64,000 nucleotides of DNA, taken from NCBI GenBank assembly GCA_003388555.1, contig QQVD01000057.1:107192-171191 (forward strand), in the 5' to 3' direction. Source of the DNA: Acidobacteriota bacterium. Its GTDB lineage: Bacteria > Acidobacteriota > Thermoanaerobaculia > Multivoradales > Multivoraceae. Shown here in pieces: positions 1 through 64,000 of this stretch. Made by a program: the position numbers and the translations under genes. The notes under the pieces are model-generated. The model was not told the DNA's origin. It saw only the letters and a list, made by a program, of their open reading frames with translations, and did no database searches. Positions within the stretch are counted from its first letter, which is position 1. The number at the start of each line of letters is the position of its first letter.

Positions 1-2
1 AT

Positions 3-203
3 CCTATGGGTCCCTTCACGTTGCTCGACTTCATCGGGCTCGACACCATCGTCTTCATCGCCGACATCATGTTCGACGAGTACCGTGAGGCGCGCTACGC
101 GCCGCCGCCGATGCTGCGTCAGCTGGTGCAGGCGGGACGGCTGGGACGCAAGTCCGGCCGCGGCTTCTACGACTACGGAGGTGGCTCGGGAGGCAGCGGT
201 TGA
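3..203 (+). CDS. 3-hydroxyacyl-CoA dehydrogenase, C-terminal end (partial)
   Basis: The gene enters from the left edge and only its last 66 or so codons are present. The segment starts with PMGPFTLLDFIGLDT and ends with a GRLGRKSGRGFYDY motif. This is the typical C-terminal helical (dimerisation) domain of 3-hydroxybutyryl-CoA/3-hydroxyacyl-CoA dehydrogenases, which oxidise the 3-hydroxyl group of acyl-CoA with NAD(P). The NAD-binding Rossmann domain and catalytic His/Glu lie outside the window, so the substrate chain length cannot be judged. It ends with a Gly/Ser-rich tail. About 230 bases without a convincing gene separate it from the phoH-like gene. Confidence 0.85.
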   Translation, partial: PMGPFTLLDFIGLDTIVFIADIMFDEYREARYAPPPMLRQLVQAGRLGRKSGRGFYDYGGGSGGSG

Positions 204-230
204 CCGGCTCCGCCGCGGTGGGCGTTCGGC

Positions 231-236
231 TACCAT
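231..236 (+). promoter_or_regulatory. candidate -10 element upstream of the phoH operon
   Basis: TACCAT matches the TAnnnT -10 pattern seen before other genes here, in the gap after the dehydrogenase stop. Transcription would begin near 243, giving a leader of about 190 nt. No good -35 is visible, so this is tentative. Confidence 0.3.
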
Positions 237-431
237 GAAGATCTCGCGGGCGACTCCGGGCGTCGGGGAGGAGAGAGCGCCCTTCGCTGCCACCGCACCG
301 CACGCTGGTGTCCTGGCCCACCGGCGGCGACCCGTACGAAGGCCTGCAGCGTCGCTCGCCGACGCCGTCCCGCGCGGCCGCTGCTTCGTTCATCAGGGAA
401 TGTCCGACACCCACGGGAGTGACTCCGACTC

Positions 432-1526
432 TTGAGCACTGCATCGACGATCGAACCATCGCAGAGCAGCATCGATCTCGACGAGGCGACCGTGAGGTTC
501 CTCGCCGGGACCCACGACGAGCGCTTCCGTCGCTACGAGAGGCTGTTCGACATCGACATCGGCGCTCGCGGCGGAGAAATCACCCTCAAGGGCGATCCTG
601 CCGGCGTGGCGTCCGCCGAGCGACTGATCGGCGGCCTCGGTGAGCTGGTGGCGCGAGGATTTCGTCTCCGCGGCAGCGACCTACGCACCGCCGAGCGCGT
701 TGTGCTCGACTCCCCCGACGCATCGGTGGTCGAGTTCTTCCTCGGCAGCGGGCCGGTGGCTGGCGGCAAGCGCATGGTGGCGCCGCGTTCACTGAACCAG
801 AAGCGCTACATGCAGGCGATGGTCGACTACGACCTGGTGATCTCGGCCGGGCCGGCGGGCACCGGCAAGACGTATCTCGCCGTCGCCATGGCGGCGACGA
901 TGCTGGCCGAGAAGCGGGTCAGACGGTTGATCCTGGCGCGCCCCGCGGTCGAAGCGGGTGAGAAGCTGGGGTTCCTTCCCGGCGACCTCGCCGAGAAGGT
1001 CAATCCGTACCTGCGGCCGCTCTACGACGCGCTGTTCGACATCATCGGCTACGACAAGGTCTCGCGCATGATGGAGCGCGAGGTGATCGAAGTCGCGCCG
1101 CTGGCGTTCATGCGCGGCCGCACCCTGAACGACAGCTTCATCATCCTCGACGAGGCCCAGAACACCACGCCCGAGCAGATGAAGATGTTCCTCACCCGGA
1201 TCGGCCTCGGTTCGCGGGCAGTGGTCAACGGTGACATCACCCAGGTCGACCTGCCGAGCAACCAGCGCTCGGGTCTGCGGGATGCCCACGAGGTCCTGCG
1301 GGGGATGGAGGGCGTCGCCTTCGTCGAGTTCGGCGAGCGCGACGTGGTGCGCCACGACCTTGTGCAGCGCATCGTCGGCGCCTACGCCGAGAGAGATCGG
1401 CGTCGCGAGCTGGAGGACGGCGACGAGCGCTCCGGGGGCGGTCGCCGTGGCGATGGTCGTCGTGGCGCCGGCCGCTCCGAAGGCTCCGCGGGCGACAGGG
1501 GCAACGGCCGGAGTGACGCTTCGTGA
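432..1526 (+). CDS. ybeZ: PhoH family ATPase (YbeZ-like)
   Basis: This is a cytoplasmic P-loop ATPase of the PhoH/YbeZ family, associated in many bacteria with YbeY and rRNA processing. The Walker A motif GPAGTGKT starts at about residue 140 and the Walker B segment FIILDEAQN at about residue 236, followed by a sensor-like [12 protein letters not shown]. The N-terminal 110 residues resemble the KH-like domain of the family. A 35-residue Arg/Gly-rich low-complexity tail follows the ATPase domain and could bind RNA (inference). The start is TTG at 432; no ATG sits nearby in frame. The stop overlaps the next gene's GTG by 4 bases, so the two are probably translationally coupled. Placement directly before the HD phosphohydrolase and the YbeY-Era fusion is the classical ybeZ-ybeY neighbourhood. 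Confidence 0.93.
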
Positions 1527-3922
1527 GTGGTGGCGGCGGCGACCGCGAGCGGCGGCCCGGCCGCGGGTCGGGTCGTGCGCGCTCGCCGCGGGGCGGCCGC
1601 CGCTACTGGTCGGAGTCGTGGTTCCGACTGCAGGAGCGCGAAGGTCTCTGGATCGCTCTCTTCGTGCTGATCGGCTTCTGGACGCTGGCGCCCGACGACC
1701 TCTTCTTCCGCCACCAGGTTCAGGTCGGGGAGATCACCGACCGCGACTACGTCGCCGATCGCGATCTGCTGCTGGTCGACGAGACGACCACCAACGCCAG
1801 GCGTCAGCGCGCTCGCGAGGAGGTGCTGCCGGTCTACGACTTCGACCAGGCCATGGTGATCGAGATCGACGGCCAGTTCGAGCGTCTCTTCCGCAAGGGA
1901 CGTGAGTTGCTCGAGGCGGGAGTCGGGCTCGAGGGAGCCTCGGTCGCGGCGGAGCCAGGGGTGCCTCCTCCGCCTCCGACCTCACCGTTCCTGACCGAGC
2001 TGCGCCGCGGCACCGAGCTGCGGATCACCCAGGCCCAGCTCGAGGTGCTTGCCTCGGGTCGCTTCTCGGAGGAGCTCGAGGACCGTGTGCGCACCGTGGT
2101 CCGCTCGCTGCTCTCGGCCGGCGTGGTGGCCAACAAGACGGTGCTGCTCGAGAACCGCACCCGCGGCGTGACCCTGCGTGAGCTGCCCACAGGACACGAG
2201 GACGTGCAGCTCGACCTCTACGGCTATCGCGACTATCCCGAAGAGGTGGACCAGTTCCTGCAGGTCGAGGTGGCGCGGTGGAGCGGCTGGCGCGGCAGCC
2301 GCCGCGAGACGCTCCGCCGCTTCGTGCTCGACAACGTACCGCCCAACGTCAGCCTGAATCTCCAGGAGACGAGCCGCCGACGCACCGCGGCCGAGCTCGC
2401 CGTCGAGGAGTCGTTCACCCAGGTCAAGGCCGGGCAGGTGATCGCCAGGCGAGGAGATCAGCTCACCGGGACCGCGGTCGAGCTGATCGAGGAGATGCGG
2501 GGGGCGCGTCCTTCCGCCGGCCTGATCCCAGCTCTCGGCACTCTGCTCCTGGTCTTCCTGGTGGCGCTCGGCATCCAGCAGGGCAACCGCCGGGTGCTCT
2601 TCCTGCGTCCGGCCGACGAGCGCACCCTCGGCGGCATGCTCCTGCTGCTGATCGGGGGACTGATCTCCTGCCGGCTCGGCATGGTCCTCTGCCAGGCGCT
2701 GGCCGAGTCGTTCGAGCGGGCGCCTCTGAACGACGCCGCGAGCTACCGCTACGCGATGCCGTATGCCGCGCTGGCTCTGGTGATGTCGCTCTTCTACGGC
2801 CGCGGCAGGGCGCTGCTCGGCACCATCTTCTTCGCCGTACTGGTCTCGCGCACCGAGCCGACGCAGGCCTTCGAGCTGGTGCTCTACGTGCTCTTCACCT
2901 CGCTGGCGGCGATCTACGCCCTCGATCGGTTGCACCAGAGATCGGCGATCACCCGGGCGGCACTGATCGTCGGCGCCACGGCCGTGGTCAGCGCGGTGAT
3001 GATCGGTAGCCTCGCGGTCACCCAGGCGCGGTCGCCGAGCAGTCTGCTCTTCGACGCCGCATGCGCCATCGTCGGCGGCATCCTCGTCGCCGCGGCCACC
3101 AGCTTCGTGGTGCCGGTGCTCGAGTCGCTGCTCGGCCTGACCACCGACATCAAGCTGCTCGAGCTCTCCGACACCAACCTCCCGCTGCTGCGTCGTGTCG
3201 CGTTCGAGGCCCCCGGCACCTTCCAGCACTCCCTGATGGTGGCCAATCTCGCCAAGGCCGGCTGCGAGGCGATCGGCGCCAACGCGGTGCTGGCGTACAC
3301 CGCCGGGCTCTACCACGACATCGGCAAGGTGCTGCGGCCCGGCTACTTCGTCGAGAACCAGTGGGAGGGCGCGAACCCGCACGACAAGCTGGCGCCGTCG
3401 ATGAGCGCGCTGATCGTGGTGAACCACGTCAAGGAGGGCGCCGAGCTGGCCCGCGAGCAGGGACTGCCACAGCCGATCGTCGACGCGATCCTCCAGCACC
3501 ACGGAACGCGGCGCCTCACCTACTTCTACAACCGCGCCCTCGAACAGTGCTCCTCCGGCCAGATCGACGAGCAGGCCTATCGCTACCCGGGGCCGAAGCC
3601 GCAGAACAAGGTGATGGGAGTTCTGCTCTGCGCCGACGCGATCGAGGCCGCCAGCCGCACCATCCAGAACCCGTCCTCGACCTCGATCCGGGCCCTGATC
3701 GACCGCCTCGTCGGCGAGGCGATGCAGGAGGGACAGCTCGACGAGTCGAACCTCACCCTGACCGACATCCGTCTCGCGTCGGAGGCATTCAGCAAGGTGC
3801 TGCAGCGCATCTACCACAAGCGCGTCGACTATCCCGGCTACGACTTCAACACCCATCCCGGAAGCCAGCCGGGTGGGCCTGCCGGCAAGCTGCGGATGGT
3901 CGAGGGGGGCGGGGCCGGATGA
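1523..3922 (+). CDS. 7TM-HD family membrane phosphohydrolase (YqfF/PgpH-like)
   Basis: A 799-residue membrane protein with the architecture of 7TMR-HDED/HD proteins, which include the cyclic-di-AMP phosphodiesterase PgpH of Firmicutes. One N-terminal transmembrane helix lies at about residues 40-60. A large extracytoplasmic domain runs to about residue 335, with a proline-rich insertion near residue 150. A bundle of hydrophobic helices covers about 335-540, and a cytoplasmic HD domain follows. The HD domain shows HSLMVANLAK and the signature YHDIGK (His about residue 598). The start is GTG, overlapping phoH. The ATG of the next gene overlaps its stop (ATGA). Activity on c-di-AMP is inferred from the family; no cyclase gene is in the window. 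Confidence 0.9.
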   Translation: MSGGGGDRERRPGRGSGRARSPRGGRRYWSESWFRLQEREGLWIALFVLIGFWTLAPDDLFFRHQVQVGEITDRDYVADRDLLLVDETTTNARRQRAREEVLPVYDFDQAMVIEIDGQFERLFRKGRELLEAGVGLEGASVAAEPGVPPPPPTSPFLTELRRGTELRITQAQLEVLASGRFSEELEDRVRTVVRSLLSAGVVANKTVLLENRTRGVTLRELPTGHEDVQLDLYGYRDYPEEVDQFLQVEVARWSGWRGSRRETLRRFVLDNVPPNVSLNLQETSRRRTAAELAVEESFTQVKAGQVIARRGDQLTGTAVELIEEMRGARPSAGLIPALGTLLLVFLVALGIQQGNRRVLFLRPADERTLGGMLLLLIGGLISCRLGMVLCQALAESFERAPLNDAASYRYAMPYAALALVMSLFYGRGRALLGTIFFAVLVSRTEPTQAFELVLYVLFTSLAAIYALDRLHQRSAITRAALIVGATAVVSAVMIGSLAVTQARSPSSLLFDAACAIVGGILVAAATSFVVPVLESLLGLTTDIKLLELSDTNLPLLRRVAFEAPGTFQHSLMVANLAKAGCEAIGANAVLAYTAGLYHDIGKVLRPGYFVENQWEGANPHDKLAPSMSALIVVNHVKEGAELAREQGLPQPIVDAILQHHGTRRLTYFYNRALEQCSSGQIDEQAYRYPGPKPQNKVMGVLLCADAIEAASRTIQNPSSTSIRALIDRLVGEAMQEGQLDESNLTLTDIRLASEAFSKVLQRIYHKRVDYPGYDFNTHPGSQPGGPAGKLRMVEGGGAG

Positions 3923-5511
3923 GCTCGGCCGAGGAGACCTCCGGCAGGAGCCGATCGGGTGGCGAGGGCGAAGAGGCGAGCCGGGGCGAGGCCCGGCGCC
4001 CGGCGCCGTCGGGCACCTCGCGCCCGGACGACCCGTCGGGCCAGGCAGGCGCGGCTGACGTCGCAGGGGAGGACACGGACTTCACCGGTGGGGAGTCGCT
4101 CGAGCGTGGCCGGGTGGCGCTGCAGGGCCTCGAGCTGCTGGCCGACGACGACCTGGCGCAGGGGCTCGCCAGCTGGCTCGACCGGCTGATCGACGAGCTG
4201 GCGCCGGAAGGCGACAGCCTCGCCGTGCAGCTCACCGACGACCCGGGGATGGAGGAGCTGTCGGAGACCTTCCGCGGTCGGCGCGCGAGCACCGACGTGC
4301 TCTCGTTTCCGGGCGAGAAGACTCCCGAGGGCCTGCATCTGGGCGACGTGGTGATCTGCGTGCCCTACGCGGCCCGTCAGGCCGAGGAGCGTGGCCACGG
4401 CCTCGATGTCGAGATGCAGGTCCTGCTGCTGCACGGGCTGCTGCACTGCCTGGGCTACGACCACGAGAGCGACAGCGGCGAGATGGAGCGCCTCGAGGCC
4501 GATCTACGCGCCCGCCACGTGGTCGCGGACCTGGCTCGGCGATCGCAACCGGGGCAGGCCCCTCGCGGGATCCCGGGCGACAACGAGGGGGACGGTGCCG
4601 CGACTGCGCGCCGCACCGGACGCGTGGCGCTGATCGGGCGTCCCAACGCCGGCAAGTCGACCCTGATGAACCGGTTCCTGGGCGAGAAGCTGGCGATCGT
4701 CTCCGACAAGCCCCAGACCACCCGCCAGCGCCTGCTCGGCCTGCTGACTACACCGCGCGGCCAGATGATCTTCCTCGACACCCCGGGGGTGCACAAACCC
4801 GAGCACCGGCTGAATCGGCGCATGGTCAAGGCCGCCACCGACGCCCTCGGAGAGGCCGACGTGATCTGCCTGGTGGTCGATGCGTCGGTGCGTTGGGGGA
4901 AGGGAGACGAGTACCTGCTCGAGCTGCTGCGCCGGGTCGACCGACCGAAGATCGCGGCGCTGAACAAGGTCGATGCGATGCGCAAGTCGAAGCTGCTCGA
5001 GCTGATCGACCGGCTGCGCCGCGAGCAGGGGTTCGAGGAGTTCGTGCCGATCTCGGCGCTCGAGGGCGAAGCCACCGAGACGCTGCTCGAGCTGCTCTGG
5101 GAGCGCCTGCCGGTCGGCCCGCCCGAGTACGCCGAAGACCTCTTGACCACCCAGAGCGAACGCTTCCTGGTCGCCGAGCGGATTCGCGAGAAGATCCTCG
5201 ATCAGACCCGTGACGAGCTGCCCTTCGCCACCGCGGTGTCGATCGACGACTGGCGCGACGACGAAGAGTCCGATCGCCTGATCCTGCAGGCGACCATCTG
5301 GGTGGAGCGCCCCGGCCAGAAGAAGATCATCATCGGCAAGGGCGGCCAGATGATCAAGCAGATCGGTACCGCGGCGCGCCTCGATCTCGAGGAGTTCCTG
5401 GGCCGCAGGGTGTTCCTCGACCTGTTCGTGCGCCAGGTCGACAACTGGCGCGAGGATCCTCGTCGGCTGGCCGACCTCGACCGTCAGAACGCCTTCGACC
5501 TGCCCTCCTGA
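3919..5511 (+). CDS. YbeY-Era fusion: rRNA endoribonuclease joined to GTPase Era
   Basis: One uninterrupted 530-residue reading frame holds two ribosome-maturation proteins. Residues 1-55 are low-complexity. Residues of about 60-215 form YbeY, with STDVLSFPG and the zinc signature HGLLHCLGYDH (residues 172-182). After a 45-residue Gly/Arg/Asp linker comes full-length Era: G1 GRPNAGKST (about 240), G3 DTPG (about 287), NKVD (about 349), and a C-terminal KH domain with GKGGQMIKQIG (about 473). No stop separates the halves and no strong internal ribosome site is obvious, though internal GTG codons exist. YbeY matures 16S rRNA 3' ends and Era binds the same 3' end, so joining them makes functional sense. 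The ATG overlaps the upstream stop by 4 bases. Confidence 0.93.
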   Translation: MSSAEETSGRSRSGGEGEEASRGEARRPAPSGTSRPDDPSGQAGAADVAGEDTDFTGGESLERGRVALQGLELLADDDLAQGLASWLDRLIDELAPEGDSLAVQLTDDPGMEELSETFRGRRASTDVLSFPGEKTPEGLHLGDVVICVPYAARQAEERGHGLDVEMQVLLLHGLLHCLGYDHESDSGEMERLEADLRARHVVADLARRSQPGQAPRGIPGDNEGDGAATARRTGRVALIGRPNAGKSTLMNRFLGEKLAIVSDKPQTTRQRLLGLLTTPRGQMIFLDTPGVHKPEHRLNRRMVKAATDALGEADVICLVVDASVRWGKGDEYLLELLRRVDRPKIAALNKVDAMRKSKLLELIDRLRREQGFEEFVPISALEGEATETLLELLWERLPVGPPEYAEDLLTTQSERFLVAERIREKILDQTRDELPFATAVSIDDWRDDEESDRLILQATIWVERPGQKKIIIGKGGQMIKQIGTAARLDLEEFLGRRVFLDLFVRQVDNWREDPRRLADLDRQNAFDLPS

Positions 5512-5584
5512 TCAGCAGGCCGACGCGGCGGCGCGGCGGTCGTCCAGTGGGCTCGGCCGCGCCGGAACGCCGCATGGTCGCTGG

Positions 5585-5590
5585 TACCAT
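5585..5590 (+). promoter_or_regulatory. -10 element of mgtE, leaderless arrangement
   Basis: TACCAT is followed by 7 bases and then the ATG at 5598. This is the spacing expected if transcription starts on the first base of the start codon. No Shine-Dalgarno sequence precedes that ATG. No clear -35 is seen. Confidence 0.5.
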
Positions 5591-5597
5591 CGCGGCG

Positions 5598-7001
5598 ATG
5601 CTGCAGCCGCCGAATCCGCCCGCCGAGGTCTTCGACGCCCGCGCCGCCCGGCTCACCGGGACGGTGCGTCGTCTGGTGCGCCGCGGTGCCCGCCGCAGCA
5701 TCTCCCGCCTGCTCGCCCGCATGCGGCCCGAGGACGTGGGGATGATGCTCGACGTGCTGACCCCGGCCGAGCAGGTCGAGGTGTTCCGCGTCGCCGTCGA
5801 GGAGCATCGCGACGCGGCCGGCGAAGTGCTGCTGTCGATGGAGCCGGCGCGGATGGTCAACCTGGTCTCTCGCCTCGACCCGGCGCAGATCGCCGACGTG
5901 CTGCACCCGATGGCGGTCGACGACGCGGTCGGCCTGGTCGAGATGCTGCCCGAGGAGGATCGCCAACCGGTCCTCGAGCTGCTCGACAAACGCGGCGGCG
6001 ACGACCTGCACCTGCAGCTGCACTACGCCGAGGACACCGCCGGCCGGATCATGAACACCGAGTACTTCTCGCTCCCCGAGGAGACCACGGTGGAAGAGGC
6101 GATCGCGCGCATACAGACCAGTGGCAACCTCGAGATGGTGTTCTATCTCTACGTCACCGATCCGGAGGGCGGACTGGTCGGCGTCACCTCGCTGCGGCAG
6201 TTGATCCTCGCCCGACCGGAGGCGCGTCTGGGCGAGATCGCGGAGCGCTCGGTGATCATGGTCTCGACCGAGACCGACCAGGAGGAGGTGGCCCGCCTCG
6301 CCTCGCGCTACGACCTGCTGGCGATCCCCGTGGTCGACGAGATCGGGCGCCTGGTCGGCATCGTCACCGTCGACGACGTCATCGACGTGCTGCAGGACGA
6401 GGCCGACGAGGACTTCTACCGCATGGTGGGCACCAGCGAGGACGAGCTGCTCTACCGCGAGCGCTCGTGGAGAGTGGCGCGCATCCGCCTGCCCTGGTTG
6501 CTGATCAACCTCACCGGTCTCTACCTGACCGGCCTGATCTTCAAGTACTTCGAGACCACCCTCCAGGAGCTCCTGATCCTGGTCTTCTTCGCCCCGGTGA
6601 TCATGGGCATGGGCGGCAACATAGGAGCCCAGACTTCGACCATCGCCGTGCGCGGCCTGGCCACGGGGCGCCTGGCACAGGGTCAGGGTAGGGTGCGCGC
6701 CTTCCTCGGCCAGCAGATCCGGGTCGGGGCGCTGCTCGGCCTGGTCTGCGCTCCGATCGCCGGCGTCGGGGTCTGGGTACTGCAGCAGAGCTGGGTGCTG
6801 GTGGCGGTGGTGTCCTTCTCGCTCTTCGTGGCCATCTTCCTCGCCTCGGTGAATGGCTCGGTGGTGCCGCTGATGTTCCAGCGCTTCGGCATCGATCCGG
6901 CGGTGGCGGCCGGACCCATGGTGACGACCACCAGCGACATGGTCGGAATAGCCGTCTACTTCGCGGTCGCGGCTGCGATGATCCGGAACTTCGTGATCTG
7001 A
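5598..7001 (+). CDS. mgtE: magnesium transporter MgtE
   Basis: This is a magnesium channel/transporter of the MgtE family in the cytoplasmic membrane. The cytosolic N domain (about 30-130) is followed by a pair of CBS domains (about 140-265), including IPVVDEIGRLVGIVTVDDVID. Five hydrophobic helices follow at about 300-467, including the pore motif region VIMGMGGNIGAQTSTI. MgtE channels close when the N and CBS domains bind Mg2+. Two upstream ATG/GTG codons exist, but ATG 5598 is preferred because it sits 7 bases after a -10-like TACCAT and the protein then begins directly before the conserved domain. It is separated from era by 86 bases and probably transcribed alone. Confidence 0.93.
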   Translation: MLQPPNPPAEVFDARAARLTGTVRRLVRRGARRSISRLLARMRPEDVGMMLDVLTPAEQVEVFRVAVEEHRDAAGEVLLSMEPARMVNLVSRLDPAQIADVLHPMAVDDAVGLVEMLPEEDRQPVLELLDKRGGDDLHLQLHYAEDTAGRIMNTEYFSLPEETTVEEAIARIQTSGNLEMVFYLYVTDPEGGLVGVTSLRQLILARPEARLGEIAERSVIMVSTETDQEEVARLASRYDLLAIPVVDEIGRLVGIVTVDDVIDVLQDEADEDFYRMVGTSEDELLYRERSWRVARIRLPWLLINLTGLYLTGLIFKYFETTLQELLILVFFAPVIMGMGGNIGAQTSTIAVRGLATGRLAQGQGRVRAFLGQQIRVGALLGLVCAPIAGVGVWVLQQSWVLVAVVSFSLFVAIFLASVNGSVVPLMFQRFGIDPAVAAGPMVTTTSDMVGIAVYFAVAAAMIRNFVI

Positions 7002-7118
7002 TCGAATGGAGTCGGCGGGGGGAGGCAGCCCTAGGCTCTCTCGCAAACCGTCGGTGTGGCCGTCGGTGTGGCCGACGGCGGACCGTCACTCCAGAGACGT
7101 CAACGGAGCACGTGGCAG

Positions 7119-7907
7119 TTGAGAGTCCACAGCGCGGATGCCCTGCTGCTCGAGGTGGGCGACCTGAGTGACGGTGATCGTGTCGTCTCGTTCCTCACCG
7201 CCGAGCACGGTCGGCGGCGCGGAGCGGCTCGCGGAGCGAAGCGCAAGTACAGTCGCTTCTCGGGTCAGCTGCAGCCCCTGGCCACGGTGCGACTCACCTG
7301 GTTCGAGAAGGACGACCGCGATCTGGTGCGAATCCGCGATCTCGAGGTCCTGCACAGCGGCGAGCGGCTCCGCCGGTCGCTCGAGGACCTGCTGTTGTGC
7401 GCCTATCTGACCGAGCACGTGTCGGTGTTCGCGCAGGAGAACGATCCCGGCCCGGAGCTGTTCAGGCTGCTCCGTTCGGTGGTCGACGCCCTCGAGGAGG
7501 GCGCCGCTCGCGAGCCTGTCCTGCGCTACTTCGAGAGCTGGATCCTCCGCATCGGTGGTGTGCTCGGCTACGAGCTCGACTGCCCGCTCTGCAGTCGGGT
7601 GCTCGAGGACCGCGCCGTGCTCCCGGACAGCGGCGAGTCGCTGCTCTGCCCGGAGTGCGCCGCCGGTGGCGGGGGGCTGGTGGTGGGGCAGGGCACCCTG
7701 GATCTGCTGCGGCGGACGCGGCGGCAGTCTCCGTCGCGGTTCGCTTCGGGAGTGCTCGCCGGCGGCGCCGAGCTCGCCGGCGCGACGGCGCAGCTCGAGG
7801 AGCTGTTGCTGCAGATTCGCCGTCGGTTCCTCGGCTTCGAGCTCAAGAGCCACGGCGTCATCCGCGAGACCCTGCGACGTCTGCAGGCGGTCGAGAAGGG
7901 GGCGTGA
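7119..7907 (+). CDS. recO: DNA repair protein RecO
   Basis: RecO (262 residues) anneals single strands and loads RecA in the RecFOR recombination pathway. The N-terminal OB-fold reads HSADALLLEVGDLSDGDRVV, the usual RecO opening. The C-terminal half carries the zinc-binding cysteines CPLC (about residue 155) and CPEC (about 183). The TTG start at 7119 is chosen because the conserved N-terminus begins at once and a GGAG lies 11 bases upstream; a longer frame upstream has no family similarity. The glyQ gene starts 6 bases after the stop, so recO probably opens the recO-glyQ-glyS-ppdK transcription unit. Confidence 0.88.
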   Translation: MRVHSADALLLEVGDLSDGDRVVSFLTAEHGRRRGAARGAKRKYSRFSGQLQPLATVRLTWFEKDDRDLVRIRDLEVLHSGERLRRSLEDLLLCAYLTEHVSVFAQENDPGPELFRLLRSVVDALEEGAAREPVLRYFESWILRIGGVLGYELDCPLCSRVLEDRAVLPDSGESLLCPECAAGGGGLVVGQGTLDLLRRTRRQSPSRFASGVLAGGAELAGATAQLEELLLQIRRRFLGFELKSHGVIRETLRRLQAVEKGA

Positions 7908-7913
7908 CAGGCG

Positions 7914-8870
7914 ATGCCTCCCGCCACCGTTGAGCAGATCCTCCACCGCCTGGCGTCGTTCTGGGAGGAGCGGGGCAGCGGCCTGCTGCCTCCTTGTGAG
8001 CTGCCGGTCGGATTCGGTCTCGCCGCTCCCGAGGTCTTCCTGTCGCTCTTCGACGGCCGCGCCCGCACCACCCACCAGCTGGTGGCGGTGCACCGGCCGG
8101 TCGACGCGCGCTACGGGCGCAGCAGTCTTCGCATGACCCGCCACCTGCGTTTCCAGCTGGTGCGACAGCCGGTGAGCGCGGGAGTACGTCACGAGGTGCT
8201 CGACAGCTTCCGCGCCGCCGGCTTCGAGCTCGACCGCCGTGACGTGCGCTTCGTCGAGGGCACCACGTCGCGTCCCGAGATCGGCGTCCGCGGTCGCCAT
8301 CAGCGGGTGCTCATCGACGGACTGCCGGTGGCGCGCATGGTGTTCGTCGAGCGCGCCGCGGGAGTCCGTCTGCCCCTCAGCTGCCTCGAGGTCTCCTACG
8401 GCATCGAGCGCCTGGCCTCGGTGCAGCAGGGCCACGCCGACCTCTTCCGCATCGACTGGGGCGGCGGTCACGCGACCGCGCGAAGCGAGGCCGAGGGCAG
8501 CTCCGCCTGGATGGAGGAGGAGCGCTCGCGCTACCTCCTCGAGGTCGCCGACGTCGAGCTGCTGAGGAGTCAGCTCGAGTCCTTCGACCAGCAGGCGTCG
8601 CGCTGCCTCGAGGCCGGGTTGGTGCTGCCGGCGTACGAGAGCGCGCTGCGCAGCCTGCAGGTGCTCGAGGTGCTCAAGCTGAGGTCGCTGCCTCTGCTCG
8701 CCGATCACGATCTCCTGTTCGGGCGGATCAGGCGGCGGGTCGAGAGGTGCGTGCAGCTGCGGGCCAGGCGTCAGGGTCTGGATCCCGACACCCGCTCCGG
8801 AGCCCACGCCCTCGGGGTCGCCGACGATCCCGATGACCGCCAGCTCGAGCTCACCGCGGAGGAGCGTTGA
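7914..8870 (+). CDS. glyQ: highly divergent glycyl-tRNA synthetase alpha subunit (GlyQ-like)
   Basis: The 318-residue product aligns end to end with GlyQ and sits in the usual recO-glyQ-glyS-ppdK order, but many invariant positions are changed. The ATP-site motif RRPTDGRYGENPNR becomes HRPVDARYGRSSLR (residues 60-73), keeping the RYG core but losing ENPN. The glycine/ATP-contacting stretch [22 protein letters not shown] is replaced at 124-147 by a segment lacking its Trp, Glu and Gln residues. EVSYGIERL (159-167) is retained. The loop normally reading YGDVFHQNEVEQS is also missing. It may be a weakly active or repurposed synthetase subunit; the family assignment is secure, the activity is not. 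The stop overlaps the glyS TTG start. Confidence 0.75.
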   Translation: MPPATVEQILHRLASFWEERGSGLLPPCELPVGFGLAAPEVFLSLFDGRARTTHQLVAVHRPVDARYGRSSLRMTRHLRFQLVRQPVSAGVRHEVLDSFRAAGFELDRRDVRFVEGTTSRPEIGVRGRHQRVLIDGLPVARMVFVERAAGVRLPLSCLEVSYGIERLASVQQGHADLFRIDWGGGHATARSEAEGSSAWMEEERSRYLLEVADVELLRSQLESFDQQASRCLEAGLVLPAYESALRSLQVLEVLKLRSLPLLADHDLLFGRIRRRVERCVQLRARRQGLDPDTRSGAHALGVADDPDDRQLELTAEER

Positions 8871-10804
8871 GCGAGCTCCTGGTGGAGGTCCGAGGCGACG
8901 GGTTCCCCGCCCTCGAGATCGAGCGGGCGACCCGTGCGCTGAAGGACGCCCTGGTGGCACAGCTGCGCGAGGTGGGCATGCCGGCGAGGCAGTCGGCCAC
9001 CGGTTGCAGCACGCAGCGGCTGATGGTCCTGCTGCGTGGCATCCCCGAAGGTCGTCCCGGCAACGACGAAGGCCGTCGTCGCAGCGTCGGCGAGGCGTTG
9101 CAGCAGGCGCTCGGCGCGGTGCGCTGGCGCACCAACGTGTCCTGGGGCGACGGCCACCGCTTTGGGGCGCCGGTGAGCGGGCTCCTGGCGCTGCTCGACG
9201 GCCGCCTGGTGCCGGCGCGCTGCTTCGGCATCGAGGCGACCGACACCACGCGCGGTCCGGCCTCGCTCGGCAGTCGCGTGTTCAGGCCCCGAGACGGCGA
9301 CGAGTACGGTCGTTTCCTGGTGCGCCAGGGAGTCGAGGTCCGCCTCGCGGCTCGCGCCGCACGCCTCGAGAGGGCCACCCACGAGCTTGCCGAGGGGCTG
9401 GGCCTGAGCGTGGTTCCCAGCGATCTCCCGGTGCGCTGGGCGGCCTCGTGCGAGACGCCTTCGGTCATCGCCTGCCGCCTCGAGGACACCGACCTCGATC
9501 TCCCGGCCGAGATCGTCGCCGCCTGCCTCGCCGAGCGCCAGGGGGCGTTGCCGCTGCGCGCGCCCGATGGCGGCCTGGCGGCCCACTTCGTCGCCATCGT
9601 CGACCGCGACGACGAGCACGCCGAGCGCGCCGCGGTGGGCAACGAGAGAGCCGCTCGCGACCACCTCGAGGACGCTCGTTTCCACTGGCGGCGCGATGCC
9701 CGCACTCCACTGGCCAAGCGGATCCGGCTGCTCTCGGAGGGGGACGACACGCAGGAGACCCTCTATGCCCGGCGCGCACGACGCCTCGAGGTGCTCTGCA
9801 CGCTGATCGCCCGCGAGCTCGGGTCGAGCGAGCACCTGGACGCCAGCGTGCAGGCGGCCGGGCTGCTCTACGCCGACCGTCAGACTGAGACAGTACGCGA
9901 ATTTCCGCGCCTGGCGGGGGTCATCGGCGGCCTGTTGGCACGCGATGAAGGCTACCCGGCCTCGGTCTGGCACGCGGTCTACGACTCCGGTGCGGCTGGT
10001 CAGCTGCCGCGTAGCCGGGCGGGCGAGATCCTCTATGTCGCCGATCGCGTCGATCGGGTGGTCGAGGTCCTGGCCGAGGAAGAGCCGCGCGTCGGCGAGT
10101 CCCGGGGCGAGGCCGCCGACGAGCTCGCCCGGTCGGTGGTCGACACCGTGCACCGCGCCGGCCTCGAGCTGGACCTCGCCCTGGCCATCGCCCAGGCGGT
10201 TCGCCAACGGGTGCTCGACGACCCTTCACGCACCCTGTCGGAGGCCTTGAAGGTGGTCGACCGGGCGATGCGTGGCCTGCTGCGCGAGCGCGGTGCCCAC
10301 GATGCCGAGATCGACGCGGTGCTGATGGCCAGCGGCACCAGCTCGATACCGTCGGTGTTCCGTCGCGTCTCGGGGCTGCAGGGTCTGCGGCTCGACGGGC
10401 GTCTCACCGATCTCGCCGCGAACGCACGCCGGCTCAGGGACGTCCTGCTCGAATCGCGCGAGGTCGAGCTCGATCCCGAGCTGCTCGAAGAACCGGCCGA
10501 GCGGGAGCTGCACCAGACCTGGATCGGCTACGAGGCGAGGATCCGACAGTCGCTCGACGAAGGACGGTTCGACCGTTGGCTCGATGCCATGGCGGTGCTC
10601 GACCAGGCCCTGCAGCGCTTCCTCGGCAACGTGCTGGTGCACGACGCCAACGAGGCGCTGCAGCGAAACCGGCTGGCCCTGCTGCAGGAGCTGCAGCGTG
10701 CCTACGCCGGACCGCTGCGGCTGGTCGAGCTGCACGCCACGTCGACGAAGACGGCGAGGAGCGGTCAGCGGGCGGCGAGCCGTCCAGCGGCTGCGTCGGG
10801 ATGA
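8867..10804 (+). CDS. glyS: divergent glycyl-tRNA synthetase beta subunit (GlyS-like)
   Basis: The 645-residue product is somewhat shorter than typical GlyS (about 690). It can be followed along the family: opening LLVEVRGDGFPALEI, a GNERAARDHLEDARFHW segment matching the usual GNERVLRARLADARFFW, and REFPRLAG matching GEFPELQG. Hallmarks are lost: KEHQRYF becomes AERQGALP, and the GIGxxPTGSKDPFALRR loop is replaced by EEEPRVGESRGEAADELARS. In normal enzymes this subunit binds tRNA-Gly. Start TTG overlaps the glyQ stop (TTGA) with a GGAGGAG ribosome site just upstream. The parallel loss of motifs in both subunits argues for relaxed or altered function rather than sequencing error. Confidence 0.72.
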   Translation: MSELLVEVRGDGFPALEIERATRALKDALVAQLREVGMPARQSATGCSTQRLMVLLRGIPEGRPGNDEGRRRSVGEALQQALGAVRWRTNVSWGDGHRFGAPVSGLLALLDGRLVPARCFGIEATDTTRGPASLGSRVFRPRDGDEYGRFLVRQGVEVRLAARAARLERATHELAEGLGLSVVPSDLPVRWAASCETPSVIACRLEDTDLDLPAEIVAACLAERQGALPLRAPDGGLAAHFVAIVDRDDEHAERAAVGNERAARDHLEDARFHWRRDARTPLAKRIRLLSEGDDTQETLYARRARRLEVLCTLIARELGSSEHLDASVQAAGLLYADRQTETVREFPRLAGVIGGLLARDEGYPASVWHAVYDSGAAGQLPRSRAGEILYVADRVDRVVEVLAEEEPRVGESRGEAADELARSVVDTVHRAGLELDLALAIAQAVRQRVLDDPSRTLSEALKVVDRAMRGLLRERGAHDAEIDAVLMASGTSSIPSVFRRVSGLQGLRLDGRLTDLAANARRLRDVLLESREVELDPELLEEPAERELHQTWIGYEARIRQSLDEGRFDRWLDAMAVLDQALQRFLGNVLVHDANEALQRNRLALLQELQRAYAGPLRLVELHATSTKTARSGQRAASRPAAASG

Positions 10805-10829
10805 GCGACCGCGCATGGGGAGGGAAGTG

Positions 10830-13604
<2,775 letters not shown>

Positions 13605-13918
13605 GGCGTCCCGGCCTGCAACAGCCCGGGTCGTCTACGCAGCGGCGTAGCCGCGGCGTGCAGGTCTTGCGAGCCACCTCGTAGCGATTGCCGCCCTCCC
13701 GACCGACGCAGCGTGCCCGGGCTCCGAGCAGCCGGGGCTCGCGAGCGGTGGAGACCGATGGCAACGAAGTTGCAGCTTGCAGTGGGTACAGAGGCGCCGG
13801 GCCGGGATCTCGGTCCCGTGACCGGCTCGCAGGCCGAAGAACCGTGGAGGCCGCGGTCTTCCCGGCGGACCGCCTCTGAGCACTTCCACTTCCAAGCCAC
13901 CGACGAAGGAGAACCCCG
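13605..13918 (+). other. intergenic region between ppdK and the DUF892 gene
   Basis: This 314-base gap has no credible coding frame. It contains small perfect hairpins: CTACGC/GCGTAG near 13633 and GCAAC-GAA-GTTGC near 13761. No poly-T tail marks a clear terminator. A GTACAG at about 13787 could be a weak -10 for the downstream gene. An AAGGAG ribosome site lies at its right end. Confidence 0.5.
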
Positions 13919-14413
13919 ATGAAGTTCGAGAACCTGGAGAAGCTCTTCGTACACGAGCTCAAGGACCTGTACAGCGCCGAGAACCAGCTGCTGAAGGTGT
14001 TGCCCAAGATGATCGACCGCAGCAACAACGACGAGCTGCGGCAGGCCTTCCAGCACCACCTCGCGGAGACGAAGCAGCAGGTCGGGCGGCTCGAGACGAT
14101 CTTCGCCAAGATGGATTTCAAGCCGCGCGGAGAGCACTGCAAGGGGATGGCGGGCCTGATCGCCGAGAGCGAGGACCTGCTCTCCTCCGAGATCGCGCCT
14201 GAGGTGCTCGACGCGGCGCTGATCAGCGCCGCCCAGCGCTTCGAGCACTACGAGATGGCGGGCTACGGAACCGCTCGGGCGTTCGCCCAGAAGCTCGGCC
14301 ACCAGGACGCCGCGGATCTGCTGCAGCAGACCCTCGAAGAGGAGGGCGTGGCCGATCGCACGCTGTCGCGACTGGCCGAGAAGCGCCTCAACTTCGAGGC
14401 CATGACGGCCTAG
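13919..14413 (+). CDS. DUF892 ferritin-like protein (YciE/YciF family)
   Basis: A 164-residue helical protein of the DUF892/YciE-YciF family, ferritin-like four-helix bundles linked to stress responses. The N-terminus MKFENLEKLFVHELKDLYSAENQLLKVL is the family hallmark. Acidic and His residues that could form a di-iron site appear as ELKDLYSAE, HHLAET, EHCKG and QRFEHYE. A perfect AAGGAG lies 9 bases before the ATG. The next gene encodes a glycine-zipper repeat protein, a neighbour often seen with such stress proteins. Iron or peroxide chemistry is inferred from the fold only. Confidence 0.88.
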   Translation: MKFENLEKLFVHELKDLYSAENQLLKVLPKMIDRSNNDELRQAFQHHLAETKQQVGRLETIFAKMDFKPRGEHCKGMAGLIAESEDLLSSEIAPEVLDAALISAAQRFEHYEMAGYGTARAFAQKLGHQDAADLLQQTLEEEGVADRTLSRLAEKRLNFEAMTA

Positions 14414-14431
14414 TTGGAGCCGCAGCGAATC

Positions 14432-14460
14432 CTCCGGCGTGGGCGCCCACCCCGCCGGAG
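14432..14460 (+). terminator. strong GC hairpin after the DUF892 gene
   Basis: CTCCGGCG pairs with CGCCGGAG, and the loop itself holds the self-complementary GTGGGCGCCCAC. There is no T-run after it, so it may be a Rho-independent-like terminator or an mRNA-stabilising hairpin. Confidence 0.5.
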
Positions 14461-14487
14461 ACTTGCACTGATCGAGAGAACGAAATG

Positions 14488-14535
14488 GCGGCAGCCGTCC
14501 GAGGCCGCTCGAAGAGACGGCGTCTCGGCTGCCGC
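14488..14535 (+). repeat. 10-bp inverted repeat in the 5' leader of the YRPAY-repeat gene
   Basis: GCGGCAGCCG (14488-14497) is perfectly complementary to CGGCTGCCGC (14526-14535). Between them a second perfect stem, GAGAC-GGC-GTCTC (14514-14526), abuts the outer arm. The structure ends about 20 bases before the start codon and could influence translation (inference). Confidence 0.55.
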
Positions 14536-14555
14536 GGAAAGGATTGAGACGAGGC

Positions 14556-15320
14556 ATGCAGGACCGAACGACGGCGACCGAGAGAACCGAGAGCCAGCGA
14601 GATCCGATCAGCGGAGCCGAGGGCACCCATCCCGTCGGCACCGGAACCGGAGCGGTCGGCGGCGGCGCCGCGGGCGCTGCCGTGGGAGCGGCCTTCGGCG
14701 GTCCGTTCGGCGCGTTCGTCGGTGGCGCCCTGGGCGCCATCGGAGGTGGGCTGATCGGACACGAGACCGCCGAGCAGCTCGACCCCACTCACGAGGACGT
14801 CTACTGGGAAACCCGGTACCGCAGCCGCCCCTACGTCGCAGAGGGCGAGAGCTACGAGCAGTACCGTCCGGCCTACCAGTACGGCTGGAACGCCAGACGC
14901 CTGTACAGCGGGCGCAAGACGAGATGGTCCGAGGTCGAGCCGGACCTGCGCAAGGGCTGGGAGAACCAGAGCGACTCGGCACCGATGCACTGGGGCAAGG
15001 CCCAGGTCGCGGTACGCGAGGCGTGGGACCGCGTCGGCGACAAGTTCGGCCAGTGGCTGGGTGAGGACGACGAGTACTGGCGCGAGAACTTCCGCTCGCG
15101 TGGCTACGTCGACAGCGGCGAGCCCTACGAGCTCTACCGTCCGGCCTACCGCTTCGGAGCCGAGGAGAGGCTGCGCAATACCGCGGTTCGATGGGAGGAG
15201 ATCGAGGACGACCTGCAGCGGCGCTGGGGCCGCTACGAGGATCGCTCCGAGTTGGGCTGGCAGCGGGCTCGCGGCGCGGCGAAGGACGCCTGGGACAGAG
15301 TCGGGACTCGCTTCTCCTGA
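14556..15320 (+). CDS. glycine-zipper protein with duplicated YRPAY repeat
   Basis: A 254-residue protein without an assigned family. Residues of about 25-65 are a Gly/Ala-rich glycine-zipper-like segment (GTGTGAVGGGAAGAAVGAAF and on), able to insert in membranes. Two copies of an 80-residue aromatic/charged repeat follow. Each has a Y-W-x(5)-R-S-R-x-Y opening, then ExYExYRPAYxxG, then W-x-E-[VI]-E-x-D-L, and ends with WDRVG. An ATG at 14556 is used; an in-frame TTG 12 bases earlier is possible. The neighbouring DUF892 gene and a structured leader suggest an envelope-stress role (inference). Similar single-repeat proteins are known as uncharacterised proteins. Confidence 0.7.
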   Translation: MQDRTTATERTESQRDPISGAEGTHPVGTGTGAVGGGAAGAAVGAAFGGPFGAFVGGALGAIGGGLIGHETAEQLDPTHEDVYWETRYRSRPYVAEGESYEQYRPAYQYGWNARRLYSGRKTRWSEVEPDLRKGWENQSDSAPMHWGKAQVAVREAWDRVGDKFGQWLGEDDEYWRENFRSRGYVDSGEPYELYRPAYRFGAEERLRNTAVRWEEIEDDLQRRWGRYEDRSELGWQRARGAAKDAWDRVGTRFS

Positions 15321-15394
15321 ACCCTGACCCCCTGAGGCCTCTCCCGTGGGCGGTTCCCCTCGCGGCGGCCGGCCACGACCCGAGCTCCCGTTCC

Positions 15395-15429
15395 GAGCCG
15401 GTGTCTCCCTCTTCGGGGAGCGCCGGCTC
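15395..15429 (+). terminator. two-tier hairpin downstream of the repeat protein gene
   Basis: GAGCCGG pairs with CCGGCTC, and inside it CTCCC pairs with GGGAG around a short loop. It is likely a factor-assisted terminator or 3' stabiliser; no T-tract follows. Confidence 0.45.
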
Positions 15430-15575
15430 CGGTGCGTCCAGGGGGTGGCCCAGCTTGTCGCCCTCGTCGACGCGGGCCGAGTCTCACCCGAGTCTGCAGG
15501 CCAGGATCGTCGCGTAGAGGTCCGTGTTCCAGCGGATCGGGGAACCGCGTTCGCGGCGAAGGGCTCCGCCGGCGC

Positions 15576-15581
15576 TAGAGT
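15576..15581 (+). promoter_or_regulatory. -10 element, leaderless arrangement, PIG-L gene
   Basis: TAGAGT lies 6 bases before the GTG at 15588 and 9 before the ATG at 15591. No Shine-Dalgarno motif is present, so a leaderless transcript beginning at the GTG is likely. Confidence 0.55.
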
Positions 15582-15587
15582 GCGCGG

Positions 15588-18269
15588 GTGATGTCGATCG
15601 AGAGAGTGCTCCGCTGCTGTCCGACCGTCTCCCGTGCGAATCGGTCGGTGCGCTCGGTGCACCGGTCCGCGGCGCGCCTCGCCTGCCTCTTCTGGCTGCT
15701 GGCGGCGATACCGGCGGCGCGCTCGCTCGAGCTCGAGCCGAGAGCGATGGACGCGGCACGCCTGCAGCTGGCGATCGAGCGGCTGCCGGTGATGGCCAGC
15801 GTGCTCTACGTCGCCGCTCATCCCGACGACGAGAACACCGCGCTGCTCTCCTACCTGGCGCAGGGCGAGCTGGCGCACACGACCTACCTGTCGATCACGC
15901 GCGGCGATGGTGGTCAGAACCTGCTCGGCACCGAGCAGGGAGAGCTGCTCGGCCTGATCCGCACCGAAGAGCTGCTCGCGGCCCGTCGCATCGACGGCGC
16001 CGAGCAGCTGTTCACCCGCGCCGTCGACTTCGGATACACCAAGACGGTCGAAGAATCGCTCGAGTACTGGGGGCGCGAGGAGGTGCTCGGCGACGTGGTG
16101 CGCGCGATCCGCAGGCTGCAGCCCGACGTCGTGATCATGCGATTCCCCGGCGACGGGCGCGGCGGGCACGGCCAGCACACCGCCTCGGCAGTGCTCGCCA
16201 CGGAGGGTTTCGAGGCCGCGGCGGATCCGCTCCGCTTCCCCGAGCAACTCAGCGGCGATACGACTCTGGGGCCGTGGCACCCCAAGCGGCTGCTGTGGGA
16301 CGCCGCTCGCTTCTTCGGCGGTCCGCAGGAGGTCGGCGATGCTGTCGCGGTGGATGTCGGCTCCTTCTCGGCACTGCTCGGCCGTTCGTTCACCGAGATC
16401 GCCGCCGACAGCCGGACGATGCACAAGAGCCAGGGCTTCGGCGCCACTGGCTCACGCGGTGAGCAGCTCAATCCCTTCGAGCATCGCGCCGGGGAGCCAG
16501 GGCAGTCGCTGTTCGACGGGATCGATACGACGTGGGCCCGGGTCGGCGCGCCGCGACTCGGTGAGAGGCTGGAGGTGATCGCGACCGCGTTCGAGCCGCG
16601 GCGCCCGTATGAGTCGGTCCCGGAGTTGCTCGCGGTGCTCGAGGAGACGCGGCGCGTCGCGGCACGAACCGAGAGCCGCGGCAACCGTCAGGTCTGGCTG
16701 CAGCGCAAGATCGAGGAGATCGAGCGGGTGGTGCTTGCCGCGAGCGGCCTCTGGATCGAGGCGTTGGCGGAGGAGCCTCGGACTTCGCCGGGCGGCGACC
16801 TGCGGCTGACCGTCAACGCCGTGAACCGGTCGCCGTTGACGCTGCGCCTGGCGGGAGTCGACCTCCCGTTCGCCGCCGCAGCGGGCGATTCCGTGGCGGC
16901 GGAGATTCCCGCCGTCCTGAACCAGAACCGCCCCTTCGAGTGGCGAGTCACGCTCGCGGTTCCGCGCTCCGCTGCGATCAGCAACCCGTACTGGCTGCGT
17001 CGGTCCGCCGGCCGGGGCCTCTTCGCGGTCGAGGATCCCGCGCTGATCGGCAGACCGAGAATGCACGCTCTCGAGCTCGCCGCGCGGATCGCGTTCGCCG
17101 AGGGCGAACCGACGATCGAGGTCCGGGTGCCGATCCAGTACCGCTGGACCGACCGGGTCGAGGGGGAACGTCGGCGGGACGTTTCGGTGGTTCCACGACT
17201 CTCGGTCCAGCTGCAGGGAGAGGTCTTCGTCTTCTCTTCGCCAGAGCCGCGTTCGATCGCCGTGCAGGTCGAGGGTGCGGCGCGCGGCGAACGGATCGAA
17301 GTGACCCTCGAGCTGCCGGAGGGATGGAGCAGCGTGCCGGCCCGGCACGTGGTCGACAGCGGCGACGCCGTCGCCGACGACGCAGATCTCCGGGGCGGGG
17401 ACGGCGAGTTCGAGGAGGTCGGGTACGCCTCGACGCAGCGGGTCGTGTTCGAGGTCCGGCCACCGTCGCGACCGACTCGCGGGACGGTGACGCCGGTGGT
17501 GCGCAGCGCCCCGTCGGGCGAGCGCTTCGACTCACGGGTGCAGGAGGTCGACCTCGACCACATCCCGGTCCAGACCGTGGTTCTGCCGGCGGCCGGTGAG
17601 GTCGTGCGGCTGGACCTGCAGCGGCGCGGCGAGCTGATCGGTTACGTCGAGGGTGCAGGAGACGAGATCCCCGCGGCGCTCGCCGAGGTCGGCTACGAGG
17701 TCGTGCTGCTCGGCGACGAGGACCTCGAGCGAGGTGACCTCGACCGCTTCGACGCGATCGTGCTCGGGGTGCGCGCCCACAACACCCGCGCAGCCCTTCA
17801 GCGTCACAACGACCGGGTGCTCGACTACGTGCGGCGCGGCGGCACCGTGGTGGCGCAGTACAACACCATCTCCTTCCGCGGCCCGCGCGAGGTCGCGTAC
17901 GGCCCCTACCCGCTGACTCTGTCGCGCGATCGCGTCTCGGTCGAGCAGGCACCGGTGCGACTGCTCGACGCCGACCACCCGGTGCTGCGCTCGCCGAACC
18001 GGATCACGCAGCAGGACTTCGAAGGCTGGGTGCAGGAGCGCGGGCTGTACTTCCCCGACGCCTGGGGCGACGACTGGGCGCCGTTGCTGGCGTCGGCCGA
18101 CCCGGGCGAGCCGGAGCGCCTCGGGGGATTGCTCTACGCCGAGTACGGCGCCGGCGTGTTCGTGTACACCGGCATCTCGTTCTTCCGTCAGCTACCGGCC
18201 GGGGTGCCCGGCGCCTACCGCCTGTTCGTCAACCTGGTCTCGGCGCGCTCGACGGCGGCCGGGGAGTGA
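15588..18269 (+). CDS. secreted PIG-L family deacetylase-like protein with C-terminal GATase-like domain
   Basis: A large (893 residues) exported protein. After a signal peptide (LACLFWLLAAIPAARS, cleavage near residue 46) comes a PIG-L/LmbE domain with the zinc motif AHPDDE (His about residue 78) and a distal GGHGQH. This family removes N-acetyl groups from GlcNAc-containing substrates. The middle 400 residues are beta-rich. The C-terminal 200 residues resemble a class-I glutamine-amidotransferase/ThuA-like Rossmann fold (DRFDAIVLGVRAHN, then VLDYVRRGGTVVAQYN). The substrate is unknown; a cell-wall or exopolysaccharide amino sugar is plausible. The GTG at 15588 is favoured by the leaderless spacing from TAGAGT. 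Confidence 0.82.
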   Translation: MMSIERVLRCCPTVSRANRSVRSVHRSAARLACLFWLLAAIPAARSLELEPRAMDAARLQLAIERLPVMASVLYVAAHPDDENTALLSYLAQGELAHTTYLSITRGDGGQNLLGTEQGELLGLIRTEELLAARRIDGAEQLFTRAVDFGYTKTVEESLEYWGREEVLGDVVRAIRRLQPDVVIMRFPGDGRGGHGQHTASAVLATEGFEAAADPLRFPEQLSGDTTLGPWHPKRLLWDAARFFGGPQEVGDAVAVDVGSFSALLGRSFTEIAADSRTMHKSQGFGATGSRGEQLNPFEHRAGEPGQSLFDGIDTTWARVGAPRLGERLEVIATAFEPRRPYESVPELLAVLEETRRVAARTESRGNRQVWLQRKIEEIERVVLAASGLWIEALAEEPRTSPGGDLRLTVNAVNRSPLTLRLAGVDLPFAAAAGDSVAAEIPAVLNQNRPFEWRVTLAVPRSAAISNPYWLRRSAGRGLFAVEDPALIGRPRMHALELAARIAFAEGEPTIEVRVPIQYRWTDRVEGERRRDVSVVPRLSVQLQGEVFVFSSPEPRSIAVQVEGAARGERIEVTLELPEGWSSVPARHVVDSGDAVADDADLRGGDGEFEEVGYASTQRVVFEVRPPSRPTRGTVTPVVRSAPSGERFDSRVQEVDLDHIPVQTVVLPAAGEVVRLDLQRRGELIGYVEGAGDEIPAALAEVGYEVVLLGDEDLERGDLDRFDAIVLGVRAHNTRAALQRHNDRVLDYVRRGGTVVAQYNTISFRGPREVAYGPYPLTLSRDRVSVEQAPVRLLDADHPVLRSPNRITQQDFEGWVQERGLYFPDAWGDDWAPLLASADPGEPERLGGLLYAEYGAGVFVYTGISFFRQLPAGVPGAYRLFVNLVSARSTAAGE

Positions 18270-18355
18270 GCGGGCGGGGCCGCAGCGCTCGTAGGATCGC
18301 ACTGCGGAGCGGCTCCGTCGCGGCGGGCGCGCCCGTGATCGGAGCCCGAAGGGCT

Positions 18356-19138
<783 letters not shown>

Positions 19139-19434
19139 GATCGGAGTCCTTTCGTGACCGTTTGCTTGGATAGACCAGGGCCCGGCCGAGCTCTTCCCGA
19201 AGCGGAGCGGGGACAGCAGGGCGGGCGGGGAGGTGCATTCTAGTTGCCCGTTGCGCCGACGGGTTCGTGGGCGACGCGGCGATGCGCCGCACCTGTTCGC
19301 CGAGGTCGGCTGCCGCGTGCATCGGGAGCGCGCGCCCTCGATCTCCCCTCGCCGGCCCGGTGAGCTGTCGTCGACCGTGAAACAGCCATCCCGCGGTGAG
19401 CGTCGACAGCGACGAACCCCACCCGGAGGTCGCC

Positions 19435-21243
19435 GTGCCCCATCGAATCCGCAACTCCCTGTGCGGTACCGCTTTTCTGTTCGTCGTTCTCTCCACGTCG
19501 GCGGGCTGTGCCGGCGACGGTGAGGCCGTGCCCGGTCGGTCGTCGGGCGAGACCTCGGCAACCGAACGACTGGGGCGGCTGTTCGACGAGGTCTGGCAGG
19601 CCTCTCTGGAGCGCAGCGCCTACCTGCGCATGCGCGAAGGTGTGCCGATCGAACGTCTCGACGACCTGTCGTACGAGAGCCACGCCGCTGACGTGGCGAG
19701 GGCGCAGCGTTGGCTGGAGGAGCTGGCCGAGATCGAGCCGGCGCTCGCGGAGCATGCGGATCGCATCGACGCGGCGGCGCTGCGCTGGGACCTCGAGACG
19801 GCGGTGGCCGGCGATCGCTGGTTCTGGCATCAGAGCGTGCTGACGCCCTACAGCACGCCGGTGCCGATGATCGCCGAGGTGCTGCGAGGAAGGCCGCTGG
19901 GCGACGACGCGCAGCGCCGGCAGTTCCTCCAACTGCTCTCCGGGCTCCCCGAGTTCTTCGCCCAGCTCGAGCAGCGGGTGAGGGGTCAGGCGGAGCGCGG
20001 CATCCACGTCTGGCGTCCCAACCACGAGACGGCACTCGCCCTCCTGCGCTCTTTCCTCTCCGGGGACGGAAGCGGCGGCCCGTTCGCTCTCTCCGAGGCA
20101 CGTCTCGAGTCGGTGCCCGAGGATGGCCGACAGGACCTCGCCGAGCGGGTGCGAGGCGTGCTCCGCGACGAGGTCGATCCGGCCATCGAGTCGCTGATCG
20201 CCTTCCTCGACTCCGAGCCGTACCGCCAGGCGACTCCCGAAGGCGTCGGCGCCGACGAGCTTCCCGACGGTGAGGCCTGGTATCGCTACCGGGTCCGCGC
20301 CATGACCACCGTCGACACCACCCCCGAGGCGGTACACGAGCGAGGTCTCGCGCTGGTGGCGGAGATGGAAGCGGCGATGCTGGAGCTGCAGGGCCAGACC
20401 GGATTCGAGGGCAGCGCCCAGGCCTTCCGCGACGAGCTGCGCACCGACCCGGCCTACTTCCCGAAGTCATCCGATGAAGTCGCCGAGCGCCTGATGGCCG
20501 CCGCCGAGGACATGGAGGAGGTCGTCGACCGGTACTTCGTCACCCGTCCGCGCGCCGAGTACGGGGTGCGCCGCCTCGACCCGGCTCTCGAAGGGTCGCA
20601 GACCTACGGCATCTACCGCCCACCGACGCCCGAGGACCCGGTCGGGCGCTACCACTACAACGGCTCGAGGCTCGACGAGCGTAGCTGGCTCAATCTGCGC
20701 GGCGTGTCGCTGCACGAGCTGGTCCCCGGGCACCACTTCCACATCGCCCGTCAGAGTGAGAACCAGGACCTCCCCGACTATCGACGCAACAGCTGGCACA
20801 CCGCCTACACCGAGGGGTGGGGCTCGTACAGCAGCTACCTCGGCCTCGAGGCGGGCATCTACGACGGCGACCCCCTGAGCGCCTACGGCATGTACTCCCT
20901 CGAGGTGTTCCTGGCCACGCGCCTGGTGGTCGACACGGGCATGAACGCTCTCGGCTGGACGCTCGAGCAGGGCCGTGAGTTCATGCGCCAGCACACCCTC
21001 GAGTCTCCGACCCAGATCGCCACCGAGAGCCTGCGCTATGCGGCCGACATGCCCGGCCAGGCCCTGGCTTACCAGATGGGCAAGCTCGCCATCCTCGACC
21101 TGCGTCGCCACGCCGAGGAGCAGCTCGGCGATCGCTTCGACCTGCGCGCCTTCCACGAGGCGCTGCTCGAGCACGGCTCGCTGCCGATGGAGGTGCTCCG
21201 CAGCCACGTCGACTGGTGGATCGAGCAGCAGCGCCAGGAGTAG
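19435..21243 (+). CDS. DUF885 family lipoprotein, putative metallopeptidase
   Basis: A 602-residue DUF885 protein exported as a lipoprotein. The N-terminus starts at GTG 19435 and has a hydrophobic stretch ending in STSAGC, a lipobox. The zinc-peptidase-like motif HELVPGHHFH is at about residues 427-436, with a downstream YTEGWGSYSSYLG that is conserved in the family and supplies further ligands. DUF885 members are thought to be carboxypeptidase-like gluzincins; the substrate is unknown. CCGGAGGT six bases upstream supports the chosen start over a longer GTG at 19396. The next gene begins 12 bases after the stop. Confidence 0.85.
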   Translation: MPHRIRNSLCGTAFLFVVLSTSAGCAGDGEAVPGRSSGETSATERLGRLFDEVWQASLERSAYLRMREGVPIERLDDLSYESHAADVARAQRWLEELAEIEPALAEHADRIDAAALRWDLETAVAGDRWFWHQSVLTPYSTPVPMIAEVLRGRPLGDDAQRRQFLQLLSGLPEFFAQLEQRVRGQAERGIHVWRPNHETALALLRSFLSGDGSGGPFALSEARLESVPEDGRQDLAERVRGVLRDEVDPAIESLIAFLDSEPYRQATPEGVGADELPDGEAWYRYRVRAMTTVDTTPEAVHERGLALVAEMEAAMLELQGQTGFEGSAQAFRDELRTDPAYFPKSSDEVAERLMAAAEDMEEVVDRYFVTRPRAEYGVRRLDPALEGSQTYGIYRPPTPEDPVGRYHYNGSRLDERSWLNLRGVSLHELVPGHHFHIARQSENQDLPDYRRNSWHTAYTEGWGSYSSYLGLEAGIYDGDPLSAYGMYSLEVFLATRLVVDTGMNALGWTLEQGREFMRQHTLESPTQIATESLRYAADMPGQALAYQMGKLAILDLRRHAEEQLGDRFDLRAFHEALLEHGSLPMEVLRSHVDWWIEQQRQE

Positions 21244-21255
21244 GAGGAGACCTCG

Positions 21256-21696
21256 ATGCAGGCCGCGGCCACACCTCGGGAGCCGAAAGCGGTGGCCCGG
21301 ATCTACTACGAGGAGGTCGTCAGCGCCGGAGACATCGATCGGGTCGCCGAGTTCGTCTCCGAGCAGTACGTCGAGGTGCACCGGGGGCGCCGTCACCCGC
21401 TCGGCGTGGCCGGGGCGGTGGAGCACATCATCGGTGTGCGACGCACCTATCCCGACATGGTGCTGCGCGTCGAGCGGCAGATCGCGGAGGGTGAGTGGGT
21501 GGCGAGCGTGGTCCACATGCGAGGCACGCACCGCGGCGAGTGGATGGGCATCGAGCCCACCGGGCGAATCGTCGAAGCCACCGCCGTGAACGTCGATCGG
21601 GTGGTCGACGGCAGGATCGTCGAGCACGGGGGAGCAGCGGACCTCCTCGGTCCGCTGATGGAGATCGGCGCCGTGCGCCCCGTGGACCGCTCGTAG
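21256..21696 (+). CDS. SnoaL-like ester cyclase / NTF2-fold protein
   Basis: A 146-residue protein of the SnoaL-like polyketide cyclase superfamily. Typical features are VARIYYEEVVSAGDIDRVAEFVSEQYVEVH, then HPLGVAGAVEHIIGVRRTYPDM, and the closing VVDGRIVEHGGAADLLGPLMEIGAV. These small alpha+beta barrels often act on small hydrophobic molecules, but most members have no known substrate. An AGGAGGAG ribosome site precedes the ATG, and the gene is probably co-transcribed with the upstream DUF885 lipoprotein. Confidence 0.85.
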   Translation: MQAAATPREPKAVARIYYEEVVSAGDIDRVAEFVSEQYVEVHRGRRHPLGVAGAVEHIIGVRRTYPDMVLRVERQIAEGEWVASVVHMRGTHRGEWMGIEPTGRIVEATAVNVDRVVDGRIVEHGGAADLLGPLMEIGAVRPVDRS

Positions 21697-21731
21697 AGCC
21701 GCGGAGGAATCACCGCGGTCGCGAGTCGGCC

Positions 21732-22856
21732 TTAGGCGTTCGGGCGTCGGACGATCTGCCAGGTGCCGACGGTGAGCAGCGGCACGATCACCAGCAGCAC
21801 GAACGCCCAGGTGATCGTGCCGTAGCCCTTGGCGATCAGCTCGACGATGCCGACCCGCGCCAACGCCGCGGCGCCGACCAGCAGACCGAGGGCGATCGCC
21901 GGCCGGGCGGCCCGCGGCATCGCCCTGCCGGAGCGCTGCAGGGTCTCGGCGAGGCGCTCGTTGAAGGCGTGGATCAGTCCACTGCCGGTCTCGATCAGCG
22001 TGCCGAAGAGCATCACCTGGAAGACGACCTGGAAGGTCCGCGAGCCGAGCACCTCGAGCAGGTGGTTCGCCGGCACCGGGCGCCCCAGGATCTCGGGGTA
22101 CTGGCCGAGCATCGCGAAGTAGAAGAGCAGCGCCGGAGCGAGGGTGATCGGTCCGGCGAGGAATCCCGCCCACAGCGCCTCGCGACGGGTCTCGATGTGG
22201 CGGGTGGCGAAGAGCATCGCCGGCAGCAGTCCGACGCAGCCCGCCGCGTAGCGGGCGCCGGCGCCGATCCAACCCGGCTCGACGGTCTCGATGCGCAGCG
22301 CCGCAGCGGTCTGCTCCCCGAAGCTCGAGACCGACCAGATGAAGAAGACGAGGTAGACGGCGTAGAGCACCAGCGACCACGTCGCCAGCACGCGCTCGAT
22401 GGTGTCGCTGCCGCGGAAGACCAGGAACGCCACCGCCAGGAGCAGGCCGACGACGCCCACCGCGTAGGGCATACCGAAGGTCTCGCGCAGGAAGTTGCCG
22501 GCCGCCGAGCCGAGCACCGCCATGACCACCACGATGAACACGAGGTAGGTGACCTCGTACAGCACCCAGCCCGGACCGAGCAGGCGGCCGAAGAAGCTGC
22601 GGTAGTCGTAGGCGCGGTGGCGACGCGCGAACTCGAAGCCCACCATGCAGCAGAGCGTGGTCAGCACCAGCGTCGGCCCGAGCATCGCCATCAGGCCGCC
22701 GCGTGGTCCGTAGAGGAGGAAGAACTCGACCAGCTCGCGCCCGGTGCCGTAGCCACCACCGATGACGATCGACTGGAAGACGAGAGCCGGCAGCAGGTAG
22801 CGCCGCAGGCGGGCGTAGAGGCCGGCGGCAGGGCCGGCGCCAGAGTTCTGCGGCAT
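21732..22856 (-). CDS. YkvI-like membrane transporter-fold protein
   Basis: A 374-residue integral membrane protein with about ten hydrophobic helices, matching the YkvI group of uncharacterised proteins distantly related to LeuT-fold amino-acid/cation symporters. The first helix has FQSIVIGGGYGTGREL, an unwound-helix glycine pattern typical of this fold. The cytoplasmic ends are basic. No substrate can be inferred. The ATG is preceded at 6 bases by TAGCCT on the same strand, another leaderless-type start. It is divergently transcribed from the PQQ dehydrogenase gene. Confidence 0.78.
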   Translation of the reverse strand: MPQNSGAGPAAGLYARLRRYLLPALVFQSIVIGGGYGTGRELVEFFLLYGPRGGLMAMLGPTLVLTTLCCMVGFEFARRHRAYDYRSFFGRLLGPGWVLYEVTYLVFIVVVMAVLGSAAGNFLRETFGMPYAVGVVGLLLAVAFLVFRGSDTIERVLATWSLVLYAVYLVFFIWSVSSFGEQTAAALRIETVEPGWIGAGARYAAGCVGLLPAMLFATRHIETRREALWAGFLAGPITLAPALLFYFAMLGQYPEILGRPVPANHLLEVLGSRTFQVVFQVMLFGTLIETGSGLIHAFNERLAETLQRSGRAMPRAARPAIALGLLVGAAALARVGIVELIAKGYGTITWAFVLLVIVPLLTVGTWQIVRRPNA

Positions 22857-22862
22857 CGGCGC

Positions 22863-22868
22863 AGGCTA
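22863..22868 (-). promoter_or_regulatory. -10 element, leaderless arrangement, YkvI-like gene
   Basis: On the minus strand TAGCCT is followed by six bases and the ATG at 22856. No Shine-Dalgarno motif is present. Confidence 0.45.
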
Positions 22869-23030
22869 GCATCGGCAGCCGAAACGAAGCCCGTCGACGC
22901 ACCGTCGGATCAGATGGCGCCGGCTCGACGTCGGCTCCACGGTCCACCGAGATTCCGCCCTCCGCAGCGACCGTTCCATCACGGCTCCCGCTGCGCCATG
23001 CATCTCCAGTTTCCGCAGAGAGGTCCTCCG

Positions 23031-24965
23031 ATGCGCTCCATCCGCTCTTCCCGTCCCTTTTCGATCGGACCGCTGCCCGGCTCGTGCCCGGCTCGTCCGA
23101 GGCTGCTGGCGCTGGTCGCCATGGTGCTCGCGGCGGCATCGACCTGGGCGCAGGAAGGGGCGGCGGAGGGAGCGGCGCCCGACGGTCGCACGCTGTTCAA
23201 CCGCTTCTGCTACGAGTGCCATCGCGGCCCCGGCAAGTCGAACGGACCCACCCTGGCAGCTATCCAGCGCATGGGCTCCGACCAGGTGCTGACCTCCATG
23301 ACCGCCGGCAAGATGATGGAGCAGGCGGCCGAAATGACGACGGCGGAGATCTTCGCGGTGGTGAACTACCTCACCGCCGGCAACGACGCGATGAAGGCGG
23401 CGATGCCGGAGTCGGCACGCTGCGCCGGCGAGCCGACGGTCTCGACCGAGCGGGTGCCGCTGCCGGGATGGGGCGTCGACCCGGCGAACACCCGCTTCCA
23501 GCCTGACTCGACGATCACCAGGGAGAACGTCGGACGGCTCGAGCTCGCCTGGGCGTTCGCGCTGCCCGACGTGGCCGACGTGCGCTCGCAGCCGGTGGTC
23601 ACCGAGGACACCGTCTTCGTGGCGGCGATCTCTGGCGGCGTCTACGCGCTCGATCGTGAGAGCGGCTGCATCGAGTGGGAGCACGAGACCGGCGCCACCC
23701 TGCGCACCTCGCTCGCGCTGGGACGGGCCGGCGAGCGCACCGTCCTCTTCGTCGGCGACATCGGCGCCACCGTGCACGCGATCGACGCCCACACCGGAGA
23801 GGGCCTGTGGAGCGAGTCGGTGGCGTTGTTCGACGCCTCGGCCACCACCGGCACCCCGGTGCCGTATCGCGGCGCCGACGGTCGCGACGTGCTCTTCGTG
23901 CCGCTGTCGGCCTTTGGGGTGGTGCTGGCGACCAATCCCAGGTACGAGTGCTGCAAGAGCCACGGCGCGGTCCTGGCGCTCGACGCCACCACCGGCGAGA
24001 GACTCTGGGTCACCCGGATGACAAAGGACGCGGTGCCGACCTACAAGTCGAGTGAGGGCGTGCAACAGTGGGGCCCCTCGGGGGTTCCGGTGTGGACCAC
24101 CCCGACCCTGGATCCCGAGCGCGGTCAGCTCTACGTAGGCACCGGCGAGAACACCTCGTCGCCAGCGACCTACCTCAGCGACTCGATCGTCGCCCTCGAG
24201 ATGACCACCGGCGCCATCCGCTGGGTCTTCCAGGGCACCCGCGACGACGCCTTCAACATGGCCTGTGGACGGCGCGCCGGGCCCAACTGTCCGAAGGAGA
24301 ACGGCCCCGACTTCGACTTCGGCGCCGCCGCCGTGCTCGCCACCAGCAGCAGCGGGAAACAGATCGTGGTCGCCGGCCAGAAGTCGGGCGAGGTGCATGC
24401 CCTCGACCCGCAGACCGGTCGCGTCCTGTGGCAGAACCGCCTGAGCCAGGGCTCGGCCCTCGGCGGCGTGCACTGGGGGATCAGCGTCGTCGGCGACCGG
24501 GTGCTGGTGCCGATCGCCGACCCGCCGTTCCCGCGTCCCGGCTACACCCCGAAGCCGGGGGTCTACGCGCTCGACCTCGAGACCGGCGAGCTGCTCTGGG
24601 AGCACCGCGCCGAGCGGCGCTGCGAGCTCGACATGGCGGCGTTGCGCGGCGGCGAGAACCCCTGGCCGGAGTGCCCCTTCCAGTACAGCTTCTCGGCGGC
24701 GCCGATGGCCAGCGAGGAGGTGCTCTTCGCCGCCGCTCTCGATGGACGCGTCTACGCCTTCGACATCGCCAGCGGCGAGATCCTCTGGCAGGACCACACG
24801 GTGAGGTCCTACCAGGCGGTGAACGGGATCGAGGCGCATGGCGGTGCGATCGACAACGCCGGAGTGCAGCTCGCTGGCGACTCGCTGTTCGTGCTCTCGG
24901 GGTACAGTCTGTTCGGACAGATGCCGGGCAACGTGATGCTCGTCTATCGCGTCGCCGCCGAGTGA
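23031..24965 (+). CDS. periplasmic PQQ-dependent dehydrogenase with N-terminal cytochrome c domain
   Basis: A 644-residue exported protein. After a signal peptide (ALVAMVLAAASTWAQ) a cytochrome c domain carries CYECH (Cys60-His64). An eight-bladed PQQ beta-propeller follows, with repeated ALDxxxGxxxW motifs (YALDRESGCIEW, LALDATTGERLW, YALDLETGELLW). Vicinal cysteines at 307-308 (YECCKSHG) match the disulfide ring near PQQ in this family. The layout resembles polyvinyl-alcohol dehydrogenase (cytochrome), which oxidises alcohols and passes electrons to heme. The true alcohol substrate is unknown. AGAGAGG 7 bases upstream supports ATG 23031; an ATG at 22998 is an alternative. Confidence 0.85.
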   Translation: MRSIRSSRPFSIGPLPGSCPARPRLLALVAMVLAAASTWAQEGAAEGAAPDGRTLFNRFCYECHRGPGKSNGPTLAAIQRMGSDQVLTSMTAGKMMEQAAEMTTAEIFAVVNYLTAGNDAMKAAMPESARCAGEPTVSTERVPLPGWGVDPANTRFQPDSTITRENVGRLELAWAFALPDVADVRSQPVVTEDTVFVAAISGGVYALDRESGCIEWEHETGATLRTSLALGRAGERTVLFVGDIGATVHAIDAHTGEGLWSESVALFDASATTGTPVPYRGADGRDVLFVPLSAFGVVLATNPRYECCKSHGAVLALDATTGERLWVTRMTKDAVPTYKSSEGVQQWGPSGVPVWTTPTLDPERGQLYVGTGENTSSPATYLSDSIVALEMTTGAIRWVFQGTRDDAFNMACGRRAGPNCPKENGPDFDFGAAAVLATSSSGKQIVVAGQKSGEVHALDPQTGRVLWQNRLSQGSALGGVHWGISVVGDRVLVPIADPPFPRPGYTPKPGVYALDLETGELLWEHRAERRCELDMAALRGGENPWPECPFQYSFSAAPMASEEVLFAAALDGRVYAFDIASGEILWQDHTVRSYQAVNGIEAHGGAIDNAGVQLAGDSLFVLSGYSLFGQMPGNVMLVYRVAAE

Positions 24966-25069
24966 GCCCGCGAGCGACGAGCAGACGAGCAGTACGGCGA
25001 CAGACAGTGCGCATCGTCGACGGGTCGCGCCACTTTGCCTCGAGGGTCCATGCAGCGATTGGAGGCCCC

Positions 25070-25774
25070 ATGAACGATCAGCGTGTGGTGAGCCGCGACG
25101 AGTGGCTGGCCGAACGCAGGGAGCTGCTGGCGGAGGAGAAGGAGCTCGACCGTCGGCGCGACGCCCTCAGCTCGCGGCGGTGTGCGCTGCCCTGGGTGCG
25201 GGTGGAACGGGCCTACCGCTTCGAGGCGGAGGGCGGCGAGCTGTCGCTGCGCGACCTGTTCGGCGACCGGGAGCAGCTCGTGGTGCAGCACTTCATGTTC
25301 GGTCCCGACTGGCAGGAAGGCTGCAAACACTGCTCGTTCTGGGCCGACGGTTTCGACCCGATGGTCGTGCACCTGCATCACCGGGGGGTCGCGTTCGCCG
25401 CGGTCTCGCGCGCGCCGCTGGCATCGCTGCTCGCCTACCGCGATCGCATGGGCTGGAGCTTCCCCTGGGTGTCGTCGCTCGGGACGACCTTCAACTACGA
25501 CTACGGCGTCTCGGTCTCCGACGACGACATGGAGGCCGGCGCGACCAGCTACAACTACCGCGAGATCGACCCCGGCGAGCTGCGCGAGCGCCCCGGCATG
25601 AGCGTCTTCGTGCGCCGCGGCGACGACGTCTTCCACACCTACTCGACCTACGCTCGCGGCCTCGATCGCCTCAACGCCGCCTACCAGGTACTCGACATGG
25701 TCCCGCGTGGACGCGACGAGAACGACCTGCCGTACCCCATGGCCTGGGTGCGGCGGCGAGACGAATACGAGTGA
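25070..25774 (+). CDS. DUF899 family thioredoxin-like protein
   Basis: A 234-residue cytoplasmic protein of DUF899, a thioredoxin-fold family. It opens VVSRDEWLAERRELLAEEKEL, has the family motif FMFGPDWQEGCKHCSFWADGF with a CKHC pair (about residues 85-88), and ends with YQVLDMVPRGRDE. The function is unknown; a redox role is suggested by the fold and cysteines. GGAGG lies 4 bases before the ATG. It follows the PQQ dehydrogenase by about 100 bases on the same strand. Confidence 0.87.
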   Translation: MNDQRVVSRDEWLAERRELLAEEKELDRRRDALSSRRCALPWVRVERAYRFEAEGGELSLRDLFGDREQLVVQHFMFGPDWQEGCKHCSFWADGFDPMVVHLHHRGVAFAAVSRAPLASLLAYRDRMGWSFPWVSSLGTTFNYDYGVSVSDDDMEAGATSYNYREIDPGELRERPGMSVFVRRGDDVFHTYSTYARGLDRLNAAYQVLDMVPRGRDENDLPYPMAWVRRRDEYE

Positions 25775-25893
25775 AGGCCGCATCCCACCGGACAACCGCC
25801 AGCCGCTCTGCCCTCGGCGGTGTGGCCCGGCCTCGCAACGCGGCCTCCTTCGTCGCCGACCCTCTCGTGCACCGCTCGACCGCCGCCTGAGCC

Positions 25894-26427
25894 ATGCAAC
25901 GCAGGATCCACGTCACCGGGCTGTTCGAGATGCCCCGGCACGTCGGCGCCCTGCGCCCGACCCACCTCGTCTCGATCCTGCAACCGGAGTTCCAGCCGGT
26001 TCGCCCACCGTCGATCGCCCGCGAGCGCCACCTTCGGGTGCAGGTGCACGACGTCACGGCGGACGACGGCATCAGTGTCGTGCCGGGGCGACGGCACGTC
26101 GCCGAGATCCTCCGTTTCCTCGGGGCCTGGGAGGACGAGGCCGAAGGCGACCTCCTGGTGCACTGCTACGCCGGAGTTTCGCGATCGACGGCCGTGGCGC
26201 TGATCGGGCTGGCTCGCGCCAGCCGCGATCCGGCAGCCGCGGTGGCGACGCTGCGTGCGGCCGCTCCCCATGCCATGCCGAACCGTCTCATCGTGGCCCT
26301 TGCCGACGAGTTGCTGGACCTCGGCGGGGGGCTCAGCGAGGCCTGCGCGGGTCTCGGGCCTCCCTCGTACGATCTGCGCGGCGAGCCGCTGGCGACTCTG
26401 CTGCTCGCCGCGAGGAAGGAGCGCTGA
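25894..26427 (+). CDS. dual-specificity/tyrosine-phosphatase family protein
   Basis: A 177-residue cytoplasmic protein with the cysteine-phosphatase signature HCYAGVSRS (His90, Cys91, Arg97). Upstream HDVTADDG supplies the likely general-acid Asp loop. The pattern matches short bacterial tyrosine-phosphatase-like proteins whose targets are unknown. The start ATG has no strong ribosome site; the stop of a short spacer lies just before it. It follows the DUF899 gene by 120 bases. Confidence 0.8.
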   Translation: MQRRIHVTGLFEMPRHVGALRPTHLVSILQPEFQPVRPPSIARERHLRVQVHDVTADDGISVVPGRRHVAEILRFLGAWEDEAEGDLLVHCYAGVSRSTAVALIGLARASRDPAAAVATLRAAAPHAMPNRLIVALADELLDLGGGLSEACAGLGPPSYDLRGEPLATLLLAARKER

Positions 26428-26719
26428 GCGCAGGGCTGCCGTGCCGATCCGAGCCCGCTGGGTTGCCGGCGCCGACGACGCAGGAGCGGCGGGGAAGGCG
26501 GAAAGTCGTCGCGGGCTGCTACGGTTGCCACGGCGGCGCCCCGGGCACGGCGGTGGCGGACCCGCGCGTGAGCGGTTTCGCGGCGGATGCCCCGCTGGTG
26601 ACCGCGTCCGCATCGGGCCGTACACCGCGGCGCTCCTTCAGCCGCGCCTAGGCTCGGCCTCAGCCGCGCTCCGCATCGATCCGGCTCCTGGCGACTGCCT
26701 TCGCAACGATGACCAGCCG

Positions 26720-27178
26720 ATGACCCGCTCCACCTCCGACTCACGCACCGGTATCGCGGTCTACGAGACCCCGGTGCTCTCGTTGCCTCTCTTCGTCTAC
26801 GGCAAGCTGGCGCAGGAGGAGTTCATCGCCAACCTGCTGGGGCGACCGATCGAGCTGATCGAAGCCGACCTGGTCGGCTTTCGCAGCGAGCAGCTGGGCG
26901 AGATCCGCTTCCCGCTCCTGCTGCCGGAGGAGGGCGCCCGGGTGCGGGGCACGATCACCCCGGTGCTCGACGCGGCGGACTACGAGCGTCTCGATGCCTA
27001 CGGCGGGGTGGGCGAGGGGCTGTACGTGCGCTGCGAGGTGGAGGTGCAGCCGGTGTCGCGAGCGAGCACCGAAGCGGATGGTGACGGCGGCGGCGAAGGT
27101 GCGGCAGGCCCCGGCGGCCTCGCTCTCCCGGCCTACGTCTACCTGGCCAGCGGCAAGACCCGTCAGCGCTTCGGCTGA
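26720..27178 (+). CDS. gamma-glutamylcyclotransferase (AIG2-like) family protein
   Basis: A 152-residue protein of the GGCT/AIG2 fold. The signature VYGKLAQEEF (about residues 27-36) replaces the common VYGTLxxG. The motif RGTITPVLDAADYERLDAYGGVGE gives the conserved YERLDxYEG-type catalytic region, though with Gly for the usual Glu (AYGGVGEGLY). Family members cyclise gamma-glutamyl amines; some plant AIG2-like members are uncharacterised. A Gly/Glu low-complexity insert lies at about 120-132. No clear ribosome site precedes ATG 26720. About 290 bases without a gene separate it from the phosphatase. Confidence 0.72.
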   Translation: MTRSTSDSRTGIAVYETPVLSLPLFVYGKLAQEEFIANLLGRPIELIEADLVGFRSEQLGEIRFPLLLPEEGARVRGTITPVLDAADYERLDAYGGVGEGLYVRCEVEVQPVSRASTEADGDGGGEGAAGPGGLALPAYVYLASGKTRQRFG

Positions 27179-27292
27179 GCCGCCGCCGGACGTCCCCTCG
27201 ACCCGGGGTCGACTCCTCGTCCTCGCGGGCCGTTGCGCCCCACCAGGAGAGAGCGGCGCCCGCCGCGGGCGCCGGGTGCGGGCGGCCGCGCC

Positions 27293-28108
27293 TCAGTCGT
27301 CGAGGCAGTGGATGCGGATGCCTGCCTCGTGCAGGGAGACGCCCGTCGGATGCTCCTGCACCTCGAGTCCGAGGCCGACGGCCCGGCGGACGAGCTCGTC
27401 GCGGCTCGAGGCGTCGCCGAGGCCCAGGTCGAGGCCCGAGACGCCGTCGCCGCGCCCGTCGGCGTCCTCGACGAAACGCAGCACGCCGCCGCGTGGCGGC
27501 TGCGGAGAGCGCGCGAGATCGATCGTCCAGGCGCCGACGTCGCCGACCTGCTGCCGCACGTGCGGCAGACCGAGCAGCTCGCTCCAGCGCTGTGCCATGG
27601 CCTCTGGCTGGGAGGACTGCATCTCGACGCCGCCGATCCGGGCGTCGAGAGCGCTGGCGCGCTCGGCCCAGGAGGGCCCGGCCCAGACCCAGGCCTCGGG
27701 CGGTGTCGCCTCGTCGAGCGAGAGAATGGCGCCGCCGCAGTCGCGTGGGTGCACGTGCAGACCCTCGGTGCGCTCTTCGCCGACGCCGGAGCCCCTGGCG
27801 TGCCAGACGATCCTGGCTCCGGCGGTGTCGAGTCGGGTCCGTGCCCTGGCCAGGTCGTCGACCTGCAGGATCACCATGTAGCCGCCGTCGCCGCCCCGCT
27901 TGTCGAGATAGCGGCCGGCGGTGGTGCCTTCGCGCACCGGCGAGACGACCTCGAGGAAGGTGTCGCCGAGCGGCGCCACCCAGTTGTCGAGGCCGAACTC
28001 GATGATCCCCGGGTCGTGGTAGGCGGGCGGCAGGGCCAGCAGCCGTTCGAGGCGCGCCGCCGCGGTCTCGAGATCGCGCGCCACCAGGGCGACCTGACGC
28101 AGCCTCAT
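27293..28108 (-). CDS. VOC/glyoxalase-like domain protein
   Basis: A 271-residue protein with two vicinal-oxygen-chelate-type modules. The first opens RLRQVALVARDLETAAARLERLLAL and continues through GDTFLEVVSPV; the second starts at about residue 160 (RIGGVEMQSSQPEAMAQRWSELLGL). The arrangement matches glyoxalase-like domain proteins of unknown substrate. Metal-binding His/Glu positions are only partly recognisable. It is the last gene of a minus-strand group (glyA, enoyl-CoA hydratase, DUF6265, this gene), 46 bases after the preceding one. Confidence 0.75.
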   Translation of the reverse strand: MRLRQVALVARDLETAAARLERLLALPPAYHDPGIIEFGLDNWVAPLGDTFLEVVSPVREGTTAGRYLDKRGGDGGYMVILQVDDLARARTRLDTAGARIVWHARGSGVGEERTEGLHVHPRDCGGAILSLDEATPPEAWVWAGPSWAERASALDARIGGVEMQSSQPEAMAQRWSELLGLPHVRQQVGDVGAWTIDLARSPQPPRGGVLRFVEDADGRGDGVSGLDLGLGDASSRDELVRRAVGLGLEVQEHPTGVSLHEAGIRIHCLDD

Positions 28109-28154
28109 CGCTGCCGCCGTCGCGGTCGGAAGGCCGGGCGGGAACGCCGGGTCT

Positions 28155-28640
28155 TCACTCGGCCTTCGGCAGATCGATGACCATCTCGTTGCCGGCGCGC
28201 AGGCCCACCTTCAGCTGGAAGAGATCATCGGAGGGACGCGAGTAGGTGAGCTTGGCGAGTGGACCCTCCTCGTCGAGGTTGACGAAGGTCACCGTGCGCT
28301 CACCGGCCGACTCGAGCCGGAAGTGGGCCGGCTCTGGGGTGCGAGGCGTCAGGTCCTTGCCGAACTGGCGCAGGCGGAGCTCGAGGCCGTCCTCTGTCTC
28401 GCTGATCACGATCACCTCGACCATGGTGGTGTCGGTGGCGTTGGTGGCGCGCACCAGGGCGCTCATCGTGGCGCCGGCCGCGGGTGCCCAGCGCTCTTCC
28501 AGGGTGCCTCCCATCGCCGGGCCCTTCCAGTTGCCGACCATCCAGCCGAGGTCGGCGAGTGTGGCGGCGGTCGCCGGCGCCGGGAGCATCAGAGCAGCGC
28601 CGAGGAGGCAGACGCACAGCAGGAGCGGAACGGGTCGCAT
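28155..28640 (-). CDS. secreted DUF6265 family protein
   Basis: A 161-residue exported protein. The signal peptide is LLLCVCLLGAALMLPAPATA with cleavage near residue 25. The mature part starts ATLADLGWMVGNWKGPAMGGTLEERW, the hallmark of DUF6265, a calycin-like beta-barrel family. The function is unknown. An AGGAGA ribosome site precedes the ATG. It lies 125 bases downstream of the enoyl-CoA hydratase gene on the same strand. Confidence 0.8.
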   Translation of the reverse strand: MRPVPLLLCVCLLGAALMLPAPATAATLADLGWMVGNWKGPAMGGTLEERWAPAAGATMSALVRATNATDTTMVEVIVISETEDGLELRLRQFGKDLTPRTPEPAHFRLESAGERTVTFVNLDEEGPLAKLTYSRPSDDLFQLKVGLRAGNEMVIDLPKAE

Positions 28641-28765
28641 CGGGGAGTCTCCTGGATGTCCGACATCGCGCCTGTGGCTCCAGCGGAGCGGTGGCGTCGT
28701 CGGGGAGTGGGGCCTTTTCTGTCGCGTGAGAGCTGGGACTCTACAACGGCCCCTCTCAGCCCGAC

Positions 28766-29626
28766 TCAGAAAGCCTCGTCCTCCCACCAGGGGAAGAACT
28801 CCGGCATCTGGTCGCTGACCCGGTTCGGAAAGCTCGCCGGACGTTTTTCGAGGAAGCTCTCGACGCCCTCCTTGGCGTCGGCAGACCGCCCGCGGCTCCA
28901 CAGCGACTTCGACTCCACCCGGTGCGCCTGCATCGGGCTCGAGCCGGAGAGCTGACGCCACAAGAGCTGACGGGCGAGGGCCACGGACACCGGGGCGGTG
29001 TTGCGGGCGATCTCGCGCGCCAGCTCGTACGCGGTGGGCAGCAGCGCCTCCGGTTCGACCATCCGGCTCACAAGCCCTGCCTCGAGGGCCTCGCTCGCCG
29101 GGAAGACACGGCCGGTCATCACCCACTCGCTGGCGCGGCTGATGCCGACCACGCGCGGCAGGAAGAAGGTGCTGCAGGCTTCCGGCGCGATGCCGCGACG
29201 GGCGAAGACGAAGCCCATCTTCGCCGCGCTCGAGGCGATGCGCACGTCCATCGGCAGGGTCATCGTGACACCGACGCCGACCGCGGGGCCGTTGATCGCC
29301 GCGATGATCGGCTTCAGCGAGCGGAAGATCTCGAGCGACAGCAGGCCGCCGCCGTCGCGGTGCTCATCGATCGAGGTCTCGCCACGCTCGAAGGTGCCGC
29401 CGCCGGACGACAGGTCGGCGCCGGCGCAGAAGCCGCGTCCCGCGCCGGTGACGATCAGCACCCGGGTCTCGTCGTCGAGGTTGGCCTCCCGCAGCACCTC
29501 GATCAGCTCCTCCATCATCCGGCCCGTGAAGGCGTTGAGCTTCTCGGGCCGGTCGAGGGTGACGAGCAGGACGCCGTCTTCGTCGCGCTCGGTGCGGATC
29601 GTCTCGTAGGCCGCGCTGTCACTCAT
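28766..29626 (-). CDS. enoyl-CoA hydratase/isomerase family protein
   Basis: A 286-residue crotonase-fold enzyme. The oxyanion-hole motifs are GRGFCAGADLSSGG (about residues 66-79) and AINGPAVGVG (about 112). It probably acts on enoyl-CoA intermediates of fatty-acid or amino-acid breakdown, but crotonase members differ widely in reaction. The Glu positions around the second motif follow a pattern seen in hydratases and isomerases (RRGIAPEACSTFFLPRVVG). A GGAGGGAGAG ribosome site precedes the ATG, and the gene starts 30 bases after glyA, so the two are likely co-transcribed. Confidence 0.87.
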   Translation of the reverse strand: MSDSAAYETIRTERDEDGVLLVTLDRPEKLNAFTGRMMEELIEVLREANLDDETRVLIVTGAGRGFCAGADLSSGGGTFERGETSIDEHRDGGGLLSLEIFRSLKPIIAAINGPAVGVGVTMTLPMDVRIASSAAKMGFVFARRGIAPEACSTFFLPRVVGISRASEWVMTGRVFPASEALEAGLVSRMVEPEALLPTAYELAREIARNTAPVSVALARQLLWRQLSGSSPMQAHRVESKSLWSRGRSADAKEGVESFLEKRPASFPNRVSDQMPEFFPWWEDEAF

Positions 29627-29656
29627 CGTCTCTCTCCCTCCGCGTTCGCGTGGCGC

Positions 29657-31003
29657 TCAGGACAACCCGGGAACGGGGTAGGCGAGGCAGAGCGCCTCGA
29701 CCTCGCCACGGATCTCGGCGAGCTTGCCCTCGTCGTCGTGGTGGCGCAGGGCGGCGTCGATCCAGCCGGCGAGCTGGCGCATCTGCTCCTCGCCGAATCC
29801 GCGCGTGGTGGCTGCCGGGGTGCCGAGGCGGATGCCGCTCGGGCGCAGCGGCGGATTCGGATCGTCGGGCACGATCTGCTTGTTGACCGTGATCGACACC
29901 TCGTCGAGCGTCTCTTCGGCGACCCGGCCGTCGATGCCGTAGGTGTCGGTGGTGACGACCACCATCAGATGGTTCTCGGTACCGCCGGTGACCAGCTTCG
30001 CGCCCTTCTCGACCAGCGCCTCTGCCAGCGCCTTGGCGTTGGCGATGGTCGCCCGCGCGTACTCACGGAACTCGGGCTGGAGAGCCTTGCCGAGGGTGAC
30101 CGCGATGCCGGCGATGGCGTTCATGTGGGGACCGCCCTGCAGCCCCGGGAAGACCGCCTTGTCGACCGTCTTGGCGTGCTCCTTCTTGCACAGGATCATG
30201 CCGCCGCGTGGGCCGCGCAGCGACTTGTGGGTCGTCGTGGTGACGAAGTCGAAGCCCGCGTCGATCGGATTGGCGAGTGCCTTGCCGGCGATCAGGCCAC
30301 CGATGTGCGAGACGTCGGCCATGGTCAGGGCGCCGATCTCGTCGGCGATGCGCTGGAAGGCGCCGTAGTCGTAGTCACGCGGATACGAGGAGTGGCCCAC
30401 GAGCACCATCTTCGGCCGGTGCTCGAGCGCCTGGGCGCGCAGCAGGTCGAAGTCGATGTCGCCGCTGCCGTCGGGCTTCGTCTTGTAGCGCGCGAACTCG
30501 TAGATCTTGCCCATGTGGGAGACGGGTGCGCCGTGGGTGAGGTGGCCGCCGTGCGACAGGTCCATCGCCAGGACCTTGTCGCCGGGCTCGAGGAAGCCCA
30601 TGTACACCGCCTGGTTCATCGGCGATCCGCTGAGCGGCTGCACGTTGGCGTGCTCGGCCCCGAACAGCTCCTTGGCGCGAGCGATGGCGAGACGTTCGAT
30701 GGCGTCGGTGAACTCCTGGCCGCCGTAGTAGCGACGGCCGGGGTAGCCCTCGGCGTACTTGTTGGTCATCACCGAACCGTTGCAGGCGAAGACCTCGGGG
30801 TAGGTGTAGTTCTCGCTCGGGATCAACTCGATGCCGCGGCGCTCGCGCTCCTCCTCGCCGACGATGGCGGCGTAGACCTCGGGGTCGTTCGCGCGCAGGG
30901 CGCGGCGGTGGTCGGCGGCGAGCCGGTCGGTGTGCGAGGGGCTCGTCGAGGAGCTCCCCGCCGGGCTGGTCGAAGCCTCGAGTGCTGGGTCGGTCGTGGA
31001 CAT
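29657..31003 (-). CDS. glyA: serine hydroxymethyltransferase
   Basis: A 448-residue PLP enzyme that converts serine and tetrahydrofolate to glycine and 5,10-methylene-tetrahydrofolate. The PLP lysine is Lys260 in TTTTHKSLRGPRGG. Other hallmarks are IPSENYTYPEV (substrate binding) and NKYAEGYPGRRYYGG. The N-terminal 30 residues are a Ser/Thr/Pro-rich extension absent from E. coli GlyA. GGAGG precedes the ATG. The upstream gap has a possible TAGCGT -10 about 28 bases before the start. I looked for a glycine or THF riboswitch in the leader and saw none. Confidence 0.96.
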   Translation of the reverse strand: MSTTDPALEASTSPAGSSSTSPSHTDRLAADHRRALRANDPEVYAAIVGEEERERRGIELIPSENYTYPEVFACNGSVMTNKYAEGYPGRRYYGGQEFTDAIERLAIARAKELFGAEHANVQPLSGSPMNQAVYMGFLEPGDKVLAMDLSHGGHLTHGAPVSHMGKIYEFARYKTKPDGSGDIDFDLLRAQALEHRPKMVLVGHSSYPRDYDYGAFQRIADEIGALTMADVSHIGGLIAGKALANPIDAGFDFVTTTTHKSLRGPRGGMILCKKEHAKTVDKAVFPGLQGGPHMNAIAGIAVTLGKALQPEFREYARATIANAKALAEALVEKGAKLVTGGTENHLMVVVTTDTYGIDGRVAEETLDEVSITVNKQIVPDDPNPPLRPSGIRLGTPAATTRGFGEEQMRQLAGWIDAALRHHDDEGKLAEIRGEVEALCLAYPVPGLS

Positions 31004-31030
31004 GGGTCTGGTCCTCCGTGGTGGCGCCGC

Positions 31031-31036
31031 ACGCTA
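31031..31036 (-). promoter_or_regulatory. candidate -10 element of glyA
   Basis: On the minus strand GATAGCGT contains TAGCGT, giving a leader of about 21 bases that includes the GGAGG ribosome site. No -35 is clear. Confidence 0.35.
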
Positions 31037-31459
31037 TCGGGCCGAGGTCCTAGGGCCAGCGACGAGGCTGGCGGGGCTGTGGACGGCTCGGCGGACGGCG
31101 CGTGGCAGCCGTGGGTTGCGGTTCGTTCCACTCGCGCTTCCCTCGTAGGGAGAGAGGCGCTGAGGCCCAGGCGTGCGGCGGCTCGTGGTCGCGGTTCCCG
31201 ATGGTTCGGTCCCATCCGGCGCCGGTGGGCTCCGACGGCGCGAGCAGCGCCGAGAAGCGGTGAGCACCGTCTCGTGCGCTGGTGCCAGAGCCCGGAAGGC
31301 GACTCACGCCAGTCCCGCGACGGGGGCAAGATATCGCATCGTCGCGGTGAAGAGGGGTGGCGGTTGGCGGTCACCTCGCTGGCGGGCGCGCGAGTCGCGC
31401 ACCGTCGCCGCGAGCCTGCGGAGAGGAGACGGCTGCTAGAGTCCGAGCGCTCCTCCGAG

Positions 31460-31488
31460 TTGACAGGGCGCACTCCGGAAGGTACCTT
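31460..31488 (+). promoter_or_regulatory. sigma-70 promoter of the tetR gene
   Basis: A perfect TTGACA -35 (31460-31465) is followed by a 17-base spacer and TACCTT as -10 (31483-31488). It is the best-formed promoter in the window. The predicted start at about 31495 leaves a leader of about 135 bases. Confidence 0.75.
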
Positions 31489-31503
31489 CCTACCGGTCGG
31501 TAG
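31477..31503 (+). promoter_or_regulatory. two palindromic operators overlapping the tetR promoter
   Basis: GGAAGGTACCTTCC (31477-31490) is a perfect palindrome that covers the -10. CTACCGGTCGGTAG (31490-31503) is an inverted repeat around the transcription start, with the CCGG/CCGA core common in TetR-family operators. Binding here would block RNA polymerase, so autorepression by the adjacent TetR protein is likely. Confidence 0.65.
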
Positions 31504-31631
31504 GGTGGCGCGTCTGGTCACGATGCCTCGCGCAGCCGCCGTGCCGGGGCCGACCCCGGCGAGCGCTCGAGGCCTCGCCGACGCCGCCTCGGAGCGATTC
31601 CGACGCGGCCCGAACCTGGAGGAGCAGTGAC

Positions 31632-32261
31632 GTGGAGACGGAAGCCCGAACGATGAGCGTGGCCGGCAACTCGAGCCCACGCGACCCGGACAAGATCGCC
31701 GAGATCTTCCGGGCCGCCGCCCGCATCTTCAACACCAAGGGCTTTCACGCCACGTCGATCAACGAGATCGCCGATGCAGTGCACCTGACCAAGGCCGGTC
31801 TCTACTACTACATCCAGGGCAAGCAGGACCTGCTCTACCGGATCATGGACTACGCCATGGACGCTCTCGAAGGAGAGGTCATCCAACCGGCGGAGTCGAT
31901 CGCCGACCCGGAGGAGCGGCTGCGCGCCATCGTTGCCGGCCACGCCAACCTGATCACCCAGGCGGGAGTGCACGAGCTGACCATCCTGGTCAACGAGCTC
32001 GAGGGGCTGTCGCCCGAGCAGCGCCGCCAGATCACCGAGCGCCAGGCGCACTACGTCGACCTGGTGCGCGAGACCATCGACACGCTCAAGGCCCGCGGTC
32101 GGGTGCACGATGTCGATTCCACGGTCGGCGCCTTCGGGCTGCTGGGCATGATCCTGTGGGTGCCACGTTGGTTCGATGCCAAGGGCCGACTTTCGTCGCA
32201 GGAGGTCGCCGACCAGCTGACCGAGCTGGCGCTGCGCGGACTGCTCAGGGAACCGGCCTGA
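31632..32261 (+). CDS. TetR family transcriptional regulator
   Basis: A 209-residue repressor. The N-terminal helix-turn-helix reads FNTKGFHATSINEIADAVHLTKAGLYYYIQGKQDLLYRI (about residues 31-69). This is close to KstR2/FadR-type TetR regulators that sense acyl-CoA ligands. The C-terminal half is helical with no recognisable ligand residues. A GGAGGAG lies 8 bases before GTG 31632; ATG 31653 is an alternative. It sits upstream of etfBA and etfD, suggesting control of electron flow from acyl-CoA oxidation (inference). Confidence 0.88.
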   Translation: METEARTMSVAGNSSPRDPDKIAEIFRAAARIFNTKGFHATSINEIADAVHLTKAGLYYYIQGKQDLLYRIMDYAMDALEGEVIQPAESIADPEERLRAIVAGHANLITQAGVHELTILVNELEGLSPEQRRQITERQAHYVDLVRETIDTLKARGRVHDVDSTVGAFGLLGMILWVPRWFDAKGRLSSQEVADQLTELALRGLLREPA

Positions 32262-32264
32262 TCA

Positions 32265-32302
32265 GCCGGCGGCCCTTGCCCATGGCTGTCGCGGCCGCCG
32301 GC
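32265..32302 (+). terminator. hairpin after tetR
   Basis: GCCGGCGGCC pairs perfectly with GGCCGCCGGC around an 18-base loop. It starts 4 bases after the tetR stop. No T-run follows, so termination may be partial and let etfB be read through. Confidence 0.45.
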
Positions 32303-32447
32303 GAAGGTCCTCGCGCCAGGACGGGCTCATCGGTCGACACCAGCCGTCCCAAGCCTCGAGACGAATCGCCCGTCCATCCAGCGTCGGCGAGAATCAAGAA
32401 AGAAGCGAGCGGGCCGCCACCCGGCCCGAGTCGATAGGAGAGAGACG

Positions 32448-33257
32448 ATGAACATCCTGGTATGCATCAAGCAGATCCTCGATCCCGATCTGCCGGCGCG
32501 CGACTTCAAGATCGACGCCGCCAACAAGGAGGCGGACCCCAAGGGCGCCAACAAGGTGACCAACATCTTCTGCGAGAACGCGCTGGAGACCGCGCTGCAG
32601 CTGCGCGAGAAGGCGGGCGGCGGCAAGGTCACGGCGATCACCTACGGGCCCGAAGGCGCCGAGGACTCCTTGCGCAAGGCGCTGGCCATGACCGTCGACG
32701 AGGCGGTCCTGGTGATCAACGACAAGCACTCGAAGCCCGACGCCATCGCGGTCGGCAAGGTGCTCGCCGCGGCGGCCCGCAAGCTCGGCGACTTCGACCT
32801 GGTGATGGTGGGCCGCGAGTCCGGCGACTGGGGCCTCGGCCAGACCGGCGGTGTGCTCGCCGAGGAGCTCGGGCTGCCCTCGCTGGCGTTCGTCGACGAG
32901 GTCGACCCCGATGGCGACGGCCTGAAGCTGCAGCGGCAAACCGACAACGGCAGCGAGGTCGCCACGGTGAAGCCGCCGGCGCTGGTGCTGATCACCAACA
33001 ACGAGAACAACGTGCCCCGCATCCCCAAGACGCGCGACGTGATGATGTCGTACCGCAAGCCGCTGCAGAAGCTGACCCTCGAAGAGCTCGGCGTCGCCGA
33101 CGAGGCGGTGGGCGACGGCCACACCGCGTTCGAGGTGACCAACCTCTACGTCCCCGAGAAGAGCGTCTCCTGCGAGTTCGTGCAGGGCGACTCGCTCGAC
33201 GAGAAGGTCACCGAGCTGGCGCGCCGCATCCACGGCATCGTCGCCAGCGTCAACTGA
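32448..33257 (+). CDS. etfB: electron transfer flavoprotein beta subunit
   Basis: A 269-residue EtfB, the AMP-binding partner of EtfA in the heterodimer that takes electrons from acyl-CoA dehydrogenases. The start NILVCIKQILDPDLP is the family N-terminus. Other hallmarks are LVMVGRESGDWGLGQTGGVLAEELG (adenine-nucleotide binding) and VPRIPKTRDVMMSYRKPL in the recognition-loop part. A GGAGAGAG ribosome site precedes the ATG. It is followed by etfA after 58 bases. The group lies with an EtfD-type membrane oxidoreductase, so electrons probably reach menaquinone. Confidence 0.94.
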   Translation: MNILVCIKQILDPDLPARDFKIDAANKEADPKGANKVTNIFCENALETALQLREKAGGGKVTAITYGPEGAEDSLRKALAMTVDEAVLVINDKHSKPDAIAVGKVLAAAARKLGDFDLVMVGRESGDWGLGQTGGVLAEELGLPSLAFVDEVDPDGDGLKLQRQTDNGSEVATVKPPALVLITNNENNVPRIPKTRDVMMSYRKPLQKLTLEELGVADEAVGDGHTAFEVTNLYVPEKSVSCEFVQGDSLDEKVTELARRIHGIVASVN

Positions 33258-33315
33258 ATCACTGCGTGCACCAGAACCCAGAGAACGAGAGCCCCGAAAG
33301 CGAGAGGTCGAGCAG

Positions 33316-34269
33316 ATGAGTCGAGTACAGATCGTGCTGTTTTCCAAGAACGGCTGGGACCGCGGGGCGCAGGGTGTGGCCGGCGCCGGCCGCCGCCTCG
33401 CCGACGGTCTCGGCGCCGAGCTCCATGCGGTGGTGCTCGGCCCGGCCGACGACGCGCTGAAGAACGGGCTCGCGGCAGCGGCCCAGAAGGTGCAGGTCGT
33501 CTCCGCCCTCGAGGAGTACCAGCCGGAACCGGCCCTCGCCGCCGCCGCGTCGCTGTGCGACGGGGCTGCCGCGGTGCTCTTCGGCAACGACACCTACTCG
33601 CAGGAGATCGTGCCGCGGCTCGCACACCGCCTCGGTGGTGCGCCGATGGCCGACGCCCAGAAGCTCGAGGTCAAGGACGGCAGGATCCACGTCACCCGCT
33701 CGGCCTACGGCGGCAAGGCGCTGTCCGAGTACGTGATGAAGGCCACGCCGGCGGTGATCTGGGTGCGTTCGCGCGCCCTCGAGCCGGCCGAGGGTGACGT
33801 CGGCGGCGCGGTCGAGGAGGCCACCGTCGAGCTTCCCGAGGCGAAGCTGCGCATCACCGAGCGTCACGAGGAGGCCCAGGAAGGCGCCAGCCTCGAGGAG
33901 GCCGAGATCATCGTCTCCGGAGGGCGCGGTCTCGGCGGGCCGGAGCCGTTCGAGCAAATGCTCGCCCCTCTCGCAGACGTGATGCACGCGGTGCAGGGCG
34001 CCTCCCGCGCTGCCTGCGACGCCGGCTGGGTGCCGCCGAACTGGCAGGTGGGGCAGACCGGCAAGAAGGTCGCCCCCGAGCTCTACCTGGCGATCGCCAT
34101 CTCCGGCGCCAGCCAGCACCTGCTCGGCATGGGCGACTCCAAGGTGGTCGCGGCGATCAACACCGACGCCGATGCGCCGATCTTCAAGCACTGCAGCTTC
34201 GGCATCGTCGAGGACTACAAGAACGTCGTGCCGCTGCTGACCGAGAAGCTGAAGGAGATGCAGTCGTAA
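33316..34269 (+). CDS. etfA: electron transfer flavoprotein alpha subunit
   Basis: A 317-residue EtfA. The C-terminal FAD-binding domain has the signature [21 protein letters not shown] followed by [10 protein letters not shown] and [12 protein letters not shown], the standard FAD contacts. The N-terminal half is the usual Rossmann-like domain. Together with EtfB it shuttles electrons from flavin dehydrogenases. A GAGAGG ribosome site lies before the ATG. A hairpin with a T-rich tail follows the stop, separating it from etfD. Confidence 0.94.
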
Positions 34270-34322
34270 GCGCTCGCGCCGCCGCGGCGGACCGCCGGGA
34301 GGGCGTCGTTCGGCGCCGCGTC

Positions 34323-34365
34323 GGGCCTCGGGAGGCTTTCCCCTCCGGGGCCCTTCTTCGTTGCT
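34323..34365 (+). terminator. Rho-independent-like terminator after etfA
   Basis: GGGCCTCGGGAGG pairs (with G-U pairs and a bulge) with CCCTCCGGGGCCC around a CTTT loop and is followed by TTCTTCGTT. Its position between etfA and the etfD promoter fits a transcript end. Confidence 0.65.
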
Positions 34366-34418
34366 CGGGGATCAGGGCCGCGTCGGGGTTCCAGCGGACG
34401 ACGCCAGCTGACGGAGGG

Positions 34419-34424
34419 TAGAGT
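34419..34424 (+). promoter_or_regulatory. -10 element of etfD, leaderless arrangement
   Basis: TAGAGT ends 6 bases before the ATG at 34431. A GGAGGG sits within the -10 region, too close to the -10 to be in the mRNA if initiation is at the ATG. The gene thus seems separately transcribed from etfBA. Confidence 0.5.
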
Positions 34425-34430
34425 CGAACG

Positions 34431-36524
<2,094 letters not shown>

Positions 36525-36583
36525 AGCCTCGTGCAGATGACGGCGCGGAATCTCGCGCCACGCCGTCGCCGTTGCCTCGAATC

Positions 36584-38511
36584 ATGGAGAGGCAGTGGGA
36601 GAAGCAGCTGGCGGCAGCCGACCCTGTCGGCTATCAGCTTCGAGGCAGGGCCGCGGCTCGCGCGGCCCCCGCCGCCGTGCCCCGATGCACGCGATGGATG
36701 CCCTGGACGCCGTGGATACCGTGGACGCCGCTGGCGCTCGCCGTCTCGATCCTCCTGAGCCAGGCCTCGCCGGCCGTCGCCTCACCGCGCTACGAGAAGC
36801 TCGCGCCCTACCCGGCTCTCGAGTGGAAGGACGAGGTGCCGTTCGTCCGCCTCGACGGAGAGTGGTACGAGCTGCGGGCGATCGACAGCGTGGAGACGAG
36901 CCGCATCGTGGGCTTCGCGCGGCAGCGCTACGCCGGTCTGTGGCAGAAGCGCTTCGTCGAAGATCTCGTCGAGGTGCTCAGCGAGATGGGGCATCCCCCG
37001 GGTCGCCGGGTCGATCTCGAGGTGGCGGAGGTCGACGGTGGTGCGGTGCGCACGCTCCATGGCGTCCGGATGACGGCCGCCAAACGCCGGTCTCTCTGGG
37101 AACAGCGCAACGACGCGGAGATGCGAGCCGCTGTCGACGAAGGCCCGCTCCGTGTCACCGCCATGAACGCGGTCCTCGAGCGCCTTGAGACCGCGCTGGA
37201 CGAGCGGTGGGCCTACCGTTTCCTCGCCGATGACGGCCTGTTCGAGGCGATCGAGGCGCTGCGTCGCCGTACCGGGCCGGGCCTGACCTGGGAGCAGTTC
37301 ACGCTCGAGATCGAGACCCTCCTGGCGCTGGGTGTCGACGGCCACGCGAGCGTCAGTGGACCGCGCGAGCCGTCGAGCGCATTCCTCCCGTTCCTGCTCG
37401 AGAGGGTGGGGGAGGGTCATGTCGGCTTCCTGCCGAACCGGCGCAGCCTGCTCGATCCCGCCAGGCCCTACGTCGCCTCGATCGACGGCCTGCCGATCGC
37501 TCGCTGGTGGTCGGGCCTGGCGACGCGGATCGCGCGGGGTTCGCCTCAGTTCGTCGGCTACGAGTGTCTGCGGCGTCTGCGTGACATCGAACGTGCGCGT
37601 CAGGTGCTGGGACGGCGCCGAGCGACTACGTCGACGTCGAGCTGAGCGATCGCGCCGGAGAGGCGCCGACCCAGGAGCGACTCCGTCTCGACAGGACCTT
37701 CCCGACCTACGGCCCCTGGCCGCGCCGCAGGTCGCGCTGGCTCAGCGATGGCATCGGCTACCTCAGGCTCACCACCATGGAGCCGCGGGAGTCGCTGCAC
37801 GAGCTCGAGATGTGGATGCTCCGCTTCCGCCGGGCGCGCGCCCTCGTCGTCGACGTGCTGGGCAACCGCGGCGGCGCACGGCAGGCTCTGCTGCGGCTCT
37901 TCTCCGAGATCACTCCCCGCGGCGGCCCGCCACGCGTGGTCAATGTCGCCGCGGTACGGCGGCATCCGGCCCACGGTCCGCATCATCTCCAGGCGCGCTT
38001 CATGGCGCCGGCGGACTCCGAGACCTGGAGCCCGCGGGAGCGTCGGGCGATCCGCGACGTCGCCACCACGTTCGACCCCGAGGTAGAACTGCCTCCCGGC
38101 CAGTTCGGAGAATGGAACTACCTGGTGCTGAGTCCACTGCGAGAGTTCCCGACCGCGGCGCCAGCCACCGAGCGCCCGGTCTACGTGCTGATGGACGAGA
38201 AGTGCTTCAGCGCCACCGACATCTTCCTCGCCGGCCTGAAGGGGCTCCCCGGCGTGATCCTCGTCGGCGCCGCGAGCAGCGGCGGAAGTGCCTTTGCCCA
38301 ACGCATCGTGCTCTCCGAGTGGCCCCGGCTCGAGGTCCGCCTCGCCTCGATGGCCTCCTTCCGCGCCGACGGGCGCCTCTTCGACGGCCACGGCGTGCAG
38401 CCCGATGTCGTGGTCGAACCGGCGCCCGAGGACTTCGTGAGTCGTTCGGACCGGGTGCTCGAGGAGGCGCTGCGCCTGGCGCAAGGAGACCTCGGGCGGA
38501 TTTCACAGTAG
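36584..38511 (+). pseudogene. frameshifted S41-like peptidase gene
   Basis: Two frames together form one product. The first (to 37645) has a long N-terminus with a WMPWTPWIPWTP repeat, a signal peptide (LALAVSILLSQASPAVA) and a PDZ-less N-terminal domain, then runs out of frame near residue 340. Its sequence continues without a start codon in the -1 frame from about 37612 to 38511, carrying S41-type features: DVLGNRGG, CFSATDIFLAGLKGL (candidate nucleophile Ser) and VGAASSGGSAF. One missing base around 37607-37615 (in a G/C run, GGGACGGCG) would restore a protein of about 642 residues. It could be a real inactivation or an assembly error. Start uncertain; ATG 36698 is an alternative. Confidence 0.7.
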
Positions 38512-38727
38512 CTCCGAGGCCGACGAGCACGCGGCTTCGGCGCCACGACCCCGAAGAGGACCGCGGTTTCGAAGCCTCTTACCGTCGCGGTCCAGACCAG
38601 TGGACTGACGGCGGTCGCGAACTGCTACTCGGACGTCCGGCCCGACGGGTTGGTCGCGTACCCTTGGCAGCGGACGGCGGGAGCGAAGTCCGCTCCGAGC
38701 TGCCAGTGAACCACCCGGAGGTTGCCG

Positions 38728-39399
38728 ATGTTCGATGTTGCGAAGCGCCGGTTCGGGATCCCGTCCAGGCTGGCCGGTGCTTCCGGCCAACTGCTCCTCT
38801 TGACCTTCCTGCTGGGGGCGTCGGGCAGTTCTTTGAGTGCCCAGCAGGTCGAGGCCGGCACGGCGGTGTTGGTCGACGCCAACGACGCCGTGGTGGGTTC
38901 CCTGCTGACCTACGACCGCCTGCCCCAGGAGGAGATCCGGACCGTGCTCTTCGTCGACGAGGAGCCGGTGGTGCTGAGAGCCGTCGACGGCAGCAGCCTG
39001 TCGGGGAACGCCAGTGAGCTCTTCTTCGAGTCCGGCGACTGCACCGGCGCAGGCTACCTCGCCGCGAGCTTTGCCGACTTCACCTTCACCGAGCCGGTCC
39101 ACGTCGCGAATCTGCCGCAGCTGTCGATCTGGCTCCGGGCTTCGGACACGATCACCACCGGGCTCACCCAGTCCTCGGTCCTCGGCCCTTTCGGCAACTG
39201 CGTGCCGGTGGCGCCCGCCGTCACCAACGGCTTCCTCGCCATCGAGGTTCCCACGGCGTTCGTCCCGCCCTACCGCGTTGCCCGGCTGCCGCTCGAAGGA
39301 GTCGACATCCTGGCCGTGCCGGCGGTCTCGCCGCTCGGGCTGGGTCTGCTGGGAGCCTTCATCGCGGTGGGAGGGTGGCTGGTCCTGCGGTCGCGCTGA
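38728..39399 (+). CDS. secreted protein with C-terminal membrane-anchor/sorting-like tail
   Basis: A 223-residue exported protein of unknown function. Signal peptide: LLLLTFLLGASGSSLSA. The mature region is beta-rich with two Cys (SGDCTGAGYL and FGNCVPV) that may pair. It ends in VPAVSPLGLGLLGAFIAVGGWLVLRSR's pattern: a short Pro-containing motif, a hydrophobic helix and a basic end, similar to IPTL-type C-terminal sorting signals. CCGGAGG lies 6 bases before ATG 38728. No sorting enzyme is in the window. Confidence 0.7.
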   Translation: MFDVAKRRFGIPSRLAGASGQLLLLTFLLGASGSSLSAQQVEAGTAVLVDANDAVVGSLLTYDRLPQEEIRTVLFVDEEPVVLRAVDGSSLSGNASELFFESGDCTGAGYLAASFADFTFTEPVHVANLPQLSIWLRASDTITTGLTQSSVLGPFGNCVPVAPAVTNGFLAIEVPTAFVPPYRVARLPLEGVDILAVPAVSPLGLGLLGAFIAVGGWLVLRSR

Positions 39400-39441
39400 C
39401 GCTCCCGCGAGGCGCGTGCCGCTGCGTGACCCGCCGCACTC

Positions 39442-39861
39442 TCACTCCCCGCGGTGGTTGAACATCCAGTGCACACCGAACCTGTCGGTGCAGCTGCCGA
39501 AGTAGGAGCCCCAGAAGGCCTCCTGCAGCGGCATGGTGACCTCGCCGCCCTCCGAGAGCGCGGCGAACTGGCGGTCGCACTCTGCGCGGCTGGCGGGGGA
39601 GTAGGAGACGTGCACGTTGTTGCCGAAGGTGACGGGTCCGCCCGGGAAAGACGTCGGTACGTCGCTGCCCATCAGGGTGCTGGAGCCGAGCGGTAACGAG
39701 ACGTGCATCACCCGGGCCTTGTCCTGGTCGGCGACCTGCATCTCGTCGGGGCCGTCGCCGAAGGTCTGCAGGACCTCGAACTCGCCGCCGAAGACCGCGC
39801 GGTAGTGCTCGAAGGCCTCGCGGCAGTCGCCGTTGAAGTGCAGGTAGGGATCGAGGCTCAT
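39442..39861 (-). CDS. PhnB-like VOC family protein
   Basis: A 139-residue protein of the PhnB/glyoxalase (VOC) superfamily. Features: DPYLHFNGDCREAFEHYRAVFGGEF at the start, then MHVSLPLGSSTLMGSD, and FWGSYFGSCTDRFGVHWMFN at the end, a standard PhnB-like pattern. The function is usually unassigned. AAGGAGAG precedes the ATG. It is convergent with the secreted-protein gene and divergent from the copper monooxygenase gene. Confidence 0.87.
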   Translation of the reverse strand: MSLDPYLHFNGDCREAFEHYRAVFGGEFEVLQTFGDGPDEMQVADQDKARVMHVSLPLGSSTLMGSDVPTSFPGGPVTFGNNVHVSYSPASRAECDRQFAALSEGGEVTMPLQEAFWGSYFGSCTDRFGVHWMFNHRGE

Positions 39862-40070
39862 GGGGTCTCTCCTTGCGGTGGTGCCAGTGTTGGCGGGGTG
39901 GCAGGGGGTGGGATCGAGCGATCCGCGGGGCGCGTCGCCTGAAGGCTTGTCGCCTAGGGAGGCACGGCGGCGCTTCGCTGCGACCGCCATCCGGCGTCCG
40001 CGGCAGAGCTGGCTCGCCGCTCAGGCGGCGGGGCAGTGATCGAGATCTCGCGGCGCGGGCGACGCTCCGC

Positions 40071-40076
40071 TAGGAT
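40071..40076 (+). promoter_or_regulatory. -10 element for the copper monooxygenase gene
   Basis: TAGGAT with initiation near 40083 gives a leader of about 46 bases that contains a CTGGAGG ribosome site. This is a conventional leadered gene, in contrast to the leaderless group. Confidence 0.5.
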
Positions 40077-40128
40077 ACGCGGGTTGCGCGCCGCGCCACG
40101 CCAAGTCCTGTCTCCTGGAGGCCTCGAC

Positions 40129-41553
40129 ATGCGCCACCTGATGACCCGTTCGATGAACCGGCCGATCGGTCCGCTCCCCGCGGCTTCGATCCTCTGCTTG
40201 ACACTGCTCGCCCTGTGCGCCTCCACCGCGCTCGCCGCTCCTTCGGCGAACAACACCGCCAAGGACGCCGAGGTGGTGACTTGGGCGGAGCACGTGGCGC
40301 CGCTGCTGTTCGAGAACTGCGTCACCTGCCACCGGCCCGGGCAGACGGCGCCGATGTCGCTGCTGAGCTACAGCGAGGCGCGTCCGTGGGCGAAGTCGAT
40401 CCGCCAGGTCACCAGCGAGCGCATCATGCCGCCCTGGTTCGCCAACCCGGCGCACGGCGAGTTCGTCGAGGACCCGACTCTCACCGAAGGTGAGATCGAT
40501 CTGCTCGGCCGCTGGGTGGCGGCCGGCGCTCCGGCCGGCGACCTCGAGAAGGCGCCCGAGCCGCCGACCTTCGACAGCGACTGGGGCCTCGGCGAGCCCG
40601 ACGCGGTGTTCGCCGCCCCGGCCTACGAGGTGGCCGACGAGGTCGAGGACCACTACCAGTGGCTGGAGGTCGAGAACCCGCTCGACGAGGAGCGCTGGAT
40701 CAGCGCCATCGAGGTGAAGCCCGGCTTCGTCGAGGCGGTGCACCACCAGCTGACCTACCTGGCGCCGCCGGAAGCGACCATCGAGAGCGTGCAGAGCGGC
40801 GCCGGCAGCCTCGATCTCACCTTCGTCGGCGGCTGGGGCCCCGGCGTGGCGCCGCTCGAGTTCGCCCCCAACCACGGCATGCGCATGCCGGCCAAGAGCA
40901 AGCTGTTCTTCCAGATGCACTACCACAAGACTCCGGGGCCGGGCAGCGGCGGCATCGACCAGACCTCGATCGGACTGCACTTCCACGACGAGAAGCCGGA
41001 GAACGTGGTCACCACCCTGTGGCTGGTCGACCCCATTCTCGACATCCCGCCGGGCGAGGCGAACTACGCCTCGGGGTCTTCGTTCGTCACCCCCCACGAG
41101 GCGGTTCTGTTCGACTACACGCCGCACATGCACCTGCGCGGCAAGTCGATGAAGTTCACCGCCGAGTACCCAGACGGCACCCAGGAAGTGCTGCTCGACG
41201 TGCCGAACTACGATTTCAACTGGCAGCTCACCTACACCCCGGTCGAGCCGAAGGTGATCCCGGCGGGCACCACGATCCGGGTCGACGCGAGCTTCGACAA
41301 CTCGGCGGACAACCCGTCGAACCCCGATCCGACCGCCCGGGTCCGCTTCGGTGAGAAGACGACCGACGAGATGATGGTCGGCTTCATCCACTACACCTTC
41401 ACCGATCCGGCGCAGCAGGCCGACATGCCGAGCTTCATCGTGCCGGATCGCATGAAGGCGCAGTTCGAGCAGATCGAGAAGATGCGCGAGCAGCAGAAGA
41501 AGCAGAAGGCCGAGGCGGAAGGGGAGTCCGGCGAGTCGGGCGACGGTCGCTGA
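40129..41553 (+). CDS. secreted PHM-like copper monooxygenase with N-terminal cytochrome c motif
   Basis: A 474-residue exported protein. After the signal peptide (ILCLTLLALCASTALA) comes a c-type heme motif CVTCH (Cys64-His68). The rest resembles peptidylglycine hydroxylating monooxygenase (copper type II, ascorbate-dependent). All expected copper ligands can be placed: His205-His206 (VHHQLTY) and His264/266 (HYH) for one site, and His333-x-His335 (PHMHLRG) with Met415 (DEMMVGF) for the other. The C-terminus is a Lys/Glu-rich tail. Substrate unknown. ATG 40129 follows CTGGAGG by 9 bases. Confidence 0.82.
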   Translation: MRHLMTRSMNRPIGPLPAASILCLTLLALCASTALAAPSANNTAKDAEVVTWAEHVAPLLFENCVTCHRPGQTAPMSLLSYSEARPWAKSIRQVTSERIMPPWFANPAHGEFVEDPTLTEGEIDLLGRWVAAGAPAGDLEKAPEPPTFDSDWGLGEPDAVFAAPAYEVADEVEDHYQWLEVENPLDEERWISAIEVKPGFVEAVHHQLTYLAPPEATIESVQSGAGSLDLTFVGGWGPGVAPLEFAPNHGMRMPAKSKLFFQMHYHKTPGPGSGGIDQTSIGLHFHDEKPENVVTTLWLVDPILDIPPGEANYASGSSFVTPHEAVLFDYTPHMHLRGKSMKFTAEYPDGTQEVLLDVPNYDFNWQLTYTPVEPKVIPAGTTIRVDASFDNSADNPSNPDPTARVRFGEKTTDEMMVGFIHYTFTDPAQQADMPSFIVPDRMKAQFEQIEKMREQQKKQKAEAEGESGESGDGR

Positions 41554-41601
41554 GGCGCCGATCGCTGAGCACGTCGAGGTCGCATCCTCTCCGTCTGGTC
41601 C

Positions 41602-42015
41602 CTACAGGAAAGGATTGCGGACCTCGAGGCTGCCGTAGCGCTGGCCATCGCTGAGATCTTCGGTGAACAACACCGGCGCGCCGAGGGCCTCGGCCGCGGC
41701 CACGATGGCAGCGTCCCAGTAGGAGATCCGATACCGGAAGCTCGTCAGGGCGGCGATCTTGATCAGGCTCGGCTCGACCTGGATGCAGGGAAAGGCCTCG
41801 AGCTGCTCGATCCACTCGAGAGCGACCTCGGGGGGCAGTGGAGGCGTCGCCTTGCGGACGACGGTGACGTAGAACTCCTGCAGCACCTGCGCCGAGACTC
41901 CGAACGCCTCGTTCTCGATGAGCTGGAGAGCGCGCTCCGTCTTGTCCGGGTGGCTTGGATCGGGCGCTGCAGCGTAGACCAGGACGTTGGTGTCGAGGAA
42001 GCTATCGACGCTCAT
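41602..42015 (-). CDS. vapC: VapC-type PIN domain toxin
   Basis: A 137-residue PIN-domain ribonuclease. The acidic catalytic residues appear as SFLDTNVLVYA (Asp8), QEFYVTV (Glu about 47), and SYWDAAIVAAAEALGA (Asp about 99) with TEDLSDGQ (Asp about 118). VapC toxins cut tRNA or rRNA and are neutralised by their antitoxin. The gene overlaps the antitoxin stop by 14 bases, a typical toxin-antitoxin arrangement. Target RNA unknown. Confidence 0.87.
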   Translation of the reverse strand: MSVDSFLDTNVLVYAAAPDPSHPDKTERALQLIENEAFGVSAQVLQEFYVTVVRKATPPLPPEVALEWIEQLEAFPCIQVEPSLIKIAALTSFRYRISYWDAAIVAAAEALGAPVLFTEDLSDGQRYGSLEVRNPFL

Positions 42016-42235
42016 GGAGGTCTTCCCGGGTCCATTCTCGTGGCGCCGAGCGGGCGGGCGTGGACCGGCTGAGCTCGCGCATGCGTTGCCGCGCCTGGCG
42101 CGCCCGGCTCTCGCGCTGTGCGAGGTCGGTGAGGAACTGGCGCACCAGCGCGTTCACCGAGGTCTCGTGCTCGGCCGCGTGGCGGCGGACCTGTGCGAGG
42201 ACGTCGTCATCGACGCTCAGAGTGATGTTCTTCAT
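42002..42235 (-). CDS. vapB: VapB-type ribbon-helix-helix antitoxin
   Basis: A 77-residue protein with an N-terminal ribbon-helix-helix fold (KNITLSVDDDVLAQVRRHAAEHETSVNALVRQFL) and a charged C-terminal tail that probably wraps the PIN toxin. RHH antitoxins repress their own operon. The promoter carries an inverted repeat matching this role. ATG 42235 sits 7 bases after TATACT, so the mRNA is probably leaderless. Confidence 0.83.
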   Translation of the reverse strand: MKNITLSVDDDVLAQVRRHAAEHETSVNALVRQFLTDLAQRESRARQARQRMRELSRSTPARSAPREWTREDLHERR

Positions 42236-42239
42236 GTCA

Positions 42240-42260
42240 CACAGTATACGTGTAACTGTG
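42240..42260 (-). promoter_or_regulatory. vapBC promoter and operator
   Basis: CACAGT and ACTGTG form an inverted repeat with a 9-base centre. On the minus strand the -10 TATACT (42248-42243) lies within it, so bound antitoxin would cover the promoter. Spacing of 7 bases to the vapB ATG indicates a leaderless start. Confidence 0.6.
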
Positions 42261-42376
42261 GGAGCGCGTTCCGAATCCTGAGCGACGTGACCCGCCGTCG
42301 CCGGGCGGCTCGAAACTGAAGGACGGCCCCAGTGGGCTCGGGTCTCGAACGAGCTTGCGTCTTAGTCCCAGTCTGC

Positions 42377-42422
42377 TAACATCCGTCCATCCGGATCAAC
42401 CGCTGGATCGATGAATCCGGAT
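42377..42422 (+). promoter_or_regulatory. sahR promoter with twin ATCCGGAT palindromes
   Basis: A -10-like TAACAT (42377-42382) is followed by two identical 8-bp palindromes ATCCGGAT (42389-42396 and 42415-42422), 26 bases apart start to start, about two and a half helical turns. A half-copy ATCCG begins at 42381. These are candidate operators for the ArsR-type regulator just downstream. Confidence 0.55.
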
Positions 42423-42448
42423 CCTCGGTTCCTCCGGAAGAGCCCATC

Positions 42449-43468
42449 ATGCAGCGCCCCGACGTCCTCGATCAGCTCGCCACCCTCTCCGAAGAGACGC
42501 GAGTCCGCCTGCTCCTCGTGCTCGAGGCGCAGGAGCTGATGGTGGGGGAGCTGTGCCAGGTGCTCGAGCTGCCGCAGTCGACGGTGAGCCGCCACCTCAA
42601 GCAGCTCGTCGACCAGCAGTGGCTCTCCCTGCGGCGCGACGGCACCCGCAGCTTCTACCGCCTCGACCTGCGGCGGCTCGACCCGGCCTCGCGTAAGCTC
42701 TGGCTGCTGGTCAGGGAGCGGGTCACCGGCAGCGATGCGTCGAGCTTCGACGCCGACCAGGTCCGTCTGCGCGAGGTGCTGGCCCAGCGCCGTGCCGACT
42801 CGCAGCGTTTCTTCGCCGTCTCCGCTGGTGACTGGCAGCGGCTGCGGGAGGAGCTCTACGGACCTGGCTTCGACCTGGTCGCGCTGGTGGGCCTGCTCGA
42901 GCCCGGCTCCACGGTCGGCGACCTCGGCTGCGGCAGCGGCGAGTTGACCGCGCTGGTGGCGCCCTTCGTCGAGCGGGTGATCGGCGTCGACGCCTCGGCG
43001 GAGATGCTCCAGCTCGCCGGCCAGAGAACGCAGGGCCTGGACAACGTCGAGTTGCGCAGCGGACAGCTCGAGAACCTGCCGATCGCCGACAGTGCGCTGG
43101 ACGTCGCAGTGCTCAACCTGGTGCTCAGTCACGCGGCGGAGCCAGAGCGCACCCTGAGAGAAGCATCCCGGGCGCTACGCCCCGGAGGCGCCGCGCTGAT
43201 CGTCGATCTGCTGCCGCACCGCGACGACGCGCTGCGCGAGCGCCTCGGCCACGTCTGGCAGGGCTTCTCGCACGCCGCGCTCGACGAGGCCTGCGAGACG
43301 GCGGGGCTCACTCTCGGTGCCTTCCACCCGCTGCCGCCGAGGCCGCGGGCGCAGGGACCGGCTCTCTTCGCCGCCAGCGCGCGGGTGCCGCGGGTGCCGA
43401 AGCTGCAGGGCGAGAGTCGACGTGGCGAGACGGCCACACCGGTGACGCCGGTGACACCGGGAGCCTGA
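42449..43468 (+). CDS. sahR: SahR-like regulator: ArsR helix-turn-helix fused to a methyltransferase-fold domain
   Basis: A 339-residue protein. Residues 1-85 form an ArsR winged helix (MVGELCQVLELPQSTVSRHLKQL). Residues of about 145-310 are a class-I SAM-dependent methyltransferase fold with the SAM/SAH motif DLGCGSGELT. This is the architecture of SahR, an SAH-responsive repressor of SAM-cycle genes described in Proteobacteria, and the next gene is ahcY, its core target. No metal-binding Cys of ArsR type is seen. A Pro/Thr-rich tail ends the protein. The gene is about 110 bases upstream of ahcY and probably co-transcribed. Confidence 0.85.
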   Translation: MQRPDVLDQLATLSEETRVRLLLVLEAQELMVGELCQVLELPQSTVSRHLKQLVDQQWLSLRRDGTRSFYRLDLRRLDPASRKLWLLVRERVTGSDASSFDADQVRLREVLAQRRADSQRFFAVSAGDWQRLREELYGPGFDLVALVGLLEPGSTVGDLGCGSGELTALVAPFVERVIGVDASAEMLQLAGQRTQGLDNVELRSGQLENLPIADSALDVAVLNLVLSHAAEPERTLREASRALRPGGAALIVDLLPHRDDALRERLGHVWQGFSHAALDEACETAGLTLGAFHPLPPRPRAQGPALFAASARVPRVPKLQGESRRGETATPVTPVTPGA

Positions 43469-43579
43469 TCCGCCCGAAGCCCGATCCAGCTCGTCAGCTC
43501 ACCGTACAGACCTCCGACAACGACCGAGAAGACACTCACCTCACACTCACCTCCCACACCCATAGGAATGGAGAATCAG

Positions 43580-45055
<1,476 letters not shown>

Positions 45056-45138
45056 GCTCCGGGACCGGTCCGCACCGCCTCCGGCTCCGGCGGCGGTCGC
45101 GGGGCGGTGCCTGCGGTGGCGCTCGTCGTCGCCTCGAG

Positions 45139-45180
45139 ACGCCCGCAGTGCGAGAGCCTGCGGGCGTTCGTTCTTTCGTT
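45139..45180 (+). terminator. Rho-independent terminator after ahcY
   Basis: A perfect 10-bp stem, ACGCCCGCAG with CTGCGGGCGT, encloses a 9-base loop and is followed by TTCGTTCTTTCGTT. It is the clearest intrinsic terminator in the window. Confidence 0.85.
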
Positions 45181-45368
45181 GCGGCCTTGGCGGAGCCGCG
45201 AGAAGCCGACCGGTTCAGGTCCGGCCAGCGGTGCTGCAGCCTCAGCCGCCAGCAACCCATGGATCCCGGCGTCGTCAGGGACGACGAAGTGGAGGGATGG
45301 CTCCTCCGCCGCGGCTCATCCGACCGTTCAGGTCCAAGGCCGGGCAAGCTCTCGCCGCCACCAGAGGG

Positions 45369-45415
45369 GAGGAACCCGCGGGACCCTGCGGGTCTCCCGC
45401 CGGTTGAGGTTCCTC
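45369..45415 (+). ncRNA. candidate structured RNA element (nested hairpin)
   Basis: The outer stem GAGGAACC/GGTTCCTC encloses an inner stem GCGGGA-CCC/GGG-TC-TCCCGC with a TGC loop and a 2-base bulge. All arms are contiguous in a region without a gene. No known RNA family is recognised. It could be part of a small RNA or a processing signal. Confidence 0.35.
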
Positions 45416-45605
45416 TGCCGCCGCCAGACGCCCGGCCCGATGAGCCGAGTGCGGTGTGATGGTGTGCACGACGGCGGCAGGACTGGGGGATCGATCGGAG
45501 GCGGGCCGGCATCGCGACGTTGAAACGCATCCGCGCGCAGCCTCGTCGTCGTACCCGAGGGCAGTGACTTTCCGTGGGTTCATGCTGCTACCGCATCTTT
45601 CTCGG

Positions 45606-45613
45606 TATAGAGT
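45606..45613 (+). promoter_or_regulatory. -10 element of the mltD-like gene
   Basis: TATAGAGT combines TATAGA and TAGAGT in a locally AT-richer stretch. Initiation near 45619 would give a leader of about 57 bases. Confidence 0.5.
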
Positions 45614-45675
45614 CGCGACCACGAAACTGCCCCTCACCCGTTCAACTCCGACTCTCATCCGATCCGCCCATCTCG

Positions 45676-47541
45676 ATGAGCCCACTGGCTTTCGCCCAGC
45701 TCCGCCGCTCCACTCCCACTCCTGTCGCTCTGTTGGTGGCCGGCCTGCTCCTGCTCGGCCTGACCAGCACGACGGCCGCGGCCGGCGCCCAGGCGATCGA
45801 CCCGCGGCTCGATGCGGACCTGTTCCCCGTGCCGGAGAGCCTGGTGCCGGCAGTGCGCTTCTGGCAGGACATCTTCGGCCGCTACGAGAGCACCCAGGTC
45901 GTCATCCACGACGACGAGCACCTCGACGTCGTCTACTCGGTGGTCGACGTCTCCGACCTGACCCTCTCGGGTCTGTCGGACCTGCAGAAGGCGCGGGAGC
46001 GCCAGCGCCGCGTGCGCGACGCGATGGACGACGCGCGGGCGGTGATCCGGGCGCTCAACGGTGACGGCAGAGTCGCCGTCGACGGCGCCCAGCTCGCCCG
46101 TGCGAGAGCGGTGTGGAACGCGGTGCCGAACGGCGACCGCTACCTGCGCACCGCAGGCAGCCGGGTGCGCTCGCAGGCCGGGCTGCGCGACCGCTTCGCC
46201 GAGGCGATCCAGACCGCCGGCATGTTCATGCCCGGGATCCGCGCCGCCCTGCGCGAGCATGGAGTCCCTGAGGAGATCGCCTGCCTGCCGTTCGTCGAGT
46301 CGATGTTCAACTACAAGGCGCGTTCGAAGGTCGGGGCGTCGGGGGCCTGGCAGTTCACCCGCTCCACTGGCGTCATGTTCCTGCAGATCGACTCGGCGGT
46401 CGACGCGCGCTCCGACGTGCTGCTGGCGGCCGACGGCGCGGCGCGCATGCTGCGCCGAGGCTACGAGAACTTGAAGAGCTGGCCGATCACCCTCACCGGC
46501 TACAACCATGGCATGGCCGGCATGGCGAACGCGGTGCGCCGCCTCGGCACCCGCGACATCGGGCGGGTGGTTCAGGAGTACCAGTCGAGGACCTTCGGTT
46601 TCGCTTCTCGCAACTTCTACGCCGAGTTCGTCGCCGCCTTCCTCACCTACAGCGACCGCGAGCGCCTCTTCCCGGGCATCCAGCCTCTACCCGAGAGGCG
46701 CTTCGACGAGTTGCGACTCGACCGCTACGTCTCGCTGCTCGACATGGCTGTGCTCGGCCAGGCCTCCGAGCTGCAGCTCATCGAGCTCAACCCCGCCCTC
46801 AGCAGCGAGGTGCACCGAGGCACCCTGCTGATCCCGCCCGGCTATCCGCTGCGGGTGCCGGAGGGGACCCGGGCGCAGTTCGAGAGGGCGTACGAACGGA
46901 TCCCCGAGGATCGCAGGCGCACCCGCCAGCTGGCCAGCCAGCACCGGGTCGCCTCGGGCGACACGGTCGGCTCGATCGCCGCTCGCTACGGCACCACGGT
47001 GGCGGCGATCCAGCGCGCCAACAACCTGCCTCGCGCTGACCGGATCTACGTCGGTCAGGTGCTCGAGGTGCCGACCCACGGCGCCGGATCCAGCAACTGG
47101 CGGGTGCGGCTCGATCCGGCCGAGCTCGACGGCAGCGCGACTTCGATCGCGGTGGCGCGGGCGAGCAGCGGCGAAGCCTCGGGACCGGAGCCGCCCGCGG
47201 TGAGTACGGCCGCTGGGGCCGCGGGCGATTCCTCGCTGCAGGTGCACACAGTGCGACGTGGAGAGGCGCTGTCGTCGATCGCCTCTCGCTACGGCGTCTC
47301 CGCTTCGCTGCTGGTGCGCAGCAACGACCTCGCCTCGCCCGATCGCATCCACGTCGGTCAGCGGCTGGTGATCCCGCCGTCGGGCACCCGCCTGCACACG
47401 GTGCGCAGCGGCGACACCCTGGGGGCGATCGCCGAGCGCTACGCCACCACGGTCACCGCCTTGATGCGCGCCAACCGCCTCGACAGCAGCGTGATCCGGG
47501 TGGGGCAGGTGCTCGCGGTGCCGCCGGCCCGGGGCGGCTGA
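45676..47541 (+). CDS. mltD: membrane-bound lytic transglycosylase with three LysM repeats (MltD-like)
   Basis: A 621-residue exported murein hydrolase. After a signal peptide (VALLVAGLLLLGLTSTTAAAGA) comes an N-terminal helical region, then an SLT lysozyme-like domain at about 190-330 with the catalytic Glu in LPFVESMFNYKA (about residue 206), SGAWQF and YNHGMAGM. Three LysM repeats bind peptidoglycan (about 420-465, 522-567, 572-617), each starting H-x-V-x(2)-G-[DE]. This enzyme cleaves glycan strands to form 1,6-anhydro-MurNAc ends. The N-terminus lacks a clear lipobox. ATG 45676 has no obvious ribosome site. Confidence 0.9.
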   Translation: MSPLAFAQLRRSTPTPVALLVAGLLLLGLTSTTAAAGAQAIDPRLDADLFPVPESLVPAVRFWQDIFGRYESTQVVIHDDEHLDVVYSVVDVSDLTLSGLSDLQKARERQRRVRDAMDDARAVIRALNGDGRVAVDGAQLARARAVWNAVPNGDRYLRTAGSRVRSQAGLRDRFAEAIQTAGMFMPGIRAALREHGVPEEIACLPFVESMFNYKARSKVGASGAWQFTRSTGVMFLQIDSAVDARSDVLLAADGAARMLRRGYENLKSWPITLTGYNHGMAGMANAVRRLGTRDIGRVVQEYQSRTFGFASRNFYAEFVAAFLTYSDRERLFPGIQPLPERRFDELRLDRYVSLLDMAVLGQASELQLIELNPALSSEVHRGTLLIPPGYPLRVPEGTRAQFERAYERIPEDRRRTRQLASQHRVASGDTVGSIAARYGTTVAAIQRANNLPRADRIYVGQVLEVPTHGAGSSNWRVRLDPAELDGSATSIAVARASSGEASGPEPPAVSTAAGAAGDSSLQVHTVRRGEALSSIASRYGVSASLLVRSNDLASPDRIHVGQRLVIPPSGTRLHTVRSGDTLGAIAERYATTVTALMRANRLDSSVIRVGQVLAVPPARGG

Positions 47542-47565
47542 ACGGCCGACTCGGCGCGGAGGCCG

Positions 47566-48177
47566 GTGTTGTTGTCGACGCGCCGCGAGCTCGAGGAGTT
47601 CCTCGGCGACTTCGATCCGCGGCCGATCGGAGGCGACGGACTGCGTCGCGCCGCGGTCGCCTGCGTGCTGGCACCGCGACGTGACGGCGAGCTTTCGTTC
47701 CTGCTCACCCGGCGTGCCAGCACCCTGCGCCGCCACCGGGGTCAGTTCGCACTTCCGGGAGGTCGCATCGACCCCGGCGAGAGCGCCGACCTCGCTGCCC
47801 GGCGCGAGCTGCACGAGGAGCTCGCGGTCGACCTCGCGCCCAGTGCGGTGCTGGGCCGGCTCGACGACTACGCCACCCGTTCCGGCTACGTGATCACGCC
47901 GGTGGTGCTGTGGTGCGACGCCAGGCCCGAGGTGCGGCCGGCGCCCGAAGAGGTGGCGAGGGTCTTCCGGGTCAGCTTCGCCGAGCTCGATCACGAGCAG
48001 ATGCCGACGTTGAGAGCGATCGAGGAGAGCGACCGGCCGGTGCTCTCGGTGCCACTGCGCGGCAACTTCGTGCACGCCCCGACGGCGGCGGTGATCTACC
48101 AGCTGTGGGAGATGGTGTGGCGCGGGCGGCGGGTGCACGTGGCAGACTACGAGCAGCCGGTCTTCGCCTGGCGTTGA
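47566..48177 (+). CDS. Nudix hydrolase, CoA pyrophosphatase-like
   Basis: A 203-residue Nudix protein with the box G-G-R-I-D-P-G-E (65-72) and RELHEEL (80-86). The preceding RRHRGQFALPGG matches the CoA-diphosphatase (NUDT7/YeaB) subgroup, which hydrolyses CoA and acyl-CoA to 4'-phosphopantetheine and 3',5'-ADP. Start is GTG 47566, with TTG 47569 and 47572 also in frame; GGAGG lies at 47558-47562, so one of the TTGs may be the real start. Twenty-four bases separate it from the upstream mltD stop. Confidence 0.85.
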   Translation: MLLSTRRELEEFLGDFDPRPIGGDGLRRAAVACVLAPRRDGELSFLLTRRASTLRRHRGQFALPGGRIDPGESADLAARRELHEELAVDLAPSAVLGRLDDYATRSGYVITPVVLWCDARPEVRPAPEEVARVFRVSFAELDHEQMPTLRAIEESDRPVLSVPLRGNFVHAPTAAVIYQLWEMVWRGRRVHVADYEQPVFAWR

Positions 48178-48277
48178 GCCAGGCCTCGGCTGCTTCGCGA
48201 CAGAGGAGCCGAGGCGTCGCCCGCCCCGGCTCGCCATCGTCCTCCCTCAGGAAGAGGTCTCAGCCAAGGTGAACAAG

Positions 48278-50008
48278 ATGCCTGCCGCAGCTCTCGATCG
48301 TCAGATCCTCCGAGGCCCGGGGATCTCGCTCCTCGCCACCGTCCTGCTGCTCGGCTGCGCCGCCCAAGAGGGAGCCGACACCGGCGCTGCCGACCTCGTG
48401 GTGCGAGGTGGCAACGTGATCACGCTGGCGGATCCGCCCCGCGCCGAGGCGGTGGCGGTGCTCGGCGGCGAGATCGTCTTTGTCGGCAGCGACGCCGACG
48501 CCGCGGATTGGGTGGGCGAGGGGACCGAGGTGATCGACCTCGCCGGCGCCACCGTGGTGCCCGGACTGATCGAAGGACACGGCCACTACCTCGGCACTGG
48601 CGAGGAGATGCTGCAGCTCGACCTCGCCAGCGCCCGCCGCTGGAGCGACATCGTCGCCAAGGTGGAGGAGGCGGCCGCCGCAGCGACGCCGGGAGAGTGG
48701 ATCCTGGGTCGCGGCTGGCACCAGGAGAAGTGGGACGCGGTACCCGAAGGTCCCGTGGTCGAGGGCGTGCCGCTGCACGCATCGCTGTCGGCCGTCAGCC
48801 CCGAGAACCCCGTGCTGTTGACCCACGCCAGCGGCCACGCCGCCTTCGTCAACGCCAGGGCTCTCGATCTCGCCGGAATCGACGCCTCGACCCCTGACCC
48901 CGAGGGCGGCACCATCGTGCGCGACGCCAGCGGCGCTGCCACGGGTCTGCTGCGGGAGACGGCCCAGGGCCTGGTGGCGGCGGCTCGCGGCTCCGGCTTC
49001 GACGAGGCGCGCGCTCGTGAGGCGGCGCGCCTGGCGGCCGAAGAGGCACTGCGCCACGGCATCACCTCCTTCCAGGACGCCGGCTCGAGCGTCGACGAGA
49101 TCCGCCTGCTGCAGAAGCTCGACGCCGAGGGCGCGCTGCCGGTGCGGCTGTGGGTGATGATCCGCGCCGACAACGACACGATGACCCGGAGCCTGCCGGA
49201 GCTGCTCGCCGTACCGGCGAGCGAGACCCTCGTCCTCGGCGGGATCAAGAAGTCGCTCGACGGCGCTCTCGGATCGCACGGCGCCTGGCTGCTCGAGCCC
49301 TACAGCGACCTGCCGTCGACCAGCGGCCTCAACACGGTGCCGCTCTCCGAGGTCGAAGGCGCCGCCGAGCTGGCGCGCGAACACGACCTGCAGCTCTGCA
49401 TCCACGCCATCGGCGACCGCGCCAACCGCGAGGTCCTCGACCTGTTCGAGGCGCAGTTCGCGGCCGAAGGCGAGCTGCCGAGCCAGCGTCGCTGGCGCAT
49501 CGAGCACGCCCAGCATCTGCACCCGGACGACATCCCGCGCTTCGCCGAGCTCGGCGTCGTCGCCTCGATGCAGGGGGTGCACTGCACCTCGGACGGCCCC
49601 TGGGTGCCGCAGCGGATCGGGGACGAGCGCGCCGAGCAGGGCGCCTACGTCTGGCGCAAGCTGATCGACAGCGGGGCGCGGGTCAGCAACGGCACCGACG
49701 TGCCGGTCGAGGAGATCGATCCGCTGGCTTCGCTCGACGCCTCGATGACCCGCGAGATGCCGAGCGGCGAGATCTTCTACGGCGACCAGGTGATGACCCC
49801 CGAGGAGGCACTGCGCTCGTACACCCTGGAGGCCGCCTACGCCGCCTTCCAGGAGGACCGCAAGGGCAGCATCGAGGTCGGCAAGCTGGGGGATCTGACC
49901 GTGGTCTCTGCGGACCCGCTGGCCGTGGCGCCGGCGACGGTGAGCGACCTCGAAGTGCTCTACACCATCGTCGGCGGTGAGGTGGCCTACCGCGGCGGAG
50001 AAGAGTGA
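48278..50008 (+). CDS. amidohydrolase family lipoprotein (YtcJ-like)
   Basis: A 576-residue exported metal-dependent hydrolase of the YtcJ/amidohydrolase-3 group. The signal segment LLATVLLLGCAAQ contains a lipobox Cys. The metal site starts with GLIEGHGHYLGTG; further ligands lie in CIHAIGDRANRE and RIEHAQHL, and a final Asp in NGTDVPVEEIDP. The TIM barrel and small beta domain (VVRGGNVITL at the start, GKLGDLTVVSADPL at the end) are complete. Substrate unknown; a peptide-, urea- or formamide-like bond is expected. AAGGTGA lies 6 bases before ATG 48278; GTG 48269 is an alternative. Confidence 0.86.
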   Translation: MPAAALDRQILRGPGISLLATVLLLGCAAQEGADTGAADLVVRGGNVITLADPPRAEAVAVLGGEIVFVGSDADAADWVGEGTEVIDLAGATVVPGLIEGHGHYLGTGEEMLQLDLASARRWSDIVAKVEEAAAAATPGEWILGRGWHQEKWDAVPEGPVVEGVPLHASLSAVSPENPVLLTHASGHAAFVNARALDLAGIDASTPDPEGGTIVRDASGAATGLLRETAQGLVAAARGSGFDEARAREAARLAAEEALRHGITSFQDAGSSVDEIRLLQKLDAEGALPVRLWVMIRADNDTMTRSLPELLAVPASETLVLGGIKKSLDGALGSHGAWLLEPYSDLPSTSGLNTVPLSEVEGAAELAREHDLQLCIHAIGDRANREVLDLFEAQFAAEGELPSQRRWRIEHAQHLHPDDIPRFAELGVVASMQGVHCTSDGPWVPQRIGDERAEQGAYVWRKLIDSGARVSNGTDVPVEEIDPLASLDASMTREMPSGEIFYGDQVMTPEEALRSYTLEAAYAAFQEDRKGSIEVGKLGDLTVVSADPLAVAPATVSDLEVLYTIVGGEVAYRGGEE

Positions 50009-50097
50009 GTCGGCTCGGCGCACGCCAGGCCCGGCGCACCGGAATCGCCCGGGCGCCGGACCCAGGCGGCGAGGAGGCCTGCAGGCCGAGGAGATCG

Positions 50098-50883
50098 ATG
50101 TCGCGGGCGGGGTCCAGTGCCTGCGCCGTCCTTCTGGCGGCCTCAGCGGCCTATCCGCTGCGCGCTCAGGACCCCGACGTCGTGCCGGCGTTCGAGGTCA
50201 CCCCGGATGGCATCGTCGAGCCCGAGCGTGACCTCCTGGACGCCCGAGACGACGCGGAGCCGCCCCTCGTCTCGCGCAGCCGCACCCTCGAGCGACTCGA
50301 CTGGACCTGCGAGAGCAGCGTGCTGCGCAGCCAGCTGACGCTGTTCGCCAACGGCACCCTGCGGCTCAGGCAGTCACGCGCCGCGGCGCCGGAGGAGGAC
50401 GCCATGTGGCTGCGCGAGCTGGCGCCGGGCGTGCTCGACGCGTACGTCGCGCGCCTGTCCGAGCCACTGCGCGACGAGACGCCGGAGCGCAGCGAGACGG
50501 TGCGTGGCGACTGGCTCGCCGACTGCGTGCTCGTGCTCGAGCTGCCCGGGCGCGGGCCGGAGCGCTACGAATTCGGCAGTCGCGACGTGCTGACCCTGGA
50601 TCTCGAGCGCACCGTCGGTATCGCGCGCGAGCTCGAGCAGCTCTTCCAGGACGACTTCCACCCGCCGGAGGGAGCGCGCCAGCTGCCGTACGACTACAGG
50701 CCGCAGCGCGGCGACGTGCTGCAGCGTCACGACGGGGTGCTCTTCGAGGTACAGGGCTACACCGCCGACGGCACCGGGGTCGAGCTGCTGGGCATCGAAC
50801 ATCCGCTGACGATCTATCTGCCCGCGGACCAGATCGCCGAGCAGTTCTACGCCATCGTTCCGCGCTGGTCGCGGCAGCGTTGA
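50098..50883 (+). CDS. exported protein of unknown function
   Basis: A 261-residue protein. Signal peptide: GSSACAVLLAASAAYPLRAQ. The mature region begins acidic (DPDVVPAFEVTPDGIVEPERD) and is mostly beta-rich, with two Cys (WTCESSVL and ADCVLVLE) that may form a disulfide. I recognise no domain. A GAGGAG precedes ATG 50098; a GTG at 50005 overlaps the upstream stop and would give 31 extra basic residues. The rsmD gene follows after 7 bases. Confidence 0.65.
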   Translation: MSRAGSSACAVLLAASAAYPLRAQDPDVVPAFEVTPDGIVEPERDLLDARDDAEPPLVSRSRTLERLDWTCESSVLRSQLTLFANGTLRLRQSRAAAPEEDAMWLRELAPGVLDAYVARLSEPLRDETPERSETVRGDWLADCVLVLELPGRGPERYEFGSRDVLTLDLERTVGIARELEQLFQDDFHPPEGARQLPYDYRPQRGDVLQRHDGVLFEVQGYTADGTGVELLGIEHPLTIYLPADQIAEQFYAIVPRWSRQR

Positions 50884-50890
50884 GCGAGAG

Positions 50891-51544
50891 GTGACGGCCC
50901 GCCGAGGTTCCGCCGCACCGGGGTTGCGGATCGTGGCGGGGAAGTGGTCGGGGCGGCGGATCCTCGCCGCTCCCGGATCGCGGCCGACCAAGGAGCAGGT
51001 GCGCGAAGCCTGCCTGTCGAGGCTGCAGGGGGTGATCTCCGGGGCCCGTGTGCTCGATCTCTACTGCGGCGGCGGCGCCTTCGGCATCGAGGCGCTCTCC
51101 CGTGGCGCCGCCGGCGCCTGGTTCGTCGACACCGACCAGCGGGCTCTCGCGGTGGTGCGCCAGAACCTCGAGTCGGTGGGCGCCGAGAGCCGCAGCTACC
51201 GGCTGGCCAGACGTCGGCTGCCGCAGCAGGGACTGCCCGAGTCGTGGCCGCAACGCTTCGATGTGGTGGTCGCCGATCCCCCGTACGGCGAGGCGTCGCT
51301 CGTCGCGGTCATGGCGCTGCTGCTCGCTCACGCCGAGCCTGGAGGCACGGTGCTGCTCGAGCACGCCGTGCGCGATCGCGAGTCGCCTGTGCTGCTGGAG
51401 CCGGGCCGATGGCGACGCTGGAGCGACGACGCGCCGGACCAGCGTCGCTACGGCGTCACTCTGGTCACTGCGCTGCGTCGGAGCACCTGCGTCCGGCCGG
51501 CGCGCGACGAAGACCCTGGCGGAGAGCCGCGGGACGAGAGCTGA
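50891..51544 (+). CDS. rsmD: 16S rRNA (guanine-966-N2)-methyltransferase RsmD
   Basis: A 217-residue class-I SAM methyltransferase. RIVAGKWSGRRI at the start, the PT-x-E-x-VREA segment, SAM motif VLDLYCGGGAFGIEALSRGA, and catalytic DPPYGE mark RsmD, which methylates G966 in 16S rRNA. The usual GSG of motif I is GGG here. The start is GTG 50891 with a GCGAGAGG ahead. A Pro/Arg/Glu tail of about 20 residues ends it. It is convergent with rex. Confidence 0.85.
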   Translation: MTARRGSAAPGLRIVAGKWSGRRILAAPGSRPTKEQVREACLSRLQGVISGARVLDLYCGGGAFGIEALSRGAAGAWFVDTDQRALAVVRQNLESVGAESRSYRLARRRLPQQGLPESWPQRFDVVVADPPYGEASLVAVMALLLAHAEPGGTVLLEHAVRDRESPVLLEPGRWRRWSDDAPDQRRYGVTLVTALRRSTCVRPARDEDPGGEPRDES

Positions 51545-51561
51545 GGCGGCCGGTGGCGGCC

Positions 51562-52329
51562 TCAGCCTCGGCGGTGCGGATGGGCCTCGCCGGCGGCGGC
51601 GAGGGCCGACGAGGGCTCGATCTCGGCCGAATCCGCTCGTCCTTCCAGATCGCGCGCCGGCACCTGCGCGCCCGCTGCCAGCTCGCGCAGCGAGTCCGCG
51701 TCGGTGGCGCCGAGGTGCACTGCCAGCTCCTCGAGATGAACCCGCAGGTCGACGTTCTTGACCCGGACTCCCCGAACCTCGTCGAGCAGCACCGGTGCGA
51801 AGTTCAGCACTGCCCGGAGCCCCGCCTCGACGAGGGCGCGATACGCCGCGGGCGCCGCGTCGGCCGGGACCGTGAGGACGCCGATGTCGGCTTCGCAGCG
51901 ACGTGCCACGGCCGCCAGGTCGTCATAGGGCTCGACCAGCACACCGCCGATGCGGGTGCCGATGCGGCCGGGATCCGAATCGACCCCGGCGACCACCTGG
52001 AAGCTGCTGTCGTTGAAGCCCAGGTAGGTCGACAGGGCGCTGCCGAGGTTGCCCATGCCCACCACGATGAGGCGGTGCAGGGCATCGAGCCGCAGCACCC
52101 GGTGCAACCTCTCGGCCAGGCTCGACACGTCGTAGCCGACACCGCGCACGCCGAAGCCCCCGAACTGCGCCAGGTCGCGGCGGATCTGGCTCGGCGACAG
52201 GTGGAAGCGGTCGGCCAGCTCCTGCGAGGAGACCCGCTGCACGCCCTCGCACTCGAGGGTGCGCAGACAGCGCAGATAGACCGACAGCCGGTTCAGCGTC
52301 AGGGCCGAGGTCTCGACGGGTTCCGACAT
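51562..52329 (-). CDS. rex: redox-sensing transcriptional repressor Rex
   Basis: A 255-residue regulator. The N-terminal winged helix reads VSSQELADRFHLSPSQIRRDLAQFGGFGVRGVGYDV, the Rex signature. The Rossmann NAD(H)-binding domain has VVGMGNLGSALSTY. Rex releases DNA when NADH/NAD+ rises and controls respiration and fermentation genes. The C-terminal helix domain includes NFAPVLLDEVRGVRVKNVDLRVHLEEL, followed by a 50-residue Ala/Asp-rich tail not found in short Rex proteins. A Rex operator was not recognised upstream. Confidence 0.94.
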   Translation of the reverse strand: MSEPVETSALTLNRLSVYLRCLRTLECEGVQRVSSQELADRFHLSPSQIRRDLAQFGGFGVRGVGYDVSSLAERLHRVLRLDALHRLIVVGMGNLGSALSTYLGFNDSSFQVVAGVDSDPGRIGTRIGGVLVEPYDDLAAVARRCEADIGVLTVPADAAPAAYRALVEAGLRAVLNFAPVLLDEVRGVRVKNVDLRVHLEELAVHLGATDADSLRELAAGAQVPARDLEGRADSAEIEPSSALAAAGEAHPHRRG

Positions 52330-52471
52330 CAGGTCCTAGCGAACGCCACAGTGGAAGTCTTTCTTCCGCATCGCGTTACGCCGCCGAACCCATGGTCCGG
52401 GACCGATCGCCGAAGCATCGCCCGCCGACTCCCACCACGGGTCGGTGGGGCTCGGGGAGTTACCTCGGGAG

Positions 52472-52561
<90 letters not shown>

Positions 52562-52740
52562 GAGGCTGGGATTGTAGGGGCGGGCGCTCGCGGGTGTCAA
52601 CGCGCGGCGCGCTCCGTGCTTCCATCGAGCGGCCGGCGGGAGTGCGTCGGGGCAGGCGGCGTCCGAGGTGGCAGGGGGCCGCAGCCCGGAAAAGGGTCGA
52701 CCTCCTTCGCCTGGGGCGCCGACCTGGCTCTCCGATGCCG

Positions 52741-52746
52741 TAGAGT
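52741..52746 (+). promoter_or_regulatory. -10 element of rnr
   Basis: TAGAGT lies 9 bases before the ATG, giving a leader of only 2-3 bases. No Shine-Dalgarno motif is present. Confidence 0.5.
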
Positions 52747-52755
52747 GACCGGGTC

Positions 52756-55101
52756 ATGCGCCAGGAGACCGATCCCGCCGAGAGTGGAGGGCCGCCCGCC
52801 GAGCCTGCTGCAGGTGTCACCCTGCAGCAGGAGGAGGAGATGGTGCTGGGGGCGCTGCGCTCAGCCGGTTCCCGCGGCCGCACGCTCGAGGAGCTGTCCG
52901 CCCACGAAGACCTGGCGGCGCCGCTGCACGGTGCCGAGTGGCTCTCCGAAGCCCTCGAGCGGCTCGAGGAGAGCGGATTCGTGGTGCGCTCGAAGGGGCG
53001 CTGGTTGGTGGTCGAGGAGAGCCGGTTCCGGCGTGGGGTCTACCGGCGCGTGCAGCGCAAACTCGGCGTCGTCGAGGTGGAGCCGGCGGCAGGAAAGGGT
53101 CAACGCCTGCGGCAGCTCTCCATCCGCGAGCGCGACCGGGCAGGGGCCAGGGACGGCGACGTGGTGTTGGTGCGCCGGGTGATGGGCAAGCCGGAGGCGG
53201 CGCCGCATCCCCTCGGGGCAGTGACCCGGGTGCTGACGCGGCGACGCGAGCGCCTGGTCGCTCTGGTCGACGGCTCGGGCAGCGGTCCACCGACGCTGCG
53301 CACTTTCGATCCCAGGCTGCGGCACGACGCGCGTGACGTCGACATCAAGCCCGGCAAGCTGAAGAAGCTCGCCGGCCACTGGGTGGTGGTCGAGGTCAGC
53401 GAGAAGAAGTCGGGCGAGCTGGTGGGGCGGATCGAGAAGGTGCTCGGCGAGCAGGCCGCTCCCGGGGTCGACGTCGACGTGATCGTGCACCACCACGAGA
53501 TCCCGGCAGACTTCCCGGATGAAGTGCTCGCCGACGCCGCGCAGGCGGCCGGCGAGGAGATCAGCGAGCGACCGCGCAAGGGACCGAGGCGCAGCAATCT
53601 CGTGCGCACGCCGACGGTCACCATCGACGGCATATCGGCCAAGGACTTCGACGATGCGATCAGCGTGTCGCGGCTCCCACGTGGCGGTTTCCGGCTCATG
53701 GTGCACATCGCCGACGTCGCCCACTACGTGCAGCTCGGGTCGGCGCTCGATCTCGAGGCGCGCCGTCGCGGCACCAGCGTCTACTTCCCCGAGCGGGTGG
53801 TGCCGATGCTGCCGCCGGTGCTCTCCGACGACGTCTGTTCGCTGCGGCCGGACGAGCTGCGCTACGCGATGACCGTCGACATGACCTTCGACGAACGCGG
53901 CAGGCGCACCGGCGAGCGCTTCTTCAACAGCCTGATCCGCAGCGATCGGCGCATGACCTACCCCGAGGTGGCGCGCTTCCTCGAGGGCGACGAGGGGGTG
54001 CGCGCAGAGCTGCCGGGAGAGCTCGTCGAGATGCTCGACGTCGCCGGCGAGCTGGTGCGACTGCTCGACCAGCAGCGGTGGCGACGCGGCGCGCTGCAGT
54101 TCGAGCGCGGCGGAGGCGGCAGCGAGATCTCCATCGGCCCGGACCTCGAAGTGCTGCGGCGCGAGGCGGTGTCGAGCGCCAGCCAGCGGCTGATCGAGGA
54201 GTTCATGCTGGTCACCAACGAAACCGTCGCCACCGTGCTGCACGCGGACGAAGCAGCGCGCCGGGCCGACGAGCTGGCGGTGACCCCTGGTGTGCACCTC
54301 TACCGCCATCATCCGGTCCCCGACGCCTCCGACATCGTCGAGGCATGGTCCCAGCTGGTGCCCGACGATCCGCCCCTCGACGCCTCGCTCTCGGCCGAGG
54401 ACCTGCTCGAGGAGTTGGCCCGTCGCGGCCGCGAGCTCGGCCGCGAGGACCTCGCCCAGCAGCTGCTGATGCGGGCGCTGACCCGGGCGGTGTACACCGC
54501 GGCGTCGCGCGGCCACTTCGCGCTCGCTCTCGACCACTACTGCCACTTCACTTCGCCGATCCGGCGCTATCCGGACCTGGTGATGCACCGCCGCCTCAAG
54601 GAGCTGATCGCCAGCCGCCGCTCGCAGCGCCGCGGGCGCGCACCGAAGGCGCCGACTGCGGGCGAGGCGGGGCTGAGCCCGCGCTCGGCCGGGCAGCTCG
54701 CCGCCGAGCTGTCCAAACTCGAGCAGCGGGCCGAGAGTGCCGAGCGCGATCTGCGCAAGTGGAGGGTGGTGCGGCACCTGGCGCAGCGCCTGGAAGAGGA
54801 GCGAGGCGCAGGCGGCAGGCGCCGCGGGAAGAGCTCCGCCAGGCAGCGGCGCCTCGAGATCGACGGCGTGGTCACCGGCGCCCTCGACTTCGGCCTCTTC
54901 GTGCAGCTCGACGGCTACGGCGTCGACGCCCTGCTGCCGGTCGACGCCCTGGACGACGACTGGTACGAGCTGGCGCGGTCGGGTCTCGAGTTCGTCGGCC
55001 GCTCGTCCGGCCGACGCTTCCAGCTCGGCGACAGGCTGCGGCTGCGGCTGCGCGAGGTCGACGAGCCGAGGCGCCGCATCAACGTCGAGCTCGCCGACTG
55101 A
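52756..55101 (+). CDS. rnr: ribonuclease R
   Basis: A 781-residue 3'-5' exoribonuclease of the RNB family. An N-terminal winged helix (about 20-80) and cold-shock domains (about 95-250) precede the catalytic RNB domain, whose acidic site is ISAKDFDDAISV (about 295-306), with the conserved HYCHFTSPIRRYPDL region near residue 600. A C-terminal S1 domain starts IDGVVTGALDFGLFVQL. A basic linker (RRRGKSSARQRR) separates RNB and S1. It degrades structured RNA and helps rRNA turnover. The short leader suggests leaderless-type translation. Confidence 0.93.
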   Translation: MRQETDPAESGGPPAEPAAGVTLQQEEEMVLGALRSAGSRGRTLEELSAHEDLAAPLHGAEWLSEALERLEESGFVVRSKGRWLVVEESRFRRGVYRRVQRKLGVVEVEPAAGKGQRLRQLSIRERDRAGARDGDVVLVRRVMGKPEAAPHPLGAVTRVLTRRRERLVALVDGSGSGPPTLRTFDPRLRHDARDVDIKPGKLKKLAGHWVVVEVSEKKSGELVGRIEKVLGEQAAPGVDVDVIVHHHEIPADFPDEVLADAAQAAGEEISERPRKGPRRSNLVRTPTVTIDGISAKDFDDAISVSRLPRGGFRLMVHIADVAHYVQLGSALDLEARRRGTSVYFPERVVPMLPPVLSDDVCSLRPDELRYAMTVDMTFDERGRRTGERFFNSLIRSDRRMTYPEVARFLEGDEGVRAELPGELVEMLDVAGELVRLLDQQRWRRGALQFERGGGGSEISIGPDLEVLRREAVSSASQRLIEEFMLVTNETVATVLHADEAARRADELAVTPGVHLYRHHPVPDASDIVEAWSQLVPDDPPLDASLSAEDLLEELARRGRELGREDLAQQLLMRALTRAVYTAASRGHFALALDHYCHFTSPIRRYPDLVMHRRLKELIASRRSQRRGRAPKAPTAGEAGLSPRSAGQLAAELSKLEQRAESAERDLRKWRVVRHLAQRLEEERGAGGRRRGKSSARQRRLEIDGVVTGALDFGLFVQLDGYGVDALLPVDALDDDWYELARSGLEFVGRSSGRRFQLGDRLRLRLREVDEPRRRINVELAD

Positions 55102-55180
55102 GGTCGCAACCGGGGGAGGGCGTCCACCAGTCCGCAGCACGGTGGCAGCACGGGAACCGACCGGGCATCCTCGGGGTCGG

Positions 55181-55186
55181 TAGAGT
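55181..55186 (+). promoter_or_regulatory. -10 element upstream of the small lipoprotein gene
   Basis: TAGAGT with predicted start near 55193 gives a leader of about 48 bases containing AAGGAGAG. Confidence 0.5.
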
Positions 55187-55240
55187 AGGACGAACGCGGC
55201 GATCCGGCAGCGAGCCGGCACCGCCCAAGGAGAGCACGAC

Positions 55241-55792
55241 TTGCGCAGCCCCCGAACCGATCACCCGAAGAGCCGCGCTGGCGGCCGCCGCGGCGACCTC
55301 GCGCCGGCGGCACGCCGAACGGTGGTCGCCGTCTGTGTGCTCCTGGGGGTGCTCGCCGGCGGCTGCAGCGAGGAGCGCGCCGCCGCCGACCTCGAGGCCG
55401 ACAAGGCGGCGATCGAGGCGATGATGCGGGAGTACCTGCCGCGTCTCGGCGAGGCCTACGAGACCGGCAACATCGAGGTGTTGCGCGACTATGCGGCCGA
55501 GAAGGAGATGGCCAGTCTGCTCAAGCGCATCGGTGAGTTCATGGAGCAGGAGAACCGGGTCATCGCGCCGACCCTGCAGAGCTTCACGGTCGAGGACGTC
55601 GAGATCTGGAACTACGCCAACGCCTTCGTCACCACCCTCGAGGTCTGGGACGTGCGGGTGCTCGCCTCGGGTACCGACCAGGTCCTCTCCCAGTCGCTCG
55701 GTCAACGCAACCGGGTGAAGTACCAGCTCAAGCGCCGCGACAGCGGCTGGCAGGTGCTCCACCGCAACATCGAGACCACCCTCGAGCAGTAG
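55241..55792 (+). CDS. small lipoprotein of unknown function
   Basis: A 183-residue exported protein. A basic N-terminus is followed by VVAVCVLLGVLAGGC, a lipobox with Cys at about residue 45. The mature part is helical then beta-rich, ending VKYQLKRRDSGWQVLHRNIETTLEQ. This pattern resembles NTF2-like/IMS-type folds, but I would not assign a family. The start is TTG 55241 after AAGGAGAG. The der gene follows on the same strand after 67 bases. Confidence 0.68.
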   Translation: MRSPRTDHPKSRAGGRRGDLAPAARRTVVAVCVLLGVLAGGCSEERAAADLEADKAAIEAMMREYLPRLGEAYETGNIEVLRDYAAEKEMASLLKRIGEFMEQENRVIAPTLQSFTVEDVEIWNYANAFVTTLEVWDVRVLASGTDQVLSQSLGQRNRVKYQLKRRDSGWQVLHRNIETTLEQ

Positions 55793-55859
55793 CTCGGAGG
55801 GAGCTCCCCGTGCGGGCAGGTTCAGCTTCGCGCCGCCGCGAGGCGCTCGGAGGGCGGCG

Positions 55860-57284
55860 GTGAGCGGCAGCGGCGACGAGTCGGCGTCGCGGCGCGGGCC
55901 CGACGCCCCGGCGTCGACCGACGGCGACGACCTCGAGCCGCGGTCGGCAGAGGAGTCCTCGACGCCGCCGCGTCCCGGGCCTGCCCGGCCGCTGGTGGCG
56001 ATCGTCGGTCGTCCCAACGTCGGCAAGTCGACCCTGTTCAATCGCCTGATCGGACGGCGGCAGTCGATCGTGCACGACATGCCCGGCGTCACCCGCGACC
56101 GGATCTTCGCCACCCTGAGCGTCGAGGACCGGGGCGAGATCGAGCTGGTCGACACCGGAGGTCTGGTTCCCGGCGACGATCCCCTGGGGCTCGGCGACCA
56201 GGTGCTCGCCGCGGTGCGCGAGAGCGAGCTCCTGCTGCTGGTGGTCGACGGCAAGGAAGGCCCGCTGCCCGCCGACGAGGCGGTGCTCGCCGAGCTACGC
56301 AGGCACGACAAACCGATGATCCTGGTGGTCAACAAGGGCGACACCAACCTGGCCACCGAGCTCTTCGACCAGTTCTACGCCCTCGGGGTCTGGCCGCAGC
56401 TGCTGGTCTCCGCCGAGCACGGCAGAGGCATCGAGGAGCTTCTCGAGGCGGTTGCCGAGCAGGTCACGTTCGGGGGGCAGGAGCCGTTCGACGGCCCGCG
56501 GATCGCGGTCGTCGGGCGCCCCAACGTCGGCAAGTCGTCGCTGGTGAATCGGCTGCTCGGCACCGACCGCACGCTCGTCTCGGAGGTCGCCGGCACCACC
56601 CGCGACCCGATCGACAGCGAGCTGGTGCTGGAGGACGGTCGTCGCTACCTGCTGGTCGACACCGCCGGGATCCGGCGTCGCTCGCAGATGACCGACGCCC
56701 CGGAGTCGATCGCGGTGCTGCTGGCGCGCCGGCAGATCGAGCAGGCGGACGTGGCGATCCTGGTGGTCGACGCCAGCCAGGGCATCACCACCGGCGACAT
56801 GGCGATCGCCGGTTCGATCTGGGAGCTCGGCCGCGGCGCCGCGGTGGCGATCAACAAGTGGGACCTGCTCGACGAGGAGAAGCGTGACGAGCTCGAGCTC
56901 GGCTGGCAGCGCCTCTCGGAGCTGCTGTCGAATCCCCCGCGGTTCAACATCTCGGCGCTGACCGGTCGGCGCATCGACCGCATCCTCGACGGCATCGACC
57001 CGGTGGTCCAGCGCTTCGAGCTCGAGATCGGCACGGCGCAGCTCAACAAGCTGCTCGAGGCGGCCATCGCGCGGGTGCAGCCGCCGTCCGGCAAGGGCAA
57101 GGCGGGGCCGTGGAAGATGTACTACGCCACCCAGGTGTCGACCGGACCGCCGACGTTCATGCTCTTCGCCAACCGCACCCTCGACCGCAACGACGCGTAC
57201 CGACGTTACCTGCAGAACAGTCTGCGCGCCGAGCTGGGTCTGGACGGGGTGCCGATCCGGCTGGTGGTGCGTCAGCGCAGCTGA
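55860..57284 (+). CDS. der: ribosome biogenesis GTPase Der (EngA)
   Basis: A 474-residue tandem-GTPase needed for 50S subunit assembly. Two G domains: GRPNVGKST (about residue 50) with DTGG and NKGD, and GRPNVGKSS (about 219) with DTAG and NKWD. The C-terminal KH-like domain ends QNSLRAELGLDGVPIRLVVRQR. The N-terminal 40 residues are a low-complexity acidic/Pro extension. GTG 55860 is preceded by GGAGGGCGGCG. It probably pairs functionally with the YbeY-Era fusion and RsmD in ribosome maturation. Confidence 0.95.
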   Translation: MSGSGDESASRRGPDAPASTDGDDLEPRSAEESSTPPRPGPARPLVAIVGRPNVGKSTLFNRLIGRRQSIVHDMPGVTRDRIFATLSVEDRGEIELVDTGGLVPGDDPLGLGDQVLAAVRESELLLLVVDGKEGPLPADEAVLAELRRHDKPMILVVNKGDTNLATELFDQFYALGVWPQLLVSAEHGRGIEELLEAVAEQVTFGGQEPFDGPRIAVVGRPNVGKSSLVNRLLGTDRTLVSEVAGTTRDPIDSELVLEDGRRYLLVDTAGIRRRSQMTDAPESIAVLLARRQIEQADVAILVVDASQGITTGDMAIAGSIWELGRGAAVAINKWDLLDEEKRDELELGWQRLSELLSNPPRFNISALTGRRIDRILDGIDPVVQRFELEIGTAQLNKLLEAAIARVQPPSGKGKAGPWKMYYATQVSTGPPTFMLFANRTLDRNDAYRRYLQNSLRAELGLDGVPIRLVVRQRS

Positions 57285-57549
57285 GCGACGGGACTGCCGC
57301 GCCGAGGACCGGCGGGAGCTTCTTCGTCGAGGTGCGGCCTTTCCGTTGCGGGGGTTCGCGGATGAAGCGACGTTTTCGTCCCGACGTCCGGCAGCGTGGC
57401 GAGATCTGGCGTCGCGGTGTACTCTGCGCTTCGTCGGCGTCCGAGCCGCAGCCGGCGCCGGTCTGCGCGGACCTGGCTCCGCATTCGCCACCGCGGCGAT
57501 CGCCGTCGCCGACATCCGCGAACCACGCACCGCCCGTCACGAGCGTCCG

Positions 57550-58344
57550 ATGAGCCCCAAGAAGTACAAGTCCGCCGACGTCTGCCGCGAGCTCGGCATC
57601 CAGCCCTACGTCCTGCGCTACTGGGAGACCGAGTTCTCCCCGCTGCGCCAGGGCAAGGGGCAGCAGTCGACCTACAGCGAGCAGCAGCTGACCGCGGCGC
57701 GCCGTATCAAGGAGCTCCTCTACGACGAGGGGTACACCATCGCCGGAGCGAAGAAGAAGCTGCTCTCGGAGTTCGGCGAAGAGCCCGGCAAGGGCAGGAC
57801 CGGCCGCTCGGCGCGATCGACTCCGCGTGACGAGCGCCAGTCGCGCCTGGGCGAAGAAGGCGGTGAGGCGCAGGAGGACGACGCGGAGGAGGAGGGATCG
57901 GGAGGTTCCGAGAACGGCGACGCCGCCGCGGCGGACGATGCACCACCGGAGCCGGAGGAGCAGGAGCCAGACCAGCTGGACGAGGAGCCCGATCCGGTCG
58001 ACCAGAAACTCGACCAGAAACTCGACCAGAGCCTCGAGGAGCCGGACGCGACCGCGGAGGGCGCGGAGGGCGAGGACAGTGGAGAGGGTGGAGAGGGATC
58101 GGAGCGCGACGACGACGATCTCGAAGCACCATCCGATGACGACCCGGCGGTGGCGGCGTCGGAACGGCTGGAGAGCGAGGAACGTGCGGCCGACGGAGCG
58201 GGCGACAGCAGCGACCAGGAGGCGCCACCGGCGGGTTCGTCGTCGCTTGACAGTCTCGCGGACGACCGGATACAAAGCATCGTTCGAGGCCTCGAGGGCC
58301 TGCGCCGCGAAGCGCAGGCGCTGCTCGACGACCTGCGCGCCTGA
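57550..58344 (+). CDS. MerR family regulator with long acidic region
   Basis: A 264-residue protein. Residues 1-75 form a MerR helix-turn-helix (KYKSADVCRELGIQPYVLRYWETEF, then QQLTAARRIKELLYDEGYTIAGAKKKL). About 150 residues of Glu/Asp/Gly-rich low-complexity sequence follow, with a tandem DQKL repeat (12-bp direct repeats), then a C-terminal helix. No metal-binding Cys of classical MerR. Similar MerR genes next to a proline tRNA occur in deltaproteobacterial-type genomes. ATG 57550 matches the family start. A TACTCT at about 57420 may be its -10. Confidence 0.82.
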   Translation: MSPKKYKSADVCRELGIQPYVLRYWETEFSPLRQGKGQQSTYSEQQLTAARRIKELLYDEGYTIAGAKKKLLSEFGEEPGKGRTGRSARSTPRDERQSRLGEEGGEAQEDDAEEEGSGGSENGDAAAADDAPPEPEEQEPDQLDEEPDPVDQKLDQKLDQSLEEPDATAEGAEGEDSGEGGEGSERDDDDLEAPSDDDPAVAASERLESEERAADGAGDSSDQEAPPAGSSSLDSLADDRIQSIVRGLEGLRREAQALLDDLRA

Positions 58345-58418
58345 GCCCGCGGCGCCGTCGGCGCCTCTCGCCGGCTCCCCAAGCCCTCCGACGCACCCCT
58401 TCGCGAGGTGGGCCGGCG

Positions 58419-58424
58419 TACGAT
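58419..58424 (+). promoter_or_regulatory. -10 element of tRNA-Pro
   Basis: TACGAT ends 10 bases before the tRNA 5' end. The tRNA is probably transcribed from its own promoter. Confidence 0.45.
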
Positions 58425-58434
58425 TCGCATCGGA

Positions 58435-58511
58435 CGGGACGTGGCGCAGCCTGGTAGCGCACCTGAATGGGGTTCAGGGGGTCGCGAGTTCGAATCTCGC
58501 CGTCCCGACCA
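58435..58511 (+). tRNA. tRNA-Pro (anticodon GGG)
   Basis: It starts CGGGACGTGGCGCAGCCTGG and its 7-bp acceptor arm closes with CGTCCCG, discriminator A and an encoded CCA. The anticodon loop ATGGGGT between CCTGA and TCAGG gives GGG. The T arm GCGAG-TTCGAAT-CTCGC is standard. Confidence 0.95.
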
Positions 58512-58844
58512 ATGCGTCGGAACCGCTGCTGCTCCCGCTGCACGCGGGAGATCCAGGAGTCGAGGGGCCTGCTGCAGACCGCCCGGCTCGCAGCGGCCCG
58601 CCGTGCCGACGGTCGCAGTGGGGCGTAGGAACAGGGCCCTGCTGACGGTGCCAGATGCGATGCTGGGCGACTGGCGCCACCGGCGTGGTCGGTTTGACCG
58701 TCGAGTCGTAGCGCGGTCGTGCGGTACGGTGGGGGCTCCGATGCTGCCCTCGATGCCGCCTCCGATGCCCCCCGCCTCACCGACCTGCCCGACCGCTCGG
58801 ACTCGGCGCGGCCGAGCCCGCGCCCCGACGCGCCGCGGGGGGCG
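58512..58844 (+). other. intergenic region upstream of the ectoine-type operon
   Basis: 333 bases with no convincing gene. It includes a -10-like TACGGT (58725-58730) and an inverted repeat CGGT-TTG-ACCG (about 58692) that could be an operator. A TTGACC overlaps it but is too far from the TACGGT for a normal spacer. Confidence 0.4.
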
Positions 58845-60092
58845 ATGAAGCACTCCGACCCGCCTCCCGGTTGGCGCCAGACGATCGCCCGGGCGACCTC
58901 GCTGCGCCGCGAGCTGCACCGAACGCCCGAGCTCGCCTGGGAGGAGCACGCGACGGCGGCGCTCATCCGCGCCGAGCTGGATCGGCTCGCGATCGGCTGG
59001 CGAGCCTGCGCCGGCACCGGCACCCTCGCGACACTGGCGGCGGCGGCCCAGGGCCGTCACGTCGCCCTGCGCGCCGACATCGACGGACTGGCGATCGACG
59101 AGGCGGGGCGACACGCCTGGCGTTCGCAGGTGCCGCACCGCATGCATGCGTGCGGCCACGACGGCCACAGCGCTGCGCTGCTGGCCACGGCTGCCTGGCT
59201 GAGGCGCCATGAGGCGGAGCTGCCGGGCCCGGTGACCCTGATCTTCCAGCCGGCGGAGGAGGGCGGGCACGGCGCCCGACGCATGGTGGAGGAGGGTGCC
59301 CTCGACGGGGTCGACTGTGTGTTCGGCTGGCACAACTGGCCGGCCCTCCCGTTCGGCACCGCCCTCTGCCCCGACGGCGTGGTGATGGCCGCGAACGGCA
59401 CCTTCCGGATCACCGTCGAGGGTCGCGGTGGCCATGCCAGCCAGCCCGAGGCCTGCCGCGACCCGGTGCTGGCGGGAGCCGCGATCACGGTGGCGTTGCA
59501 ACAGGTCGTCAGCCGCCTGAGAGCGCCGCAGGAGGCGGTGGTGGTCAGCGTCACCAGCTTCGACGCACGCGGCCCCGAGACCGTGATTCCGGACCGCTGC
59601 ACCCTCGCCGGCAGCATCCGCCTCTCGGACGAGAGTTTGCGTCGAGCCGTCGAACGCGATATCTCTCGAGTGGCGGCATCGACCGCGGAGGCGCACGGCG
59701 TCACCGCGACGGTGGAGCATTTTCCGCGCTACTCGGTCACCCGCAACCACGCCGAGGAGGCCTCGCGGTATCGCGCCGTACTCGCCGCCGAGCTCGGCAG
59801 CGCTTGGCGCGCCAACGCGCCGCTGCCGATCATGGCGTCGGAGGACTTCGGCGTCTACCTGGAACACCGGCCGGGCGCCTTCGCGCTGGTCGGTAGCGAC
59901 CCCGGGGACGGCACGGCACATCCCTGCCACAGTCCCCACTACGACTTCAACGACGCCCTCCTGCCGCGCGTGGTCCGAATCTACAGCCGCCTGGCCGGGC
60001 TCTCCGGTCCGTCCTCACCGACCTGCGGCGACCACCGTTCCGACTCGACCGATCGCGGCTCTGACAGGGAAGGAAGCGAGATCGCCAGATGA
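58845..60092 (+). CDS. M20 amidohydrolase, candidate N-acetyl-diaminobutyrate deacetylase (DoeB2-like)
   Basis: A 415-residue M20 peptidase-family metalloenzyme. Metal-site motifs: RADIDGLAI, ACGHDGHSA (about residue 102) and FQPAEEGGHGARRM, plus SEDFGVYL near the end. The family includes N-acyl amino-acid deacetylases. Its place in front of an EctB-like transaminase, a DoeA-like hydrolase and an aldehyde dehydrogenase suggests it removes acetate from N-acetyl-2,4-diaminobutyrate in ectoine breakdown, as proposed for M20-type DoeB2. Start ATG 58845; a longer frame upstream looks non-coding. The stop overlaps the next ATG (ATGA). Confidence 0.78.
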   Translation: MKHSDPPPGWRQTIARATSLRRELHRTPELAWEEHATAALIRAELDRLAIGWRACAGTGTLATLAAAAQGRHVALRADIDGLAIDEAGRHAWRSQVPHRMHACGHDGHSAALLATAAWLRRHEAELPGPVTLIFQPAEEGGHGARRMVEEGALDGVDCVFGWHNWPALPFGTALCPDGVVMAANGTFRITVEGRGGHASQPEACRDPVLAGAAITVALQQVVSRLRAPQEAVVVSVTSFDARGPETVIPDRCTLAGSIRLSDESLRRAVERDISRVAASTAEAHGVTATVEHFPRYSVTRNHAEEASRYRAVLAAELGSAWRANAPLPIMASEDFGVYLEHRPGAFALVGSDPGDGTAHPCHSPHYDFNDALLPRVVRIYSRLAGLSGPSSPTCGDHRSDSTDRGSDREGSEIAR

Positions 60093-61429
60093 CCACGACC
60101 CTCGATGCGAAGAAGACCACCGTCAGCGAGAAGCCGGCGCCCGAGCTCGCCCCGGCGCGTGACAACGACACCACCATCTTCGAGGCCCGCGAGTCGGAGG
60201 TCCGCGGCTACTGCCGCGCCTTCCCGACCGTGTTCGAGAGTGCCTCGAACGCCCGCCAGGTCGACGAGCTCGGGCGAAGCTACATCGACTTCTTCGGCGG
60301 CGCTGGGGTGCTCAACTTCGGTCACAACAACGAGCGCATGAAGCGGGCGATGATCGAGTACCTCGAGCGCGACGGAGTCGCCCACAGCCTCGACATGTAC
60401 ACCACAGCGAAGCGGGGCTTCGTCGAGCGCTTCACCGAGGTTGTGCTCGAGCCGCGCCGCATGCCGCACCGGCTACAGTTCGTCGGCCCGACCGGCACCA
60501 ACGCGGTCGAGGCGTCGCTCAAGCTGGCGCGCAAGATCACCAAGCGCTCGACCGTCGTGGCGTTCACCTCCGGCTTCCACGGCATGACGCTCGGCTCGCT
60601 CGCGTGCACCGCCAACAGCTACTTCCGCAGCGCCGCGGGGGTGCCGCTCGAGCACGTCGTCAGGCTGCCGTTCGAGACCGCACCCGGCGGCGGTATCGCG
60701 GCCCTGGAGGCCTACGACGCGGCGCTCGCCGATCCGTCGAGCGGGCTGGCGCCTCCTGCCGCCTTCCTGGTCGAGCCGGTGCAGGCGGAGGGCGGCGTGC
60801 ACGTCGCCAGCGGCGAGTGGCTGAAGGCGGTGCAGGATCTCGCCCGTAGGCACGGGGCACTGCTCATCCTCGACGACATCCAGGCCGGCTGCGGACGCAC
60901 CGGCTCCTACTTCAGCTTCGACGGTCTCGGCGTCGAGCCCGACATCGTCAACCTGGCCAAGGGCGTCGGCGGCTTCGGCACGCCCCTGGCGCTCAACCTG
61001 ATCCATCCCGAGCACGACCGCCACTGGTCGCCGGGAGAGCACACCGGGACCTTCCGCGGTCAGGGCCTGTCGTTCGTCGCCGGGCGCGAGGCACTGTCGT
61101 ACTTCGTCGGCGACGAGCTGATGGACGACGTGCGCCGCAAGGGCGAGCGCATGGCCGGCGCGCTCGCCGAGCTGGCCGAGGAGCTCGCCGAGCATCGCTT
61201 CGAGGTGCGCGGCAAGGGGATGATGCAGGGGCTCGACGTGGTGCATGGCGGGCTCGCCAAGGACGTGGCGAAGCGTTGCTTCGAATCGGGGCTGCTGATC
61301 GGCCCGTGCGGCAGCGGCGGCCGGGTGCTGAAGCTGATCCCACCGCTGACGACGCCGGACGAAGACCTCGAGGAGGGTCTCGAGCTGCTGGCGTCCTCCG
61401 TGCGCGCCGCCGTCGCCGCCCACTCCTGA
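60089..61429 (+). CDS. EctB-type 2,4-diaminobutyrate transaminase in a catabolic cluster (DoeD role)
   Basis: A 446-residue class-III PLP aminotransferase. The stretch TNAVEASLKLARK after FVGPTG, FHGMTLGSLACT, the IDDIQAGCGRTGSYFSF segment and FGHNN/GAGVLNF match EctB, which normally makes diaminobutyrate from aspartate semialdehyde and glutamate. No ectA or ectC is nearby, so the reaction likely runs in the reverse, catabolic direction. The PLP lysine is in NLAKGVGGFGTPL. About 30 extra residues at the N-terminus are low-complexity. The ATG overlaps the previous stop by 4 bases. Confidence 0.82.
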   Translation: MTTTLDAKKTTVSEKPAPELAPARDNDTTIFEARESEVRGYCRAFPTVFESASNARQVDELGRSYIDFFGGAGVLNFGHNNERMKRAMIEYLERDGVAHSLDMYTTAKRGFVERFTEVVLEPRRMPHRLQFVGPTGTNAVEASLKLARKITKRSTVVAFTSGFHGMTLGSLACTANSYFRSAAGVPLEHVVRLPFETAPGGGIAALEAYDAALADPSSGLAPPAAFLVEPVQAEGGVHVASGEWLKAVQDLARRHGALLILDDIQAGCGRTGSYFSFDGLGVEPDIVNLAKGVGGFGTPLALNLIHPEHDRHWSPGEHTGTFRGQGLSFVAGREALSYFVGDELMDDVRRKGERMAGALAELAEELAEHRFEVRGKGMMQGLDVVHGGLAKDVAKRCFESGLLIGPCGSGGRVLKLIPPLTTPDEDLEEGLELLASSVRAAVAAHS

Positions 61430-61451
61430 CAGAAGACCGAGGAGGCGAGCG

Positions 61452-62726
61452 GTGCGCAAGCGCGACGACATGACCTTCCCGCCGGAGGAGTACGAGCGGC
61501 GGCTGCACGAGCTACGCGAGCGGATGCAGAGGCGCCTGCTCGACGCGGTGGTGATCTCGGACCCCGAGAACCTGATGTACCTCACCGACTACCAGACCAC
61601 GGGCTACTCCTTCTTCCAGGCCCTGGTGGTGCCCCTGGAGTCGGATCCGTTCATGGTCACCCGCCGGCTCGAGGAGACCAACGTGCACGCCCGCACCTGG
61701 GTCGAGCTCACCAGGCCGTACCCCGACACCGGTGACGCGATCCAGATGCTGGTCGAGAGTCTGCGCGAGTTCGGTCTGCTCGGTGGTGCCATCGGCTACG
61801 AGCGCAACAGCTACTTCTTCGCCGCCTACCACCAGGACGCCCTGCACAGCGCGATCGCGGCGAGCCCCGGCCGCGGCCGGCTCAGCGACTGCTTCGGCAT
61901 CGTCGAGGAGGGGCGGGTGCGCAAATCGAAGCCGGAACTGGATCTCATGGCGCGGGCGGCGAAAGCGACAGAGGCCGGCATGTCGGCGGGGATCGAGGCG
62001 TGCGCCGCAGGGGTCACCGAGAACGAGATCGGCGCCGCGATCAGTGCCGCGATGTTCCGTGCCGGCGGCGAGCCGCCGGCGGTGATGCCGTACGTGACGT
62101 CGGGGCCGCGTTCGATGATCGGCCACGCCACCTGGGAGGGGCGCGAGGTGCGGCCCGGCGAGCACGTGTTCCTCGAGGTCGGAGGCTGCGTGCGTCGCTA
62201 CCACACCGCGATGATGCGCACGGTGGCGCTGTGCGATCCGACCCCGTCACTGGAGAAGGCGCAGGCACGCATGAAGACCGCCCTGGCCGAAGTGCACCGC
62301 ACCCTGAGGCCGGGGCTGACCGTCTCCGACGCCGACAACCTGGTGCGCAACATCATCACCGACAACGATGTCGGCGCCTCGCTGATCACGCGCTCGGGCT
62401 ACTCGATCGGCATCGCCTTCCCGCCGAGCTGGGACGAGGGCTACATCATCAGCCTGAAGCAGGGCGACTCCCGGGTGCTCGAGGAGGGGATGACCTTCCA
62501 CATCATTCCCTGGATGTGGGCCGTCGACGGGGACAAGACGGTGGGCATCTCGGACACCATCGCGATCACCGCGAACGGCTGCCGCTCGTTCTTCGGCCTC
62601 GATCTCGACTTCGTCTACAAGCCGGAAGCTGCGGTCGCGGAGCAGGTCGACGCGAGCCAGACGAGCCGCTCCGACGGCAGGCCTCCCGGCGGCTCCACGG
62701 AGACCGAGGAGGCGCAGCCGTGTTGA
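61452..62726 (+). CDS. doeA: ectoine hydrolase-like M24 family protein (DoeA-like)
   Basis: A 424-residue creatinase/aminopeptidase-P-fold protein. The N-terminal domain has AVVISDPENLMYLTDYQTTGYSFFQ, close to DoeA, which opens the ectoine ring to N-acetyl-diaminobutyrate. In the C-terminal pita-bread fold the two Asp metal ligands of prolidases are replaced (FLEVGGCVRRYHTAMMRT), as in metal-free creatinase-type members. A 30-residue Ser/Pro/Glu tail ends it. GTG 61452 has GAGGAGG 6 bases upstream; ATG 61470 is possible. The stop overlaps the next gene by 7 bases. Confidence 0.82.
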   Translation: MRKRDDMTFPPEEYERRLHELRERMQRRLLDAVVISDPENLMYLTDYQTTGYSFFQALVVPLESDPFMVTRRLEETNVHARTWVELTRPYPDTGDAIQMLVESLREFGLLGGAIGYERNSYFFAAYHQDALHSAIAASPGRGRLSDCFGIVEEGRVRKSKPELDLMARAAKATEAGMSAGIEACAAGVTENEIGAAISAAMFRAGGEPPAVMPYVTSGPRSMIGHATWEGREVRPGEHVFLEVGGCVRRYHTAMMRTVALCDPTPSLEKAQARMKTALAEVHRTLRPGLTVSDADNLVRNIITDNDVGASLITRSGYSIGIAFPPSWDEGYIISLKQGDSRVLEEGMTFHIIPWMWAVDGDKTVGISDTIAITANGCRSFFGLDLDFVYKPEAAVAEQVDASQTSRSDGRPPGGSTETEEAQPC

Positions 62727-64000
62727 TCGCCGTCGATCCGACCACTGGCGTCGAGCTGCGCCGCGTCGAGCCTGCGGACGAGGCGGGGCGCGAGGAGATC
62801 CTCGCTGCCGCCGCGGCCGCTGCCCCACCGTGGCGTGGCGCCTCCTTCGACCGGCGCGGCGCCCTGCTGCGCGGCGTCGCCGCGAGGCTACGTGCGGAGC
62901 GTGAGCGACTGGCGCTTCTGATGTGCGAGGAGATGGGCAAGCCGATCCGCGAAGGCCGCGGCGAGGTCGACAAGGCGGCCTGGTGTGCGGAGCACTACGC
63001 CGAGCACGGTGAGCACTACCTGGCCACGGAGAGGCTCACTTCGGACGCCAGCTCGAGCTATGTCCAGTACCTGCCACTGGGACCGGTGCTCGGCATCCTG
63101 CCGTGGAACGCGCCGCTGTGGCTGGCCTTCCGCTTCTGCGCCCCGGCGCTGATGGCCGGCAACCCGTGCGTGATGAAGCACGACCCGCACGTTCCCGGCT
63201 GCGCCGCAGCGATCGGTGCGATCTTCGACCAGGAGATCGCCGAGCACGGCGCGCCCGCCGGGGTCTTCATCAATCTGCCGCTCGCCACCGAGGACGTCGA
63301 GGAGGTGATCCGCGATCCACGGATCCGCGCCGTGTCCTTCACCGGGTCGGATCGCGGCGGAGCCGCGGTCGCGGCGGTCGCCGGATCGGTGATCAAGCCG
63401 GTGGTGCTCGAGCTCGGCGGTTCCGATCCCGGCATCGTTCTCGCTGACGCCGACCTCGACGAGGCCGCCAGGGTCCTGGCGCTGTCGCGGATCATCAACG
63501 CCGGGCAGTCGTGCATCGCAGCCAAGCGGTTGCTGGTGGAGGAGCCGGTCTACGAACCGTTCGTCGAGCGCCTCGAGGCGCAGCTCTCCGCCTTCCGTGT
63601 GGGCGACCCGCGCAGCGAGCAGACCGATGTCGGACCGATCGCCCGCGGCGACCTGCGCCGGGCGCTCGCCGCCCAGGTGGAAGAGACCGTGACGGCGGGA
63701 GCCCGCTGCCTCCTCGGTGGCGAGGTGCCGGAAGGCGGTGGCTTCTTCTACCCGGTGACGCTGCTCGCCGAAGTCCCCACCGACAGCGCGGCCTTCCGCG
63801 AGGAGACCTTCGGGCCGGTCGCCGCGGTGACGCGGGTCGGCGACGCCGAGGAGGCGATCGAGCTGGCCAACGACACCCCGTATGGCCTCGGCGCCGGATT
63901 GTGGACCCAGGCGGCCCGAGGCGAGGCGATGGCTCGCCAGATCGAGACCGGCCAGGTGGCGGTCAACGGGATCGTCAAGACCGATCCCCGCCTGCCCAGC
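62720..64000 (+). CDS. NAD(P)-dependent aldehyde dehydrogenase (partial; DoeC-like)
   Basis: The gene runs off the right edge after about 427 codons. It is an aldehyde dehydrogenase of the succinate-semialdehyde group: PLGPVLGILPWNAPLW (coenzyme domain), SFTGSDRGG, catalytic Glu in VLELGGSDP and catalytic Cys at about residue 265 in GQSCIAAKR. In this operon it may oxidise aspartate semialdehyde to aspartate, the DoeC step. GTG 62720 has GGAGG 7 bases upstream and overlaps the doeA stop. The NAD(P)-binding lysine of the usual KP motif reads MKHDP here. No stop codon is seen before the edge. Confidence 0.83.
   Translation, partial: MLIAVDPTTGVELRRVEPADEAGREEILAAAAAAAPPWRGASFDRRGALLRGVAARLRAERERLALLMCEEMGKPIREGRGEVDKAAWCAEHYAEHGEHYLATERLTSDASSSYVQYLPLGPVLGILPWNAPLWLAFRFCAPALMAGNPCVMKHDPHVPGCAAAIGAIFDQEIAEHGAPAGVFINLPLATEDVEEVIRDPRIRAVSFTGSDRGGAAVAAVAGSVIKPVVLELGGSDPGIVLADADLDEAARVLALSRIINAGQSCIAAKRLLVEEPVYEPFVERLEAQLSAFRVGDPRSEQTDVGPIARGDLRRALAAQVEETVTAGARCLLGGEVPEGGGFFYPVTLLAEVPTDSAAFREETFGPVAAVTRVGDAEEAIELANDTPYGLGAGLWTQAARGEAMARQIETGQVAVNGIVKTDPRLPS

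Follow-up and report, generated by a model that had tools for sequence, protein, structure and literature searches.

The last genes of the window (the whole 64,000-nucleotide stretch of acidobacteriotal DNA that we analyzed) raise the question of what an M20-family deacetylase, a transaminase resembling the ectoine-biosynthetic enzyme EctB, an M24-fold hydrolase and an aldehyde dehydrogenase do together, and whether their arrangement is new. The original prediction read them as an ectoine-to-aspartate degradation operon using the M20 deacetylase and the EctB-family transaminase, a reading that profile models and gene order support. We put the probability at about 0.93 that with this doeBDAC operon a bacterium that makes ectoine, a salt protectant, can also break it down.

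Layout and family assignment of the doe genes

The NCBIfam and Pfam models bore out the predicted M20, EctB-like, M24 and aldehyde dehydrogenase families, and the genes were found codirectional at the predicted place, in the order B-D-A-C on one strand (Table 1). They had been described as four overlapping genes; four-base overlaps do join doeB2 to doeD (60089-60092) and doeA2 to doeC (62723-62726), but doeD and doeA2 are separated by a 40-base gap. An alternative doeA2 start is the GTG at 61452, and doeC begins at TTG 62723 or GTG 62720 and ends at a stop codon 102 bases beyond the window (L009:5794). Upstream of the operon are a tRNA-Pro gene and, named from sequence only, MerR-like and der-like GTPase genes. 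It had also been proposed that the DNA to the right be read for an ectoine transporter or an AsnC/EnuR-like regulator; neither adjoins the operon in the window or its right-hand extension, where the nearest regulator gene downstream is PadR-like. This gene could regulate the operon here, and no counterpart turned up in the 80 related doe loci that we retained after scanning named genomes with DoeA2. Beyond it lie genes recognized by sequence alone as ribH-like and nusB-like.

Table 1. Features of the doe operon and its immediate surroundings (window coordinates)
Feature	Position	Strand	Product or description
tRNA-Pro	58435-58511		tRNA gene upstream of the operon
doeB2	58845-60092	+	M20-family N-alpha-acetyl-L-2,4-diaminobutyrate deacetylase, 415 aa
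doeD	60089-61429	+	EctB-family (class-III) diaminobutyrate (DABA) transaminase, degradation clade, 446 aa
doeA2	61470-62726	+	Divergent M24-fold ectoine hydrolase, apparently metal-free, 418 aa
doeC	62723-64102, past window end (64000)	+	Aldehyde dehydrogenase, probably aspartate-semialdehyde dehydrogenase
PadR-like gene	64288-64716 (window-equivalent; L009:5980-6408)		PadR-like regulator just downstream of doeC

Proteins were named with NCBIfam equivalog models, which have curated cut-offs, and with Pfam. The M20 protein passes the DoeB2 model NF038260 (597.7 bits; cut-off, 550), as does a Methylotuvimicrobium protein (G067; 653.6 bits), and it matches Peptidase_M20 and M20_dimer in Pfam; no match to canonical DoeB/EutE (TIGR02994, AstE/AspA type) was found anywhere in the host genome. 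The DoeB2 residues HACGHDGH, PAEE, WHNW and a C-terminal H362 are kept in 69/69 proteins. The M24 protein passes the ectoine_DoeA_2 model NF038259 (725.9 bits; cut-off, 575) but stays below the cut-off of 613 on the canonical DoeA/EutD model TIGR02993 (185.1 bits), and its best solved relative is the ectoine hydrolase DoeA (6twk/6twj/6yo9; E about 2e-43). The two unusual parts, the M20 deacetylase and the divergent hydrolase, thus already have named models at NCBI. The doeD product passes the general DABA-transaminase model NF006733 (599.8 bits; cut-off, 438) but falls under the cut-off of 552.2 on the EctB equivalog TIGR02407 (528.9 bits). The last protein is an Aldedh protein in Pfam and SSADH-like in NCBIfam, with generic scores below every equivalog cut-off; it is probably DoeC, a role assigned from position, because the order D-A2-C, with this gene third, holds in 80/80 loci. 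A second aldehyde dehydrogenase gene (G000:C31:10426-12964), 65% identical to doeC at the DNA level, adjoins another class-III transaminase gene, probably as a gabTD-like pair.

The M24 hydrolase had been predicted to have lost a metal-binding Asp. The loss is real but goes further: in an alignment all five M24 metal ligands (D, D, H, E and E) are replaced, by E236, A247, Y311, I346 and S361, so that the window DoeA2 does not have the ligand set of a metal-dependent M24 peptidase. All 80 DoeA2 proteins hold E236, A247, Y311 and S361, with I or L at position 346. Canonical EutD has E, P, Y, M and T at the five metal positions (8/8), three of three ordinary M24 proteins keep the ligands, and E236, Y311, H219, H245 and H344 are common to the DoeA2 and canonical EutD types. 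Because the ligands are replaced in both types, metal-free hydrolysis is likely a general property of ectoine hydrolases. We also weighed whether the lost Asp points to a novel or inactive enzyme and rejected this, the loss being general to these hydrolases.

By analogy with tested homologues, DoeA2 would open the ectoine ring without a metal to give N-alpha-acetyl-diaminobutyrate, from which DoeB2 would remove the acetyl group; DoeD would then pass the gamma-amino group to 2-oxoglutarate, yielding aspartate semialdehyde, which DoeC would oxidize to aspartate.

Conservation and distribution of the doe loci

Most of the 80 loci have doeB2 in front of doeD-doeA2-doeC, including those of close relatives of Methylotuvimicrobium alcaliphilum (L026, L035). 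It is missing from the front in Micrococcales (L040, L041, L044, L062, L066, L067, L072, L075, L077, L080, L083) and in Natronospirillum (L029, L037), and neither DoeB2 nor canonical DoeB scored over its cut-off in the six genomes searched among these doeB2-less loci. About 17 kb from doeD, the Natronospirillum genome shows a weak match of the AstE/AspA type (G068:C12:208982). One locus outside the usual order, L161 (G341), has doeC on the strand opposite doeD-doeA2.

Among 60 relatives of the host, DoeA2 exceeded the cut-off in the window genome only and was absent from the other 59; ectC was found in 2 of the 60. The window DoeA2 is mostly 70-80% identical to gammaproteobacterial, Limnobacter and Actinomycetota proteins (73-80% for the nearest gammaproteobacterial copies), whereas the host RpoB is 51-53% identical to those of Gammaproteobacteria and Limnobacter, about 55% to those of Actinomycetota and 78-85% within the host's order. 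Because the DoeA2 identity is high against the RpoB distance, and because DoeA2 is absent from the 59 relatives, the pattern suggests that the host lineage gained the doe operon horizontally.

Origin of the transaminase and purpose of the operon

The operon was originally said to occur without ectA or ectC. This is true of its neighborhood but not of the genome (6.8 Mb, 98.8% complete), since contig C29 (L106:4219-10563) carries a MarR-family gene, ectA, ectB and ectC in a row, followed by TRAP transporter genes. The EctA there scores 138.7 bits on TIGR02406 (cut-off, 120.6); the large permease and binding protein of the transporter pass family models, and the small subunit is assigned by position. 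The MarR-family gene stands in an EctR-like position, and the transporter is a possible ectoine uptake system. A host that only scavenges ectoine, without synthesis, was rejected on the strength of ectABC, and the host therefore has a true EctB of its own (639.5 bits on TIGR02407, over the cut-off).

This bears on the proposal that a biosynthetic-type EctB was recruited to work in the reverse direction, giving an alternative pathway arrangement. The window transaminase does belong to the same family as the EctB of ectABC (solved as 6rl5 and 9s1q) and is about 50% identical to the host's own EctB, and EctB can work in reverse (PMC3187862). However, when 80 DoeDs and 26 EctBs were placed in one tree, they formed separate clades with 100% SH-aLRT support (the tree was built by a quick method and has several long branches, yet this split is clean), and the window protein grouped with the DoeDs, not with the EctBs of ectABC clusters. 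Moreover, all 25 doe genomes searched hold two such enzymes, a true EctB that passes the TIGR02407 cut-off (628-676 bits) and a DoeD that falls short of it (505-550 bits), and the arrangement was published in 2020 (PMC7192451). The separate clades and the presence of both enzymes in every genome argue that DoeD is an old sister lineage retained for degradation rather than a borrowed biosynthetic enzyme. We regard the borrowing as very improbable; as a recent event it is contradicted by the tree, while DoeD and EctB may share an origin in the distant past.

The operon's purpose, we infer, is to clear ectoine, whether made by the cell or taken up again, once salinity drops. It could instead serve mainly for feeding on outside ectoine, as the canonical eut/ehu/ueh clusters do, and uptake is plausible because the TRAP transporter adjoins ectABC, directly downstream. 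We consider this unlikely, though it is the more serious alternative: the operon itself has no transporter or EnuR/AsnC regulator, and so far doeA2 has been found only in ectoine makers, with an ectoine synthase in 35/35 distinct doeA2 genomes (25 from one search and 13 from a class sample, 3 shared). In that sample, of the class around Saccharospirillum, DoeA2 occurs in 13 of 369 genomes, every one of which also has ectC, compared with 51/369 for ectC overall (hypergeometric p = 2e-12, with related genomes not independent), whereas the canonical EutD genomes of the same sample have ectC in 14/20 and lack it in 6/20; the contrast between the two types (p = 0.06) is not significant at 0.05, again involves related genomes that are not independent, and is suggestive only. 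Least probable of all, marginally behind the borrowed EctB, is that the cluster breaks down a compound other than ectoine, such as a different N-acyl-diamino acid or a related cyclic amidine. The M20, M24 and aldehyde dehydrogenase families are broad enough to allow it, but the closest solved structure is an ectoine hydrolase with which DoeA2 has its catalytic positions in common, a homologue hydrolyzes ectoine in vivo (PMC7192451), and every host sampled has ectoine synthase.

Recycling by an ectoine maker thus remains our reading, and the doeBDAC form travels with ectoine synthesis. We would go further only tentatively, at somewhat less than even odds, and see in the type with DoeA2, DoeB2 and an EctB-like DoeD a mobile module for ectoine recycling that crosses phyla, is confined to ectoine makers and differs in role from the scavenging eutDE. 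Methylomicrobium sp. wino1 carries, near its intact ectC, pieces of another ectoine synthase gene with internal stops (G069:C1:170917-171295), a decayed copy.

Relation to known ectoine degradation systems

The doeABXCD genes of Halomonas elongata and the eutDE-ssd-atf genes of Ruegeria and Vibrio specify the same four chemical steps, and their M24-fold ectoine hydrolase likewise has its metal ligands replaced. That canonical hydrolase is, however, only 26-31% identical to the window DoeA2, and in eight canonical eutD loci, read to a distance of about 7 kb, no EctB-family transaminase was found. The deacetylases differ too, the canonical one being of the AstE/AspA (M14) type and that of the window of the M20 type. 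The prediction that DoeB is replaced by an unrelated fold holds as to family but probably overstates the distance, as the M20 and M14-type AstE/AspA folds are probably related within the SCOP superfamily of Zn-dependent exopeptidases. In putative Bacillaceae eutD clusters, the abgB product is presumably an M20-family protein as well. Those clusters pair eutD with this amidohydrolase gene and have no eutE (PMC13188858), and their gene order and hosts differ from those of the window.

The closest counterpart is the doeB-doeD-doeA-doeC cluster of the methanotroph M. alcaliphilum 20Z, described by Reshetnikov in 2020 (PMC7192451) and also reported there from Methylophaga and Tsukamurella. In that organism mutation of doeA raised the ectoine content, and N-alpha-acetyl-DAB built up in a doeB mutant after dilution. 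Neither DoeA nor DoeB could be purified in functional form, but DoeA expressed in Escherichia coli gave N-alpha-acetyl-DAB as the only product (PMC7192451). The claim of an alternative, new arrangement therefore falls, the cluster having been described and partly tested and its parts named by NCBI.

What survives is smaller: a new host lineage, a strict co-occurrence with ectoine synthesis, and clusters in actinobacteria without a recognized deacetylase. The host adds a further lineage to the groups from which this little-studied form of ectoine breakdown had been described, and no new pathway emerges; for engineers of ectoine producers, the operon identifies which genes to remove from this organism.

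Set beside the M. alcaliphilum 20Z cluster, the window operon matches it in all four genes and in their order, its host likewise makes ectoine, and both are without an EnuR/AsnC regulator or hydroxyectoine genes (PMC7192451). Identities to the close relatives of M. alcaliphilum are 77% for DoeA2, 65-66% for DoeD, 59% for DoeB2 and 68% for DoeC. The differences are the PadR-like gene that follows the window operon and the host, which is not a pseudomonadote near the methanotrophs (RpoB about 52% identical). Because the same gene set and order were described in 2020 and the host has ectoine-making genes, the window operon is essentially ordinary, an already described and named arrangement in a new host.
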